The notes under the pieces: model-generated
Told to the model about the DNA's origin: nothing
What the model saw: only the letters and a program-made list of their open reading frames with translations
The model's database searches: none
Translations under genes and position numbers: made by a program
Shown here: piece after piece, positions 1 through 64,000 of the stretch
Layout of the letters: each line of letters opens with the position of its first letter
Position numbering within the stretch: the first letter of the stretch is position 1
Assembly (NCBI GenBank): GCA_029834535.1
Contig: JAQMWT010000526.1
Coordinates: forward strand, 310,001 to 374,000
Source: Chrysophaeum taylorii
Lineage: Eukaryota; Sar; Pelagophyceae; Pelagomonadales; Pelagomonadaceae
DNA: 64,000 bases
Direction: 5' to 3'

Positions 1-382
1 CGCCTCGACCTCGATGGTCGTCGCCTGGGAGCTCGAGAGCTCGCGCTTGGCGCGGTCGCACTGCTGGAAGAGCCGTCGCTTCGCGCGCGCGTCGAGGCGC
101 TTTCCTCCCTCCAAGTCCTTCTCGCAGTGTTTGACGAGTTCGTTGGTGAAGTCCTCGCCGCCGAGGTGAGTGTCGCCGGCCGTCGCCTTGACTTCGAGCA
201 CGCCCTGCTCCATCTCCAGCAAGGTCACGTCGAAGGTCCCGCCGCCCATGTCGTAGACGAGGACTCTGCGCATGTCGTTTTCGGCGACGCCGTCGCCGAG
301 GCCGTAGGCCAGCGCGGCCGCCGTCGGCTCGTTGATGATCCGCAACACCTCCAGGCCCGCGATGGTCCCCGCGTCCTTGGTC

Positions 383-417
<35 letters not shown>

Positions 418-942
418 CGTGACTACCGCCTTGGTCACAGGACGCGCGAGTTTCGCCTCGGCCGCGCGCTTGAGCTTGCCCAACACCAGCGCCGAGATCT
501 CTTCGGGGTGCGAGACCGTCTTCTTGCCGTCGGGCGCCGTCGCCGAGATCATCGCCTTCCCGCTCTCCCCTTTGACCACCTCGAACGGCCACAGCTTGGC
601 GTCGGCGCGCACGACCGCGTCGTCCCACTTGCGCCCTATGAGGCGCTTCGCGTCGTACACTGTGCCCTTGGCGTTCCGCGCCGCCTGTGCCTTGGCCGCC
701 TCCCCGACCAGCCGCTCCCCCTTGGCCCCAAACGCCACGTAGCTCGGGGTCGTACGCTGCCCCTCCTGATTTTCGATGATCTCGACGCGTTCGCCGGTCC
801 AGATCCCAACGCACGAGAACGTCGTACCGAGGTCGATCCCAACGGCCACATCTCCCTCGCACCCGCTCCGTCGTTGACACGGAACTGGCGCCGCCGCGGC
901 CAGGCACGCACCGACCGACCGACTCGCGAGACGCCGCCACAT
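1..942 (-). CDS. HSP70 family chaperone, N-terminal 314 residues (cut by window start)
   Basis: This is the ATPase domain of an HSP70 chaperone, which binds and releases unfolded protein clients using ATP. The reverse strand reads without a stop from an ATG at 942 to the window edge. The phosphate-1 loop [12 protein letters not shown] is at residues 35-46, and further in come [15 protein letters not shown], the [12 protein letters not shown] stretch and the phosphate-2 motif [15 protein letters not shown], followed by [10 protein letters not shown]. The loops are of cytosolic/ER type and unlike mitochondrial DnaK. About 33 residues precede the domain; they begin MWRRLASRS, are rich in Arg and Ala, and could be a targeting peptide, though this is only inference. 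The substrate-binding half lies outside the window. The gene is divergent from the La-type gene, with 122 bp between start codons. Confidence 0.95.
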
Positions 943-1064
943 CGTGCTAAGTTTCGGATGTGGTAGGGTTTAGGAGTAAACTCAAAGGTTAGCGAACGCG
1001 CGCTGATGAAAGCAGCTTATTAGATTGGCGGGGGTGAGAGCGTCGAGCAGTGGTAGGGTTAGCG
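943..1064. promoter_or_regulatory. Shared divergent promoter of HSP70 and the La-type gene, related to Helitron DNA
   Basis: The 122 bp between the two start codons must hold both promoters. It contains an inverted CCAAT box (GATTGGCG near 1024) and a telo-box-like TAGGGTTTAG near 964. No clear heat-shock element (alternating GAA/TTC) is visible. Positions about 968-1044 match, with few gaps, a block found in all five Helitron-like copies of this window: the strings GAGTAAACTCAAAGG, AAAGCAGCTTA, GATTGGCGG and GAGAGCG occur in the same order and spacing. Confidence 0.6.
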
Positions 1065-1751
1065 ATGGAGGCGCGTCTCCGGGCGCAGATCGAGTTCTAC
1101 TTCTCGGACGCCAACTTGAGGCAGGACGCCCACATGCGCTCCCTCGTCGGCGACGAAGAAGACCTGACAGGATGGTGCAACCTCACCGATATCCTGCGGT
1201 TCCGCCGGGCAGCGGACCTCGTGGTCTCCGAAGACAACGCGATCGACGCTGCAACGCGCTGCCTCGCCGGCTCGACGCTCGTCGAGGTCGCCGACGGGAA
1301 AATTCGACGCCGAACCCCGGTCGCCGTCGAGGACTCGACCTTGGGCTTCCGAACCGTCTACGTCGAGCCCATTGGGAACGCCAACCTCGACGCCGTGCGC
1401 GCCGTCTTCGAGCGCGTCGGCAAGGTCGACCTCGTGCGCATCCCCAAGCGCGGCGACCAATATCGGCCCTTTGCTTTCGTCGAGTACGCCGACCAAGACG
1501 CCGCGCGCCAAGCCTGCGCGACTTTTGACGGCGCTTCGCTCTTCGATAATGTCGTCTCCAGGGTAATCACGCGCTTCGAATGGGCCGCCCTTCGCACGCG
1601 CTGGAATGACCTCCTCAACAATCCCATCGCTTCGACTCGCCGCGCGTCGAAGACGACGCGGAAAACAAACTCCAACGACAGCGCCGGCGTCGCGCGTTGT
1701 CACAAGAGGCCGCGCTTAGCTGCACCCGCGCCATCACCTCAGCCGATCTAG
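1065..1751 (+). CDS. La-motif plus RRM RNA-binding protein (La / LARP7-like)
   Basis: This is a 228-residue protein of the La family, which binds 3' ends of RNA polymerase III transcripts or other small RNAs. The La motif covers about residues 3-85 and shows the hallmark IEFYFSDANLRQD and the winged-helix segment GWCNLTDILRF. An RRM follows at about 95-165, with RNP2-like FRTVYVEPI and RNP1-like RPFAFVEY. The C-terminal tail is rich in Arg, Lys and Thr, as in La proteins that end in a nuclear-retention region. The ATG at 1065 is chosen because it directly precedes the La motif. The protein is short for a full La protein, so it may be a minimal La/LARP7 form. It is transcribed away from HSP70. 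Confidence 0.85.
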   Translation: MEARLRAQIEFYFSDANLRQDAHMRSLVGDEEDLTGWCNLTDILRFRRAADLVVSEDNAIDAATRCLAGSTLVEVADGKIRRRTPVAVEDSTLGFRTVYVEPIGNANLDAVRAVFERVGKVDLVRIPKRGDQYRPFAFVEYADQDAARQACATFDGASLFDNVVSRVITRFEWAALRTRWNDLLNNPIASTRRASKTTRKTNSNDSAGVARCHKRPRLAAPAPSPQPI

Positions 1752-2289
1752 TTTGCTAGTTCGTTCGCGAAGCCGATCAACCTCGCTCTTCTTATTAGGT
1801 TTCTTTACCAGTTTCGTTTCTACCGGGGGCGAGCATATATTTTTAAACCCTCCTTCGACAGTCCACTATGGTGACGGACTTATAAATGAGCGCGTCAGGG
1901 CGACGGGCTTATAAATGAGCGCGCCAGCGCTCGTAGCGCCTAAAAAATATTCATTACAGGACTGTATTTTTCTCAAAATAAACTTCGGGCCTTAGAATCA
2001 ATCCCCATCTGCGCGGCCTTCGGTCGACGCAGACTTGTTGTTCTGACCACGAGAGGTCCGGCCGGCGGCGCACATCAAAGCTCAGCACGCGACAGTACAC
2101 TGCAGTGCACACTCAATCCTGCAATCGTGCTGAAGGCGCGCGACCCAGCAGATGAATCTCGAGCGGAGCCAGCCTTCCCACTACCTCATTCGATGCGCAC
2201 CAAGAACGAGAAGTCCATAGCCCCTTCTGCGCTCATCCATTTTGGCTCATTGAGCTTGTGAGTTGCAAACCACAATAGTACTTCCATGC

Positions 2290-2545
2290 GCCTCCTCCCA
2301 CCATGCGCTCGTTTTGCTGCCCCCTCCTTTCTAAACCTCTTCTGTGCCCCATCCCAACATGCGCTCTTTTTGTTGCATCTCACTGCGTCTCCGCGTCTCC
2401 CTGGCTTCTACCGTCTGCTCTGCCTCTTTGCTTTCTCCATCGCCGTCCTGTGGGTTGTTTTGTTCTCCCCTGTTGTGTTTCGCTTCCTTTGAGCGATCAT
2501 CCATTCTGGCTCTTTGAGCCTAGGAGTTACTAATAACCATAATTA
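2290..2545 (+). repeat. Pyrimidine-rich repeat with terminal GGCTC hairpin, copy 1
   Basis: This segment runs from CATGCGCTCGTTTTGCTGCC to a 3' end reading GAGCGATCATCCATTCTGGC followed by TCTTTGAGCC. The last part can fold as GGCTC-TTT-GAGCC. The next copy at 3085-3350 follows the same order of blocks (CATGCGCTCTTTTTGTTGC, CGTCTGCT, TTTCTCC, CTTCCTTTGAGCGATC) with many substitutions. A further hairpin copy without the long body lies at about 2551-2570. Confidence 0.6.
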
Positions 2546-3084
2546 TTATGATGGCTCTTCGAGCCTAGGAGTAGCAAACAACAAAAATAATTGGGAGCTC
2601 CGACCCTGCGGGACTTCGCGGCTGTTGAGTCAAGTCACACCGTGTTTCGTGTGCCGCTGTGCCCGTCATCGTGCCAGTCGTACCTAGCCGTTTGCGGTTT
2701 GGGCTTCGCTGGACGCGTCTCCCTCGTTGGAACATGGGTTTGCGTCTTGGCTTCAAGTTCTGTTTCCACAACTTGGGCTGAGCGGGATTTCACTCCCGCC
2801 TTCGTACAATCGGCCTCCTTGCATCGCCCAATCTCCTTCTCCGTTTCTCCATTTTCCCATTTCCCCATTTCTCCATTTCAGTGCATTGGGTTCTCTTCCC
2901 TCTTTCCACCACATGCGTTCAGCCTGCTCTGAGCGGGATCACTCTTCCGCCTGAGTACAAGCGGCGGACTTGGATTGCCTCATAACATGGGTGGTATTAG
3001 CGGTGACGGCGGTCTCGGCGGCCCTGCCTCTGAACCAGTCCCAACTCTCTACCCCAAACACTCGTTCTGGCCCCTTTCCGATCT

Positions 3085-3350
3085 ACGTACTCTGCGCTGA
3101 TTTTGCTACCCCCTCCGTTCTACGCCTCTCTTGCGCCTCAGCCCACCATGCGCTCTTTTTGTTGCTCTCACCACGCCTCTCACTGCGTTACCGCCTCTTC
3201 CGGGTATCTCCCGTCTGCTTTGCCACTTTCCTTTTTGCTTTCTCCGTCGCCCCCCCCTGCGGTCGTCAGTGGTATTCTCTTCTTTTGTGTTTCTCTTCCT
3301 TTGAGCGATCATCCATTCTGGCTCTCTGAGCCTGGGAGTTGCTAACAATA
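3085..3350 (+). repeat. Pyrimidine-rich repeat with terminal GGCTC hairpin, copy 2
   Basis: This is the second diverged copy of the repeat at 2290-2545, ending in GGCTC-TCT-GAGCC then TGGGAGTTGCTAAC. The change of the loop (TTT, TTC, TCT) while the stem is kept in several copies suggests that the hairpin is a functional end of a mobile or transcribed element. I cannot name the family. Confidence 0.6.
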
Positions 3351-3439
3351 AAAATGTACTTGGTAGCTGTTGCCGCATAGGCCTTCCTTTGACGAGCGTA
3401 GGTCATCTACTTTATCTTCTGATCCCTTCGACCTTCAAG

Positions 3440-3560
3440 CACCCACGCGCATCCTCTCCTCTTAGCAGCCGACCTTTAGAGACCCTTCCCACACAACGCA
3501 CCAAAACTTTCAAGCACCCACAAGCACCCCCCCTCTTAGCAGTCGACCTTTATTAGGCTT
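3440..3560 (+). repeat. Diverged LINE 3'-end fragments
   Basis: Two short stretches, ending near 3473 and 3552, carry CAAGCACCCAC...CTCTTAGCAG(C/T)CGACCTTTA. They match the last 40 or so bases of the RLE-type LINE that is better kept at 13633-14864, 27670-27833 and 40244-40489. They are older and do not end in the usual TTTAAAGACA junction. Confidence 0.45.
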
Positions 3561-4211
3561 TAAAAACCCTTTGACACAGCGCCATTCCTAGAAACCTAAA
3601 CACGAGAAAAAGAGATCCGCTGCGCCGTGTAACACGGCCCGTGTTACTAAGAATAAGTCTGATCTTCGTGCGGACATTTCTACCTGTCGTGCTCCGCGTT
3701 ACTCTGAGGCGCGTCTAATGAACCATCTTAGGGAGCATGCGCAGTTTGGCGAAAGCGCAGTCTTTGGATCGAACCGGAGAAAGCGGAATTTGGACTCGAA
3801 CAGCATTGTCGGCGGGGAACGATTACTCGCGCCGTTATTTTGAGCTGGTCGTGGCTTCATGACATTTCCGGCGAAGGGCACAAATATGACGTTTAGGCGG
3901 TTATCACGTCATACGTGAAGCCGCCGAGGCATTGGGCTGGTTCGAAGCTGGCCTCGCGTTAGTTACTTTAGTTAGTTAGTTGAAGCTGCCCCAGGACTAC
4001 TAGAGGTTCAAAAGATAACTAGGAAAGCTCCAAAGCAATCTCGAAAAGTTCCTGGCCTTGTTCTTCACTTTTTCGAAAAATAAAACTACACAAAGATCCT
4101 GACTGGTATGTATCGAAATCATTGGATGTGATGTTTTAGAATTAGGTTGTCAGTTAACCCATTTTTGGCTCTCGCACTTTGGCTCTCGCGAGGAGCGAAG
4201 CCAGGAACCAG

Positions 4212-6066
4212 ATGGGGGCGATGACGGGAGACGATGCGTCCCCAATGGAGTCGCCTCCAACTGAAGATGACTCGTTGTCCCTCGCCACAAGCGAAACGGA
4301 GGAGCCGAGCGTCGACGATCTTCCGAGCATCAACCTCACGCTCCTGCAAGAGACGGGCGGCAACAATCGCTGGACGCGAGCGTACGCGGAGCGTCATGCG
4401 GCGCTCTCGGCGAGGCGGCGCGAAAGACGGCCGCGTTACGAGACGGCGCGGCCTGGCGAGGCCGACGCGGCTCTTGATGCCTTCCTGGGCAGGTCAAGGC
4501 TAGCGGCTAACACGCACAGCGGGGCATTATTGCTTGGCGCGCAAAGGAATGACTCCATCCAGGAGGTGCTCGCCGAGCTGCCGACGGCGACCGATACTAC
4601 GTGCGCGCGTTGTTTTGATGCACGTTTTGAGTATTTTTTTTTTCTGCAGGCGGTCGAGCAATGACTCGGGAGGTTCGTGGAGCTCGCCTCGTTGCGACAA
4701 AATAATACCGTGGCTTCGGCAGCTGCCAGGTGTAAAATCAAGAGACGTAACACCGGCAGAAAGCGGAGACGACCACACGCTCTCGCCGCTCTTGCGTGCG
4801 TCGGTCGAGGCGGCTTCGACGGATTTCATGCTCTCGGCGGCTAAGTCAGCATTCACGGATGTCAACGACGACGACGAAAAGCCGACGCACGATCGGATCG
4901 CCGAGGCGCAACGCATGCTTGAGCTCGCCAAACGCCACGGCGACATGGATGCTCATCGACCGCGCCCTACAGAAAGCCCGCGACGGATGGCCGTCCAAGT
5001 CATCAAGCCCGAGGACACCGAGCTGCAAACTTCGTGCCAGCTGCAACGCCTGCGTTTCGAGGCCGCAGTGGCGAATTTGACTCCTCCGCCGCTGCCGGTG
5101 CGTGAAGAAGAAGATGTCGTGTGCTACGACTCGCGCGAGGGCCTTATAGAGGTCAACAACAGCGAAAAGATCAACAGCAATAATAGCAACAACAACAACA
5201 ACAACGACAACAAAGCCGACGAAGCCGTGCTTCGCACAAGCGCGGCGTGCCAGGTTGACGAGACGACGCTGGCGACTGGCGTCGTCAAACTCGCTACGAC
5301 GCAGCGACGACTACGTGCAACTGAGATGCTGGCTCGCCAGGAGCGAGCGGCTTCCACGCTTCGGGCCCTGGTAGCGCACGAGGAGGGTGGGCTTGAAGAC
5401 TCGGTTGACCTCGAGGGCCTTGAGTTCGATGCAAATACCGCAACGACGCGCAAAAAGTTCATGCATGTGATCGACCTCACGTTAAGTCCACCTCCCGAGT
5501 TCGAGCAGCGACTTGACGAGTCCCCTGAACGCGCGGACGAGCAGCAGCCTGAGCGCGTGTGCGTTATTGATTTGGATCGTACCAGTGTGACGCTACTCCA
5601 TTTCGCGCAGTGTCACGCCCAAGGATCATATTGGCAGACGCCTGAACGAACTCGACGCCATGGCGGAGGCCCTCGAACGTGAGTACTATCCCGAGAATTG
5701 CTTGATGGCTCTTCGCCCTTCCCAGGCGAAATCAATCGTAACGAGAGAGCTGCCAATGAGTTCCAGCGCCAGGTCACGGCAGCTTTGAGCAAGAACGCGC
5801 CGCCGAAACAGTCCGATGGCGAGCCAAAGCAGCAGCAGCAGCAGCACCAAGAGCAGAGCCCGTTACCATCGGCGCCGCTAACTGGCTCGGCCGAGGGTCA
5901 CGCGGCCGACAAAATCAAGCACGCCTGGAGAATTTATCAGGAGATCATTGATGCCACGGCTCAGGCAAGACATCACCCAAAACGCCACAAAAAAAACGTC
6001 GTGACGAAAACCCGCGCCCGCGCTAGGCCCGCCTGGCGCGATCCGAAAGGCACTGCCCTCTGGTAG
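4212..6066 (+). CDS. Hypothetical protein, four exons, C-terminal coiled coil
   Basis: I infer four exons: 4212-4600, 4650-5558, 5611-5678 and 5726-6066. They join in frame to 568 residues. The introns (4601-4649, 5559-5610, 5679-5725; 49, 52 and 47 nt) all start GT and end CAG. Exon 3 is supported because only this phase continues the heptad pattern LNELDAMAEALER into exon 4. The product is hydrophilic, with no membrane segment. It has an acidic Ser/Thr-rich N-terminus, a poly-Asn run (codons near 5167-5208), a Gln run near 5830, a short coiled coil at the exon 3/4 joint and a basic C-terminal tail. I do not recognise a family. The start at 4212 is the first ATG; a transcript is needed to confirm it. 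Confidence 0.6.
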
Positions 6067-6449
6067 GAGCAATGCTCTCCGCACACTTGCGGCCCATATG
6101 TACCAGTGTGCGAGCCAAGTCACCACGACCCATTTCACGCGCTCCATCGCCACGTGCTCCTTCTGAAGCTGCAGCTTCCGCATATCAGGAAGCGACCAGC
6201 CTGTGAGCAGCCTAGTGTTGATTGTGAAGCTTTCTGCGTGGATTCTCGTTGCGGCGGAGGTGCACCAGGCAACCGCGCCACGACCACAAGCATGTAGGCA
6301 CAATGAAGCGCTCGCTTGGCCTTCGGTCGGGGGGTAACAAAGAGGTAGGTACGTGAAGAGTGTGATGATGGGGGCTCGGGGAAACGAGACGGGCGGGTGT
6401 CGTACGAAAATCTCAGAGATCCTTGAATGGTCTAGGGTTAAGGGGGAAA
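6067..6449. other. Intergenic, no feature seen
   Basis: About 380 bp between the hypothetical gene and Helitron-like copy H1. I see no gene, repeat or RNA. A TCTAGGGTTAAGGG string lies just before the element. Confidence 0.5.
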
Positions 6450-7437
6450 CAAGTGCAGGCCAGTAAGTTCACCTAGTCCCAATCTCTAACCCTAGTAAGT
6501 TCACCTGGTCCCAGTAAGTTCACCTAGTCCCAATCTCTAACCCCAGTAAATTCGGCGTAAACCCAATCTCTAACCCCAGTAAGTTCGACGTAACCCGCAC
6601 CCACTCACCCCACTCGCCTTCGAGCTCGTCGCGCTCACCCCCGCCAATCTAAGCTGCTTTGATCCGCACACGCCGCTAAGCTTTGAGTTTACTCTAAAAG
6701 CCCCAGTAAGTTCACATTTGGTCTCAGTAAGTTCACCTGGTCACTAAGTTCACCTAGTCCCAATCTCTAACCCCAGTAAGTTCACCTGGTTCCAGTAAGT
6801 TCACCTGGTCCCAGTAAGTTAACCTATAGTGCGCGTGTAGACGCCGGGAGGGGGCTTATCGGTATTGCGCAGCACGTGTGGGGTAGGGTGGAGTCGTCGA
6901 CTCAGAAGAGCATATCCTCGGGGTTGCCGATCGACAGAGAGCCACGTAGAGCTGGACGTGGCAGAAGACGGGCTTGGGCGAGAGGACGCCGACCTCGCGG
7001 GGCGTCTGGCCCAGGCTCTTGTTGATCGTTTGGCGTCGGCGGGCCTTAAGGGATACAGGTTGGAGGAGCCTCGGTGACACAACACGATCGATCATGTATC
7101 TGGTACCGTCGCAGTGGCCGTGCGACGGGTCGAGGTTGCGAAGACTTTAAGCTCGCGATCAAAGTCAGCATGCCGTTGGTTGTCAGGGAGTTCAAAACTC
7201 GACTGTTAAGAGCGAGGCGTCGTCTTCCGACCCAACCTAGTCGGCCGAAAAGAACTCCGACGCCTCGTCTCCGGGAAAAAAAGGCCGCGGTCACGCGCGC
7301 GTTGTCAGCATCGACAACATCGTTTCGACGGGGCGTGAGAATGGCGCGCTGAAAGAGCCGCCGCGGGTCGTGGAAACAGTCTGCGAGGTCGTCGTAGCGC
7401 GGGCCTACCTGATCCTTACCCTAAATCGAGGGACAAA

Positions 7438-7599
7438 CACATCCCTCATACCCCACAAACCCACCCACATCCTTCGTGCTCCCCGCACACACACCCCTCT
7501 TAGCAGTCGACATTTAAAGACAAACAACCTCTAAGCAGTCGCCATTTAAAAGACAAACAACACCCCACACATACCCCCTCTTAGCAGTCGACATTCAAA
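7438..7599 (+). mobile_element. Three nested, very short LINE 3' ends
   Basis: Three 3'-terminal pieces of the RLE-type LINE lie side by side: about 7438-7518, 7527-7551 and 7560-7599. Each ends CATTTAAA or CATTCAAA and each is followed by GACAAACA, the microsatellite of the Helitron 5' end. Their 5' ends differ, as expected from separate target-primed insertions that were each cut short. Confidence 0.65.
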
Positions 7600-7604
7600 G
7601 ACAA

Positions 7605-7639
<35 letters not shown>

Positions 7640-7650
7640 GGCAGACAAAC
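7600..7650. repeat. GACA microsatellite in Helitron H1 5' end
   Basis: This is a run of GACAAAC and then GACA units, about 11 in all. It is present at the same place in all five Helitron-like copies and so belongs to the element. It serves as the LINE insertion site in H1 and H2. Confidence 0.8.
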
Positions 7651-7672
7651 ATCTGTCGATTAGTAGTAAGGA

Positions 7673-8927
7673 TGTAGAACCGTAGTACAAGATGCTGAAT
7701 TGACCTCGGAAAGATTTTGTTTGCGCCAGACGCCAGCATCAACGACGCCCCGAAGCTGGCCACATGTGAGCGTCTTCGAATTGACATCATCCGGGTGGAC
7801 GATGTCATCACTCGCGTGATAATATAGCGCGAACAGGCAGGCCACTCGTGGTGGTTCTCGGGCGGACGACTTCGCCTGTGAAGGTCATCTCTAAATAAAT
7901 ATACCGTACACAAATTGAATTTTATTTGTGCGTCCCACGTGACCGATAGCATCTTCCTGTTGTGTAGTGGTTTTCTCAGATACCCGCCCCTCCTGGCCGG
8001 ACCGGGGGCCTCAACAACCCTTCCTCCCAACCCGAACCGCGAGTGAAACCACCACACGCCCGATCTCAGGGCAATACCTCACGCCATCACGAAATCGGAC
8101 AATCAAAAGAGGGTAATATCAAGAAGACAGCAAGAAAGCAATACAAATGCCCGGTTCATTGAATTCAGTGGAAGCGCAGGTGAGGGTGTCAAGATGACAC
8201 CCCCCCCCATATTCGCAAGGTCAGTACCAGGGCAACAACCAGGGTGAGTCATGTGGCAGGCAGGCAAGTCGGGGAATGGGCGTTACTGCCACAGTTGCTG
8301 TCGTGCGCATTATGTCTTAAAGCCACGAGCCGAAAGCTGGCATCGTCGAGGCGTCGATGGCATTCTCGTGGAAAGCTAGACCCCTCCACATTTTCCGCGA
8401 CCACCTACCTTATACGGATGGGTACCAGCGCATCGGCTTTGATCGGACCGCCGCGGAAAGAACCAAGCGCGATCGTGTCGCCGCACCTCCGCGTCACATT
8501 GGATATGGGATTCGGTCGCCCGTCGACTTCGTAGGAGTGCCCACGGGGGGGGGGGGGTAGCAGGGCGATACTGCGCGGAAGGGGCGTTGGAGGAGGCCCG
8601 CGTGGTATTTGAGCGTGAGGTCGCGAGAATCAATAATAAATACACTGTGTGGTACTGGGGGGTTGCAGACGGCAGGTAGAGTTTATGTTCACCACAACAA
8701 CCATCCCGATGAAGAATGATAGGTATGGTTGCGTTCCAGAGAAGGACGGAGTATATAATCCAAAGGCCGATACAGATTACCTGAGCCACATCGACGACCC
8801 TCTCGACACTTCTTATTAGGAGGACCCCAGGAAGGGACCGTAGTCAACAACGTCCCCAAGTCTCGAACGGAATGATGAAATACCCAAACGACAATGTGGT
8901 TGTTCGTCATCGGTCGGGTGTGAGGCG
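7673..8927. other. Intergenic with dispersed repeat C
   Basis: Apart from repeat C (7963-8290) I see no feature. A G run is at about 8546-8559. GTATATAAT near 8751 could be a TATA-like sequence for the gene starting at 8928, though 177 bp is far for a TATA box. Confidence 0.45.
7963..8290 (+). repeat. Dispersed repeat C, copy 1
   Basis: These 328 bp match 63384-63712 in the same orientation at roughly nine bases in ten. Shared blocks include CCGAACCGCG, GTGAAACCACCACACGCC, CACGCCATCACGAAATCGG and GTCATGTGGCAGGCAGGCAA. Neither copy holds a convincing reading frame. The flanks of the two copies differ, so this is a dispersed element and not a large duplication. I cannot name the family. Confidence 0.75.
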
Positions 8928-10709
8928 ATGAAGGACGATTCAAGGTCGTCGTCGTCCGAGGTGACGGCGGAGATCGCCGTGGGCTTGGTCGCGTGGTCGC
9001 TCGCGGCGTACATGGAGCGGTGCGGGAGCTGTCCGGGGCGTTGGAGCTGGTGCGCGACGTTTCTTCGTCGCGCAGCCATCGCGTGCGGCGCGTCGGAGGA
9101 GTGCGTCCGGCGGTGCGCGTCGGCCGCGCAGCGCGTGGCTGCCATTGGGGAGCGCGGTCCCGACGAGGACTTTGTGGTGCTGTGCACGCCGGATCGCGCG
9201 CTGCGCGACAAGGCTGGTCGTCTGGAGGACTCGGAGCGAGCCGAGGTCGCTCGGTTGACGCGACGCGTCGCGCAACTGGCGATCGCCGGAGGGTACTACG
9301 ACGCCCCCGCGCGCGCCGTGCTCAAGTCGGTGCTCGCCGCGAGCCACCTGAGTTGGCGGACGACCGTCGGCCAAGCCGAGCTGGAGGCGCGGTCGTCGTC
9401 GCGGGGCGACGACGACGACGACGGCGAGCCCGTCGAACACCCGCGCGTCGACGAGGTCGACGAGCGGCGACGGGTGCCGTGGATGCGCGTCTCGCTCGCG
9501 GCGGTTGGGGGCGGCGCTATCCTCGCGCTGTCTGGCGGGGTCGCCGCGCCGTCGCTCGCGGCGTCGATCGCCGCGACGGTCTCGCTCGGCGCGGACGGGC
9601 TCGCCTCGTGCATCACGGGAGTCTTTGGGGTCGTAGGCGCCGGGGTCTCGGGGTTCAAGGCGAGGCGCAGGTTCGCACCGGACGGCGACTTCGCCCTCGT
9701 GCCGCTCCGCGCGCCGCCGCGGGGCGTCGCGTCGTTCGTCCTCGTACCTGGCTTCTCGCAGCCCGACCGGGACCCGGCCGACGCCTGGGGCGGCCACAGA
9801 CCGCGGCTCGCGTGTCGCGCGACCGGCGACCTCGTTAAAGAGGACGACTACGAGCTCGTCGAGCCCCCCGAGGACGAGTACGACTGGTGGGACGATCACG
9901 CGCCCCACGGCTCGGCGAGCTTCGTCGTCTGGGAGCAGGCCTCGCTCCAGCGGCTCTACCAGACGATGCGCGAGACGAGCATTAAGATCGAGGCCCAGCA
10001 TCGCGCGGCCCGCGGCCTCATCGACGAGCTCCTCCGGCGATCGGCCCTCGGCGCGGCCAGCCTCCCCCTCGCGCTCCTCGAATACGCCAACGCCCTCGAC
10101 GACCCCTGGGCGATCGCCATCCACCGCTCCAAGGCCGCCGGCCTCAAGCTCGCCGACCAACTCGCCACGCCGGGACACAGACCCGTCACCCTCGTCGGAT
10201 ACTCGATCGGCGCGCGCGTCGTAATGCATTGCCTCGACGAGCTCGCCAAGCGCGCCGAGCAGCACAGCCACGACAAACTCGAGCCCAGCCCCGCGGCCTG
10301 CGTCGTCGAAAACGCAATACTCCTCGGGGCACCCGTCGCCGCCCGACCCACGCGTTGGCGCCGCGCGCGCACCGTCGTCGCCGGACGCCTCGTCAACGGC
10401 TTCTCCCGCCGCGACTGGATGCTCCGCCTCGTCTACCGCTCGAAAGCCTGGTCCTTCGCCGGCGTCGCCGGCGCCCAGGAGGTCCTCGACGCCCCCACCC
10501 TCGAAAACCTCGACCTTACCGACCTCGTCAATGGCCACCTCACCTATCCCCACGTCATGCAGGAAGTCTTCGCGAGGTTGGACCTCGATAACAACGCTCC
10601 CTTCATGCACTCTTCCAAAGCAGCCAACACCACCTCCTCCTTCACCTCGTTCACGGGGGGGGACGCCGACACGATCCTCGTGGCACCAGACGCGCAGCCA
10701 GCGTCTTAA
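8928..10709 (+). CDS. DUF726 / TMCO4-type membrane alpha/beta hydrolase
   Basis: This 593-residue protein belongs to the DUF726 family (human TMCO4, yeast Mil1), which are membrane-linked proteins with a lipase-like fold and mostly unknown substrate. The N-terminal 180 residues are charged. A glycine/alanine-rich hydrophobic region at about 187-243 forms the membrane hairpin typical of the family. The nucleophile elbow GYSIGAR is at about 424-430, inside VTLVGYSIGARVVMHCLDEL, and ENAILLGAPV follows, as expected for the strand after the nucleophile. The ATG at 8928 is the first in frame. There is no intron. A 556-residue antisense frame here is a GC-composition shadow. Confidence 0.8.
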   Translation: MKDDSRSSSSEVTAEIAVGLVAWSLAAYMERCGSCPGRWSWCATFLRRAAIACGASEECVRRCASAAQRVAAIGERGPDEDFVVLCTPDRALRDKAGRLEDSERAEVARLTRRVAQLAIAGGYYDAPARAVLKSVLAASHLSWRTTVGQAELEARSSSRGDDDDDGEPVEHPRVDEVDERRRVPWMRVSLAAVGGGAILALSGGVAAPSLAASIAATVSLGADGLASCITGVFGVVGAGVSGFKARRRFAPDGDFALVPLRAPPRGVASFVLVPGFSQPDRDPADAWGGHRPRLACRATGDLVKEDDYELVEPPEDEYDWWDDHAPHGSASFVVWEQASLQRLYQTMRETSIKIEAQHRAARGLIDELLRRSALGAASLPLALLEYANALDDPWAIAIHRSKAAGLKLADQLATPGHRPVTLVGYSIGARVVMHCLDELAKRAEQHSHDKLEPSPAACVVENAILLGAPVAARPTRWRRARTVVAGRLVNGFSRRDWMLRLVYRSKAWSFAGVAGAQEVLDAPTLENLDLTDLVNGHLTYPHVMQEVFARLDLDNNAPFMHSSKAANTTSSFTSFTGGDADTILVAPDAQPAS

Positions 10710-11716
10710 TTTGTAGTATAACCATCCTTATCTCTATTCTATATACCGCCGCCGCCGCCGCGGCCGCCAACATCAAGAATTTCCATCCATACATAAAGTA
10801 GGCTGGCTCCTAGCTCCGCCGGCACTTGAGGCGGACGCGTCGACCTCTGCGCCGGTTGCGTTGTCGTGCGCTTTCTGCTGTGAGCGTAGGGAGGTTCGCG
10901 TCGTATCTCCGGCAAACAAAAGACGAAGGAGGTTGGTCGATTGGTTGGTTGGTTAACAATTCGCTTCTACTTCTGACCGGCAGAATATAATATCCACCAT
11001 CCTATTCTTCATTCCAGCGATGTCGAGCTTGGTGAGAAGACTGGAATGTCGAAAAGAAAGAAATAAAATAAAGCATGGCAGCTCGTGTCTGACGTTGCGT
11101 CAGACGATTGGGGTGGTCGTCGCGAAAGGCAAAACCACGTCGCTCCCTCGGCTTGAGGGTCGACGACGCAAGCAAGCGCGGAACTGCGAGGGAGCGTCAC
11201 CATCTTGGTGCGCATCAGGCAAAGATCCCAGCTGGGCACCGACCACCTCCCACGGGGACTTCAGACCCCATCATGGTCCCTTTGCATCAAATCAAGGGGG
11301 TTTGTGTGCACATCAATTTGCGTCACATTCACCGGCAGTTAAATCGTTCTAATTAGTATTTTTTTCGCACCACCAAGATCCGAGTGTCGGGAATAACTTA
11401 ACTAAGAGCGCTGAAGAAACCTCTTCATCCTGGCAGCGCGATAGAACGTAGCCATTTTCTTCGTTATGCGCTTGCGAAGAACGCCAATGATAGAGCATTC
11501 GACCCCGAGGGAGGGGGTGCGTGCTGATCGGGAAGTGGAAGATAGTAGTCCGGGGCGCAAAAGTAGTAACCCGAAGTCGCTACGATGATGCTTGCGAATA
11601 TATTTCCTTCCTTCCTTCCTTCCTCCCTTATTAAAAAAAAAAAGGCGCAGGCTGCTCATTCAATACAAGAAGGGGTTGGTGTATTGCAACTGCGCCAAAA
11701 GAGAGCGGAGCCCTCA
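10710..11716. other. Intergenic, no clear gene
   Basis: About 1 kb with a GCC trinucleotide run near 10748, a TTCC run near 11609 and an A run near 11633. A reverse-strand frame ending at 11402 has an 85-residue basic product, but its upper part spans low-complexity sequence and I do not trust it as a gene. Confidence 0.4.
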
Positions 11717-12619
11717 TCATCGATCACCTCCTCCTTCTTCAGAGCAGCCGAAAAAGTCGATGGTGGTCGCGTGATCGTACGGTCGGTCGGCGTCCACGAG
11801 ATTCCACGAGGGGAAATTGGGGTGGTTGACCGAGTCCGGGAGGTGCTGGGTCTCGAGGCACACGGCCGTGCGCCTGTGGAGTCCCGGGAGAAAGTTAGCA
11901 GTATACACTTGGAGGCCCGGCTGGGTCGTCGCGAGCCGCATGGAAACGCGAGGTCCGCGTAAAAACGCTTTGATCATCGCGCCGTCGTCGACGACGAGGC
12001 AGTGATCGAGGTCCCCGACGAGGCGCTTCGGCGCCGAGAAGTCCAAATCTTCCGGGCAGCTCTTGAGATGGCCCGTGGGGACGAGATCATCGTCGGTCTC
12101 GACGAATCTGGACGCGCCCGAGACGCGCAGATAGTGGTCCTCGAGGTCGCCGCCGAGATTGAAGTACGCGTGGTTGGTCATGCTCACCGGCGACGGTGCG
12201 TCGGTCGTGCACTCGAAGCGCATCGTGAGCCGCGCACCCTCGACTGCGTAGGTGACGGCAGCGACCGCGCGACCCGGAAAACCGTCGTCGTCTACGGCGA
12301 GCCGGAGCGAGACGCGCCGAGTCTCGCGCTCGACGATCTCCCAGTCCCGAAAAGACCAGCCCCTATGGCCGCCGTGAAGCAAATGCCGCCCGCTGTTCGG
12401 CTCGAGCTCGTAGCGCGTCTCGCCAACCGAGAACGCGGCGTTGCGGATTCGACCGGCGCACCGCCCGACGCAGCACGCCATGTAGTACGACTCACCCTCG
12501 CGCTCCGGCAACTGCTTGGTCACCTCGATGCCGCGCCACTTGACGCTCACGAGGGTCGCGCCGCGGCACGACACCTGCACCTCGAGCTCCTCCTCGGAAG
12601 ACGTGATGATCACCGCCAT
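11717..12619 (-). CDS. Aldose 1-epimerase (galactose mutarotase)
   Basis: This 300-residue enzyme interconverts the alpha and beta anomers of hexoses such as glucose and galactose. Its length is typical for the family. The acid His is in TNHAYFNL (His150), a second active-site stretch is LLHGGHRGW (His82, His85), and the base Glu is Glu256 in CLETQHLPDS, followed by NHPNFPS, which is strongly conserved. The sugar-binding Arg is expected in GRCAGRIRNAAF (about 52-63). There is no signal peptide, so it is probably cytosolic. The start is the ATG at 12619. The upstream flank is only 25 bp to Helitron-like copy H2, so the promoter lies in or next to the element. Confidence 0.92.
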   Translation of the reverse strand: MAVIITSSEEELEVQVSCRGATLVSVKWRGIEVTKQLPEREGESYYMACCVGRCAGRIRNAAFSVGETRYELEPNSGRHLLHGGHRGWSFRDWEIVERETRRVSLRLAVDDDGFPGRAVAAVTYAVEGARLTMRFECTTDAPSPVSMTNHAYFNLGGDLEDHYLRVSGASRFVETDDDLVPTGHLKSCPEDLDFSAPKRLVGDLDHCLVVDDGAMIKAFLRGPRVSMRLATTQPGLQVYTANFLPGLHRRTAVCLETQHLPDSVNHPNFPSWNLVDADRPYDHATTIDFFGCSEEGGGDR

Positions 12620-13632
12620 CAATAATCAAGGGTTATTTATTTACAAGTGCAGGCCAGTAAGTTCACCTAGTCCCAATCTCTAACCCCAGTAAGTTCACCT
12701 GGTCCCAGTAAGTTTCGTATAAGTTCACCTGGTTAGTAAGTTCACCCAGCTCACACCAACTCCTTTGAGCTCGTCGCTCTCGCCTCCGCCAATCTAAGCT
12801 GCTTTGATCCGCACGCGCCGCCAACCTGTGAGTTTACTCTAAAAACCCTTTACTCTAAAAACCCCAGTTTGTTCACCTGGTCCCAGTTTCACCTGGTCAC
12901 TCAGTTCACCTAGTCCCAATCCCAAACCCCAGTAAGTTCACGTGGTCCCAGTAAGTTCACCTATAGTGCGCGTGTAGACGCCGGGAGGGGGCTTATCGGT
13001 ATTGCGCAGCACGTGTGGGGTAGGGTGGAGTCGTCGACTCAGAAGAGGATATCCTCGGGGTTGCCGATCGACAGGGAGCCACGTAGAGCTGGACGTGGCA
13101 GAAGACGGGTTTGGGCAAAAGGACGCCAACCTCGCGGGGCGTCTGGCCCTGGCTCTTGTTGATCGTTTGGCGTAGGCGGGCCTTAAGGGATACAGGTTGG
13201 AGGAGCCCCGGTGACAACGACACGATCGATCATGTATCTGGTACCGTTGCAGTGGCCGTGCGACGGGTCGAGGTTTCGAAGACCTTAAGCTCGCGATCAA
13301 AGTCAGCATCCCGTTGGTTGTCAGGGAGTTGAAAACTCTACTGTAAAGAGCGAGGCGTCGTCTTCCGACCCAGCCTAGTCAGCCGAAAAGAACTCCGACG
13401 CCTCGTCTCCGGGAAAAAAAAGGCCGCGGTCATGCGCGCGTTGTCAGCATCGACAACATCGTTTCGACGGGGCGTGAGAATGGCGCGCTGAAAGAGCCGC
13501 CGCGGGTCGTGGAAATAGTCTGCGAGGTCGCCGTAGACGGCTTGGAGGATCACTGTCTGGCTCTCGCGCCTACCTGATCCTTACTCTCGCGCCTACCTGA
13601 TCCTTACCCTAAATCGAGGGACAAACAGACAG

Positions 13633-13792
13633 GCCCGTCCTTTCTTCGCCTGCCCCACGCCTCGGCGATGACCCCGACTAGGTCCCGCGTACTTATCTCC
13701 GCCCGTCAGGCACATCCCTCATACCCCACAAACCCACCCACATCCTTCATGCTCCCCACACGCACCCCCCCTCTTAGCAGTCGACATTTAAA
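13633..13792 (+). mobile_element. LINE 3' end, 5'-truncated, nested in Helitron H2
   Basis: This 160-bp piece equals the last coding codons and the 3' UTR of the neighbouring LINE copy. It ends CATTTAAA and is flanked on both sides by GACAAACAGACAG, which is part of the microsatellite target, so the exact target duplication cannot be told from the tract. Confidence 0.7.
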
Positions 13793-13809
13793 GACAAACA
13801 GACAGACAG

Positions 13810-14864
13810 GGCTGAGATGTGTGCCCAGTACTTTGGCTACCCCTCTCCAGCTTGTTCGGGCCTCGTGGGCACTCGCATTCTGGGCACTGACGTCGTTCTC
13901 GACGCTCACGGCAAGGTGCTTCTCACGCAGGCCAACCTTGTCAACCGCGGAGGAGCGCGGACCACCTGGCATGACGGCCAGCTCGACTGCGTCCACGGCA
14001 GCGTCAAAGAGGCCGGCATCCCAGCCCTGTCCGAGGTTTTCGGCATCTTTGCTGACGTCGTCGCCCCTACCATTCGCACGCGCCTCTACGGCCGGTACCG
14101 AGGCAATCTCGCCCGACGTCAAGTCGTCCCAGACATCCTCACCACGCTGGACAACAAGGAGCAACTCTACGACATCAAAACCCTCGCTTGGGGTTCGTTG
14201 TACACCGCCCACGCCCTCCATCCCTCCCACCCGTCGCCTGTCGATCGGCGCGCAGCGCAAGTCCACTCCGAATACCTCGCTCACGCCCGCGGCATCGACG
14301 CCATCATCCCCCAGCCGGGTACAGCACCACCGCCTGGCTTCTTGGGCCCTGTCGAACAGCGGCTACGTAGCTACGGCACCGTCGCCGGCCTCGTCTTCGG
14401 TGCCTTCGGTGAGGCCAGCGCGGCGTGCCACGCTCTCGCCCAAACATGCGCAGAGCGCATCGCTGCGCGAACCTGGGTGACAAGCGGCTGCGCCAACTTC
14501 ACAGAGGCAAAGGCGGCCCAAACTCGCCGCATCTACCGTGAGTGGGGGATCGCCAACGCATTAGGCCGGGCTCGCTGTGCCCTCACCGCCCTCACCCATG
14601 TCGCCGCCTCGGGGAACCCCGCCCAGGCCGCCCGATCCCAGCAGGACGTCACCCTTCGTCGCACATACGTCCGGCGGCAGCATGCGTACGACCTACGGGC
14701 GGGGCCCGTCCTCTCTTCGCCTGCCCCACGCCTCGGCGATGACCCCGACTAGGTTCCGCGTACTTATCTCCGCCCGTCAGGCACATCCCTCATACCCCAC
14801 AAACCCACCCACATCCTTCATGCTCCCCACACACACCCCCCCCTCTTAGCAGTCGACATTTAAA
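13810..14864 (+). mobile_element. LINE (RLE-type non-LTR retrotransposon), 5'-truncated, nested in Helitron H2
   Basis: This is the longest copy of the LINE family in the window. It carries the C-terminal part of the ORF (13817-14752, open upstream to the truncation point) and a 112-bp 3' UTR ending CTCTTAGCAGTCGACATTTA then AA. The 3' end is followed directly by GACAGACAGACAAAC. No reverse transcriptase is left in this copy. It has no poly(A) tail, which fits early-branching site-specific LINEs. Confidence 0.7.
13817..14752 (+). CDS. C-terminal part of LINE ORF with PD-(D/E)xK endonuclease signature
   Basis: The 311-residue open frame is the 3' part of a retrotransposon polyprotein. PD is at residues 105-106 and DIK at 119-121 (context QVVPDI and YDIKTLAWGS). 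This spacing is that of the restriction-enzyme-like endonuclease found at the C-terminus of R2/CRE/NeSL/R4-type LINEs, which nicks a specific DNA target. Upstream lie HDGQLDCVH and a Cys/His-poor stretch, where a zinc finger would be expected. The end, LRRTYVRRQHAYD, is repeated in the truncated copy at 40244. The ATG at 13817 is not the true start: the frame is open to the truncation. The family assignment rests on motifs only. Confidence 0.55.
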   Translation: MCAQYFGYPSPACSGLVGTRILGTDVVLDAHGKVLLTQANLVNRGGARTTWHDGQLDCVHGSVKEAGIPALSEVFGIFADVVAPTIRTRLYGRYRGNLARRQVVPDILTTLDNKEQLYDIKTLAWGSLYTAHALHPSHPSPVDRRAAQVHSEYLAHARGIDAIIPQPGTAPPPGFLGPVEQRLRSYGTVAGLVFGAFGEASAACHALAQTCAERIAARTWVTSGCANFTEAKAAQTRRIYREWGIANALGRARCALTALTHVAASGNPAQAARSQQDVTLRRTYVRRQHAYDLRAGPVLSSPAPRLGDDPD

Positions 14865-14967
14865 GACAGACAGACAAACAGACAAACATCTGTCGATTAG
14901 TAGTTAAGATTAGTTTAGCATTTTATAGGACGAAACGAATCTTTTTTTTTTTGTGAAAGCGTTGAAA

Positions 14968-15984
14968 ATGATACTGTCGACGGCTGAGCGCGGGCTCTTG
15001 CGGCCCGAAACGAGAGCCTTCGAGGACCCGGGTGTCGCGAGCTACGTCCTGGCGTCGCAGTTTGATGAAGAGCGGCTTCGGCAGTGTCGGCCGACCTTCC
15101 GCAAGGGGAGTCGGTACGACGAGAGAAGCTTTTTGCGGGACTCGAGGGAAGGCCCGCCGGCGGAGCGCTACGAGATACCAGGGACGGTGTGCCCTCCGAC
15201 TTTACTCAAGCACTACTTCTTGCCGAGCGGAAAGACGCGCGATCCCCTTAAAGCCGCATCGACGCTGTGCGAGCGGACGTGGCAGTCGCGGTCGGTCGAG
15301 GCTTTGTACGAGGCGTCGTTGGCAAAGGACTACGGTACGACGAGACCGATTATTCGGCATAGTGCGGGCCGCGTCTCCCCGGGCATGGTCGTGCGGGCCT
15401 GCCCGGGTGCGTACGACGTGCTAGACCGCCGGCCGCCCAAAGGCGCGGCCCTCGACAAGCAGGAAAGGGTCGTCAACTTTTTCCGAGGACGGCAAGGCCC
15501 GACGAGCTACCTCGGCATCTTCGGGGAGCGGACGGTCTACCAGAAAACGCGGCCCGGCTTCCGACGACCCTGCATGATCTCGTCCACGCCGCGCTCGTGT
15601 TGCGACGACAAACCCGCCACAAAAAAAAAAAAGTTATTCTTTGCCGAACGCCGCGCGCATTCTGGCCACGAGGGACTCCGTCGGGTGCTCGCTGACCTCG
15701 AGCGCCGACGACCTCGCGTGATTGTGCGTCCGAGAACCGCTGGCTCGTTTGGGCGCTCGGAGCGACCAGACATTCTCTCGCGCGGGAGAGGCGAAACGAA
15801 ATGCGTAGACACCCCGGGCCCCTGCGCCTACGTCGCGACTGAGGATCACCTCTGTTCCCGAGCACGCCGCACGGCGAACAACAAATGCCGCACCAACGTC
15901 GCTACGCGCGCCAATCGCCTCGCCAAGAGTGGCGGTCCACCGTATACGGCGCCGCCCGGCTACCACGTCCGCGGCGCGTCGTGA
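14968..15984 (+). CDS. Probable sperm-tail PG-rich repeat (STPG) protein
   Basis: This 338-residue basic protein has no membrane segment. Several short PG-x-Y motifs are spread along it: ACPGAYDVLDRR (about 150), TPGPCAYVATEDH (about 280) and APPGYHVRG at the C-terminus. SPGMVVRACPGAYDV resembles two adjacent repeats. Such PG repeats mark STPG proteins of ciliary and flagellar microtubules. If this is right, the organism has or had a flagellated stage. A Lys run (AAAAAA-rich codons near 15620) separates the halves. The start is the ATG at 14968, 59 bp after Helitron H2 and next to a T run. It is tail to tail with the SGNH gene, with 88 bp between stops. Confidence 0.5.
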   Translation: MILSTAERGLLRPETRAFEDPGVASYVLASQFDEERLRQCRPTFRKGSRYDERSFLRDSREGPPAERYEIPGTVCPPTLLKHYFLPSGKTRDPLKAASTLCERTWQSRSVEALYEASLAKDYGTTRPIIRHSAGRVSPGMVVRACPGAYDVLDRRPPKGAALDKQERVVNFFRGRQGPTSYLGIFGERTVYQKTRPGFRRPCMISSTPRSCCDDKPATKKKKLFFAERRAHSGHEGLRRVLADLERRRPRVIVRPRTAGSFGRSERPDILSRGRGETKCVDTPGPCAYVATEDHLCSRARRTANNKCRTNVATRANRLAKSGGPPYTAPPGYHVRGAS

Positions 15985-16072
15985 AAAACGGACGTCCTCG
16001 CGAACCACCACAGCTCCAAAGATAGACAGCAATATGATGCGGTACATACGTTATCATACGAGACTTTGTTCA

Positions 16073-17686
16073 TCAGGAGGAGGAGGAGGAGGAGGAGGAG
16101 GAGGAGGAGTTCACCTGCTGGTGGTGACTTCTTCTGATTAATTCTCCCGCCGGATTTGCGGCGACGAGCGGGGCTGCAGCTCCGGGGGAAGTGGGACTCT
16201 CGGGCTCCTCGCATTGAGATGTCCTCCCCAGAAAGCTCAGCTCGACGTCGACCTGTGATTTGGAAGAGACTACTGTCTTTGAACCTTCGTCGTTCTTGTT
16301 CTTTGAAGAAGAAGAAGCGGTGGTGGTGAAGACGTGGTCACTGCTGGTTGTTGTTCGCATATTTGGGTCCCCTCTGTAGGAGGGAAAGAGAGGCAGCATT
16401 CGTTCTGGCGACGCAGGGGATGAAGTGGTGAAGAGGCGCGAGTCCCGCTTCATTCGACTCCCTTTTCGCAGAACGAGCACCCCGCGCGCGATAGCTGCCG
16501 CGCCAAAGAGAACGAGTGCAGCGATGATGACTAATTTCCCGGCGTTTGACTCGGCGAATCCTCTTCTGGGGGAGGAAGTTTTTTTCGAAGAAGAAAAGAA
16601 CCCCCCCGCCGCCGCCTGAGGCGACGTAGAAGAGTCCTCGACCGGGATAACGGTTGTGTTCTCGACCACCGAGGGCGGAAACGACGCCGGAAATTTTGAT
16701 AACGACGACGGCGCTGGCGATGACGTCGACGACGCGGGCCAACGATTCGGCGTAGGGTATGTTTGCGGTGGATAGGAAGAAGGTTCTTCTCGCGTCGGAC
16801 GCGGCGGCGACAATACCCACAATTGGGGTGATGGCCCGCGCGTCGGCTTACTCCTATTATTCGCGGTTGGGTATGACGTCGTCGGGTGCATAGAGGAGGG
16901 AGCAATTGTCGAGGGAATCAAGCTCGGGTTGTGCGACGAGGGTTTTTGGGTCGGCCGTTGCGGCGGTGAGTACGTCGTCGGCGCGGACGTCGGCGGATTC
17001 GTCGTCGCGAGACCCGCCGCTACAAGCTCGACGCGAACTTCCTCGGCGATCAGCTGATTCCCCATTTGATTTGGGTGAATGCCGTCGTCATAATAGTTTT
17101 CGATGTCATCCAACCCCGAAAAGCGCGAGTAGACGTCGACGAATCCGTAGCCGTCGTCGTTAGCCAAGGAGCGGAGGATCTCGGGCAAGACAGAGTTGAT
17201 GGGGCTCTGGTCGAGGTCGCCCCACTTTTCGGCGTATTCGACGTAGGGAGGCGGCGCATTGACGAATATGGTTGCCGGCACGAAGGACGCGAGGAGGGTT
17301 TTGTAGTCTTCGAGGTACTTTTCCTCGTCCCAAAACTCGTCTCTCGCGTCGTTCGTGCCCAGCATGGCAACGACGACGTCGGCGTCGAAATCGATCGCAT
17401 CCTCGTAGATCGAGGTGGAAATGTACGATCGATCCAGGTCGGCGAGCGCCGTCTTGCCGCTGTCGCCGAAGTTTGCAACCTCGAATTCTTCTTCACCTCC
17501 CACAACCTCGTTCAATAGACCTCCCAAGATGGAAGGCCACGCCGGGTCGCCGAGTTCGGTGATCGAGTCGCCTACGCAAGCGACCCGTCTCCTGGCGCCC
17601 ACACCAGACATCAAGAGAGCCCAACGCATCATCGACGCAATCTTCGTCGTCGTCGTCGTCGTCGTCGTCCTCGTGACAATTATCAT
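16073..17686 (-). CDS. SGNH/GDSL-type hydrolase with C-terminal membrane anchor
   Basis: This is an esterase-type hydrolase of the SGNH superfamily, about 537 residues from the ATG at 17686. The block I motif VGDSITE has the Ser at about 40. The block III-like AMLGTND is at 107-113 and the catalytic Asp/His pair is in DGIHPNQMGN (Asp about 201, His about 204). After the domain comes a long Pro/Ser/Thr-rich linker (about 230-380) that looks O-glycosylated. Then there is one hydrophobic helix at about 384-406 and a Ser-rich cytosolic tail ending in poly-Ser, encoded by an AGG-type triplet run. A likely alternative start is the ATG at 17632, which puts MRWALLMSGV close to the domain as a weak signal peptide. 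The layout suggests a cell-surface enzyme; the substrate is unknown. Confidence 0.75.
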   Translation of the reverse strand: MIIVTRTTTTTTTTKIASMMRWALLMSGVGARRRVACVGDSITELGDPAWPSILGGLLNEVVGGEEEFEVANFGDSGKTALADLDRSYISTSIYEDAIDFDADVVVAMLGTNDARDEFWDEEKYLEDYKTLLASFVPATIFVNAPPPYVEYAEKWGDLDQSPINSVLPEILRSLANDDGYGFVDVYSRFSGLDDIENYYDDGIHPNQMGNQLIAEEVRVELVAAGLATTNPPTSAPTTYSPPQRPTQKPSSHNPSLIPSTIAPSSMHPTTSYPTANNRSKPTRGPSPQLWVLSPPRPTREEPSSYPPQTYPTPNRWPASSTSSPAPSSLSKFPASFPPSVVENTTVIPVEDSSTSPQAAAGGFFSSSKKTSSPRRGFAESNAGKLVIIAALVLFGAAAIARGVLVLRKGSRMKRDSRLFTTSSPASPERMLPLFPSYRGDPNMRTTTSSDHVFTTTASSSSKNKNDEGSKTVVSSKSQVDVELSFLGRTSQCEEPESPTSPGAAAPLVAANPAGELIRRSHHQQVNSSSSSSSSSSS

Positions 17687-17819
17687 TAGGATTTTTTTCG
17701 GAAAGCATATCTTTGCGTCAGTCACCTCGTGGTGGTGCGGAAACCCCACCACGGGTGGGTGGGTGGGTGGGTGGGTGGATGGTTCTGAGATCCGAACAAC
17801 GCAAAGGAGAATATTAGAC

Positions 17820-18115
17820 AACTAACTAACTAACTTCAGACCTCTCCCGAGCATGGGAGCCAGGCCGGACCAGCGGGGGCCGGTACGGAATCACAGAGGA
17901 AAATCACGCAGTTGGGGCAGAGGCGAGGGACGAGGACGGACTTGTTGATGGTGGACCGCCACTGCGCGCGGTCTTGTGCGAGGTCGTGCAAAAGCGTCGC
18001 AGGCCGCGGACGTGTTGGTCCACGAACAATCGACCTGTCCGTCGCGTTCTGCCCAACCGAGCGAACCCCATCCCAGCGCGGACTTTCCCGGTGCTAACCG
18101 GCCAGCCCGGGAGGC
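17820..18115 (-). repeat. Inverted repeat, left arm
   Basis: About 290 bp that recur inverted at 19917-20212 at roughly 95% identity. The outer end of both arms reads GGTCTGAAGTTAGTTAG (in right-arm orientation), and both then run into a TTAG microsatellite. Shared inner blocks include CGATTGTTCGTGGACCAACA and GTCCGTCCTCGTCCC. The arms enclose the coiled-coil gene. Confidence 0.75.
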
Positions 18116-18236
18116 GAGCAGGCACCGTCTCACTCCGGGACGGCCGGGGCCGCCGCAGGGAGCAAGCGTGTTAGGCGCCGTCCTCCATCGCAACCAACGG
18201 TTAGCGATCGCAGGGTTAGAGATAACAACGGCGGAG

Positions 18237-19130
18237 TCAAACTCCTCGGAAACCACCGGTCCGCGTGATCGGGAGGGCGGCGATGAGTTCGGGCGGGAGG
18301 TCGTTGAGGGGTCGGTCGTCGAAGCCATTGTTGCGGCCGGAGAATCGACGGAGGACGTCGCCGTCGAAGGGCAGTTTCGCTGTCGGTCGTGACTCGTAGG
18401 CTCGCGTCTTGGAAGAAACGGGTGGGGGGGGCGGGAGGCGACGCGGTCTCGGTCTCGAGGAGGAGGAGGAGGCGTCGCTCGTCTGGCTGTCGGCGAGGTG
18501 CGTCACGAGCTTGTGGAGCGCGATCGTCTTCGTCTGCCAGAGACGGGCGTCGTCGTCCCCGACATCTCGCGAGGCGTCGCACTCCGCGGCGGCGGCGGCG
18601 GAGGCGGCGAGCGCGGCGTCCCGGGCCTCGCGCGTCTTGTCGAGCTGGCCGAGGAGGTCGCGGACGACGCGGTCGGTCGCGCGCTTGGCTTCGTCCTTGA
18701 CGTCTTGAAGCTCGTGGCGGAGCTTGGACTTGGCGAGCTGCGCGCGGTGGTGGGCCTGATCGAGGGTCGACTCGAAGGATTTGCGGTCGGCGTCGCGCGA
18801 AACCTTGCAGGCGTCGAGCTCCTTAACGAGCGACGCGTTTTCTGCCTCGAGGCGGCCGATCCGCGCCTGGAGACCGGCGCGCTCCTGGGTCCAGCGCCGC
18901 TGGATCCGCGCCGACACCTTCTCGGCCGCCCTGGCTTCCCGGAGCTCGTCCCGCAACCGCTCCTCGGCCTCGGCCCGCTCGCGGGCGTGACGGGCGAGCG
19001 CCGTTCGCGCCTCGGTCAGCAGACGCCGCAGCTCGGTCGTCTCCTCTTTTTCCTGCGTCGTCGACGGCGCCGCCGGAGGCTCGACGGGTGCCGAGTGCTC
19101 CCAAGGCGGCAAGGCGGGGTCGAAGATCAT
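18237..19130 (-). CDS. Hypothetical coiled-coil protein
   Basis: This 297-residue protein has a long coiled coil at about 30-190, rich in Ala, Arg and Glu (ELRRLLTEARTALARHARE and on), an Asp/Ser linker, a Pro run (PPPPP near 230) and a C-terminal segment LPPELIAALPITRTG. There is no enzyme motif and I do not recognise a family; it could be a cytoskeletal or centriolar adaptor. The start is the ATG at 19130. A TTG five codons upstream also opens the frame. It lies between two 290-bp inverted repeats and is the only intact-looking gene there. Confidence 0.6.
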   Translation of the reverse strand: MIFDPALPPWEHSAPVEPPAAPSTTQEKEETTELRRLLTEARTALARHARERAEAEERLRDELREARAAEKVSARIQRRWTQERAGLQARIGRLEAENASLVKELDACKVSRDADRKSFESTLDQAHHRAQLAKSKLRHELQDVKDEAKRATDRVVRDLLGQLDKTREARDAALAASAAAAAECDASRDVGDDDARLWQTKTIALHKLVTHLADSQTSDASSSSSRPRPRRLPPPPPVSSKTRAYESRPTAKLPFDGDVLRRFSGRNNGFDDRPLNDLPPELIAALPITRTGGFRGV

Positions 19131-19209
19131 CTCGGCAACGTGCAACGTCTCATGCTAGCCCATACATATAATAAATTATAGGGAAAAGTCAAGTTTCCAA
19201 CCACCATAT

Positions 19210-19286
19210 AAGTTTGGTCACCGTAAACCTTCAACAAGTTTGGTCACTTAAGTTTGGTCAATCCGTCTCTTGGTTGACTAAACTTG
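19210..19286 (+). repeat. TGACCAAACTT motif cluster, left part
   Basis: AAGTTTGGTCA occurs at 19210-19220, 19236-19246 and 19250-19260, and one inverted variant (TGACTAAACTT) follows near 19276. The same 11-mer recurs at 21401-21542 and at 22697-22707. Confidence 0.75.
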
Positions 19287-19916
19287 TACTCTCAGAGAGC
19301 AAACATACGGTTCGATGACAAAACAAGGCCCGCCGTGATCAAGCTTTCAGCGGTTCTGCACGTCGCGCTGTGACTCCGGATCGTCCTTCGACTTCGAAAC
19401 GAACACGGTATCGATGCGGGCTTCGCTCATGTCGAGCGGGAGCGTGGTGGTAACACGCCGACGTCGGTTGACCACGACGCCGAGAAAGAAAACAAGAAGT
19501 CGCGTGCCCAGGCGAAGGTAAACGACTATGAGAGATCGCCGAGTACGCTGTCGCAGCTCAGAGCGCGCAAATACGAGGCTCCACTTTACTCGATCTGACC
19601 AAGATGCCAAGTTCAGCAGGTGTGTTCTCGAGGCCGACTTGCAGCAGATGATGTTCGACACGGGCGGCAAGTTGACGGCGTGTACAACATGGTCTACAGC
19701 GCGACAGCGCTGTCGTTCAAGTGCTATATGCAAGATGCAGCGTTTATGTGCGTGCTGCTCGTTGTGATGTGCAAGTAGAAAATACCGTCGCGTGTGCTAA
19801 AAGGCACACCTGCTCCGAACCTTCTTGCCGACAAAGATCCAGCTATCGCGCGAAGCACTTCTGCGAGGCCGTGTCGGTCCTCATCAAGGGCTTTATGGAG
19901 GGCAAGTCAGGCGGCT

Positions 19917-20212
19917 CGCTGGCCGGTTAGCACCCGGAAAGTCCGTGTTGGGATGGGGTTCGCTCGGTTGGGCAGAGCGCGACGGACAGGTCGATTGTTC
20001 GTGGACCAACACGTCCGCGGCCTGCGACGCTTTTGCACGACCTCGCACAAGACGGCGCAGTGGCGGTCCACCATCAACAAGTCCGTCCTCGTCCCTCGCC
20101 TCTGCCCCAACTGCGTGATTTTCCTCCGTGATTCCGTACCGGCTCCTGCCGGTCCGGCCTGGCTCCCATGCTCGGGAGAGGTCTGAAGTTAGTTAGTTAG
20201 TCAGTCAGGCGG
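19917..20212 (+). repeat. Inverted repeat, right arm
   Basis: Partner of 17820-18115. Differences are mostly single bases plus a short indel near 20045 (ACGGCGCAG against ACCGCGCGCAG). The arm runs out into GTTAGTTAGTTAGTCAGTCA. The inner boundaries of the two arms differ (similarity starts near CTGGCCGGTTAGCAC). Confidence 0.75.
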
Positions 20213-21380
20213 CTCTTCTCGGCATATGCGTTTGATAGACATCTGCAACAATGTCATCCGCTAAAGGCACGAGATGACGAACCGGGATCGTTCGCTGTAG
20301 TCTGTCATAAACATCGAACTAATAAGGCGCATCCGAATAATCTTGGGCGACGAAACAGCGTGGTATCAGCGTTGTCTTGCGCAGGCCTTGTTTGTATATG
20401 TTGTTCTGCGAGTGTTCGCATGTTGATGCGTGTGTATGGTCAAACTTGGAGGCATTCAATTTGGTGTGATCAAATTTCGAACAATCACATCAAACTTGTC
20501 ATATTTTAGACTCGTACTGGATGACAGGGTTAGAATTACAGGGGTGGTGTCGGCGATCTTCCGGAACGAGGCTGTCGACGTCTTGACATCCCTTCGCGCC
20601 GCAGCTTGTATTTGCCGACTTTCTCGTACAGTGCTCGACGGTGCAGCAGCAGCTCCCGGGGAGATCTTGCGGCAGGGCGGGGTTGTCGAGATGCGCGAGG
20701 AGGAGGAGGATAAGGAGGTGTTCTCTTACGGTCGTGCGAGTTGTTTATGCTGGCGTAACGGCACGTGCTCGCGTTGCCGTCCCATGATCAAGCTGGACAG
20801 CTAACTCCGGGTCGGGTACGCGACGGTGAGGAACTCCTGAACGTGGTCCTGTACGGTCCCGCACAAGTGTGGGACTACAATCTTTGGGTGCTCGAGGGCG
20901 TTGCTCGCGCAGTTTCTCGAGGTCGTCGAGTTTCGCGTTCTCAACCCCGAGTCGATTATCAAAGACGCGCTCCCTCTCGAGTTTTGGGATGCAGAATGGG
21001 GTGATCCGTCTCACGCAGACCGTGTAAGTCTGGTGTCCTATGTCCGCTTGTTGTTGAAGAATGACGCACAACCACGGCAACACCACCGTGGTGAGTCGCG
21101 GTTTGGGTGGCTTCTACGAACGATGGAAGGTATGAGAATGGGCCCAGCTTAAGTACGCCAAGCCGTGGGAATCTGCTCTCGGGGCCGCGTGTCGCTGCCC
21201 GCTCTCCTTGCGTATCGCCGTGCTGTCTTAGGACGGACCTCCTTCTAAGGCGGTCATGGGGGGTGTCCATGCCGCGCGTGTAACGCCACGGTAGATTCTG
21301 CGTAGCTGCAGCACCTAGCTCTCGTTTTTAAAGCATTTTCGCACCAAAAGCGCTCACGCGCCCCCTTAAAAAGCCTCCTT

Positions 21381-21542
21381 AAGTTTGATTTTAAAAGCCG
21401 AAGTTTGGTCAATACTGTGGAAGTTTGAGGAGTAGTGATCAAACTTGTTGACCAAACTTACAAGGAAATTAATCAAACTTGAAGGGTTGATTGATCAAAC
21501 TTAATGCAACTTCGGAGTGACCAAACTTAACTGACCTAACTT
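21381..21542. repeat. TGACCAAACTT motif array, right part
   Basis: Within 160 bp the motif or a one-base variant occurs at about 21381, 21401 (forward AAGTTTG) and 21436, 21449, 21471, 21492, 21518 and 21532 (inverted). Spacing varies from about 13 to 26 bp. The switch from forward to inverted copies in one cluster is like subterminal transposase-binding sites or a protein-binding array. Confidence 0.7.
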
Positions 21543-21601
21543 CTATGGAAAGTGACCACACATGTGAGTTTTTCCTTAATCATACATCAAAATCGAGCAA
21601 A

Positions 21602-22611
21602 CAAGTGCAGGCCAGTAAGTTCGCCAGTAAGTTCACCTAGTCCCAATCTCTAACCCCAGTAAGTTCACCTGGCCCCAGTAAGTTCACCTAGTCCCAATCT
21701 CTAACCCCAGTAAGTTCGGTGTAAGCCCACTCGTGCTCACACCCACTCACCCCACTCTCCTTCGAGCTCGTCGCTCTCACCTCCGCCAATCTAAGCTGCT
21801 TTGATCCGTACACGCCGCTCGCCTTTGCGTTCACTCTAAAAACCCCTGTAAGTTCACTTGGTCTCAGTAAGTTCACCTGGTCACTCAGCTCACCTAGTCC
21901 CAATCTCCAACCCCAGTAAGTTCACCTGGTCCCAGTAAGTTCACCTACAGTGCGCGTGTAGACGCCGTGAGGGGGCTTATCGGTATTGCGCAGCACGTGT
22001 GGGGTAGGGTGGAGTCGTCGACTCAGAAGACGATATCCTCGGGGTTGCCGATCGACAGAGAGCCACGTAGAGCTGGACGTGGCAGAAGACGGGCTTGGGC
22101 AAGAGGACGCCGACCTCGCGGGGCGTCTGCCTCTGGCTCTTGTTGATCGTTTGGCGTCGGTGGGGCTTGAGGGATACAGGTTGGAGGAGCCTCGGTGACA
22201 ACGACACTATCGATCATGTATCTGGTACCGTTGCAGTGGCCGTGCGACGGGTCGAGGTTGCGAAGACTTTAAGCTCGCGATCAAAGTCAGCATGCCGTTG
22301 GTTGTCAGGGAGTTGAAAACTCTACTGTAAAGAGCGAGGCGTCGTCTTCCGACCCAGCCTAGTCAGCCGAAAAGAACTCCGACGCCTCGTCTCCGGGAAT
22401 AAAAGGCCGCAGTCATGCGCGCGTTGTCAGCATCGACAACATCGTTTCGACGGGGCGTGAGAATGGCGCGCTGGCTAAAAGAGCCGCCGCGGGTCGTGGA
22501 AATAGTCTGCGAGGTCGCCGTAGACGGCTTGGAGGATCACTGTCTGACTCGCGTGCCTACCTGATCCTTACTCTCGCGCCTACCTGATCCTTACCCTAAA
22601 TCGAGGGACAA

Positions 22612-22646
<35 letters not shown>

Positions 22647-22671
22647 AACATCTGTCGATTAGTAGTTAGGA
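21602..22671 (-). mobile_element. Helitron-like element, copy H3 (no nested LINE)
   Basis: This is the cleanest reverse-strand copy. It starts TCCTAACTACTAATCGAC at 22671 and ends CCTGCACTTG at 21602. Its uninterrupted GACA/GACAAA tract (about 22612-22660) shows the state of the landing site before LINE insertion. The decayed helicase segment is at about 22010-22530 and the promoter-like block at about 21764-21842. It is inserted into the TGACCAAACTT array, because copies of that motif lie on both sides. Confidence 0.75.
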
Positions 22672-22744
22672 CATGAAAGAAATTCACCAAACTTTTTGAC
22701 CAAACTTGACGGATCCCTAAATAATACGGTTGCTTGCTTCCTAG

Positions 22745-24646
22745 ATGTGGCCCGCGCCCTCCCTCGCCTTCACGGTGCGCCGCCAAGGGGTGTGGGAGCG
22801 GTCCGCGCCCCCCGATCGGGAGGAGGGGGATGTGCGCGACGACGAGGAGCCCCCCCCCCCGGCCGAAGACGACGAGAACGTGGAGCCGACCGTCGTCCGC
22901 CGAAGGCCCAATAAGCTCCGGGACGCCGCGCTGCGCCGCGCCGCGGCGGCGACCAACACCTCGCTCTTTGTCGCCAAGGCGCAACAACGGGCCGCGCAGC
23001 GCGCGGCGCGCCGCCGGGTCCAGGCGGCCTCCTCCGAGGCTGTCAATAAGGCTCGTCGGCCCGAGTCCCCTCCCTTATCGCGCCCACGCAAGACGTGGGA
23101 CGCGTCGCCCCTCTCCAAGCTGTGCGACCGCGACGCGCAGCGCGCGGCCAACATCGAGCGCCGCATTCGAGGCCTCCAGGTGCGGGCAAACACGCTGTTT
23201 GTGCACCGCGACGATGCGCCCAACCTCGAGGCCGCGCGCTCCGAGATACGCCGCCGCCGCCGCCGCGAGACGCGCGTCGACGTCCCGAGCCCGCGGACGC
23301 CCGACGACCTCTCGTCCACCAGCACGCCGCGCGACCGCCATTTGCCCGTGTCGCCGGCGGCCCCAGAAGAAGTTTTTCCCGACGTTCATCCCGAGTGTGT
23401 CGGCTCCCCGAGAGAGAAGAGGAAGATGACTCCTCCGCGCCGCGCGCGCTCTACCGTCACTCGGCCGACTTCGCCGTTCGACGATCGAATTCTCCGCCGA
23501 GCTCTCGATGCGCCCGCCCTCGCCTGGAACGAGGAGGTCCGGGACCCGCCGCGCGCCGCCCCACCGCAGCCGCAACAAGAGCGATGGGACATTCCGCAGC
23601 AAAACGACGCCGTCGAGCGGCGCGCCTCGCTATCGGCCATCGCGGACGTCGGCGTCATGGCGCGCGCCGTCGCTGGCCTGGTCGGCTCGGCATCGCGCAC
23701 CATGGAGCTCCACGAGGACCGCCAGCGCCGCGACGCCTCGCAGTACCACCAGCTCGCCGCCTTTCAGACTTGGCAGAGCCGAGCGCAGCAACAACTCGAC
23801 GCGAGCCTCCGTCTTCAGCAACAGCAGCTCGCCGCGACGCTCGCCGACTGGCGCGCCGCGGTTCTCTCCCATCCGCACTACGCGCCACCCTCGCACCAGG
23901 AAGAGCCTGTGCAAGCACCACTATCGCAAAAGCAGCAGTCCGAAGAACCCGCCCATCCGAACGTCCGGCGGCACGCCCCCGCCGCGCCAAACAACGACGT
24001 CCCTTTTGCCGGCGCCGTGCCGCGCGTCCCTCGAAGCGACGTGGACCTCGTGGAGCGTCTCTGGGAGAAGATTAGCGAGATCGAGGACGACGAGCGCGCC
24101 GTAGCGAGACGACTCGGCGAGGCGCCTCGACCCCAAAATCCTCTGGCAACCGTGCCCGGCCCGGCGCCTCCCGTCGAGGGCGCCGCGACCGCCGTCTACA
24201 TCCCCCCCGACGGTTCGAGCGTTTCGCTCCCACTTGGTGTGGTTGCCAGCCTTGTCGACTACGCCGACGAAGAACCTCGAGAACGACCGCCGCAGATCGA
24301 GCGGCCGACGCCGCGCGAGGAGCGACGGGACGACGATTTGGACGACGACGCGTGGCGCCGCGTTCTAGACACGGCAAAGCGAAAAACATCCCTCCAAGAT
24401 GATGACCATCTTCTTCTTGATGCCTCGGTCCCACCCGATATCGCTCGCCGAGTGCTGGACCACGTCGATGCCCTCAAAACGCATCGCCGCGTCGCCGAGG
24501 CCGACCTCCTCGGCTCGGGCCTTACGCAAACTCAGATCGTGGATGTGCTTGCTGACGAATTCCTAGATATTCTCCTTTCGGAGACTACCGCCGAGGTTGA
24601 TAGTATTCTCGCCGACTGCTCAGAGTCCATCCTCGACAACGCGTAG
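22745..24646 (+). CDS. Hypothetical 633-residue protein
   Basis: A large hydrophilic protein, intronless, with strong G/C third positions. The N-terminal third is Arg/Ala-rich and likely helical (residues 60-105 and 130-185, with LCDRDAQRAANIERRIRGLQ near 125). The middle is Gln-rich (QQQLDASLRLQQQQLAATL near 355) and the C-terminus holds an ordered segment with VSLPLGVVASLVDYADEEP (about 500) and a final acidic helix QIVDVLADEFLDILLSETT (about 600). I do not recognise a family. A pyrimidine tract ending CCTAG sits directly before the ATG, so the start might lie behind a spliced 5' UTR intron. A TGACCAAACTT motif lies 38 bp upstream. Confidence 0.65.
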   Translation: MWPAPSLAFTVRRQGVWERSAPPDREEGDVRDDEEPPPPAEDDENVEPTVVRRRPNKLRDAALRRAAAATNTSLFVAKAQQRAAQRAARRRVQAASSEAVNKARRPESPPLSRPRKTWDASPLSKLCDRDAQRAANIERRIRGLQVRANTLFVHRDDAPNLEAARSEIRRRRRRETRVDVPSPRTPDDLSSTSTPRDRHLPVSPAAPEEVFPDVHPECVGSPREKRKMTPPRRARSTVTRPTSPFDDRILRRALDAPALAWNEEVRDPPRAAPPQPQQERWDIPQQNDAVERRASLSAIADVGVMARAVAGLVGSASRTMELHEDRQRRDASQYHQLAAFQTWQSRAQQQLDASLRLQQQQLAATLADWRAAVLSHPHYAPPSHQEEPVQAPLSQKQQSEEPAHPNVRRHAPAAPNNDVPFAGAVPRVPRSDVDLVERLWEKISEIEDDERAVARRLGEAPRPQNPLATVPGPAPPVEGAATAVYIPPDGSSVSLPLGVVASLVDYADEEPRERPPQIERPTPREERRDDDLDDDAWRRVLDTAKRKTSLQDDDHLLLDASVPPDIARRVLDHVDALKTHRRVAEADLLGSGLTQTQIVDVLADEFLDILLSETTAEVDSILADCSESILDNA

Positions 24647-25404
24647 ATGATGATAACTTATTGTGGTGCAGATAGAGAAGCCAAATAAACTTTTAAAAGG
24701 CGAGTCTTGTGCCAAACAACCGGGAAGCCCCTCGCGCATTTCTACGTACATGTGCGTCGTTAGCTAGCGCCGAAATTAAATCCCCACATTCGCGCGCAGC
24801 GTAGTAGTGAGCGCACTCCCTAGTCGCGAGAGGCTTGTTGTGTCTATCTATCTATCTATCTATCTATCTACCTCGAGGTGTGATCTTCAAATAGAATACC
24901 ACCACAAGGACCATATCGCGCGCGCGCCCAGTATTGTTGTTGCCGCGTGCGAGGACACAGCACGCAAGGACAGTACACTCAAGGTACGTACGAGGGCGTT
25001 GCAGCAGCAGCACGCAGGTGGGCTCCTAACTCCACAGGTACATTGTAATTACCTGCTAAATTTCACACTGGCAGAGAAACACAGCTACCGTCGTTTACAC
25101 TCAGTAGGACTCTGCATCTTACGGTACGCAAAGAGTGGACTATCCGCGAGCGGCGAGAACCAAGGACCTGGGCTGCTACTTTGTCTTGGAGATAATATGA
25201 AAGCGGGAACGAAGCAACAAAATAACAAACTTTAGCCCAGCCCAGTTCATGGGGGGTAGGCTAATTAATCCCAGCGCCGTAGCGCGCAGGAACAGAATCA
25301 CTCGGGAAACGGACGAGGGGCGCTGCTAGGAGCGTCGGAGGAGATTTAACGCCTGTGCGGGAATGAAGGAAAAGGGTGAGTGAAAGCCGTACTGAACGGG
25401 AAAA

Positions 25405-25436
<32 letters not shown>

Positions 25437-26218
25437 GGCCAGCTTGGTGCGTGCATGGGGCGTAGGCATATCCCAGCTTTTAGTAGTCGCCATCTAATGA
25501 ATCAGCCGGTAGGATACTATATATATGGGCCGCCGCAATTCCAATTATTATTAGCGCAGACGTGCATTGAGAGTCAGTCTCAAACAGCAGGTGGGTGTGT
25601 TCTGGGGTTGGAACATACGGTAATCGTACAGCTACATGAGAGTGCAGACTCGAAATGATGCTCTGGCACGGCGGGATGGGGCTTGGCGAGAAGCATGGCA
25701 CGCCTTCGGCTCGCGGTAACGCAATTTTACGGCGATTTTTTTCGCGATATTAGATATATTTTTCATCCTGAGTAATAATTCGGCTTTTTCGTCGACTGGT
25801 CCTTCGGAGTGCGTGAGTGGACTCAACCAAACGCAAGAATCGTGTAGACGCGACCACGACGCGCTGCGCGTCCGTGGTAGGGACATTGTCCCAAGAAAGC
25901 ATGCTTACGAGCTCGGCAGCTGAGTGCGCACCTTCTTTTCCGGCGGTGATATGCGTGGCATATGTCGTGCGGTCGATTGAGAAAGACCCTTCCCTCAAAT
26001 AAGTATCCGACGATGATGATAGACCATGTTCATCCGATTCGTAGAAAAGCAGAGCAGCCCCGGGGTTCACTCTATTAGTTCTAAGGGCGGGGGGGACAAA
26101 CGCGCCTCAGCAGCAGCAGCAGCAGCAGCAGCGCCAAGGGCGTTTTGCTGTCGTTCGAGGAGGTCTAGTAGTACGAAGGGAGTGCTAGTAAAAAAGGAGG
26201 CTCACTTCACTTCACTTC

Positions 26219-26264
<46 letters not shown>

Positions 26265-26327
26265 ATCGTCGCTGCGTGGGATATAAAGAAAAAGGGTAAC
26301 ATCCACAACAAAACCTAGGATACTATG
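24647..26327. other. Intergenic with microsatellites
   Basis: About 1.7 kb with a CTAT run (24843-24870), a TAAC run (25406-25433), an AGC run (26106-26132) and a GA run (26222-26259). A reverse-strand frame at 25750-26070 (106 codons, no early ATG) has a fairly protein-like sequence, but its G/C bias is low and there is no match that I recognise. Base composition is lower in GC than in the genes around it. Confidence 0.45.
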
Positions 26328-27452
26328 CTAGGGTTCAGTCTGGTCGATGAGGGCGGCGAAGATGGCGGGCATGTGGAGTGCGAAGGAGGGCGGGAGGCCG
26401 TCTCTTCGAGCGCGGTTGGCGTGAATGAGGGCTTCGCGGGCTTCGAGCCACGCACGGAGTCGGCGGCCGCGGTCGTGATCGTCGCCGTCGACGCGGAGTC
26501 CGCGCTGGGCGCAGGCGTGGAAGAGGTGGCGGGGTTCGAGGTGGTGAAAGTCGGCGGCGAGGGCGTCGTCTTCGAGGGCAGTTTTAGCGGCGGCGATGCG
26601 GAGCGCGCGGCGTAGGCGCGACGTGCGGACAAAGGCGAGCGGGAGCCAGGCGACGCGCATCCTCGCGGCACGGGCGAGGCGCTTGAGGTGCGTGCGGTCG
26701 AGGCTTTCAAGCGCGAGCGGGCCGTCGAAGAGGTCGACGAGGGCGACGAGGGGCGTGGTCGTGAGGGCGTCGCTGCTGACGTAGAGTCGGGTCGAGCACG
26801 ATCTCAGGAGAGCGGAGAACATTTTTCTAAGGTTCCTCGCGTCGGCGGCGGAGAAGCGCTCGAGCTGTGCGAAGGTCCAAAACTGGGGCGTGAGGAGGTA
26901 CCTGGGGACGGCCGAGGCGAGGCCAATGAGGATGAAACCGAAGGGCGGGGGGAGCGGATTGACGAGAATGGGGAGCATGCGCCCGAGATGAGTTGGTAGT
27001 TGATTCATCACGAGCTGCTCGCGCCACGTGAGGCTCCGAGACTTGCGCGCAACGCGGAGCTGTCGCCACATCGCCACCTCGGACCACAAACGCTGCGCCC
27101 CCGCAAAGTACGCGCGCAATATGCCCGTCTTCTCCTCCCTTGGTTGCTGCCGGCGAACGACCCGGCGCGTCGCCATATCCGCCAACAACATCTGCCGGAC
27201 CGACGCCAGATTCTCTTGCTCGCTGGACTCTGAGATCTCGGCCTCGACCTCCACCTCAGCCTCAAACTTCTTCGCCACCGCGTCCTCGTCCTCCGCGGTG
27301 GTGGCGGCGAGCGACATGCCTCCCCTCCGATGTAACGTCATCCCAGGGCTGCTCAATCGTCTGTAGGACGGCGTCGCCATCACAACAGATGTCGCCACCG
27401 CCATCACCACCCACAATACGAGTCGCTTCATCTGGGCACGTCGACTGCCCAT
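26328..27452 (-). CDS. LETM1-like protein with N-terminal targeting sequence
   Basis: This 374-residue protein resembles the LETM1 ribosome-binding-type domain, found in inner mitochondrial membrane ion/volume regulators and related organelle proteins. A hydrophobic N-terminus (LVLWVVMAVATSVVMA, 10-25) is followed by an Arg-containing stretch, which could be a signal plus transit peptide for a plastid or a mitochondrial presequence. The domain starts near TWREQLVMN (about 145). It includes the proline-rich membrane segment ILVNPLPPPFGFILIGLASA and the typical FSAADARNLRKMF, and ends with HLFHACAQRGLRVDGDD...RLRAWLEARE (about 315-345), the LETM1 repeat that pairs a short helix with a -LR--L--W- motif. 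The start is the ATG at 27452. Confidence 0.75.
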   Translation of the reverse strand: MGSRRAQMKRLVLWVVMAVATSVVMATPSYRRLSSPGMTLHRRGGMSLAATTAEDEDAVAKKFEAEVEVEAEISESSEQENLASVRQMLLADMATRRVVRRQQPREEKTGILRAYFAGAQRLWSEVAMWRQLRVARKSRSLTWREQLVMNQLPTHLGRMLPILVNPLPPPFGFILIGLASAVPRYLLTPQFWTFAQLERFSAADARNLRKMFSALLRSCSTRLYVSSDALTTTPLVALVDLFDGPLALESLDRTHLKRLARAARMRVAWLPLAFVRTSRLRRALRIAAAKTALEDDALAADFHHLEPRHLFHACAQRGLRVDGDDHDRGRRLRAWLEAREALIHANRARRDGLPPSFALHMPAIFAALIDQTEP

Positions 27453-28027
27453 GCGTCAGGGGAGCCCGCGAAGGTGCCGGAGAACACGAGTGGTGGTTTC
27501 ACCACGCGAGTCGGCGCGCCAAATGACGTAGGAAGTTGCATAAATCCCAAGCTTTCTTTTTTTTTGGGGGAGTAGTAGTACTACCTACCTACCTACCTAG
27601 TACCGGGCACCGTTGTGAAATAAATATCCACGGGGGCTATAGAAATATTTTGGGGACAGACACACCCGGGCGGGGCCCGTCCTCTCTTCGCCTGCCCCAC
27701 GCCTCGGCGATGACCCCGACTAGGTCCCGCGTACTTATCTCCGCCCGTCAGGCACATCCCTCATACCCCACAAACCCACCCACATCCTTCATGCTCCTCA
27801 CACACACCCCCCTCTTAGCAGTCGACATTTAAAGACAGACTCACCCGGCCTTTTTTTTCTTCCTCGTCGTGTCGGCCATCCGCCCCAGCACTCGGAGGCA
27901 GGCAGGCAGGCAGGGAGGCATGCCATTCATTCATTTCATGGCACAAAATAAAATTTATCTTCTCGCAACAGGCGGTCTGTGTCTGTGTCTGCCGACCGAG
28001 GTATTAATTAATTAATTAAAATAATAA
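27453..28027. other. Intergenic with LINE fragment
   Basis: Holds the LINE 3' end at 27670-27833, a TACC run near 27583, a GGCA run near 27897 and AT-rich sequence before the next gene. No gene is seen. Confidence 0.5.
27655..27848 (+). mobile_element. LINE 3' end with target-site duplication
   Basis: A 5'-truncated LINE copy (27670-27833) ends CATTTAAA. It is flanked by GACAGACACACCCGG (27655-27669) and GACAGACTCACCCGG (27834-27848), a 15-bp duplication with one mismatch. The target begins GACAGAC, like the microsatellite in the Helitrons, but this site is outside any Helitron copy. Confidence 0.85.
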
Positions 28028-31000
28028 TTAGTGTAATTCTTGGCGGCGGCGCAGAAAGATTTGGAGGAGTGCCCAAAAGACGCGGACGACGACGTTGGTG
28101 GTGGTGATATCCCGCTGCGTACCGTTCAGAATGGCGGAGGAGGACGCCTCTCCCGGCGCGCCGAGGTCCGCGAAGGACGCGTCGCGGACGAGGGGCGAGT
28201 CGGCGTCGCGAACGTCGTCGGGAGAACCAACAACGCGAAGGGGTGAGATGTCGGGAGGCGGTGAAGGCGGCGCCGCGTAGTAAGCGTGCGGGCTCGCGGC
28301 GGCCTCGTAATCCAAACGTGCAGGGTTGCTCGTCTCCGTTGGCGCGGGCGGGCTGGCGAATACTATTTCGTCGTCTGGAGTTCTCGGAGAATCGGAAAGG
28401 TCGATGTGCTTGTTGCCAAAGAAAATCTCCGTGATGCGTCGGGGGGATTCGTCGTCCGGCGTGAGCGGCTGCCATTTTCCCGGCGTGAGCGCGTCGTCTC
28501 TCGGGCGCCTCTCCGGCTCGGGGGTCTTTGTCTTTACGAGCGCGAGCTCGTCCTCGGCGAAAGTAGTCTCAGGAGTTGCGGGGTCGCTCGACGTATCGAT
28601 AGTAGACTTGGTGTGTGGAGTCTCCTCGAGAAATCTTTTGGTGTGCGTCGTCGGCATATCTGGCGTCGCATTTTTCGCGACGAGCGCGCGGTCGTCGTCG
28701 TCGTCGTCGTCGTCGCGTAGAGAAGGAGTAGTAGCCATGCGGTGATCTTCGTCCTCGGCGGTGGTCAGCTCCTCCAAGTCCGCTCTTCTCGATTCGGGAG
28801 GATGGACGAGGTTTTCCGTCGTCGAGACATCACCGTCGTCGTCGGGCGTCTCCACTCGCGGAAGCGTCCGTTTTTCGCTCGTCGCCGCGGCAGGCGGATT
28901 TGCCGGCGGCGGCCAATTTGGTGAAGAAGAAGAAGACGAAGAAGACCACCAAGCCACGGTCGTCGCCGCCGCGGGGGAAGAAGGGTCGACGAGCGCGAAG
29001 ACGGCGAGGCAGTCGTCGAAGAGGTCCGCGCGCGGCGCGAGGTAGTCGCTCGGGCGCTTACCGTCGGCGTCGAGCATGGCAGCCGCTCGAGGTGCCGCGT
29101 CGAGCAGCGCTCTGATGAGGTCGGGCGCCGTCTCGAGTTTGGCAGACGAGGCGTCGAGCTGCGCGAGCGCGCGACACAGGAGGTGGAGAGGGTTCGCGGC
29201 GTCGAGGGTGCGCGGCGCGGCGGCCGCGGGCGCGTTGGCGGCGAGGAGCGCAGCGAGCATGCGGAGCGTGAGGACGGGCGGCGATACGGCGCAGAGTTGG
29301 TGGAGCGCGAGCTCTCCCGTCTCCGGCAACGCGTGCTCGGCGGCTCGCGCGTGGCTCTCGAGGAGGAGCTCGAGGCATCGCGCCGCGCGATGCGTGAGGA
29401 TCTCGTCGCATTCGGCGAAGCGAGGATCGCCAGCCGGGAGCCACTCGACGGGCGTGCGTTTGCCCTTGCCGCGGGCGCGGGTGGCGAGGGTCGCGACGTC
29501 CGGCGCCGCGCTCACGAGCGCTTCGAGGAGGCGCGCCGTCGCCGGACCTATCGCCTTGCGATTCGCGTTCGCCGCGAAATGCAGGGGCGTGTCGCCCGAC
29601 GAAGTTTTGAGGCCGACGGCGCGCGGGTTTTTGGCGAGGAGAGCGCGAAACGGATGCCAGGACGCGTCGCCGTCGTCGGCGCAGAGGGCCGTCGCGTGCC
29701 GTTGGACGAAGTGGTGGAGAGGCGTCCAGCCCGATTTGTTTCCGAGCACCAACGCCCGCGCCGGCGTGAGCGCCACGAGGCGCTCGAAAAATGGACCGTC
29801 GCCGGGAATTGCGTTCTCGAAAAAGTATTGGCACGCGCAATGCAACGGCGTCGCCCCGATCTCGTTTCGCGCCTCGAAGATGCTCGAGCGCGCCGACGGA
29901 ACCCATCGCTCGCGCAGGAGCTCGCCCGCGCGACAACACAACAGGTGGAGCGCCGTGTTCCCCTGTTTGTCCACCGCGAGCGCTTCCCTCTCGTCGTCGA
30001 CCTTGAAGAGCTCGGCCGCCATGAAGTCGCGCAGCAGCACGGCGCAGCACTCGGCGTAGCGTGGGTCGTCGCGCGGCAGGTGGTCCCACGGCCGCAGACC
30101 GCGCGAACACCGAGCCATCACGTCGAGGTCCACGACGACCACACCGTCGTCCTCATTATCCTCTTCCTCCGAGTTGCGGCGGCGACGCTTTATTATCTTG
30201 GACGTCTTCGGCGACGAGCAACTGAAGTTGGCAGCGTCGAGGAGCGCCCGGAGGTTGCGCGGAGTGTCGGCGGCGATGCCCTCCGCGTTCGCGCGGCACA
30301 GCAGCGACACGGGGGTATCGCCGCGCGCGCACCGCGCGCGTGCGACTTCCGGACGCGCGGCGAGGAGGGCCGTCAGGACTTGTGGGCAGGGTGCCGGCTT
30401 TTGATGCGCGCACAGCAAGTGGACGGGCGTCAGCCCGGCGCGATTCTCGACGAGAACCGCGTCCTCGTTTGCGCGAAGAAGAGCCGTGAGAACGTCGAGG
30501 TCCTGGTCGTCGGCGATACTAAGTTTCTGATGCTGCGCGAACGCGTGAAGAGGCGTGTTGCCTCCGGCATCTGTCGCGAAAGCTTCCGCGGGCCGCGCCT
30601 CGAGCGCGCGCTCCACGTACGCCCGGTGGTGAGCGCACACCAAGTGCAGCACCGTGCCCTCTTCCTCTTCGTCTTCATCGTCGTCTACTTCCTCATCTGG
30701 CGGCGGCGGCGGCGGCGGCGCTTCGGGTTCTCGTTCTTTCTGCTGTTGGTCCTCCTCCTCCTCCTCCTTCTTCTTCTCCTTCTTCTTCTTCTCATCCTTC
30801 TTCTTCTTCTTCTTCTTCTTCTTCTTCGGGGACGACGAGGAATTGTTGTCCTCGGGATCGTGATCGTCGTCGTCGAGTTTGTTCACAAGCTCGCCGAGCA
30901 GGATCTTGAGGCAGTCGTCAAAGAGGTCGTCGTGGCGCGGGAGGTAATCCCAGGCGTGCTTCCCTCGAGCGTCGCGGCGATACGCGGCACGGGGCGCCGC

Positions 31001-32827
31001 GGCGGCGAGTCGAGCGAGCACGGGCGGGACGGCGACGCCGATGGCGCGCGAACACGAACCGCAGACCAAGTGCACCGGGAAGGAGCGCGTCTCGTCTTGT
31101 GTGGCGACGCCCGCGACGTCCTCGATCTCGAGAATGCGCGCGATGACGGGGCCGGCAGCGTCGTCGTCGCAGGCGGCGCACGCGCGGTGGAGCGGCGTCC
31201 ACCCGGCGGCGTCGAACGAGCTCAGACTCGCCGGCGAGATAAGCTTGGCCAAAAAAGGCAAGGCGCAAGAATCGAGATGGCGCTGGGGATTCGAACAGAA
31301 GCGGTGGAGGGGCGTCGCACCGTCGGCGTCTCGGCGTTCGAGGCCACCGTCCCCTCCGATAGCGGCGACGACGCGGTCGCAGTACGGTTCGGGCAACGCG
31401 GCGCCCTCGAGGCCGGCCAGGACGTGGAGGAGCGTGCCATCGCGCGCGTCGCGGAAGGATCGCAGATGCTTCGTGTCCAGAGTCATCAGGGGGGTCTCCA
31501 ATATCGCGGCGCAACAGGGCGCGAAAAGATCGTCGGCGCGCGGGAGGTGGTCCCAGGGTCTGCGGTTGGCGCGGCACGCGGCGATCGCCGCGCGAGGCGA
31601 CGCGGCGCTGAATACTCGCAGGATCTCGACAGCTTTCGGGGATATTTTGCGACGTTGAGCGTAGCACGCGAGGTGGATGGGAGCGTCCTCGTCGACGCAG
31701 GTCCGCGCGCTCGCGGCGAGCGGGTTGGCATCGACGAGCGTCCGGAGGCTCGCGACCGTCGGATCGATTTGAAACTGCGCGAACAAGTGCAAGGCCGTCC
31801 AATCGTACGCGTCCTTCGCCTGGGCTGCCTCGGGTGATGCGCGCAGCAAACGACCCAACGCGTCCGTGTCGTTCCTTGCTTGGCCGAGGAACCGTTGATT
31901 CCGGCAAGCGACGTGCAGCGGGAGCCGGCCCTCCGAGTTTTGGCGCGTCGCCGACTCGGCGCCGCCGTCGCGCAACAGCACCTCGAGCAAGCCCTCAAAC
32001 TCCGCGGGAGCTCGGTGGCAGGCACAGAGCACGTGCAAGGGCGTGTCGCCCTCCTTATTCTGCTCCCCGAGCGCCGCCACGCCGCAGGCCTTCACGACAG
32101 CCTCGAGCTGCTCGGGCGCGACGTGGCGAGCGCAACGCGCGCACGCCAAATGCAAGAGCGTGTTGCCGTCGCCGTCGACGAATTCCTTGACCTCGTCGGA
32201 GGTGCACTTGGCGATCGCGGAAACGAGCTGCGAGATGTCGCCGCTCAGACACGCGGCCTCGAGGGGATGGGGCTCCCTGAACTTGCGGCACGCGTCCGCG
32301 TACGCGTCTTGAAGACGCTGCATCTGGCGGCACGCCTCGTCCTCGTTCCCAATGTTCTTGTCGGGATGGTATTTGAGGAGCATGGCCTTGTACTCGCGCC
32401 GCACGTCGGCGAGGCACGTCGCCTCGGCGAAAAACACGGGATCGTTCCGCCGCGGCGCGTCGCTGCGTCTCCCGACGGGGTCGTGCCACGGCGCCGCGCG
32501 CTGCTCGATCGACCCGAGGTGCGCCTCGACGTCGTCCTCCTCTTCCTCGAGCTCGCCGCCAAGCCCGCGACAATAGTGGTGCAGGGGAAGCCATCCGTCG
32601 TGGTCGGCCTCCGCCGCGGCCTCGGGGTGCGACTCGATCACGCGCTTGAGGTGCTCGGGCGCGACCCCGCTCACGCCGCCGACAAATCGGTGGAGAGCCT
32701 TGCGGCCGCGCTCGTCGACGCGGCTCGCGTCGAGAGCGTGCCGCGATGCGAGCCCCAGGCTCGACGTCCGCCGGTCCCGCGGCTTTGCGACGACATCGCC
32801 CTCGTCGTCGTCGTCGCCCGAGGCCAT
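28028..32827 (-). CDS. Giant ankyrin-repeat protein with internal J domain
   Basis: A 1599-residue protein from the ATG at 32827, with no intron seen. A J domain at about 131-185 has the catalytic HPD in LLKYHPDKNIGNEDEA (HPD at 154-156), so it should stimulate an HSP70 ATPase. Many ankyrin-type repeats lie on both sides, with the signature G-TPLH-A/L-C repeated (GNTLLHLACARC, GDTPLHVLCACH, GRLPLHVACRNQ, GATPLHRFC, GNTALHLLCC, GDTPLHFAAN). Units end in WDYLPRHDDLFDDCL or a close form, a repeat type seen in stramenopile multi-ankyrin proteins. A poly-Lys/Glu stretch (about 662-712) splits the repeats. The C-terminal 300 residues are acidic and disordered, then comes one hydrophobic segment, VVVRVFWALLQIFL, close to the end, as in tail-anchored proteins. 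Confidence 0.85.
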   Translation of the reverse strand: MASGDDDDEGDVVAKPRDRRTSSLGLASRHALDASRVDERGRKALHRFVGGVSGVAPEHLKRVIESHPEAAAEADHDGWLPLHHYCRGLGGELEEEEDDVEAHLGSIEQRAAPWHDPVGRRSDAPRRNDPVFFAEATCLADVRREYKAMLLKYHPDKNIGNEDEACRQMQRLQDAYADACRKFREPHPLEAACLSGDISQLVSAIAKCTSDEVKEFVDGDGNTLLHLACARCARHVAPEQLEAVVKACGVAALGEQNKEGDTPLHVLCACHRAPAEFEGLLEVLLRDGGAESATRQNSEGRLPLHVACRNQRFLGQARNDTDALGRLLRASPEAAQAKDAYDWTALHLFAQFQIDPTVASLRTLVDANPLAASARTCVDEDAPIHLACYAQRRKISPKAVEILRVFSAASPRAAIAACRANRRPWDHLPRADDLFAPCCAAILETPLMTLDTKHLRSFRDARDGTLLHVLAGLEGAALPEPYCDRVVAAIGGDGGLERRDADGATPLHRFCSNPQRHLDSCALPFLAKLISPASLSSFDAAGWTPLHRACAACDDDAAGPVIARILEIEDVAGVATQDETRSFPVHLVCGSCSRAIGVAVPPVLARLAAAAPRAAYRRDARGKHAWDYLPRHDDLFDDCLKILLGELVNKLDDDDHDPEDNNSSSSPKKKKKKKKKKDEKKKKEKKKEEEEEDQQQKEREPEAPPPPPPPDEEVDDDEDEEEEGTVLHLVCAHHRAYVERALEARPAEAFATDAGGNTPLHAFAQHQKLSIADDQDLDVLTALLRANEDAVLVENRAGLTPVHLLCAHQKPAPCPQVLTALLAARPEVARARCARGDTPVSLLCRANAEGIAADTPRNLRALLDAANFSCSSPKTSKIIKRRRRNSEEEDNEDDGVVVVDLDVMARCSRGLRPWDHLPRDDPRYAECCAVLLRDFMAAELFKVDDEREALAVDKQGNTALHLLCCRAGELLRERWVPSARSSIFEARNEIGATPLHCACQYFFENAIPGDGPFFERLVALTPARALVLGNKSGWTPLHHFVQRHATALCADDGDASWHPFRALLAKNPRAVGLKTSSGDTPLHFAANANRKAIGPATARLLEALVSAAPDVATLATRARGKGKRTPVEWLPAGDPRFAECDEILTHRAARCLELLLESHARAAEHALPETGELALHQLCAVSPPVLTLRMLAALLAANAPAAAAPRTLDAANPLHLLCRALAQLDASSAKLETAPDLIRALLDAAPRAAAMLDADGKRPSDYLAPRADLFDDCLAVFALVDPSSPAAATTVAWWSSSSSSSSPNWPPPANPPAAATSEKRTLPRVETPDDDGDVSTTENLVHPPESRRADLEELTTAEDEDHRMATTPSLRDDDDDDDDRALVAKNATPDMPTTHTKRFLEETPHTKSTIDTSSDPATPETTFAEDELALVKTKTPEPERRPRDDALTPGKWQPLTPDDESPRRITEIFFGNKHIDLSDSPRTPDDEIVFASPPAPTETSNPARLDYEAAASPHAYYAAPPSPPPDISPLRVVGSPDDVRDADSPLVRDASFADLGAPGEASSSAILNGTQRDITTTNVVVRVFWALLQIFLRRRQELH

Positions 32828-33033
32828 GCGCGCCGCAGGCAAAAAATCAAATCGTGATCGTGTGAACAACGGTGTCTAGGGTTTGAGCTTCAAGCGGGTT
32901 AGTGACCGCGCGAAATACTCGTCGGGTCCTTTTCGAGTCGGGGCGGTTCGGCGGTCGGATCAAGGGGTTAGTTAGTTAGTTAGTTAATTTATATCCCCTT
33001 CTTTGGTGGGGTTTGTATTATTATTACTGCCCA
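32828..33033. promoter_or_regulatory. Divergent promoter with TTAG run
   Basis: A 206-bp gap between divergent start codons. It holds TCTAGGGTTTGAGC near 32875 and a GTTAGTTAGTTAGTTAG run at 32967-32983, followed by an AT-rich TTTATATCCCC. Confidence 0.4.
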
Positions 33034-33720
33034 ATGGTCCGCGTCGGAATTATCTTTATGCATGGGCTCGGGGACACCCCGAGCGGGTGGGCGTCGCTGA
33101 AGCACCAGCTGGACCCCGTGCTTCGCGAGAAACTGGGGAGTGCCGCGAGCATCGAGTGGGAGTTTCCGGCGGCACCGCTGGCGGGGGTGACGATCAACGG
33201 CGGCACCGTGATGACCTCGTGGTTCGACATCGTGGACTGGCCAATCGGTCTCTCGGCGCGCGACGACGATGACGGCATGCGGGCCTCGGTCAGCAAGATC
33301 CACGAGGTCATCGCGGCGATGGAAGCGCGCGACGTGCCCGCGGGCAACATCGTCGTCGGCGGATTTTCTCAGGGCGGGGCCGTCGCGCTCAACGCGACCT
33401 ATCGCTACGGCAAGAAACTCGCCGCGTGCGTGTGCTTGAGCGGCTGGCTCCAGCAGAAGAATGAGTTCGAGGCCAAAGCCAAAGCGGGGCCGAATGCCCA
33501 GACGCCGCTCTTCTGGGGTCACGGTATCTTTGACGACATCGTCCTCGTCGAGCAACAGGAGCACGGCGCCGAGCTTATCAAAAAGGCGGGTGTTCCTGTT
33601 CTCGCGCGCGAGTACCGCACTTCCCACTCGAGCCACCCCCTCGAGATCGAGGACCTCGCGAGTTTTCTCCTCTCCGAAGCGTGGGCTCCTTCGAGCGGCG
33701 GCGGCGGCGGCGAGTGCTAA
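33034..33720 (+). CDS. Acyl-protein thioesterase / carboxylesterase (LYPLA-type)
   Basis: A 228-residue alpha/beta hydrolase of the acyl-protein thioesterase family, which removes palmitate from proteins or hydrolyses lysophospholipids. It shows FMHGLGDTPSGW (oxyanion loop), FPAAP and TSWFDIVDW, all typical. The nucleophile Ser is at about 112 in GGFSQGGAVAL, the Asp is in GHGIFDDIV (about 167) and the His is in the SHSSHP segment (about 198-203), where the family usually has GHSS or GH. There is no signal peptide. The start at 33034 puts VRVGIIFMHG at residue 2, which fits the family length. The stop is 38 bp from the stop of the convergent kinase gene. Confidence 0.92.
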   Translation: MVRVGIIFMHGLGDTPSGWASLKHQLDPVLREKLGSAASIEWEFPAAPLAGVTINGGTVMTSWFDIVDWPIGLSARDDDDGMRASVSKIHEVIAAMEARDVPAGNIVVGGFSQGGAVALNATYRYGKKLAACVCLSGWLQQKNEFEAKAKAGPNAQTPLFWGHGIFDDIVLVEQQEHGAELIKKAGVPVLAREYRTSHSSHPLEIEDLASFLLSEAWAPSSGGGGGEC

Positions 33721-33758
33721 AAATATATTATGTGCATGCAGACCATAAACAGAAGAGA

Positions 33759-36413
33759 TTACGGCAAAAAAATGTCGTCGCGAGACTTTCGCTCCTCCTC
33801 GACAACAGATTGGTGCTCGACGACGTCTAGGACGACCGGGCTGAAGACGGGGGGAGGCGGCGGGGGGGCTGCCGCCGCCGCCGCCGTGAGTCCTCCGGGA
33901 AGCGAGCGATACCGCCGTCCTCGAGGCGCGTCCTCCTCTTCCGACATCGAGGAGGCCACGCGGCTCGCGGGCGTGGCGTCGTCGGTGCCCTGACTGCCGC
34001 CGCTCTCTTGATGACGTCCTTCTCGTATTTTTTTTTTGTTCGGCGGCGGCGGCGGCGGCGGCGTCGTCTTCGAGTCCTGGCGGCGTCGAAGCTGGACGAG
34101 GATTTCGTGGATCTCGTCGAAGGTGGGCCGGGCCAAGGGGTCTCGGTGCCAGCAGCGGCGCATGAGGGCGACGAGGTGAGGGTCAAAATTCGGGTCATCG
34201 GTGTTGGGGCGGCCGTCCTCGAGGACTTTCTGGAAGAGGTTGTCGCAGCCGGGCCCCGGGTCCTCGCCGTACCAGTTGGTGCGGTGCGCCGAGATCTCCC
34301 AGAGCAATATGGCGTAGCTGTAAACGTCGATCTTGCGGTCGTAGGATACCGTACCGCCGCGCACCAGGAGCTCGGGCGCCATGAAGAGCGGCGTCCCAAC
34401 TTGAGTCGTGAGGAACTTGTCGCCGCGACGGCGCGACGCCGCCGCCGCCGCCGGAGACGCGTCGTCGTCGTCGTCGCCGTCGCTTTGACTATTGTCGTTT
34501 TTTCCGTCCGAGGCGCCAGGGCGCCAGCGGTCGAAGAAGAATCCTCGTCGGAAGTCGAAGAACTTCGCAGCGGCGAGGATGGCCGCCGAACGATAGGTGG
34601 GGCGGCGAGCGCGGCGGGATCGTCGGTTCGAGGAGGAGGAAACCCTCGTCGGACGCGGGGGAGGCGCGAGGCTCGGGGGTTTCTCGAGAAGGACGCGCGA
34701 GGTGCCCAAGTCGGCGACCTTAAATTTGAAATTGAGGGGGTGGAGCGTCCGGCGCTCGGTGTCGACGAGGACGTTGGCCGACTTGAGGTCGCGGTGCGTG
34801 ACGCGCACGGCGTGCATGTACCTGAGCGCGTCGGCGACGTGTCTGGCGACGCGGCGCGCGAGCGCCGGTCGATACATGGGGAATATCGAGGCACGGCGCT
34901 CGTCGCCGAGAATGTCGAAGAGGGACCCACCATCGAGGTACTCGGTGACGAGACACGGGCCGAGTCGCGGAGACTCGGCGATGCCGTACGACAAGACGAT
35001 GCGCCGGTGGACGAGCTTCGCGACCCGGTAGGCTTCGGTCCTGAGGAGCTCGAGCTGGTGTCGGACCCAGGTGATCGCCTCGACGTCCTCGTCGCCCGTG
35101 TCGTAGGGCGAAAAAGACTTGACGGCCACCTCGCGGACTCCGGCGTCCAGGAGCTGCCGGCCGCACGAGACGTGGCCCGCGCCCAGCCTCCGCACCGTGC
35201 CGAACGTGCCGCGTCCGACGACGGGCGCGTCCAGGAGCGCCGCGTCGTCGACGCGGATCAGGTGGAGCGGCGCGATCGACTGCGCCCACGGCGCGTAGGC
35301 CCCGGGAGGCACGCCGCCGCCGGCGGGCAGGTGCGTCGCGAGCTCGAGGCTACTTTGTCGTCTCGCCGACGCGGGCGAGTCGGCGTCGATAATAATTTCG
35401 CCGTCGTCGTCGGCGGCCGCGCGGTCTCTCTCGCGTCGTCGTCGTTGGCGGTCCTCTTCGAAATCGGCCCACGGCGAGTTCGAGAAGAAGGCCACCGCGT
35501 CGAGCGCCCCGAGCACCGCTAAGCTGCACTCCATGGTGCTCCGGACGAGGGGCCACGCGCCTTTCGTGCGCCTTTTGCCGCCGCAAAAAGGACGACGACG
35601 ACTGAGCGAGTACAAGAATATGCAGGCGAGGACGACGAAGAGGGTCCTGACGGCGTGCGCGAGGGCGACCAGCGAAATAGCGCGTCGCACGCGGCGGGCC
35701 TCGGCGCGCGGGTACGAAGCACCGGCGCGGAGCGCGACCTGCCTGCACATGACGAGCGACGCGATCGTCGCGGCGCAAGCGCCGAGCGCGACGACGACGA
35801 GCGCCGATTCGGCGAAGTGCCAGGCAAAGGATACGAGGGCAGCCAGGACGTAGGTGGCCGCAATCGTCAGGCGCACGCGGAGGCGCAGGGTGTCGGTGCG
35901 GAGGGCGACGGCGAGGCCCGGCCACCGCTCGTCCTCGGTCGGTCGCGCCTCGAGGTCGGCGACGTCCTCGAGGGACCCGAGCGCAGCGATGCGGGTCGTC
36001 TTGGACTCCTCGGGCGGGGAGGCCGTCTCCTTACGACGAAGCCGTCCCCCACCCCCAACGCTCGCGTGGACGAGCCTCGTCGAGACCGTGGCGAAGACGC
36101 ACGTCGCGAAAAACGCAGCGTACGCGACGCCGAAATGAACGTCGCGAGCTCGCGTCTTGAGGGACTGCGCGAGCGCGACGACGCCGCCCGAGGCGAGGGA
36201 CGCCGCCAGCACGGCATCCGTCACACCGACGCTCGTGATCGGGTCGCTCACCGCGCTCCCCAAGGATCGCGTCGCCAAGAGGTACGAGACGACGGCGATC
36301 GAACCGACAAAACTCACGCCACACAGCGCCAGGAACAAGCAACACAACGGCACCGGAGCGTCGACGCACAGGTAAAACAGCGCGCACGACGCCTCATCCC
36401 TACCGCCGCGCAT
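33759..36413 (-). CDS. Multi-spanning (7TM-like) TKL protein kinase
   Basis: An 884-residue protein with about six or seven hydrophobic helices in the first 290 residues and a cytosolic kinase domain at about 400-790. Kinase motifs seen: GRGTFGTVRRLG (Gly loop), EVAVKSF (Lys), THRDLKSANVLVD (catalytic loop, HRD), VADLGTSR (DLG in place of DFG) and GTPLFMAPELL, then DVYSYAILLWEIS and CWHRDPLARPTFDEI, which place it in the tyrosine-kinase-like group. Between DLG and APE lies a Ser/Arg/Asp-rich insert of about 100 residues. Membrane-spanning TKL kinases of the GPCR-like type are known in oomycetes and Dictyostelium. The start is the ATG at 36413, 115 bp from the divergent PX-GOLD gene. Confidence 0.85.
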   Translation of the reverse strand: MRGGRDEASCALFYLCVDAPVPLCCLFLALCGVSFVGSIAVVSYLLATRSLGSAVSDPITSVGVTDAVLAASLASGGVVALAQSLKTRARDVHFGVAYAAFFATCVFATVSTRLVHASVGGGGRLRRKETASPPEESKTTRIAALGSLEDVADLEARPTEDERWPGLAVALRTDTLRLRVRLTIAATYVLAALVSFAWHFAESALVVVALGACAATIASLVMCRQVALRAGASYPRAEARRVRRAISLVALAHAVRTLFVVLACIFLYSLSRRRPFCGGKRRTKGAWPLVRSTMECSLAVLGALDAVAFFSNSPWADFEEDRQRRRRERDRAAADDDGEIIIDADSPASARRQSSLELATHLPAGGGVPPGAYAPWAQSIAPLHLIRVDDAALLDAPVVGRGTFGTVRRLGAGHVSCGRQLLDAGVREVAVKSFSPYDTGDEDVEAITWVRHQLELLRTEAYRVAKLVHRRIVLSYGIAESPRLGPCLVTEYLDGGSLFDILGDERRASIFPMYRPALARRVARHVADALRYMHAVRVTHRDLKSANVLVDTERRTLHPLNFKFKVADLGTSRVLLEKPPSLAPPPRPTRVSSSSNRRSRRARRPTYRSAAILAAAKFFDFRRGFFFDRWRPGASDGKNDNSQSDGDDDDDASPAAAAASRRRGDKFLTTQVGTPLFMAPELLVRGGTVSYDRKIDVYSYAILLWEISAHRTNWYGEDPGPGCDNLFQKVLEDGRPNTDDPNFDPHLVALMRRCWHRDPLARPTFDEIHEILVQLRRRQDSKTTPPPPPPPNKKKIREGRHQESGGSQGTDDATPASRVASSMSEEEDAPRGRRYRSLPGGLTAAAAAAPPPPPPVFSPVVLDVVEHQSVVEEERKSRDDIFLP

Positions 36414-36528
36414 CGGGGGGTGGGTTTTTTCGTGGCGTGAAGAAGCCGCCGCCACCCATAATAATACTAATAATAATATTCTATCGGGAGCAAGGAAAGA
36501 GCGGTACGTTGATCACTCCTTCCTTACT

Positions 36529-37688
36529 ATGGATGATGTCGGGTCTGCGCGCGCGTCGTCGACGTCGACGCGGCTCGACGGGCGCGGGCTGCTCGACTGC
36601 AGCGTCGAGTCTTACGAGAGGCTGAACGACGGGTCGCTCGCCGAGGAGCACGTGTTCGTGATTCGCGTCTGGTGCGAGCGCACGTACACGTACGCTATCC
36701 GGCGCACGGCGATGGACTTTATGATCCTCAACGCGGCCCTGCGGAAACGTTTCCCGCGCGCGGGGCTTCCCGAAGTTCCCATTGCGGGGGCCATCAAGGC
36801 GCGACGGTCCCTGGCGCTCGGCGGGGGGGTCGGCGTCGCGCTGGTGCGCGACCGTCTCGTCGTTCTCAGGCCGCCGCAGCAGCAAAAGCCGCGCGGCGGC
36901 GTCCCCCAGCAGCGATCCTCGATGTTTTCGTCGTCGGGCTACGACACCGACTCTGGGGGGGGGGTGGTCACCGCCCCCAAAAAAGCCCACGCGAAAAAGT
37001 CGACGTCGACGCTCGTCGTGACGGACGCGTCGGACGCGTCGTCGATGGCGTCGTACCGCCAGCCCCTCGAAAGATGGCTCCGCGAGCTGATGGGGGTCTC
37101 GGAGGTGGTCGGGGCCGAGGAGCTCATCTGGTGGCTCGGGGACGTCGGCGAGGACGTCGACGAAGTCCTCGTTACCGAAGCGGATTTCGCGCTCGAGGAC
37201 GAGCCCGTAAGACGCGCCGTCGTGCGCCACGGCGCCTCCTTCGACATCGAGCTCCGCGTGCCGCGAGGCCACTTTCTCGTCTGGAGCTTCGCATCGAGGC
37301 CCCGCGACGTCGCTTTCTCGCTCGAGTGCGACGGCCGCGAGGCTCGGACCTACGAACGCGTTCCGTCGCACGAGAGGCTCTTCCAGGGCGTTTGGGAAAA
37401 CGCGGTCTACTCGCCGCGCGGCGCCTCGGAGGACGGCGTCGACGTCGACGCCCTCGTGAGTAATTCGCAGGTCTCGCTGGTTACCGTGCGCTGGGGCAAC
37501 GAGTACGCCAAATGGCGCGACAAGCGCGTCTACTACCAGATTGCCGTCCTGTCTCCGCGCGCCCTCGACGTCGCGCGCCGACGACACCGCGAAAAGGCCG
37601 AGCTCGAGGCCGAGCGCGATGCGCACCGCGAGGCCCTCGAGCGCGTCGCCAAAAAGCTCGCGACCAACGCGATCCACGACGACGACGA

Positions 37689-37720
<32 letters not shown>

Positions 37721-38697
37721 GAGATTTTGCCGGAACGCCGAGACTCTCGCTCGCCGACGACGATTCCGCCGACGAGGCGCGCGTCCGCGCCATGCCGCGG
37801 CGAGAGCTCGAGGCCCTCGCCGTCGCCGCGACCAAGAAGACGGCCACGCTTGCCGACGCCCTCGCCTACGTCGAGCGCGAGGCCGCGACCGCGGCCTCCC
37901 AGCGCGACGACGCCGTCGGCGACAAGAGCGCCCTCACCGAGCGCCTCGCCGCCGTCGAGGAGGACAAGGCCGTCCTCACGGCCTCGCTCGCCGACGAGAA
38001 ACGCAAACGACTCGACTCCGAGGAGCGCGACCGCGAGGCCAGGGCTCAACTTATCGAACTCCGCGACGCGACCGACCGCATGAAACTCAAGCTCGAGGCC
38101 GCCGATCGCGCGGTCGCCGCCCTCAAGCGCGAGCGCGACCTCCTCGCGCAGGCCGCGCGCGGATACAAGGACTCGGCAGAACTCGCGCGCGGCGACGCTC
38201 GCTGCGTCCGCGACCAACTCGAGTCCACGCGCGAGGCCATCGCCGTCCAGCAGTTAGCCCCGGCTTCCGCTCCGGACAAAGACGACTTTCTCCTCGCCGA
38301 CCTCGACGACGACGACCTCCTCAAGCGCGTCGACGCCCTCCAGTCCAGAATCGACTCGGAGCTCAGCCACGTCGACGAACCACATACGCGCCAGCCCTCC
38401 CCCCCTAAACGCCGGCCCCTCCTAAACGCCCACGACCCCACGCCCCACCACCTTCCCGCCAAGCCGCCTCCCCCCGCCGAAACGTCGACGCCTACTACCA
38501 CGCAATCGCCGCCACCGCCGCCACCGCCGCGCAAGGACCCACTCCAGCTCAAACCCCGTCGCCACGACCTCCTCGTCCTCCCGGGCTACGGACCGGGGGA
38601 CGAGATGCCCTTTAACGTCGAGGGCTTGGACCTTTCTGTCGTCGTGCCGGCCGGCTTGCGCCCTGGAGACACCTTCACCATCGAACTGCGCTTTTAG
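36529..38697 (+). CDS. PX-GOLD coiled-coil protein
   Basis: A 722-residue protein that probably binds phosphoinositide membranes and works in vesicle traffic. A PX domain is split by an insert: HVFVIRVWCERTYTYAIRRT and LNAALRKRFP (about 39-77), then a Gly/Gln/Ser insert, then the last PX helix YRQPLERWLRELM (about 175). A GOLD-like beta domain follows at about 232-345 (SFDIELRVPRGHFLVWSF, VSLVTVRWGNEYAKWRDKRV). A coiled coil covers about 350-590 with one poly-Ala break. A Pro-rich linker leads to the last 40 residues, LSVVVPAGLRPGDTFTIEL, a short beta module that I have seen described as common at stramenopile protein ends. The start is the ATG at 36529. There is no intron. Confidence 0.75.
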
Positions 38698-40230
38698 GCA
38701 GGCAGGCAGGCAGGCGAACGAGCCCGCGGCTTGAGCTGCTCCTCTTTTCTCGTCGAGATCCTCGACCCCCCTTCGCTTTAGATCGAGAACCCGTGTTCTC
38801 TTGTCGTCAAAAAGTCAACGGGGTGCCCCCATTCCATACCCGAGTTTCAACAACTAACCAACCAACCAACCAACCTCGAGACTAATAACAATAGTGTGGC
38901 GGTCTACAATACCAGATTATTTTTTCATTCTCCGAGTTCTACGGCGACCGCTTCTTTCTCCAGATCTCGTCGCGGCTCCAAGTGACCTGGTATTACTTGG
39001 GGGAGACGCCAACCGTCGGCGAACGAATTTATTTCGACGGCGAGCTGCTGAGCGACGACGCCGAGGCCGCGAAGTACTCGCTCGCCGTGTCGTCGCGTTT
39101 CCTCGGCGACGACTTTGCGTTCGCCGGGGCGCTGGTTGGAGTTCGCACATAAGTTCCCGCGTTGTCTATCGGGCACTGGCCTTGGTTCCCCCCCAAAACC
39201 GCCTTGGAACTCGACGACGAAACCGCTGAGTTGCGAGCTCGCGACGGTGGTGCCAGCCTTTTTTGAGCGGAGTTGATATCTCTCTTATCAATCGGGCTGC
39301 CACGATGAGGGTACCGGAAAAAGGATATTACATTTGCCCGCGCAATAGGAGAAGAAGGTCCCTTCCTCCGAGATGAGGCGATGAAGCCAGCGCCCGCCGC
39401 TGTACACTAGTTCGAGCTGCCGGCGAGTGTGGTGTCGGAGATTCGGGATCTGAAGGGTCTTCGACGGCCAACGACCTACGCCGCCCGTTTGAAAATGTAT
39501 TTGACGGAAGAGTTACTCTTCGACATTGACAAAAATTGCGTTCTCTTCTTGCACAAAAACAACCACAATGAGTCGGGGCACATCGGGATCAGCTGACTAC
39601 TTGCGAGGGACCGCCGTCGAGGAGTTAGCGGTGGTGGCGAGCGGGGGGCATTGGTAAAGGACACCGAATATTACGGTCCGGATGAGCGGTCGTACGATCC
39701 GTATAAACTCATCTGTTGCTGTATCTTTACGCGTTGGCGGCAGCGCCCAGGTGATCGTCCAGCCCGGCTTTGAGGCCTGCGTTCTCCTGCTCGAAGGCGT
39801 CGATCTCTCGCAGTTGAGCTCGCGCCCCTGCTATTTCTTCGCCCCGACCCGTTTCCGCTCAGCCATCCGCGCACGCACCGCCTCCACCTTGGCTTCCCTG
39901 AACTTGATGATCTTCCGAGTCAGCGCCCGACGTACAGGATCAAACTCGTTGCGCCTCCATCGCGAAGCGCGCTGCGAGTCGACCGGGCGCGAGACCGTCA
40001 ATGTCGCTCGCCCATATTCCCTCGATGTCGCGTCGTCGCCCTTGACCCGAAGGCATGGCAATACCGCGCTCGAAGCTCATGAAGTTCTTCTCTTTTGCCA
40101 GCGACCTACGCGTTCGGATCCCACGCAAAGCATTGAGTCCCCGCGTCGAAGGGCTCGTGGCTACTCTTAGTCTCCACAAACCAACCTAACCGCTTCAGGG
40201 ATCCTAAGCTTAAACCCTGATTCGTTGGAG

Positions 40231-40502
40231 AGACACACCAGCCCCACCCAGGCCACCCGATCCCAGCAGGACGTCACCCTTCGTCACACATACGTCCGGC
40301 GGCAGCACGCGTACGACCTACGGGCGGGGCCCGTCCTCTCTTCGCCTGCCCCACGCCTCGGCGATGACCCCGACTAGGTCCCGCGTACTTATCTCCGCCC
40401 GTCAGGCACATCCCTCATACCCCACAAACCCACCCACATCCTTCATGCTCCCCACACACACCCCCCCCCTCTTAGCAGTCGACATTTAAAGACACACCAG
40501 CC
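40231..40502 (+). mobile_element. LINE 3' end with target-site duplication
   Basis: A 5'-truncated LINE copy (40244-40489) covers the last 44 or so ORF codons (from the segment ARSQQDVTLRRTYVRRQ on, with a Thr for Arg change) and the 3' UTR ending CATTTAA. It is flanked by the perfect 13-bp repeat AGACACACCAGCC at 40231-40243 and 40490-40502. Once more the target starts with GACA. Confidence 0.85.
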
Positions 40503-40544
40503 TGTGAACACAAGCCAGGCTTTGTGCGGCACAACACAAATCTG

Positions 40545-40913
40545 ATGAGCTCCACGCAAGTGTCCGACAAGCCATTCGAGAATGGCGCACAACGTATTGC
40601 GGATCGCCTCGGCGACGTCGGTGAGAAACTCGGCAAGCGCGGGGAAAACGTTGCCAAGACTGGCCTGACCAACGTCGCCGTCGGCCTCGAGACTGGCCTG
40701 ACCAACGTCGCCATCGGCCTCGCCATCATTGGCCTCACCATTTTCGCGAGCTCCATCATCAACTCTCGCGCGCGCGACGGTCGCGACGACGCTCACGAAC
40801 GTTTCCGACCGAACCAGCGACGCTCCGAAAGCGTCCGCGCCTTCATCAAAAGACGAGGCGACCTTGCCGTCGCCGCGCGCACCGCACCTCGGCCCTCCTT
40901 CCTCCGTTGCTAG
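40545..40913 (+). CDS. Small hypothetical protein with duplicated Gly/Leu motif
   Basis: A 122-residue frame that starts directly after the LINE insertion. It reads as an amphipathic N-terminus (RIADRLGDVGEKLGKRGENV), a duplicated unit TGLTNVAVGLE / TGLTNVAIGLA, a hydrophobic helix (VAIGLAIIGLTIFASSII) and a basic tail. Third positions are G/C-rich as in real genes here, and the antisense frame is worse. It has no known family. It may be a fragment whose 5' part was displaced by the LINE. Confidence 0.35.
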   Translation: MSSTQVSDKPFENGAQRIADRLGDVGEKLGKRGENVAKTGLTNVAVGLETGLTNVAIGLAIIGLTIFASSIINSRARDGRDDAHERFRPNQRRSESVRAFIKRRGDLAVAARTAPRPSFLRC

Positions 40914-42284
40914 GGTCGGATGAGGAACGCGGGGGTCCAGCGCCGGGGCCAAAAATCCCCAAGGACCGGCCGGCTTTGCGGTCTGTCCTCAAGTTGACCT
41001 AAAGTGGTCCCGATTTTACACTGGAATCGACTGGAATCGACCACTCACCTCGCGATGTCTGCCTTGAGGACCTTCGACCCCGGAGCGTCACTCGGGAGGT
41101 GCTCAAGTGCCGCGTCGAGTCGACTCTTGAGTGTCGAGAGCTGGGTCATCCCGAAGGAGGCATGCTCTTCGACCACGATGTCGACCTCGTGGTCGACCTT
41201 CATGGCATCCAAGGCCTTTGCGTAGTCGGGGACTTCTCGACGGCCGCGGCGGCGCGACGGCGGCTTTGCTCCATCGCCACCTTCCGGCGCGCGGCAGCCT
41301 ACGCCTTGTGGGTCTGCCGCGCGCGACAAGCCACCTTCAAGCTCAACGTATAGGGTCGGATACGAAACCTGGGGATCTACCACCGGCCGAAAATCACCAA
41401 GGATTGGCCCGGATTATTGAAGTATTCTGAAATACAAGACTCTCACAACATGCAACGTGGATTCAAGAACGAACAAACTCTCCGCCGTGATCACCGGGCG
41501 GCGGGTCCGGCATCGGGCGTGCTCAAAAAGAAGTCGTGGCAAAGCGTGCAGGAGGGCATCGTTTAGGATAGAGGCGCCGTTTTTATCAACGACCGAGACC
41601 ACGGCAAACTAGAGGATGCTGCCAAGGTGATCGAACCCGCGGGCGCCGAGGTGGCGATTCAGGCCGCGGAGATCTCCGATCCCAAGCCCGATCTCGTCGT
41701 GCTCGCCGAGGAGTAGATCGGCGGCCTGAATCCTCTTCGGTAACACGGGAATCTTGAGCCTCGAGGGTAGTTCTTCAGTTCTTTACTGCGGAAGTGGCCG
41801 AGGCTATGCGCAAGCGCAGCAGTGGCGCGATCGTCCACACGGCGCACCAGACGATCGGCGCGGCGCCGTCGGTCGCGTATGCATAGCCGTCCTCATCGAA
41901 TGGTCCACGCCCTCGTGCTGAACCTCGCGCCGGATTATTAGTGCAATACGGCATCCGCGTCAGCGGCGTCGCACCGGTCGTGGGGCGTTCCATCCCATCG
42001 GTGGTCGCAGCGGGCTTCCCGAGGATGTCCCCGAAACCCGGCCACAGACAATGGTTTATAGGTCGCAGGCAACATCCTCTACGTGGAATGGGGCGTTGTA
42101 GCTTGGGCGCACCTGAATAAACTCTCGGCTTGGGAGTGTCCGGAGCGGACAAGCGGGGTTCTGCCCTTTGCGAGGCTCCTACGAAAACTATAGAGTAGAC
42201 GGTTGGCTAATACTCGGTGGTGGCGCACAGCAACAAGCGCGCGCTTATCGTGATGTTGGAAAACAAGCTCATAAATACAGATCA

Positions 42285-43478
42285 TCACGCGGGTGTGGGG
42301 AGTCGGAGCGGCGGTGGGGTGGTTCGAGGATGGCGCGCTGCGAGCTTGATCGTAATCTCTGTGAGGAGGATGTGGAGGACGGAGCGGTCGTTGTAGGTTG
42401 TGGCAGGGTCGGCGCCGGCTGTGATGAGGTGTTCAAAGAGGTGTGTGACCTTGTGGCACCACGGGAGGGTCGACGTGCCGGGTCCACCAGCCGGCGGATT
42501 TGTCATGGTCAAGAGGACGAGGGGGGGTGGGACGCCGGCGTTGGGGTCGGCCCCCGCTGCGACGAGGGCGCGCGCGCTGGTGATGTCGCAGCACAGCACT
42601 GCGTGGCCGAGTGCGGTGATCTTGCGTCCGGTTGCACTGAGCGCGTTGACATCGACGTTCAGGTCGCACAAAAGCCTCGAGAGAATGTCGAGGTGCGCCT
42701 TACGGCGTCCAAAGCGAAGGGAGCTCGCCCAGACGCATATTGCAGGGTCGGCCACGTCCGAGCCGCGGACGTCGATCGGGTCGTCGAGCATGTTGGCTGC
42801 GTGAGCGTGCATGCCCCAGAGGAGCGCTGCGCGAAACGCGACCGACGGCGGCGCCGCCGAGAGGATGTCGGCGAGAACGCGTCTCGTGGGCGCGGGCGCA
42901 TATTCCCACGGAAAGAGTGACCTTGTCAAGTCGTCGAGGGAGCCGATGTGAAGGACCTCGAGCCTCGGGAAGGCACCTTCGCGGAACGCTTCGGCGATCT
43001 TCTCCAAGTGCGTCGCGCTCGCGACCTCGGAGAACGCCGCGCGGTAAACCCCTAGCGTCAGAGAGCGCCAAAGCTTGGCGGCGCCCGCGCCGACTCCCGC
43101 GACGAGCGCACCGAGGTCGCCGCGCGTCGCGCACTCGAGCCTCACGACCTCGAGCGCGCGAAAACGTGATCCCCCGCCGCCTTTGCCAAACAGCCACGGG
43201 CCGCTTTTTGCGCATAGGTGCGACACGCGGCACACGGCCTCCGCGACGGCGCGTGCCGTCGCCGCCGCGCGCGCCATCTCCTCCCCGCGCAGCGACCGCA
43301 GAACAAGCGCCCACAACGCCGCAGGCAGCTGCGTGTCTACCGAATCTTTTTTTTTGCGCCGCCGTCGCTTCTTCTTGCCCAAGTTGCCCCCGCGCTCCTC
43401 GCGCCTCGCCGATGCCGCGAGCGAGCTCAGCCTCTCGAGCCATTCGCTCAGCGAAACTGGGACTTCGTCAGACGCCAT
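42285..43478 (-). CDS. Ankyrin-type protein with possible F-box-like N-terminus
   Basis: A 397-residue protein. The N-terminus has a Lys/Arg run (KKKRRRRKKK, about 35-44, a possible nuclear signal). It is followed by a helical LPAALWALVLRSLRGEEMARAA (about 52-73) that resembles an F-box. The middle is Ala/Leu-rich. Ankyrin-like units lie near the C-terminus (ALGHAVLCCDITSARALVAAGADPN and LFEHLITAGADPATTYN, about 295-375). If the F-box holds, it is a substrate receptor of an SCF ubiquitin ligase, but the match is weak. The start is the ATG at 43478. There is no intron and an alternative assignment is a plain ankyrin protein. Confidence 0.6.
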   Translation of the reverse strand: MASDEVPVSLSEWLERLSSLAASARREERGGNLGKKKRRRRKKKDSVDTQLPAALWALVLRSLRGEEMARAAATARAVAEAVCRVSHLCAKSGPWLFGKGGGGSRFRALEVVRLECATRGDLGALVAGVGAGAAKLWRSLTLGVYRAAFSEVASATHLEKIAEAFREGAFPRLEVLHIGSLDDLTRSLFPWEYAPAPTRRVLADILSAAPPSVAFRAALLWGMHAHAANMLDDPIDVRGSDVADPAICVWASSLRFGRRKAHLDILSRLLCDLNVDVNALSATGRKITALGHAVLCCDITSARALVAAGADPNAGVPPPLVLLTMTNPPAGGPGTSTLPWCHKVTHLFEHLITAGADPATTYNDRSVLHILLTEITIKLAARHPRTTPPPLRLPTPA

Positions 43479-46450
43479 GTACTTTCAAGCTGCGGCGAGA
43501 GTTATTCGGATACGGAAGAAAACATAACTAATAGCAATAGTAATATTATCCCGCTTCTCACTCGAACTGCTTTTTTGTGGGGTTGGGGGGATTAACGTTG
43601 AGCCCATCTTTTCGCCTAGCTCTACGGTTACGGGCTTTCGCGGTGGCACAGCCTCTCCGTATTTAAGACCCCTCATGAAGCCGCGGCCGTGTTCGACTAC
43701 TCGATTCTGGCTCTTCGAGCCAAGGTGTTCCATGCCACGAAAAACAATACTCCAAGAGTCATGTAAAAGCCACGTTCTCGGGAAAACCTCATATTGCGGC
43801 CTTGATTATGTGTCACTTAGCCTGAGAATTGCTCGCCATAATCGTACGTTGGTCTTGCTGACGGTACCTCTGAACCTGCGCCTTGCGAGGGCATCCGTCC
43901 TCCCGGCGTAGGTTGGCGCCTGATCGCCTCCCGGGCGGGCAGGTTGGAAGCCGGAGCGTTCGCAGTGGGGCGAGTTATGGCCGGGAACGCCGAATGAAAC
44001 ATTGACGACAAGGAGTGTTGTCGGTCAATTCTCGGTCTCCGCGTCGCATGGCGACAGGCGTCACCTCTCCCCCGACGACGCTCCAGTCAGCGCCCCTCGC
44101 CTCTCGACCTCGTGACTCTGATCCCACGCGCCACGGCGCTGGGATTAGCCTACGCCCCAAGCACTGGGCTTGCCTATGGTTAGTAAGTTAGGCCCCTGCA
44201 TGATCTTTTCCCTCGATTACAGGTGCGGACTGTCCTCGACGGTAGATGGGCGTGGTGCTCGCAAATTCTGCACTCTCGCAACGCGAACGTTCTATATCTG
44301 ACGTTTTTTGTGACGGCAGTGCCCATCATGCTCCGCGCTTTGAGGCGCATTTTGGCTCATGCGGCCTAGTATAGGTGCCTGGTCACCCCGAAAGCCACAA
44401 ACCCTCTGGCCGGTTCACTTTTGTCGAGTACCTGCGGGGTATTTGCGATGGCCTCGCGGCGCATGGTCGATGTGGCGCGGGCGCTCGCGACCCATTTTGC
44501 GCGCGTTTCTGTCATGGCCGGCTCTGGTTTGTCACCTTACTGCGGCGTCTTCTTTTTTGTGGTGTTTTGCTCGACTTTTTTCACGCAGCTTGGTGTTGCG
44601 CGCCTTCGTGAATAAGAGACTGTCGATGTCGCCCCTCCTTTGCTTTTTATCTGGAGATATTTAGCCCAGTGTAAGTCCCTCATGGCACGCACCATGCAGG
44701 TTAATTTGCTCGTGGCGCAACTACTATGCCTGGGGTTTAATCGTCTCGGATCGCTTGTGTCGATGTTGTCGCCGCCCTGGTTCTTTCAAGTTGCTTCACC
44801 ATCTTTTGATTACATGCCCACATCCTACTTTGACGAAGGCGCGACAGAATTAAGTGGCTACGTTGCTGCTTCATCTAGCTGTACTGGCGAGCACAGCGCT
44901 ATGAAGCTGTTGACTTACCGTCTCTCTGTTAACCAGACTCCCCTTGTACTGGAATTGCGGACGCGATTTTTTTCAGCGCTCCCTCTTGCCGATGACACTG
45001 ATTCCGCCTGTTGTTGCGGCGCGCTGCCAGGGAAGATAAGATCCTTCCCATTCTTGTCGATTGCGCCGTGGATGCTGATGACATGTGGATAAATTGACGT
45101 TCCCCCGCCTCGCCCGGAACAAGCAAGTTATGGCAGCCAGTATTGGATGTATGGCACCCTGCTGAGACAGCTACATAGCACGTCTCCCTTCATCGCATAG
45201 TCTTACGCTGGCCCTTCGTCGATCTACTCCTTCGCCGACATCAGCACTCTTTTTGAGTCGCCTTTCTGCTTCTTTTGCTCGCAGCTTTTAGTCTTCTTTC
45301 TTCTGTTTCCGCTTCTTTGAGGTCATTTATGTATTCTTTCTTTCGCTTCCTCGGCGATCCACCATTCTTTGAGCCTTGGAGTTCCGAGTCATAACAATAC
45401 GGCTTTCCTCCTCGAGGCCCCTGCATTCGGGCGTTCACTTCTTTGGATTCGAAATTCGAAGTGTTTTGAATATTGTATGATTTCAAGCTACCTGGTAGCT
45501 TTTAAAGTGTTTCCTGTGTAGTTTCGGCGATACTTACCACCCTGGGTAGTTTCGGCACCGCAGCATTTCGGCAGGATTTCTGTGTTCCATTCCAACTCGA
45601 GTAATGCGGAGGTCTCCCAACGTCGAGCGATGCTAGAGCCGCCTCTCCATCTCGACCCGCTGCCAGCCCGGCCTCGTGGACATTTCACGCCCGTCGGCTC
45701 GCCCCGCGAGCAGTCTTCGTGGGACGCTCCGCGGCTCGAACCCATCGCAAAGAACGTCGTTCCGACGAACGATCCCATCGGCCGTCTGCCGCCACCAAAC
45801 CATCGCTGCCACCTTGCACCGCTCCAAGCAGATTCCAAGCCGGTCGTTGCCAACGACCTCGCAAAGCTCGACAATCGTGACTCGCACGCCGACGTCCTGC
45901 GCCTCGAGCCCCTTCCAGCGCTCCACCGGAGGTAAACGATGTCGAAAGCACGCTTCCATAAGTTTTCACAAGCACCCTTCCTTTGAGCGCTGCCGTTTGC
46001 GCTCGATCGCCCGCAGTCATCGAAAGAGTATACGCTTCTATGATTGTAGGACAACTATATTTCCTAGCAAAAGCAAGCGGGCAAACAGGAAAACGCTCGA
46101 ATCCAACGCTCATTCGATGGACGCGCACCGCGGCACCTCCATTGTTGTAACGATGATAAAGGTGGTAACGCTATGAAGGCAGAAGAGTATCCGCATACAA
46201 GAGAGAAGGAAGAACAGCTATCTCTCTAAGGCTGCTAAAAAGAAAGAAGAACGAACAGATATCTCTCTCAGGCAAGAAAGAACAGCTATCTTTCTCAGCG
46301 AGAGAAAAGGTGAGCATGTGATGAGCACAAACGAGCGCTGTACAGCGCGAGCCCGACAAACGCGCACGACGAGGTTTCCACAGTGGTGATGATATCGATG
46401 GTGGGTGATGAAGATCGACGCGAGAGGGCATCTGCGAAAAGTAGGACAAC
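43479..46450. other. Intergenic with GGCTC-hairpin repeats, no clear gene
   Basis: About 3 kb. GGCTCTTCGAGCC lies at 43709-43721 and a partial hairpin copy near 44351. A body like the 2290-2545 repeat lies at about 45241-45405, ending TTTGAGCCTTGGAGTTC. A reverse-strand frame at 45633-45959 (108 codons, RVTIVELCEVVGNDRLG) has coding-like composition. A CTAT/AGAGAGAA-rich stretch at 46200-46310 precedes the SGNH gene's 3' side. I see no gene that I would defend. Confidence 0.4.
45241..45405 (+). repeat. Pyrimidine-rich repeat, third copy (partial)
   Basis: Ends CGATCCACCATTCTTTGAGC then CTTGGAGTTC, as in the copies ending at 2545 and 3350, and has the same CTCTTTTTG and TTTCTTTCGCTTCCT blocks. 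The hairpin stem is partly lost. Confidence 0.45.
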
Positions 46451-47514
46451 TTAGTCGTTTTGCGTCGGCTGGTAGGTTGGCGAGTATCCCCCCGAGGATG
46501 AGGATGAGGATGAGTCGGAGGAGGAGTCGGATTCCGCCACCGGAGCTGCCGTGGGCTCGTAAGTGGGAGCGTAGTCTGCTGATGAACTGCCGCTTTCACT
46601 CGATGAAGAAGAGGAAGAAGATGAAGAGAGACAGTCAGTACCTTGGAGGGAATCGATCTCAGTGAGAATCAACGAGTTGATGACGTAGCACGTGTCGACG
46701 TTGGGGTGCGTGTCGTCGAAGGTGAAGTCGTCGATGTCGTCTTCGTCATAGAGGGCGTTAGCATCGACGATACCCGCTCCCGCGTCCGAGGCGAGGCTCG
46801 TCGCGAGGTCGTTTTGTTCGTCGATAGAGTCGATCCACAGGCCGTCGTCGGCTTCGCCGCAACAAGTGGTTGTCCGGTACACGAAAGTCTTGCCGTCGGC
46901 AAGCTGGTCGACGACCTCGTCGAAGTCTTCCTCGTAGTCTTCCTCGCATTCCGAGGTCCAGTCTTCGCCGCAGTATTGGTCCGTGTCGTCGTTCTCCTTG
47001 AGTTGCCAGTAGCCTTGGTTGAAGACGAGGATGTCGAAGTCCTCCACGTCGCCACTGGCGAGGTCCTCCATCGAGGTCTCGCCGTCGGTGTCGTCGTCGC
47101 TGCTCCAGACGTACTGAATAAAGTAGAACCTCGTCTCGAAGTCGTCGAATTCCTTGTAGAAAATCTGGCGCGCCGTCTCGTCGTCCGACAGGGGCGCGTA
47201 ATCTGTCCACGTTTCGCCTTCGCAACAGTCGTAGTCGTTCGAGTTGTCGCCACTCCCCCACTTGCTGTCATACTCCGAACTCTTCACGCTCCCCGTCGAC
47301 AAAAAGTGGTTCAGCCCAAAGTAACCTGCGCGTCGTACTCATGATTCAGTGACCCTCTCTCGTGTCGTCGACACTCACAATAACGGCTGATCGAGTCCCC
47401 GAAGAAGACGATTTTCTTCCCAGAGAGGATGCACTGAGCCTGGCTCAGCGTCACCTCCGTCGAGGCGGAGCACGCGACGACCAACGCCGCCAAGCTCGTG
47501 CGGCGGATCATCAT
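46451..47514 (-). CDS. Secreted SGNH-type hydrolase, two exons
   Basis: Two exons (47514-47379 and 47325-46451) joined across a 53-nt GT-AG intron (47378-47326) give a 336-residue protein. Exon 1 encodes a signal peptide (RTSLAALVVACSAS) and the block I motif VFFGDSISRY, which continues as CYFGLNHFL across the splice, a form known from PMR5/TBL and Cas1p-type acyl esterases. The catalytic Asp-His pair is likely in FDDTHPNVDTC. The middle is very acidic (Asp/Glu-rich with several CC and C-E pairs, so probably disulphide-bonded). The C-terminal tail is Ser-rich with YAPTYEPTAAPV and YSPTYQPT, repeats seen at the ends of secreted stramenopile proteins. It has the same fold class as the hydrolase at 16073-17686. 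It lies 80 bp downstream of the kinesin, in the same direction. Confidence 0.75.
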
Positions 47515-47594
47515 GCTCTTACTTTTTTCGATCTTTTTGCCACGGACTCCTTCCTCCTTACCTGCCTGCTGAGTGGTAAAAAAAAATCTGCGGG

Positions 47595-49958
47595 TCACCG
47601 TCGATCCTGGATGCTCTTAACGTAAGGCAGCAAGGAGGCCGAAAATGACCGCCCTTTTGAGAGGCCAGGGGCGGGGGGGTCAGCTCGGCGGCCACCGTCT
47701 CTGCTCGACGACCCGGCGGTCCGGGGCGGCGCAGTGTCTCCTCCTTGAGGTCCCGCCGGTGTCGCCGCAATAATAGTGGGGGCTGGGGAGCGCTGCCCCC
47801 GCTTCGCCATCGACACAAAGGCCGAGAGCGAGAGGGGCGTCGTGGGCGCCGAGGCGGGGAGCGGCGTGGTGTCGAGACTCGCCGTCGTCCCGGTGCCAGC
47901 CGCCAGGACTTTGACCTGCTTGCCCTCGAGGTCCTGCCAGTGCCGCTCTCCCGTGTCGTAGAGGACGCAGTGGAGCTTCCGGTGGGCGTCGTAGAGGATG
48001 ACCTCGCCGGGGTAGGAGCGGTTGAAGCGGTACGAGTACACCTCGACGCGCGCGCCAACGTCGCGGCCGTCGCCGAAAAGGCCTTTCGGAGGAGGAGCAG
48101 AAAGCGGCGCGTTGGGCGCCTGCCTCGAGGAATATCGCGTCGCCTTGTTGTTGGGTGTTTTGGGCTGCTTGTGGCGATTCGCCAAGTTGCGCTTCGATCC
48201 CGACGACGCAAGGCTCCTGGTCGACTCGTCCCACGCCTGCTTGGACTGCTCCGACGCTACAGAGTGCGTCGCGGAGACAGGCTGTGCTGTCGCGGGACGC
48301 GGCGTGGGCGCTCCCGACGTGGCGGCGTCGAGTTCGGCGAGCTGGGCTTCGAGGAGCTCGCGTTCGCGTCGAATCCGCGTCAACTCGGCGCACTCGTTGG
48401 CCAGCGTCGTGCCGACGGCGTCCTGCTCCTCGTCCAGGAGGCGAAACATAGACCGCTTGTCGATCTTCTCGCACTTGGCCCGCAAGTCTTCTCGGGAAGG
48501 CGTCTGCGGCGCCGGCGCCGTTGTCGTCGTCGTCGTTCCGGGGGGGAGCGAGTTGTGGAGATCGTCGAGGAGTGTCTGCATGGCGCGCGCGGCGTCGGCG
48601 TTGTTGACTTCCTCGAGTAAAACTTCCTCGTCGACCACGGGCTTGTTGTTGTTGTTGTTGTTGTTGTTGTTTTTTTTGTTGTTTTTGTTGAGTTGCTCGA
48701 GGAGTGCAGCGTTCTCGGCGACAAGCTTGGCGTTAGCCTCTCGCAGGCGGCAGCACTCGTCGGCAACTTTTGCCTGGTCGACGAAGACGCGGTGTGGCGC
48801 GCCCGAGTGCTCGGCGTCCGCGAGGGCTACCTTGAGGCGGTCGATTTCGGCGTAGGCCTTCCGGAGCGCGCGGCGAAGCGCGGCCTCGTCGCCGTCGCCT
48901 ATCGTCTCTCGATTCGCGTGCACTGAGCCCACGACGTTCTGCGCGCGCTCGGCGAAGCGCAACGTCCGCGTCGTCTCGTCGGCGTGGGTGGCATCGGGCG
49001 CGACGCACGCGACGATCGCCGTGCGCGAGTTGCCACCGAGCGTGTCCTGCAAAAGCCGCGTCAGGAGCGAGTCGCGGTACGGCACGTGCGGCCGCTTCTT
49101 TGCGCCTTCGGCCAAAGCGGCGACAACGTTCCCGAGCGCCGACAAACTCTGGTTGATGCTCACGTGTTCGGCGAACTGCCGATCTTTGTGCGGCAGCGTT
49201 CCGCCCGAGGACGACGACGACGACGAGTACAGGTCGGCGACGCGCTCGGAGCCGGCGAGGTCGACGAGGTAGAGCTTTGACCGCGAAAGCTCGTGCTTCT
49301 GACAGCCGTCGTCGGCAGTCTCTCGTCGCGTTTCCACGACGAGTTGGAGCACCGCGTGAGAACGCGACGAATTTTCGTTCACCTTGGTTGCGCGGCTTGT
49401 CCTCGAGGCGAGGCCGCGGCGTACGAGCGAAAGGACCTCGTCGGCCGAGCCGCACCGGTACGACGATTGCCCGCTTACGTAGAGCTCGCGCTGCTGGCCC
49501 TGAAATGTTTCGCGAATCCTCAGCGGCTCGCTCGACGTCGCGTTCAACAAATCCGTCAGTCTTTCCCCGTAGATTTGCAAAAGCGAACAGTGGACCTGCC
49601 ACTCGTCTTCTGGTCCCTCGAGGCTCGAGAACAGCGACCGCACCGCGCGCGGCACGACGCCCTCGTCCTCGTCCCTGGAGATATCCCCGATCATGCTCCA
49701 GCTCTTCCCGCTCCCCGTCTGGCCATACGCGATCACGCAGGCGTTAAAGCCTGTCGCCACCGACTCGACCATCGGCCGCACCTCTTCGAACAAGTCACCC
49801 TGGCTCGCGTCGTCGAGCACGGCCGCAAACCGACCGATGAACGTCTTCTCCTTCTCGCGCCCGAACGACACGATGATCTCCTCTCCCTCCACCTCCAGCC
49901 CGACCTCCTCGTTTGTCGCCGGCCGCACGCGCACGATGACGCGAATCGGTTCTGCCAT
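47595..49958 (-). CDS. N-terminal-motor kinesin with C-terminal Tudor-like module
   Basis: A 787-residue kinesin that moves along microtubules using ATP. The motor covers residues 1 to about 360: P-loop YGQTGSGKSWSM (79-86 core), switch I NENSSRSHA (194-202), switch II LVDLAGSERV (231-240), and HVPYRDSLLTRLLQDTLGGN in the last part. A short coiled coil follows (about 365-430), with a poly-Asn run from an AAC repeat (about 428-440) and a second coiled coil near 540-560. At about 633-685 is GARVEVYSYRFNRSYPGEVI with LHCVLYDTGERHWQDLEGKQ. This has the shape of Tudor/PWWP-like modules (RVEV-W-YPG-V-YD---H-V-YD-G---W-DL). I do not assign a kinesin family. The start is the ATG at 49958. Confidence 0.9.
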   Translation of the reverse strand: MAEPIRVIVRVRPATNEEVGLEVEGEEIIVSFGREKEKTFIGRFAAVLDDASQGDLFEEVRPMVESVATGFNACVIAYGQTGSGKSWSMIGDISRDEDEGVVPRAVRSLFSSLEGPEDEWQVHCSLLQIYGERLTDLLNATSSEPLRIRETFQGQQRELYVSGQSSYRCGSADEVLSLVRRGLASRTSRATKVNENSSRSHAVLQLVVETRRETADDGCQKHELSRSKLYLVDLAGSERVADLYSSSSSSSGGTLPHKDRQFAEHVSINQSLSALGNVVAALAEGAKKRPHVPYRDSLLTRLLQDTLGGNSRTAIVACVAPDATHADETTRTLRFAERAQNVVGSVHANRETIGDGDEAALRRALRKAYAEIDRLKVALADAEHSGAPHRVFVDQAKVADECCRLREANAKLVAENAALLEQLNKNNKKNNNNNNNNNKPVVDEEVLLEEVNNADAARAMQTLLDDLHNSLPPGTTTTTTAPAPQTPSREDLRAKCEKIDKRSMFRLLDEEQDAVGTTLANECAELTRIRRERELLEAQLAELDAATSGAPTPRPATAQPVSATHSVASEQSKQAWDESTRSLASSGSKRNLANRHKQPKTPNNKATRYSSRQAPNAPLSAPPPKGLFGDGRDVGARVEVYSYRFNRSYPGEVILYDAHRKLHCVLYDTGERHWQDLEGKQVKVLAAGTGTTASLDTTPLPASAPTTPLSLSAFVSMAKRGQRSPAPTIIAATPAGPQGGDTAPPRTAGSSSRDGGRRADPPAPGLSKGRSFSASLLPYVKSIQDRR

Positions 49959-50044
49959 GGCCGCCGCCGAACTCCGCAGGAGTACAGACTCAAAAGCTTC
50001 GGCGCCACGACGTCGTTATTTAGTGGTCCGTTAAATACGGCACC

Positions 50045-50818
50045 TCAAGAAAAAGAAGACACCTCGACGAAGCCATAGTGCTCGTAGAGGAAGTGGTTGC
50101 GAGCCGCCTGGTCCATCGAACCGCCGCCGCCGTCGTCGTCGGGGAGATAGGAAATCGTGAGTTCCTCCTCAGGAGATATGGAGCGCGCGGCGTAGAACGA
50201 GACCGAGGCGTCCGCAAAGTGCGCCAAGAGCGTGGGGTCACGGTCGTGGTTAAAAAGCGAGGGAAGCGCGTACAAGGCGGATACCGTACCGTCCGTAGAC
50301 CGCATCGCGTTGAGGTGGAGACGACCCAGGATACCCGCGTACCATCGCGGCGTGCACCAGTCCGGCGCATCGCCGAGGGCCTCGCGCAAAGTGGCGTGGT
50401 CTGCCAGCCAGGCCTCGGGTACGACCTCGAGACGCGGCGCGCAGAGCGCGGCTAGGACGACGCCAAAAGCGGACGTGTCGCCAGGCTCGCACGCGAGGCG
50501 CACGGCGATTTGCGCCGCGAGCGCCGGAAACCGTCGCAGCGAGCCGTCGCTTATGGCGGCGCCGACGCGCGGCGCCTCCTCCTCGAACCGACGACGTGCT
50601 GTCAGCGTTGCAGACCCCCACTGCGCCTCTTCCGGCGCAAGCGTCCAAGGCAAGAATTGCTTGTTGTGGCCTGTCGCGGCCAATGGCTCGCTCTGCACGA
50701 CCACGTCGCCGGCGGCGAATCCTTGCCTTGCCACCACGCCGCGGCCTTTTATTCCGCACACCTCGACGACCTCCACGCCCCGCCTCGCCGTGTCGAGCAA
50801 CGTGTTAAGCAACAACAT
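50045..50818 (-). CDS. SET-domain protein (SMYD-like)
   Basis: A 257-residue protein with a SET fold, as in protein lysine methyltransferases. The first SET strand is VCGIKGRGVVARQGFAAGDVV (about 20-40). The cofactor/substrate core is LPSLFNHDRDPTL (about 190; Asn-His is the conserved NH), then ARSISPEEELTISYL (about 212-226), which is the typical E-L---Y end. It lacks the usual post-SET cysteines and a MYND finger, so the family is SMYD/SETD-like at most. The start is the ATG at 50818. Its 3' end lies 87 bp before the kinesin start, same strand; its 5' end is 29 bp from the divergent membrane-protein gene. Confidence 0.8.
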   Translation of the reverse strand: MLLLNTLLDTARRGVEVVEVCGIKGRGVVARQGFAAGDVVVQSEPLAATGHNKQFLPWTLAPEEAQWGSATLTARRRFEEEAPRVGAAISDGSLRRFPALAAQIAVRLACEPGDTSAFGVVLAALCAPRLEVVPEAWLADHATLREALGDAPDWCTPRWYAGILGRLHLNAMRSTDGTVSALYALPSLFNHDRDPTLLAHFADASVSFYAARSISPEEELTISYLPDDDGGGGSMDQAARNHFLYEHYGFVEVSSFS

Positions 50819-50847
50819 TCAACGGATTTAGTAAAACGACGCAGCCA
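50819..50847. promoter_or_regulatory. 29-bp divergent start-codon gap with CCAAT
   Basis: The start codons of the SET gene and of the DRAM/Frag1 gene are separated by only 29 bp, which contains CCAAT directly before the ATG at 50848. At least one promoter or 5' UTR must overlap the other gene's coding region. Confidence 0.5.
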
Positions 50848-52149
50848 ATGAAAGTCGCGAGCTTGCCATACACGTGGGCCGGCGTGACCCTGCTTTTCGG
50901 GTGTATCATCATCAGCTATGTGCTGTACCTCCTCGAAGGCACGGGGGATCCGTTCTTACCGACGATCAGCGACACATGGGTCATGCCACCCGCCAACTAC
51001 ATAAGCCGCTTCTGTGTGGGCAACGGGTGCATGATGCTCGCCATCATCCAATTGTTTCTGTACTTTGGCGATCCATCTGCCAAGTTCGCCAAGGTGTCGC
51101 TCTGGATGGGCCTCGTAGGCGCGTTCTTTCTGTCGTGGGTCGGAGCAATTTGCGACGATGCCGATGCTCCGTCGTGCATGGGCAACAACACCATCCACAC
51201 GACGTGCGCCGTCATTTTTTTTGTGCTCTACGACTTGAAAATGCTGCTGAACATCAGCGACGCGGTCGATGCGACGCTGTGTGCGTTGTCGTGCGCCGCG
51301 ACGGCGTCGTTGGTCACGAGCGAGTGGGCTCTCGCGGTCGTCGAATGGACCGACGTCGCGCTGATTATGGCCTGGACACTTCGGCAAGTCAGCGCCCGCT
51401 GCGGGGGGGTGTCGTGGTGCTTGGCCAAGAAGGAGTCCGTCGAGCCGCTATGGACCGTCGACGTCACGACGGTGACCAAGGCCACCGCGTTGTTTTACTT
51501 TGGGACGCTCGCGATCACCGCGGTCGTTGGCCTTAGAGCGGGGTACTTGCCGACCGAGCCGGGACAGCTCTGGTACATCAGCGACATGTGGACCCAGGTT
51601 CCCGGAAACTGGATCTCGCGCTGGGGTGTGGTGCGCGGTGCTCACTTCGGCTGGCTCACGCTCGGCGGCCTGTACGCGGCCGCCGACGGCGACAAGACGC
51701 GCCGGGCGCTGCTCGGAATTGGCATGATCGCCTTGTTTGGCTTATCAGTCGTCGGGTGCTGCAACGAGAACGAAAACTTAACCATTCACTGCTTCGCGGC
51801 AGAGGTATTTTTCGTCGGCTACGACATCCTCATGGTCGGAACATTCATCACCTCGCGGTCGACCCGCCTCGCTGCGTTTGTGGGTGTTTCTTCGCATCTC
51901 GTTCGGTCCTTCGCCGTTTTCCCGTCTCTGGCGCCCTTTCTCGAGTGGACAAACGCCCTTGCTATTATTTTATTCACCATGGCCGACGTCGCTGCGAACT
52001 ATGGCGCGTGCAAAGGCGTCCTCGTTGGTGTCGTTTCCGCCTCCGAATACCCGCGTCGGCAGAGACCAAAGCAGCAGCAGCTCATCCTCCACCTCGTTGG
52101 CGATGACGACGACGCCATGCCCGTGGACCTCAAACTCCCGCTTGTCTAG
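50848..52149 (+). CDS. Duplicated DRAM/Frag1-type multi-spanning membrane protein
   Basis: A 433-residue protein with about 10-12 hydrophobic helices. It is built of two related halves: the first holds ISDTWVMPPANYISRFCVGNG (about 41-61), the second ISDMWTQVPGNWISRWGVVRG (about 243-263). Both fit the Frag1/DRAM/Sfk1 family signature (PE-N-IF-xG-), whose members regulate autophagy or GPI-anchor remodelling in endomembranes. A single-domain member has six helices, so this is a tandem fusion. The C-terminal 40 residues are cytosolic, basic and acidic. The start is the ATG at 50848. There is no intron. Confidence 0.7.
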   Translation: MKVASLPYTWAGVTLLFGCIIISYVLYLLEGTGDPFLPTISDTWVMPPANYISRFCVGNGCMMLAIIQLFLYFGDPSAKFAKVSLWMGLVGAFFLSWVGAICDDADAPSCMGNNTIHTTCAVIFFVLYDLKMLLNISDAVDATLCALSCAATASLVTSEWALAVVEWTDVALIMAWTLRQVSARCGGVSWCLAKKESVEPLWTVDVTTVTKATALFYFGTLAITAVVGLRAGYLPTEPGQLWYISDMWTQVPGNWISRWGVVRGAHFGWLTLGGLYAAADGDKTRRALLGIGMIALFGLSVVGCCNENENLTIHCFAAEVFFVGYDILMVGTFITSRSTRLAAFVGVSSHLVRSFAVFPSLAPFLEWTNALAIILFTMADVAANYGACKGVLVGVVSASEYPRRQRPKQQQLILHLVGDDDDAMPVDLKLPLV

Positions 52150-52385
52150 TGTAGTAGTGTCGCGCCACTCCACGGTGGTCCGACCACTCCGAGACGACAT
52201 TGGTCTATCGATCGGGGCCACGTCCTCTTTATCGGCAAGGAAAGCTCGTCGATATTATATATTATTACACTCGTATTACTCTCCGGCTGCGCCCCAGCTT
52301 ATACCGTCGTAGTTGGCTGCCGCCCGCGGCGCGAGTATAGTATTACTACTACGAGTCGACGACGTAAAAGATGTGCACGACATAG

Positions 52386-53377
52386 TTATATCGGGATTGG
52401 GAGGGGCATGTTAAGGTCGTAGAGGAGTTTGGTGTGAATAGGGAGAGGGTCACTTTGCCCCGCAGCGAACGCGTCCATGGACATCTTATAGAACCAACCG
52501 TTTCGATAGGAAAATTCCTTTATCGCGGTGGGAAAATGCGACACGGATCGGGCGTACGCCTTGAGGCGATCGAGATAGCCGGGCGCAAGAGTAATGCCGA
52601 GCGCGGCCTCGCCAGCGCTGACCATTTCCTCGGCGAGCTCGTCGAACTCGCTCGCGTAGTTGGCCTCGACCTCGCCGACGGTGCAGCCGCGGGACGCGCC
52701 GACGAGCATGAACGCGCAAATCCATACGTGCTTTTCCAGCATCGCGCGCTGGAAGTCCTCGCCTTCCTTGACGTGACATTTCAAGCCGGCCTTAGCGAGT
52801 CGCGCCTTGAAAGCTGGCGCCCACTTTCCGGTCGCCGTCGTGAGGCCTTGAGGGTCGAGGTCGGTCACGCCGTCGACCGGGGCATCGCCGAGCTTCGCCA
52901 CGGCAAAGTACACCAGACCCTGGGTCGCATGTGCAAGGCCCTTCGACTCGAGGTACGGGCCGAGCATGCCGTTTTGGAGAAAAACCAAATCGTCGCGCCG
53001 GTCGACCGGCGTCGCGTCGATGACGCTGTCCAACGCGTCGTTCCGCGTGCAGACGTAGATCGGGCCCTCGGCTGGCGCGTCCTCCGGCCACCCCGAGGTG
53101 CGCGTCATCATCACGTCCTTCGGACCGAGGCTCGACAAGAGCCCACCTGCACGTCGCGTCAGTCGCGCACACACCAAACTCATCATCAGAACCTACCAAT
53201 TCTCCCGCCGCCAACGACCACTGCAGGCACGTCGTTCGGGTCGTCTGGCGGTGGACCCATGGCAACCTCTTCCTCCACGACCTCGAGCTCGGTCGAAAAC
53301 ACTCGTCCTCCTCGTCGCACCGGCGTCGAGGGAGGCACGAGGGCCCACCCCACGACCAAGATCGACAGCAACAACAT
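52386..53377 (-). CDS. Ketopantoate-reductase-like oxidoreductase, organelle-targeted, two exons
   Basis: Two exons (53377-53197 and 53146-52386) with a 50-nt GT-AG intron (53196-53147) give 313 residues. Exon 1 holds a hydrophobic leader (LLLSILVVGWALVPP) and the Rossmann start PAVVVGGGRIG (about 50-60), which runs on as GLLSSLG across the splice. Next come IYVCTRNDALDSVI and DLVFLQNGMLGPY, which match plant/algal 2-dehydropantoate 2-reductase-like proteins; that enzyme makes pantoate for coenzyme A. The C-terminal helical domain follows, with the FSYRNGWFY segment. The leader suggests plastid or ER entry. I cannot confirm the substrate. The start is the ATG at 53377. Confidence 0.75.
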
Positions 53378-53399
53378 TTTTCTGCTTACCCTTCGCCTT

Positions 53400-53765
53400 G
53401 ACCAGGGGGGTCAAGGGTCTTGTCGCGCCCAAGGAAGTGATCTCCTCCTCAATCAAGAACGCCAACGCCCCCGACCTCAAGGGAGCCTGTGTCGACATCA
53501 CCTACAGCGGCGCTGACGACGCCAAGGTCGCCCTCATGTACGCCATCGAAAAGCAACACCGACGAAAGATTTTCCTTGCCTGGATCCCCGGAAAAGCCCA
53601 AGATCAAGTTCAATCCCGCCTTTGCCGCGACGGCCGCCACCACCGATAAGAAGCAAAAAAACTCTCACTTCAAATTCGGCGGTGGCCTCCAGTTCTCCCA
53701 CACTCCGACCACCCCCCATCCACCACCCACTGCCCCTGGGCGACATTTCAAGCGCCATGAAATCT
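53400..53765 (+). other. Coding-like segment, partial or spliced, unknown family
   Basis: The + strand reads well as protein from about 53403 (GLVAPKEVISSSIKNANAPD, then KGACVDITYSGADDAKVALM). After about 53570 the better reading is in a different frame (PKIKFNPAFAATAATTDKKQ, KNSHFKFGGGLQFSHTP). An intron or a frameshift must lie between. There is no clear ATG start upstream. The segment is directly divergent from the reductase gene. It may be a short two-exon gene or a relic; the family is not recognised. Confidence 0.35.
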
Positions 53766-54080
53766 AGGAGCTAGTCATCTAGTGCACCCCCAACTTCAGA
53801 CGGCCATACCGCACCAACGGTCGTATGATATCGGAAAAGCTAGATCATTTACGGAATCCTCGTGTGGGAATTGGCAAAGTACGAAAAGGCCCGGTCAGTA
53901 ATTACTCCCAATCTGGCGCCAGTATGCCGTTCCGCAATAAAGCGGACATCACCGGAAAGCCTGCTAGGACGGACGGACGGACAGACGGCCAACCAACCCG
54001 AGTGACCGATTTCAGCGCACTCCAGCCACACTTTACTTTACATGATCGGGCATAATAAAAAAACTCGCCTGCTACTAATC

Positions 54081-54644
54081 TTATGAAGCGGGGCTACTTA
54101 TCTCATCCACCAGGGGACTCCCCTCGAGAGGGGCCCATATGTGCTTGAACTCGTCAAAGTCGACGACGCCGTTACCGTCGCGATCCGCCCACGTCATCAT
54201 GTCGCGGAGCTGGTGGGCGGTAAGATCGAGTCCGACGGAGGCGACGGTACGCTCGAGGTCGTCGGCGCTGATCCCGCCAGCGCTTTCCCTGTCGAAGACC
54301 TCGAAGGCCTCCTGGAGCTCGCCCTCGTCTCCGGCCGCTGGCAAGAACTTTGCCATGAGAGCGACGAACTCGTCGAAGCAGATGCAGCCGCTGCCGTCCT
54401 CGTCGGCTGAGGCATAAATCTTCTCGAGGTCCTCGGGCGCGGCCTCCTGGCCTAAACTTCGCATCACCGTCGCCAGCTCCTCCCTCTGGAGCGTTCCGTC
54501 GCCGTCCTCGTCAAACGCCGCGAAGGCCTCGCGCAGCTCGTCGATTTCGTCTGGTTCGAGCCGCCGTGGCTTGACGTCGGTCGAAAATTTCACCACGCGC
54601 TTTGCGTGCGAGCTTCTGCGCGAGTTGCTCCGGGTCCGAAACAT
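54081..54644 (-). CDS. Four-EF-hand calcium sensor (calmodulin/centrin-like)
   Basis: A 187-residue protein with a basic N-terminal extension of about 30 residues (RTRSNSRRSSHAKRVVKFST) and four EF hands. Loop 1 is DEDGDGTLQREE, loop 2 DEDGSGCICFDE, loop 3 DRESAGGISADD (weak: Gly and Ala replace acidic ligands) and loop 4 DRDGNGVVDFDE. Linkers such as EIDELREAFAAFD and LATVMRSLGQ fit calmodulin and centrin. The basic extension is more centrin-like. It should bind three calcium ions and sense calcium in the cytosol or at basal bodies. The start is the ATG at 54644. Confidence 0.9.
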   Translation of the reverse strand: MFRTRSNSRRSSHAKRVVKFSTDVKPRRLEPDEIDELREAFAAFDEDGDGTLQREELATVMRSLGQEAAPEDLEKIYASADEDGSGCICFDEFVALMAKFLPAAGDEGELQEAFEVFDRESAGGISADDLERTVASVGLDLTAHQLRDMMTWADRDGNGVVDFDEFKHIWAPLEGSPLVDEISSPAS

Positions 54645-54805
54645 CGAGAGAAAGGCGAAGAACCGATCTGTAACGCCGCCACCAAAAGCATTTTTCCAGA
54701 TACAAAAGAATTCCTTAATATCAAAACTAACCTCCCAGCGCTTAACTTATTATTATCATTACTACGTAATTACTTACCCCAACAAAGATTCCGCCGTGCC
54801 GCGAG

Positions 54806-54826
54806 TCCTAACTACTAATCGACAGA

Positions 54827-54865
<39 letters not shown>

Positions 54866-55834
54866 TTGTCTGTTTGTCCCTCGATTTAGGGTAAGGATCA
54901 GGTAGGCGCGAGAGTAAGGATCAGGTAGGCGCGAGAGCCAGACAGTGAGCCTCCAAGCCGTCTACGGCGACCTCGCAGACTATTTCCACGACCCGCGGCG
55001 GCTCTTTCAGCGCGCCATTCTCTCGCCCCGTCGAAACGATGTTGTCGATGCTGACAACGTGCGCATGACCTCGGCCTTTTTTCCCCGGAGACGAGGCGTC
55101 GGAGTTCTTTTCGGCCGACTAGGTTGGGTCGGAAGACGACGCCTCGCTCTTTACAGTAGAGTTTTGAACTCCCTGACGACCAACGGCATGCTGACTTTGA
55201 TCGCGAGCTTAATGTCTTCGCAACCTCGACCCGTCGCACGGCCACTGCAACGGTACCAGATACGTGATCGATCGTGTCGTTGTCACCGAGGCTCCTCCAA
55301 CCTGTATCCCTTAAGGCCCGCCGACGCCAAACGATCAACAAGAGCCAGGGCCAGACGCCCCGCGAGGTCGGCGTCCTTTTGCCCAAACCCGTCTTCTGCC
55401 ACGTCCAGCTCTACGTGGCTCCCTGTCGATCGGCAACCCCGAGGATATAATCATCTGGGTCGACGACTCCACCCTACCCCACACGTGCTGCGCAATACCG
55501 ATAAGCCCCCTCCCGGCGTCTACACGCGCACTATAGGTGAACTTACTGGGACCAGGTGAACTTACTGGAACCAGGTGAACTTACTGGGGTTGGAGATTGG
55601 AACTAGGTGAACTTAGTGACCAGGTGAACTTACTGAGACCAAGTGAGCTTACTGGGGTTTTTAGAGTAAACGCAAAGGATAGCGACGTGTGCGGATAAAA
55701 GCAGCTTAGATTGGCGGGGTGAGAGCGACGAGCTCAAAGGAGAGTGGGGTGAGTGGATGTGAGCACGAGTGGGTTTACGCCGAACTTACTGGGGTTAGAG
55801 ATTGGGACTAGGTGAACTTACTGGCCTGCACTTG
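54806..55834 (+). mobile_element. Helitron-like element, copy H4
   Basis: A + strand copy. It starts TCCTAACTACTAATCGACAG at 54806 and ends GGCCTGCACTTG at 55834. Order of parts: GACA tract read as GTCT/GTTT (54828-54887), a short repeat of TAAGGATCAGGTAGGCGCGA, decayed PIF1-type helicase C-terminus (about 54943-55450; LQAVYGDLADYFHDPRR, RAIL-P, NDVVDADN, NSLTTNGM), minisatellite, promoter-like block (55656-55734), minisatellite. It ends exactly where H5 begins. Confidence 0.75.
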
Positions 55835-56866
55835 TCCTAACTACTAATCGACAGATGTTTGTCTGTCTGTTTGTTTGTCCCTCGATTTAGGGTAAGGATC
55901 AGGTAGGCCCGAGAGTAAGGATCAGGTAGGCGCGAGAGCCAGACAGTGATCCTCCAAGCCGTCTACGGCGACCTCGCAGACTATTTCCACGACCCGCGGC
56001 GGCTCTTTCAGCGCGCCATTCTCACGCCCCGTCGAAACGATGTTGTCGATGCTGACAACGCGCGCATGACCGCGGCCTTTTTTTCCCGGAGACGAGGCGT
56101 CGGAGTTCTTTTCGGCTGACTAGGCTGGGTCGGAAGACGACGCCTCGCTCTTTACAGTAGAGTTTTCAACTCCCTGACAACCAACGGGATGCTGACTTTG
56201 AGCGCGAGCTTAAGGTCTTCGAAACCTCGACCCGTCGCACGGCCACTGCAACGGTACCAGATACATGATCGATCGTGTCGTTGTCACCGAGGCTCCTCCA
56301 CCGAGGCTCCTCCAACCTGTATCCCTTAAGGCCCGCCTACGCCAAACGATCAACAAGAGCCAGGGCCAGACGCCCCGCGAGGTCGGCGTCCTCTTGGCGA
56401 AGCCCGTCTTCTGCCACGTCTAGCTCTACGTGGCTCTCTGTCTATCGGCGACCCCGAGGATATCCTCTTCTTGGTCGACGACTCCACCCTACTCCACACG
56501 TGCTGCGCAATACCGATAAGCCCCCTCCCAGCGTCTACACGCGCACTATAGGTTAACTTACTGGGACCAGGTGAACTTACTGGGGTTTGAGATTGGGACT
56601 AGGTGAACTGAGTGACCAGGTGAAACTGGGACCAGGTGAACATACTGGGGTTTTTAGAGTAAAGTTTTTAGAGTAAACTCAAAGGTTGGCGGCGCGTGCG
56701 GATCAAAGCAGCTTAGATTGGCGGAGGCGAGAGCGACGAGCTCAAAGGAGTTGGTGTGAGCTAGGTGAACTTACTGACCAGGTGGACTTATACGAAACTT
56801 ACTGGGACCACGTGAACTTACTGGGGTTAGAGATTGGGAGTAGGTGAACTTACTGGCCTGCACTTG
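55835..56866 (+). mobile_element. Helitron-like element, copy H5, abutting H4
   Basis: Same order of parts as H4. It starts TCCTAACTACTAATCGACAG at 55835, immediately after the CTTG end of H4, and ends CCTGCACTTG at 56866, followed by T. It keeps clear helicase strings (DNARMTAAFF, INKSQGQTPREVGVLL) in different frames. H4 and H5 are about nine-tenths identical but differ in many single bases and a few indels, so they are not a very recent copy of each other. Confidence 0.75.
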
Positions 56867-57078
56867 TAATTTTAATTAAAATAAACGCCCAGCGTGGTGC
56901 CAGTCGCCACTCCCCCTCTTATTTAGAGCAGCAGTCGCCCCCCATAAAAAAAAAACTCGCTCGCAACCCGACGACGACGAGGAGGACGACGAGGAGCATG
57001 GCCATCGAGAAGAAGATCGATATGGTGCGCGATCGAGACATGGCCGGGGGACGACACGACACGACCCGACCCTCTAGG

Positions 57079-59718
57079 TCAGGAAAAGGAGGTCGGGCCT
57101 CGCTTGTTGACGTACATGGCTAGGAGTTTGAGTTTGGCATCGGAGAGGAGGGCTTTGAGGCGGGGGAGGATGGTGTCGCCGAGGACGTGGTAGAATTCGA
57201 CGAAGACGTCAACGGCGGCCTTGCGGACGGCGGCGTCGGGGGCGTCGGTGGCGGCCGCGAGCTTGGGGAGGAGGGTCGGGAGGGAGTCGGCGACGTCGGC
57301 CGCGGGCGTGGCCTTGGCGGCCTCGGCGACGACCCGGGCGGGCGGCGCGACGTCGTCGGCGCGCGACGCGGCGAGGTCGGCGGTCGCGAGCGCGAAGACG
57401 ACCTTGGCGTCGACTTTGTGCGCCGCGGCGACGAGCGCGCGCTCGGCAGCCCGCGTGAGCTCGTACGGGAGGTGTCGCGTCTTGGCGACGGCGAGGAGGC
57501 GCGGCACGGCCGAGTCGAGGACGACGGCGAAGCGGTCGGGAAGGCGTCGCGCGAGGACGCGGAGGGTTGCTATGGACTCGAGGCGAGACGCGAGTTCGGA
57601 AAGGCTGATCGTCTGCGACTCCTGGACGTCGTCTTCGTCCTCGAAGAAGGACGCGAGGGGGTCGTGGTGGCGTCGCGGGTCCTGGTGGCGCCGCGCGCAG
57701 CCCTTCTCGAGCAGCAGCATGGCGAGCTGGTCGAAGTATCGGCCCCAGGCTTGATGTCGCTTCGCGGCGAGCTTCGCCACCGTCTGGCGCGCCCTCGAGG
57801 CGCGCTCGGCGGCGCCCTCGGGGTCGCCCGCCTCGGCCGCGAGGTCGGCTATGGCTCCGGAGAGCGCGTCGGAGATGTCCTCGTCGACGGGCGCGGGCTC
57901 GTGGCGACGGCGACTCGGACCGGGGGTCGCCGCGGGTCTTTGCTGCTGCTGCTGCTTGAGGAGGAGGTCCTCCTCGTCGCCGGCGCGCGTCGCGAGCACC
58001 ATTTTGCGCGCCGCTTGCAGGTGGTCGTCGAATTCGGGCGCCGCGTCGACGAGGGCGTCGCGGATCGCGCGCCGCATCTCGGGAGCGAAGCTCGCGACGC
58101 GCTCGGCAAAGGCGGGCGGATCGACGCGGCGGAGCGCGTCGGCGCACTCGGCCGCCGCGTTGAAGGCGCAGGCCGCGGGCTCGTTGGCGGCGGGGCGCCT
58201 CGCGTCGCCGTGAGTCGCCGTGAGGGTGAGGGCCAGCTTGAACGCGAGCTCGCCGAAGAGCGAGGGGTTGGGGGCGCGCGCGCGGATCAGCGCGCGCGCG
58301 AAGTCGAGGAGCGCCGCTCGCGCTTTGAGCGGAGACAACTCGCCGAGGCTCGGGGCGACAGCGCAAAGCAGAGACCCGGGGGGTATCGCGCGTCGGGACG
58401 CGTCCAGCACGCGGGTCGCTGCCGCGCGCAGTTGCTGCCGCGCGTCAACCGTTCGTCGCGCCGCGCCGACCAGCAAAGCGCCGAGGACGAGCTCGGACGT
58501 CGGCCGGCTATCACGCGCGAGCGCCTTGGCCGCCGCCCGCAACGCGCACCCCGCGACCTGATGGTGCGCGTCGCTCACGGCCCCCGCCACGCACCGCCAC
58601 GCCTCCGGGTCCGACGACCCCACCGCGCCGCGCAGCGACGAGATGGCGTCGCGCCGCAGGTCCCAGTGCTGGCTCGCCGCCTGCTTGACGAGCTCGCTCA
58701 CCGCGACCGTCGCGTCGACGTAGTCGTCCTCCTCCGACTCGTCCTCCTCATCCTCGTCGTGGTGGCGGTCGTCATCATCATCCGGCGGCGGCGCCTCGGT
58801 CGGCGGCGGCGGGTCGTCGTCCTCGTCGTCGTCGGTTTTTTCTTCGGGAGGAGGCGGCGGCGGCGAAACCACGACGACGGGAACGTCGCGACCGTGGTGT
58901 GACGTGTGCACCGGCACTCTCTGCGGCAGCTGCTTGGGGGGCTGCGGCGGGCGCGGGGTCTTGCTGGGCTTGGGCCTCGCGGCGGCCGGCGGCGGGCGTT
59001 TGTTGCTGCTCTCCGGCTTGGTCGCCGCGTCGCGATCTAGTTGCTTGCGCGTCGACGCGTCGAGCCGCTCGCGGGCCCACAACGTCTCGGTCTGAAAGCC
59101 CGCGTCGCGCAACGCGAACCACAAGTCCCTCGCCGCGGCGCGCGCGCCACCATCGGCATCGCGCGCGCGGTCCACCACGCACTGCGCGAGCGCCGACGCG
59201 AACGGCTCGACCGCGTCCCGAGGCCACGTCCGCGTCGCCTCGGCCGCGTACGTCAGGCAAGCCCGCCGCGTCGGCGCCGCCTTCGCCTTGGTCGCTGACT
59301 CGACGAGCCGCGACACGACGAAGTTCGCCTTGTCGACGGTCGACCGGACGAGTGCCCGCGCCGCGTCGCCCGCCGCGACGCACACCACCTTGGGACTCGA
59401 CCCAGAGCTCAGCGCGACCATCGCCTCGAGCCATGCCTCGCAGAACCCGTCCCCGCCGAGGCACTCGGCGCACTTGCACGCCGCGCGGCACGCTTCGGCC
59501 GCCACCAGCGACCGCAGGTCCTTGGCATTCGTCGCGACACCCTCCACGATACCGCCTTTTCCACTGCCCCTCAGCACGACGGCCGCCGACCGTTTCTGCT
59601 CCGAGGGCGCGTCGCCCAGACTCGTCGCGAGCCGTTCCAACTCTTTCAGAGCGTCCACGCGCACCTTCCACTCCCCGGACTCCAGCCCCTCCACGATCGA
59701 CGCGACCTCCTCATCCAT
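57079..59718 (-). CDS. CLASP-type TOG-domain microtubule protein
   Basis: An 879-residue HEAT/TOG-repeat protein of the CLASP/XMAP215 group, which binds tubulin and steadies growing microtubule ends. The first TOG-like array is at about 1-215 (GEWKVRVDALKELERL, VATNAKDLRSLVAAEACRA, TRRACLTYAAEATRTWP). An acidic, Pro-rich linker spans about 225-330. A second array is at about 335-570 (SELVKQAASQHWDLRRDAIS and on) and a third at about 680-870 (LASRLESIATLRVLARRLPD, LPTLLPKLAAATDAPDAAVR, KAAVDVFVEFYHVLGDTILP), the last with the typical CLASP C-terminal ending. The start is the ATG at 59718 and there is no intron. Two large antisense frames here are composition shadows. Together with the kinesin it is a second microtubule gene in the window. 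Confidence 0.85.
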   Translation of the reverse strand: MDEEVASIVEGLESGEWKVRVDALKELERLATSLGDAPSEQKRSAAVVLRGSGKGGIVEGVATNAKDLRSLVAAEACRAACKCAECLGGDGFCEAWLEAMVALSSGSSPKVVCVAAGDAARALVRSTVDKANFVVSRLVESATKAKAAPTRRACLTYAAEATRTWPRDAVEPFASALAQCVVDRARDADGGARAAARDLWFALRDAGFQTETLWARERLDASTRKQLDRDAATKPESSNKRPPPAAARPKPSKTPRPPQPPKQLPQRVPVHTSHHGRDVPVVVVSPPPPPPEEKTDDDEDDDPPPPTEAPPPDDDDDRHHDEDEEDESEEDDYVDATVAVSELVKQAASQHWDLRRDAISSLRGAVGSSDPEAWRCVAGAVSDAHHQVAGCALRAAAKALARDSRPTSELVLGALLVGAARRTVDARQQLRAAATRVLDASRRAIPPGSLLCAVAPSLGELSPLKARAALLDFARALIRARAPNPSLFGELAFKLALTLTATHGDARRPAANEPAACAFNAAAECADALRRVDPPAFAERVASFAPEMRRAIRDALVDAAPEFDDHLQAARKMVLATRAGDEEDLLLKQQQQQRPAATPGPSRRRHEPAPVDEDISDALSGAIADLAAEAGDPEGAAERASRARQTVAKLAAKRHQAWGRYFDQLAMLLLEKGCARRHQDPRRHHDPLASFFEDEDDVQESQTISLSELASRLESIATLRVLARRLPDRFAVVLDSAVPRLLAVAKTRHLPYELTRAAERALVAAAHKVDAKVVFALATADLAASRADDVAPPARVVAEAAKATPAADVADSLPTLLPKLAAATDAPDAAVRKAAVDVFVEFYHVLGDTILPRLKALLSDAKLKLLAMYVNKRGPTSFS

Positions 59719-62700
59719 GTGCTCCGGCCAGGCGCAGCTCGGCCTAGTTTCAAACGATTAGGTTAAGTCTCATAATCACAAAGGGTTAAAAAAAAATCGG
59801 AGCTTCCAGGGCTCATCAGGCTATCGGGTAGCTACCGATCGAGAGGGACATCAATCGACTCCAATTCCTTCCTGGAGTCGCGAGACAATCTAGGTATTAC
59901 TTTACCTACCACCGCTGGGACTCATGTGTCTACTGACTGACTACCATATATTTATTTCACCGCGGCGTCCGTGCTTCTCGCAATTGCCCGTCGTCGGAAC
60001 CATCGTTCTCGGGAACTCCCGCCCACTCAGGTGCCTGCCGCCGGCGAGGGAGGGTACTCGACCTCGCCGTGTTGAAGCACCGTCGGTCGATTACTCGGAA
60101 TTTGTTTTGGCGCGATGATAGACTAACGTGATACGTTGCTCCTGTTTACGTCGGCAAGAGTGGACGTCATCACGAAAAAAAGCCGTCGGCGCCTTCCTGG
60201 CACGGCGAATCTAGGCCTCCCAACGCATTCTGTGCTCCACCGAGGTCACTCGCGTCCGAACAGATCTGGACTCGTCGTCAACACGGCTGCTGAGCGAGTT
60301 GCTTGTCCAGCGAAGCTGTCACAGCACAGACCACGTGTCATGTTGTCAAGCAAGGTGCGGACGCCGCGGCGACCATGAGCGCAGGCGCGGAGGCACTTCT
60401 TCTAGCGGCGCGTTGTTTTATCGCTACGCGCTCCGAAACAAAACAAGTCCGCATAGTTAGCACGAGCGACTTAGAAGTGTTGTCGCACCTCGTGCGCGAA
60501 TGTTCTGTTGTCGCCGGTCCCAACATCAGCCTCAAGCACGACTGCCCACTCGGCGTTCGCTCGGCCGCATGTGGCAGTGTCACGAGGACAGCGAATCGCC
60601 CCGCGCAGTCGAGCGTCAAGCCAATCTTCAGCGGCGGACAGCCACTGTAGGTCTTCCACACGTCGTGGCGAGGCAAGACATCCGCATCATCGAACCGCGC
60701 GCACCCGGTTGCTGTCGGTTCGCGCTCCCGCTGATCGCACGAACTCCGGCACGACGCCAGCTAACGCGAGTGAGAACACGTGAAACACCCGAGCGAGGCT
60801 GTCTTTGCGTCGATACTCGAATCGATGCCGCCGTCAGTACATTGCACCCCGCTCATGGTCATTGTCGATATCCAGCAGCCGAAGAGACGTGTTGCTGAAA
60901 GCGCACGACAAACGTAGAGAACCCAACACGATGATGAGCGGGCTTGGTTGATACCATCACAGACGTGCGAGTCGAGCAAGCTTGTTCGCGACGTTTGGCC
61001 CACGGTGCCAACGACCGCATTGAGACCGACCTCACATCTCGCGTCCACCGCTATGATATCCTTCGCAGCATCTGTGGCAAAACAGAAATGTGTAAATCAC
61101 GGCCTTCTCTTCGTGTTCTATATTGGACAAGTAAGCAAGGACGCGTTCGCTGGTCCAGACGTTGCTGCTGGACGTTTACTCGTTGCTCGCGGCTCGTCCT
61201 AATCGACGCGCTTCGTGTCAGTCGAGATATCTACTCTTCGCGAAAAATTCATCTACAAAACTGATTCATGATGATGACTTTCTTGAAACCACCAGCCACA
61301 GGACGGCGAGCATGGAAGCGCCACGCCACTTACGGTCTTCGGACCACGACTCCGGGCAACTGCGTCCGCGAGTCGACAGCAGCCTCGAGTCAATCGCATA
61401 GGCTGGAAACATTTTTGCGCTTTCTGATCACCTGCACCCGTTGGTAATCCGCAACCGCGGGGCATCTCCGCAACCGCGGGCTGCCTGCAACCGCAGAGAA
61501 TCTGGATCTACTACAGGTCCACCTGGCTGCTGCAGATATTCGTGGTTACGGCCGAAATCCACAGGTGGGTTACGGTTGCAAACCGCATGCGCGTTAACCG
61601 AGATGCATATTTCCAGTTCGGCGTTCTCGTCCAAAAGCGGCTTGGCATCGTTGCCGAAGGTATTAACGAAGTCGACGAACTGTGTCGATTTTATGCTAGG
61701 CTGGACCGTAGCAGCTGTGAGAGCGAAGTCCGCGAGTTGATTTTGTTTTGTGGTGCTATGTTCGACGTCGGCCGTTCGCGGCTTCCTGCATGGACTTAAA
61801 GAGAAGCAGTTTGCGGCGTCGCGCGCATGCGAAGCGTGGGCCTACAAATCGCGGTAAAGACGAATCAGTGCTATGTGCGCGTTGAGGAAGGGACCTTCTC
61901 ATCAACAGATGACGCGTCACCGGACGTGTTGAAACAACTGGATCATCTCCTCAGTGTCTGTCTGCGTAGAACAGAATAGTGAGGGTGTTTTTGGAGGTCT
62001 TGCGTTTGTGTCTCTGTCGGTCCCGACCTTCGCGCTGTGCTTGATCGAAGCGATGTGAAGCGAAAGCATCGGTGCAGCGGCGAACCCGTTTCCCAGACAG
62101 TATGCTGTTGATAAAGGGCAATCTCTCAAAAATCCACAGACAGAGTCGCTCTTGATCAAGGTTTACGATCTCGCTTGCTGCGTCCACAGCGGCTTCGTAA
62201 AGCGCATTTGTATTCGAGTGGGTTTGCAGATTGTTGAAATCCCCATCCACAACCGGCATACTAGCACGGATATTGTCCAAGAGTTCTTGAACACCTCCGA
62301 AATACATATCGTTGGCAAATTTCACGCGACGGCAAGCGCTTATTACCCCCTGCTTTGCGGTCTGGGTGTGAAACGAGGTCATCATCGTGGGAATATCAAA
62401 CTTGGGCGTCGCGGCGACAAAGTGGTAGATTGTCTCTTAGAGATGGTGTGGGGCGATGTTGAGGATACCTGCGCGCGCTTTCGAGACGATCTTGGTCCAA
62501 GCCGCGGCACACATCAGCGCTATCATGTCGTCAGTACTTCGCTGGGCGCAGTCGTCATCAAGGATCTGGATGATCAGGCCGGTAGCAGCGATGCGAATCA
62601 TGCGGAGAGCGCGTGGTGAGGGTTCAACTTGTCATTTCCAGCGCGCCATATTGCTCGCACGCACGCGGCACAAGGCCTGCAATGTTCGTCGCGATCGGGT

Positions 62701-64000
62701 ACCACATACCCAATACGGTTGGAAGGGCTTGAGACACAGACGATCCCAAGTACGTGCTCTTGAGGACATGCGGCCACATTTCACCATCGTAGATGGAAAC
62801 AGCGAACAAATGAAGCTGCACGTTATCGCTCAGTTTGGACGTATCATTTTTTGTATCCATACTCCGACTCACGGACACACCACAACCTAAATGGCACTCA
62901 AAGAAGAGTACCGCGTATCTCGCCGCCCTGTGGGCCAGCTTGTTCTTTTATTTTTTCTTCGTATAGAAGCCCAGAATCTTCTCTCTCGCAGCACCATTCG
63001 ACGACATGCAGTGCTGGCTCGTCCTCGAGACTGGACTTTCCCTCGAAGATGAGCCTGGCTTTGTTGCTTAGCACGCTTTTCCCTCACGCTCTTCGGGTCG
63101 TATTGGAAAGGCCGTTATCTGCCACGAGGTAGTCAGTCGGGATCACGATATTCCAACACGGTCTTGGACCGTCGAGACTCGAGGCTAGTATTGTGGCGTA
63201 AACACGCCACAACGTCATTGCCTGTGGCGACACATCTCGAGCCTCGTCGCTTGTCGTTTCTCTGACGAGGAAAGAGTATCATATGACATAGGCAGCCGGC
63301 CGCTTCGTTAGAAGAGTTGCTGGGTGCTTGACGTAGAGTCGACCACATGCAGCAAAAAAAGGTACGAGCTGTTGTCTGTCCCCTGTAGTGGTTTTTCTCA
63401 AACACCCGCCCCTCTTGGCCGGACCAGAGGCCTCAACAACCCTTTCTCCCAACCCGAACCGCGGGTGAAACCACCACACGCCCGATCTCAGCGCAACCAC
63501 CTCACGCCATCACGAAATCGGACAATTAAAATGAGCGTAATTGGAAGAAGACAGCAAGAAAGCAATACAAATGCCTAGTGCATTGGGTTCAGTGGAAGCG
63601 CAAGTGGGGATGTCAAGATGACACCCCCTCCATAATTGCGAGGTCAGTACCAGAGCAACAATCAGGGTAAGTCATGTGGCAGGCAGGCAAGTGGGGGGAT
63701 GGGCGTTACCGCAGGGGTATATACAGCCCCGGGCACTCGCACACACGAGGACCGGCATTCCTACCCCCACCTTTTGGTTTTGGGCCCTTACAGCGCTCGA
63801 GGTGGTTCGCGCGTTCGAACCCGCCCCACCGCTGCGCCGCAAGGAGTGTGTGAGTGCCTTCGAAGCAGTTGCCGTCGCCAACTGCTGGAGCCCAATCGTC
63901 TAGCACACACACTAGACCCCCCTCGTCTGGGCGCTCTCACTTACCAGGACCGGATGTTCATCTCCGACGCAGATGTTCATCTTAAGCAGATGGCGTCGCC
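59719..64000. other. Decayed, lower-GC region with coding-like relics and repeat C
   Basis: About 4.3 kb with no intact gene that I can defend. Protein-like pieces occur in both strands: + strand near 61570-61795 (RDAYFQFGVLVQKRLGIVAE, FYARLDRSSCESEVRELILF), and - strand near 62620-62880 (DNVQLHLFAVSIYDGEMWP) and 61990-62390 (RRVKFANDMYFGGVQELLDN, ASEIVNLDQERLCLWIFERL). They are too broken to name a family. The GC level and codon bias are below those of the genes elsewhere. A possible short frame at 63676-63903 (75 residues) overlaps repeat C. The window ends in unassigned sequence. Confidence 0.4.
63384..63712 (+). repeat. Dispersed repeat C, copy 2
   Basis: Second copy of the 328-bp repeat at 7963-8290, same orientation, about nine bases in ten shared. 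Right of the match the sequence differs (GGGGTATATACAGCCCCGGG here), so the boundary near 63712 is probably the element end. Confidence 0.75.

Follow-up and report, generated by a model that had tools for sequence, protein, structure and literature searches.

Whether one mobile element can supply the landing sites of another is the question raised by a 64,000-nucleotide stretch of the Chrysophaeum taylorii genome (C526:310001-374000, hereafter the window), which belongs to an assembly that totals 70.8 Mb in 697 contigs. The sequence-only reading had proposed that a LINE inserts next to GACA, that Helitrons carry a GACA tract in their 5' end, and that the Helitrons in this way spread the target site of the LINE. 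Pattern counts given here refer to the whole assembly, and place-by-place analyses refer to contigs C1-C7 or to sampled loci. LINE junctions were collected from 60 loci and the window, and copies identical over 120 bases around the junction were counted once, giving 111 distinct junctions. Loci L001-L030 were picked by similarity to a long LINE 3' end and loci L031-L060 by their position in the match list; neither set was picked by the bases downstream of the LINE. The window also contains kinesin, protein kinase and LETM1 genes, which mark it as evidently eukaryotic. A search of the whole window against Rfam at gathering scores gave no match.

Helitrons and LINE copies in the window

The window contains five Helitrons, two of which hold LINE copies in their GACA tracts. 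The non-autonomous Helitron H1 lies on the minus strand (6450-7672), with its 5' end at 7672 and its 3' end ..CACTTG at 6450. Its GACA tract (7432-7651), with the edge CGAGG^GACA at 7431/7432, is broken by three LINE copies on the plus strand. The first copy (7438-7518) is 5'-truncated and has the target-site duplication (TSD) GACAAACA, the last two bases of which are common to the LINE start. The second (7528-7551) landed on the 3' edge of the first, and the third (7570-7599) has an uncertain 5' boundary and no TSD was found for it. In Helitron H2 (12644-14909, minus strand, 5' end at 14909), the tract edge on the plus strand holds the 5' TSD copy GACAAACAGACAG at 13620-13632, and the second TSD copy at 13793-13805 follows the first LINE copy (13633-13792, plus strand). 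Downstream of it lies a second plus-strand copy (13809-14864), which spans ~1 kb of the LINE, from the C-terminal ORF through the 3' UTR. An open frame in this copy (13817-14752, plus strand) encodes the C-terminal portion of the protein and shows, by eye, a PD...DIK motif. A (RACA)6 tract remains behind this copy (14865-14888, plus strand).

The tracts of the other Helitrons are empty: H3 (21602-22671, minus strand) with its tract at 22607-22650, H4 (54806-55834, plus strand) and H5 (55835-56866, plus strand), which stands directly head-to-tail behind H4. The proposed count of three LINE landings in the H1 tract and two in the H2 tract was therefore confirmed, with the H3, H4 and H5 tracts uninterrupted. 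Tracts of the form (RACA)4+ were found six times in the window, always within a Helitron. Two further plus-strand LINE copies lie outside Helitrons, one at 27667-27833 with the TSD GACAGACWCACCCGG (one mismatch, last bases common to the LINE start) and one at 40242-40490 with the TSD GACACACCAGCC, or GACACACCAG without the bases common to the LINE start.

The Helitron ends mostly read TCYT(A/T)ACTACTAATCGACAGATG on the 5' side and ..CTTACTGGCCTGCACTTG on the 3' side. At C105:48031-54811, such ends enclose a Rep domain (PF14214, E 7.6e-59) and a PIF1 helicase (E 3e-45) that is split over two frames, and the tract of this element also holds a short LINE copy. PF14214 has 40 matches in the genome, and this one autonomous copy was examined in full. 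Since its ends enclose both Rep and PIF1, the host is, judged by its proteins, a rolling-circle or Helitron-type element. It is not a canonical Helitron1 by its termini, because the 3' end is CACTTG rather than CTRR and no 3' hairpin was found, the 3'-terminal 60 nt of both H4 and H5 folding no better than shuffled sequences (z about +1). The 5' TC is present, as all five window Helitrons start with TCCT or TCTT; their 5' flanks end in g, g, g, a and a before TC, and their 3' flanks begin with T.

The GACA tract begins ~20 nt from the Helitron 5' terminus, and empty tracts are 24-52 nt long (n = 16). Exact Helitron 5'-end marks number 2543 genome-wide. Four RACA units followed by C or T occur at 3025 places, compared with 169 for the mirrored pattern, which serves as a rough control for ordinary repeats. 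On C1-C7, 65 of 83 such tract ends join exactly to a Helitron mark. At roughly 1 kb per copy, we estimate that Helitrons make up a few per cent of the genome. The proposal that a Helitron with a 5' GACA tract is the host is borne out by the Rep and PIF1 domains and by the finding that most of the observed tracts and landing sites lie in this element.

The LINE itself is recognized by its many 5' truncation points, a single constant 3' end and TSDs of variable length. The longest frame viewed, in C526, has 1396 aa. QGDP and GMDDG motifs were seen by eye in the LINE protein, and Pfam RVT_1 matches residues 426-628 of the L080 frame weakly, below its cut-off (E 0.031). By eye, the C-terminal part contains a VPD..DIK motif, which may be of the restriction-like endonuclease (RLE) type; no Pfam family matched this part, and its AlphaFold model (pLDDT 38.3) is too poor to confirm the motif. 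The L080 frame, which is without its first residues, had no APE family among its listed Pfam matches at E <= 10, in a search whose filters drop most weak matches. A PDB sequence search gave no relative at E <= 10, and no LINE relatives were found in the viral contigs scanned. The by-eye motif suggests that the LINE is putatively of the RLE type, with the endonuclease C-terminal to the reverse transcriptase. Among the sampled copies, longer matches are mostly ~96-100% identical to the window copy and therefore indicate a young family, and some short pieces are ~83% identical.

Origin of the GACA at LINE junctions

The seven window junctions that were said to be followed by GACA (7519, 7552, 7600, 13793, 14865, 27834 and 40491) are indeed so; GACA stands directly after TTTAAA or TTCAAA in six of them, and the junction at 7552 reads TTTAAAA and then GACA, with one extra A. 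The 20-base LINE end CTTAGCAGTCGACATTTAAA has 2265 exact matches in the assembly, and its letters reversed have none. GACA follows 2011 of these ends and is missing after 254, and 1033 ends continue into three RACA units; by chance, we estimate that GACA would follow ~0.4% of ends, given the base composition of the window (60.8% G+C). Among the 111 distinct sampled junctions, 102 read GACA, two AACA and two GACG, and the remaining ones are GGCA, ACAC, GACC, AGGC and AGAC, once each. The GACA preference thus persists in a large sample. Within this genome, the starting point of short GACA repeats is the main insertion site of the LINE.

A preference of this kind could reside in the target or in the LINE. 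Of 98 copies with a readable 5' side, 73 have a TSD of at least 5 bp, which is free of mismatches in 63 and 7-18 bp long in 70, although some bases may be common to the LINE start; a TSD of this length was not found in the other 25. The 5' TSD copy begins with GACA in 69 of the 73, and the other four begin with GACG, GCCA, GATA and AGAC. Such duplications also occur at copies outside Helitrons, with GACATATA in L018 and GACGTATGG in L020, where target and 3' junction both read GACG. The long L080 copy, likewise outside Helitrons, has the TSD GACAGAAG (by eye). In some copies (L004 and L023) the target cannot be read. Because GACA is also duplicated on the 5' side of the insertions, including copies outside Helitrons, it belongs mainly to the target and is not simply a piece of the LINE.

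Four sites had no GACA before insertion and are informative about the LINE RNA. In L022 and L043, the 5' side reads GCCAGACA and the 3' junction GACAGACA or AACAGACA (L043 by eye); that is, GCCA stands on the 5' side while the 3' junctions read GACA (L022) and AACA (L043). This can be read as a replacement of GCCA by RACA or as one surplus unit. In L027 the 5' side reads GATA, as against GACA at the 3' junction; in L059 the LINE is preceded by ..AATCACCC and followed by GACACCC (by eye). Together, these sites suggest that the LINE RNA also brings a GACA-like tail, with later mutation possible at single sites. The possibility that GACA is the LINE's own end, which would have undone the original claim, is thus not borne out by the 5' target copies, even though these four sites hint at GACA-like bases in the RNA too.

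Landing at the tract edge

Most sampled LINE clusters lie in Helitrons. About 48 of the 59 clusters in the loci and the window do so, 44 by automatic flank search and four by eye (L015, L022, L043 and L003:2732). Ten lie elsewhere or have flanks that were not recognized (L004, L006:1846, L018, L020, L023, L027, L059 and window positions 3432, 27667 and 40242), and one runs off its locus. On C1-C7, 23 of 70 exact LINE ends are within 70 bp of a same-strand Helitron mark, rising to 41 when chains of LINE copies are followed; the other 29 are not tied to an exact mark even via chains. Two of the LINE ends are near an opposite-strand mark. Conversely, of the 78 Helitron marks on these contigs, 24 are no more than 70 bp away from an exact LINE end. 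The distance between LINE end and mark is a multiple of four in 22 of the 23 cases (binomial p ~1e-12 if independent), although copy counts and p-values overstate the number of independent events because some multi-copy clusters are tandem duplications.

Insertion is therefore in register with the tandem repeat, yet the interior of the repeat receives fewer insertions than edges and single GACA sites do. Sorted by the preceding base, 31 of the 73 insertions with a TSD are at the 3' edge of a LINE copy, 21 are at the edge belonging to the Helitron (19 were assigned by rule and two by eye, L046 and L056), 11 lie inside the tract and 10 elsewhere; L044:301, counted as inside the tract, follows the LINE end TTTACA and is really at a LINE edge. 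The edge share of 52/63 corresponds to p ~1e-36 against an assumed chance of 1 in 8 per random unit, if the insertions are independent. Exact edges CTAAATCGAGGGACA number 2163 genome-wide, and 1406 of them continue for at least five units. On C1-C7, 41 of 58 edges are at least five units long. Between these 41 and the next Helitron mark no exact LINE end occurs, whereas such an end occurs at 11 of the 17 interrupted edges and is missing at six, which indicates that the LINE rarely lands within long tracts. Random placement within the tract is rejected by the edge preference and by the 41 long tracts without a LINE end. Insertion thus takes place mostly at the tract edge CGAGG^GACA, in phase, and seldom inside.

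These data sharpen the original picture of a LINE that lands in the Helitron tract. The tract is the main site and accounts for most clusters, so that the landing-pad idea holds in this part; landing is mostly at the edge and not anywhere within, the LINE's own 3' edge is used at least as often as the Helitron's, and single GACA sites outside Helitrons are used too. Two to seven LINE copies occur in 24 of 59 clusters, an upper bound for repeated landings since L002 and, by its spacing, the array C6:90792-91587 are tandem duplications. Such clusters form because the edge is re-made at each LINE 3' end. The claim that one mobile element spreads the target site of another is supported, as most of the tracts and landing sites observed are those of the Helitron: one element supplies the landing sites of the other, and after each landing the site can be used again.

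Could the LINE read the Helitron itself, through the sequence beside CGAGG, with GACA being incidental? The repeated use of CGAGG^GACA and the large share of clusters in Helitrons would fit, but the LINE's own 3' end is used at least as often (31 versus 21), and the flanks before GACA or GACG at L018, L020, 27667 and 40242 are unrelated to the Helitron. Because non-Helitron flanks are also used, the Helitron flank as recognition site is largely refuted, and we consider this reading highly improbable. We give no more credence to the idea that the LINE itself ends in GACA and that the pattern arose by unequal exchange within tracts, without targeting. GACA is common to 102 of 111 junctions and some arrays do resemble tandem duplications; however, truncation points vary between many adjacent copies, L020 ends in GACG, and 69 of 73 5' target copies start with GACA, including those at single sites outside Helitrons (27667, 40242 and L018). 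GACA as LINE sequence only is rejected, as the 5' target copies carry it.

A more serious contender, though still an unlikely one, is that mainly the RNA chooses GACA, a (GACA)n tail of the transcript annealing to any nicked strand that ends in TGTC while the endonuclease is loose. The L059 and L027 targets, which lack GACA and yet have GACA at the 3' junction, would agree with this, as would the RACA opposite the 5' GCCA, or the one extra unit, in L022 and L043, and annealing to the repeat would account for the 4-nt register. On the other hand, the GACG of target and junction in L020 was not overwritten by a tail, and annealing alone leaves the choice of the first unit and the avoided interior unexplained.

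A probable self-renewing target and its known relatives

As a whole, a LINE that targets the GACA edge, tracts dispersed by the Helitron and an edge that renews itself very probably give the best explanation. A young and very numerous LINE would nick the first strand just 5' of GACA, and reverse transcription would be primed at this nick, leaving the observed TSDs of mostly 7-18 bp that start with GACA. The main substrate would be ~6-13 RACA units near the Helitron 5' end with the fixed edge CGAGG^GACA. Because a nick at the edge would leave the tract downstream of the new LINE copy and make TTTAAA^GACA a new edge on which further copies can land, the Helitron tract would not be exhausted. By scattering tracts over the genome, the Helitron would spread the target of the LINE. 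As the four sites without a prior GACA suggest, transcription of the LINE probably continues into the donor site, so that its RNA carries a GACA-like tail which pairs with the nicked strand.

The Tx1L and Tx2L LINEs of Xenopus, which have an APE endonuclease, target the Tx1D and Tx2D elements. As in our system, their main target is another transposon family, which supplies the sites. They probably differ in the endonuclease, and their site is in another kind of DNA element, whereas the present LINE uses the edge of a repeat carried by a rolling-circle element, an edge that is re-created at each insertion and is used outside the host element too. Most insertions of the present LINE are in another element, mostly in its tract, but not exclusively. 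Waldo and Dong are microsatellite-specific LINEs and, like the present LINE, insert in register in a short tandem repeat. So do some HERO families and Togen, which is specific for (TG)n (PMC4640811). In that paper, the targets given for LINEs include transposons as well as microsatellites, and most RLE LINEs are described as target-specific; other transposable elements are likewise named as LINE targets in PMC8869645. In contrast to all of these microsatellite-specific LINEs, the present one prefers the first unit, and a single mobile element holds most occurrences of its repeat.

The host resembles the DINE-1 or Helitron2 elements, which carry a GTCY-rich microsatellite according to PMC2374699, PMC3630058 and PMC4067079. 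Both are of the rolling-circle type and have a variable GTCY-like run in the 5' part, here of GTYT units ~20 nt from the 5' end. However, elements of the DINE-1/Helentron type are described as preferring insertion between T and T, and the five window Helitrons have g or a and then T; their 3' end is CTTG, and the 3' hairpin was not found. The accessible portions of the same three papers do not mention a LINE that uses the DINE-1 microsatellite. Likewise, no report of a LINE using a Helitron-borne repeat was found in the open-licence literature, among the matches listed and as far as their accessible text goes. Transposon- or microsatellite-targeting LINEs and GTCY-bearing Helitrons are therefore known separately, and their combination was not found reported within this same body of text.

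Tentatively, and with some doubt, the Helitron and the LINE, two unrelated mobile elements, may form a lasting system in which the Helitron sows edges that the LINE needs and the LINE renews the edge, parts the Helitron 5' terminus from the body and perhaps sterilizes its carrier as a hyperparasite. Spreading of LINE-loaded Helitrons found no support at the two LINE-Helitron junctions checked, each of which occurs once in the genome; such single occurrence would fit loaded Helitrons that have stopped spreading, two junctions being too few to show it. If such a system exists, the LINE would gain a site that is never exhausted and may sterilize the element that provides it. With thousands of copies, the two elements offer a measurable genome ecology in which the niche of one transposon is created by another. 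Clear predictions on how a target-specific LINE reads a repeat follow from the edge preference and from the renewal of the site, and the system makes it possible to study whether such a LINE damages its carrier, tolerates it or depends on it.

Helitron arrays and the 5' terminus

The Helitrons are also arranged in head-to-tail arrays in the genome, at C20:32065-47044, C1:6188-14913, C5:921-4033 and C11:26711-33766 (contigs of the same assembly), where the spacing is mostly ~1 kb. The window itself contains one such head-to-tail pair, formed by the Helitrons H4 (54806..55834, +) and H5 (55835..56866, +). Within window 54806-54870, the sequence GACAGA at the 5' terminus of the Helitron is able to pair with the element's own tract (TCTGTC), and the predicted fold is a hairpin with z = -2.0, which recalls the partial inverted repeat of DINE-1. 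We also observed at two LINE-bearing loci, L022 and L043, that the LINE uses a second GACA-like site, which lies in the Helitron body on the opposite strand (GAGCCAGACAGTGATCC).

Diverged LINE ends and the upstream region

Two diverged LINE 3' ends at window 3432-3554 are exceptions to the GACA rule, one reading TTTAGA then GACC and the other TTTATT then AGGC; they possibly represent a sister subfamily or an older one. At locus L081, the sequence upstream of the long open frame of the LINE reads HHACVGQW..CPNC in a different reading frame, by eye a possible RING-like zinc finger.

A nested MITE-like element

An element that looks like a MITE, 257-261 bp long and bounded by terminal inverted repeats near AGGGTCGGATAAGAAA, sits nested within LINE or Helitron copies (L016:1935-2191, L036:1164-1424, L054:1561-1817 and L060:1242-1498). 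One end of this element has two matches in the window with ≤2 mismatches, at 40911 and 41351 (0-based).
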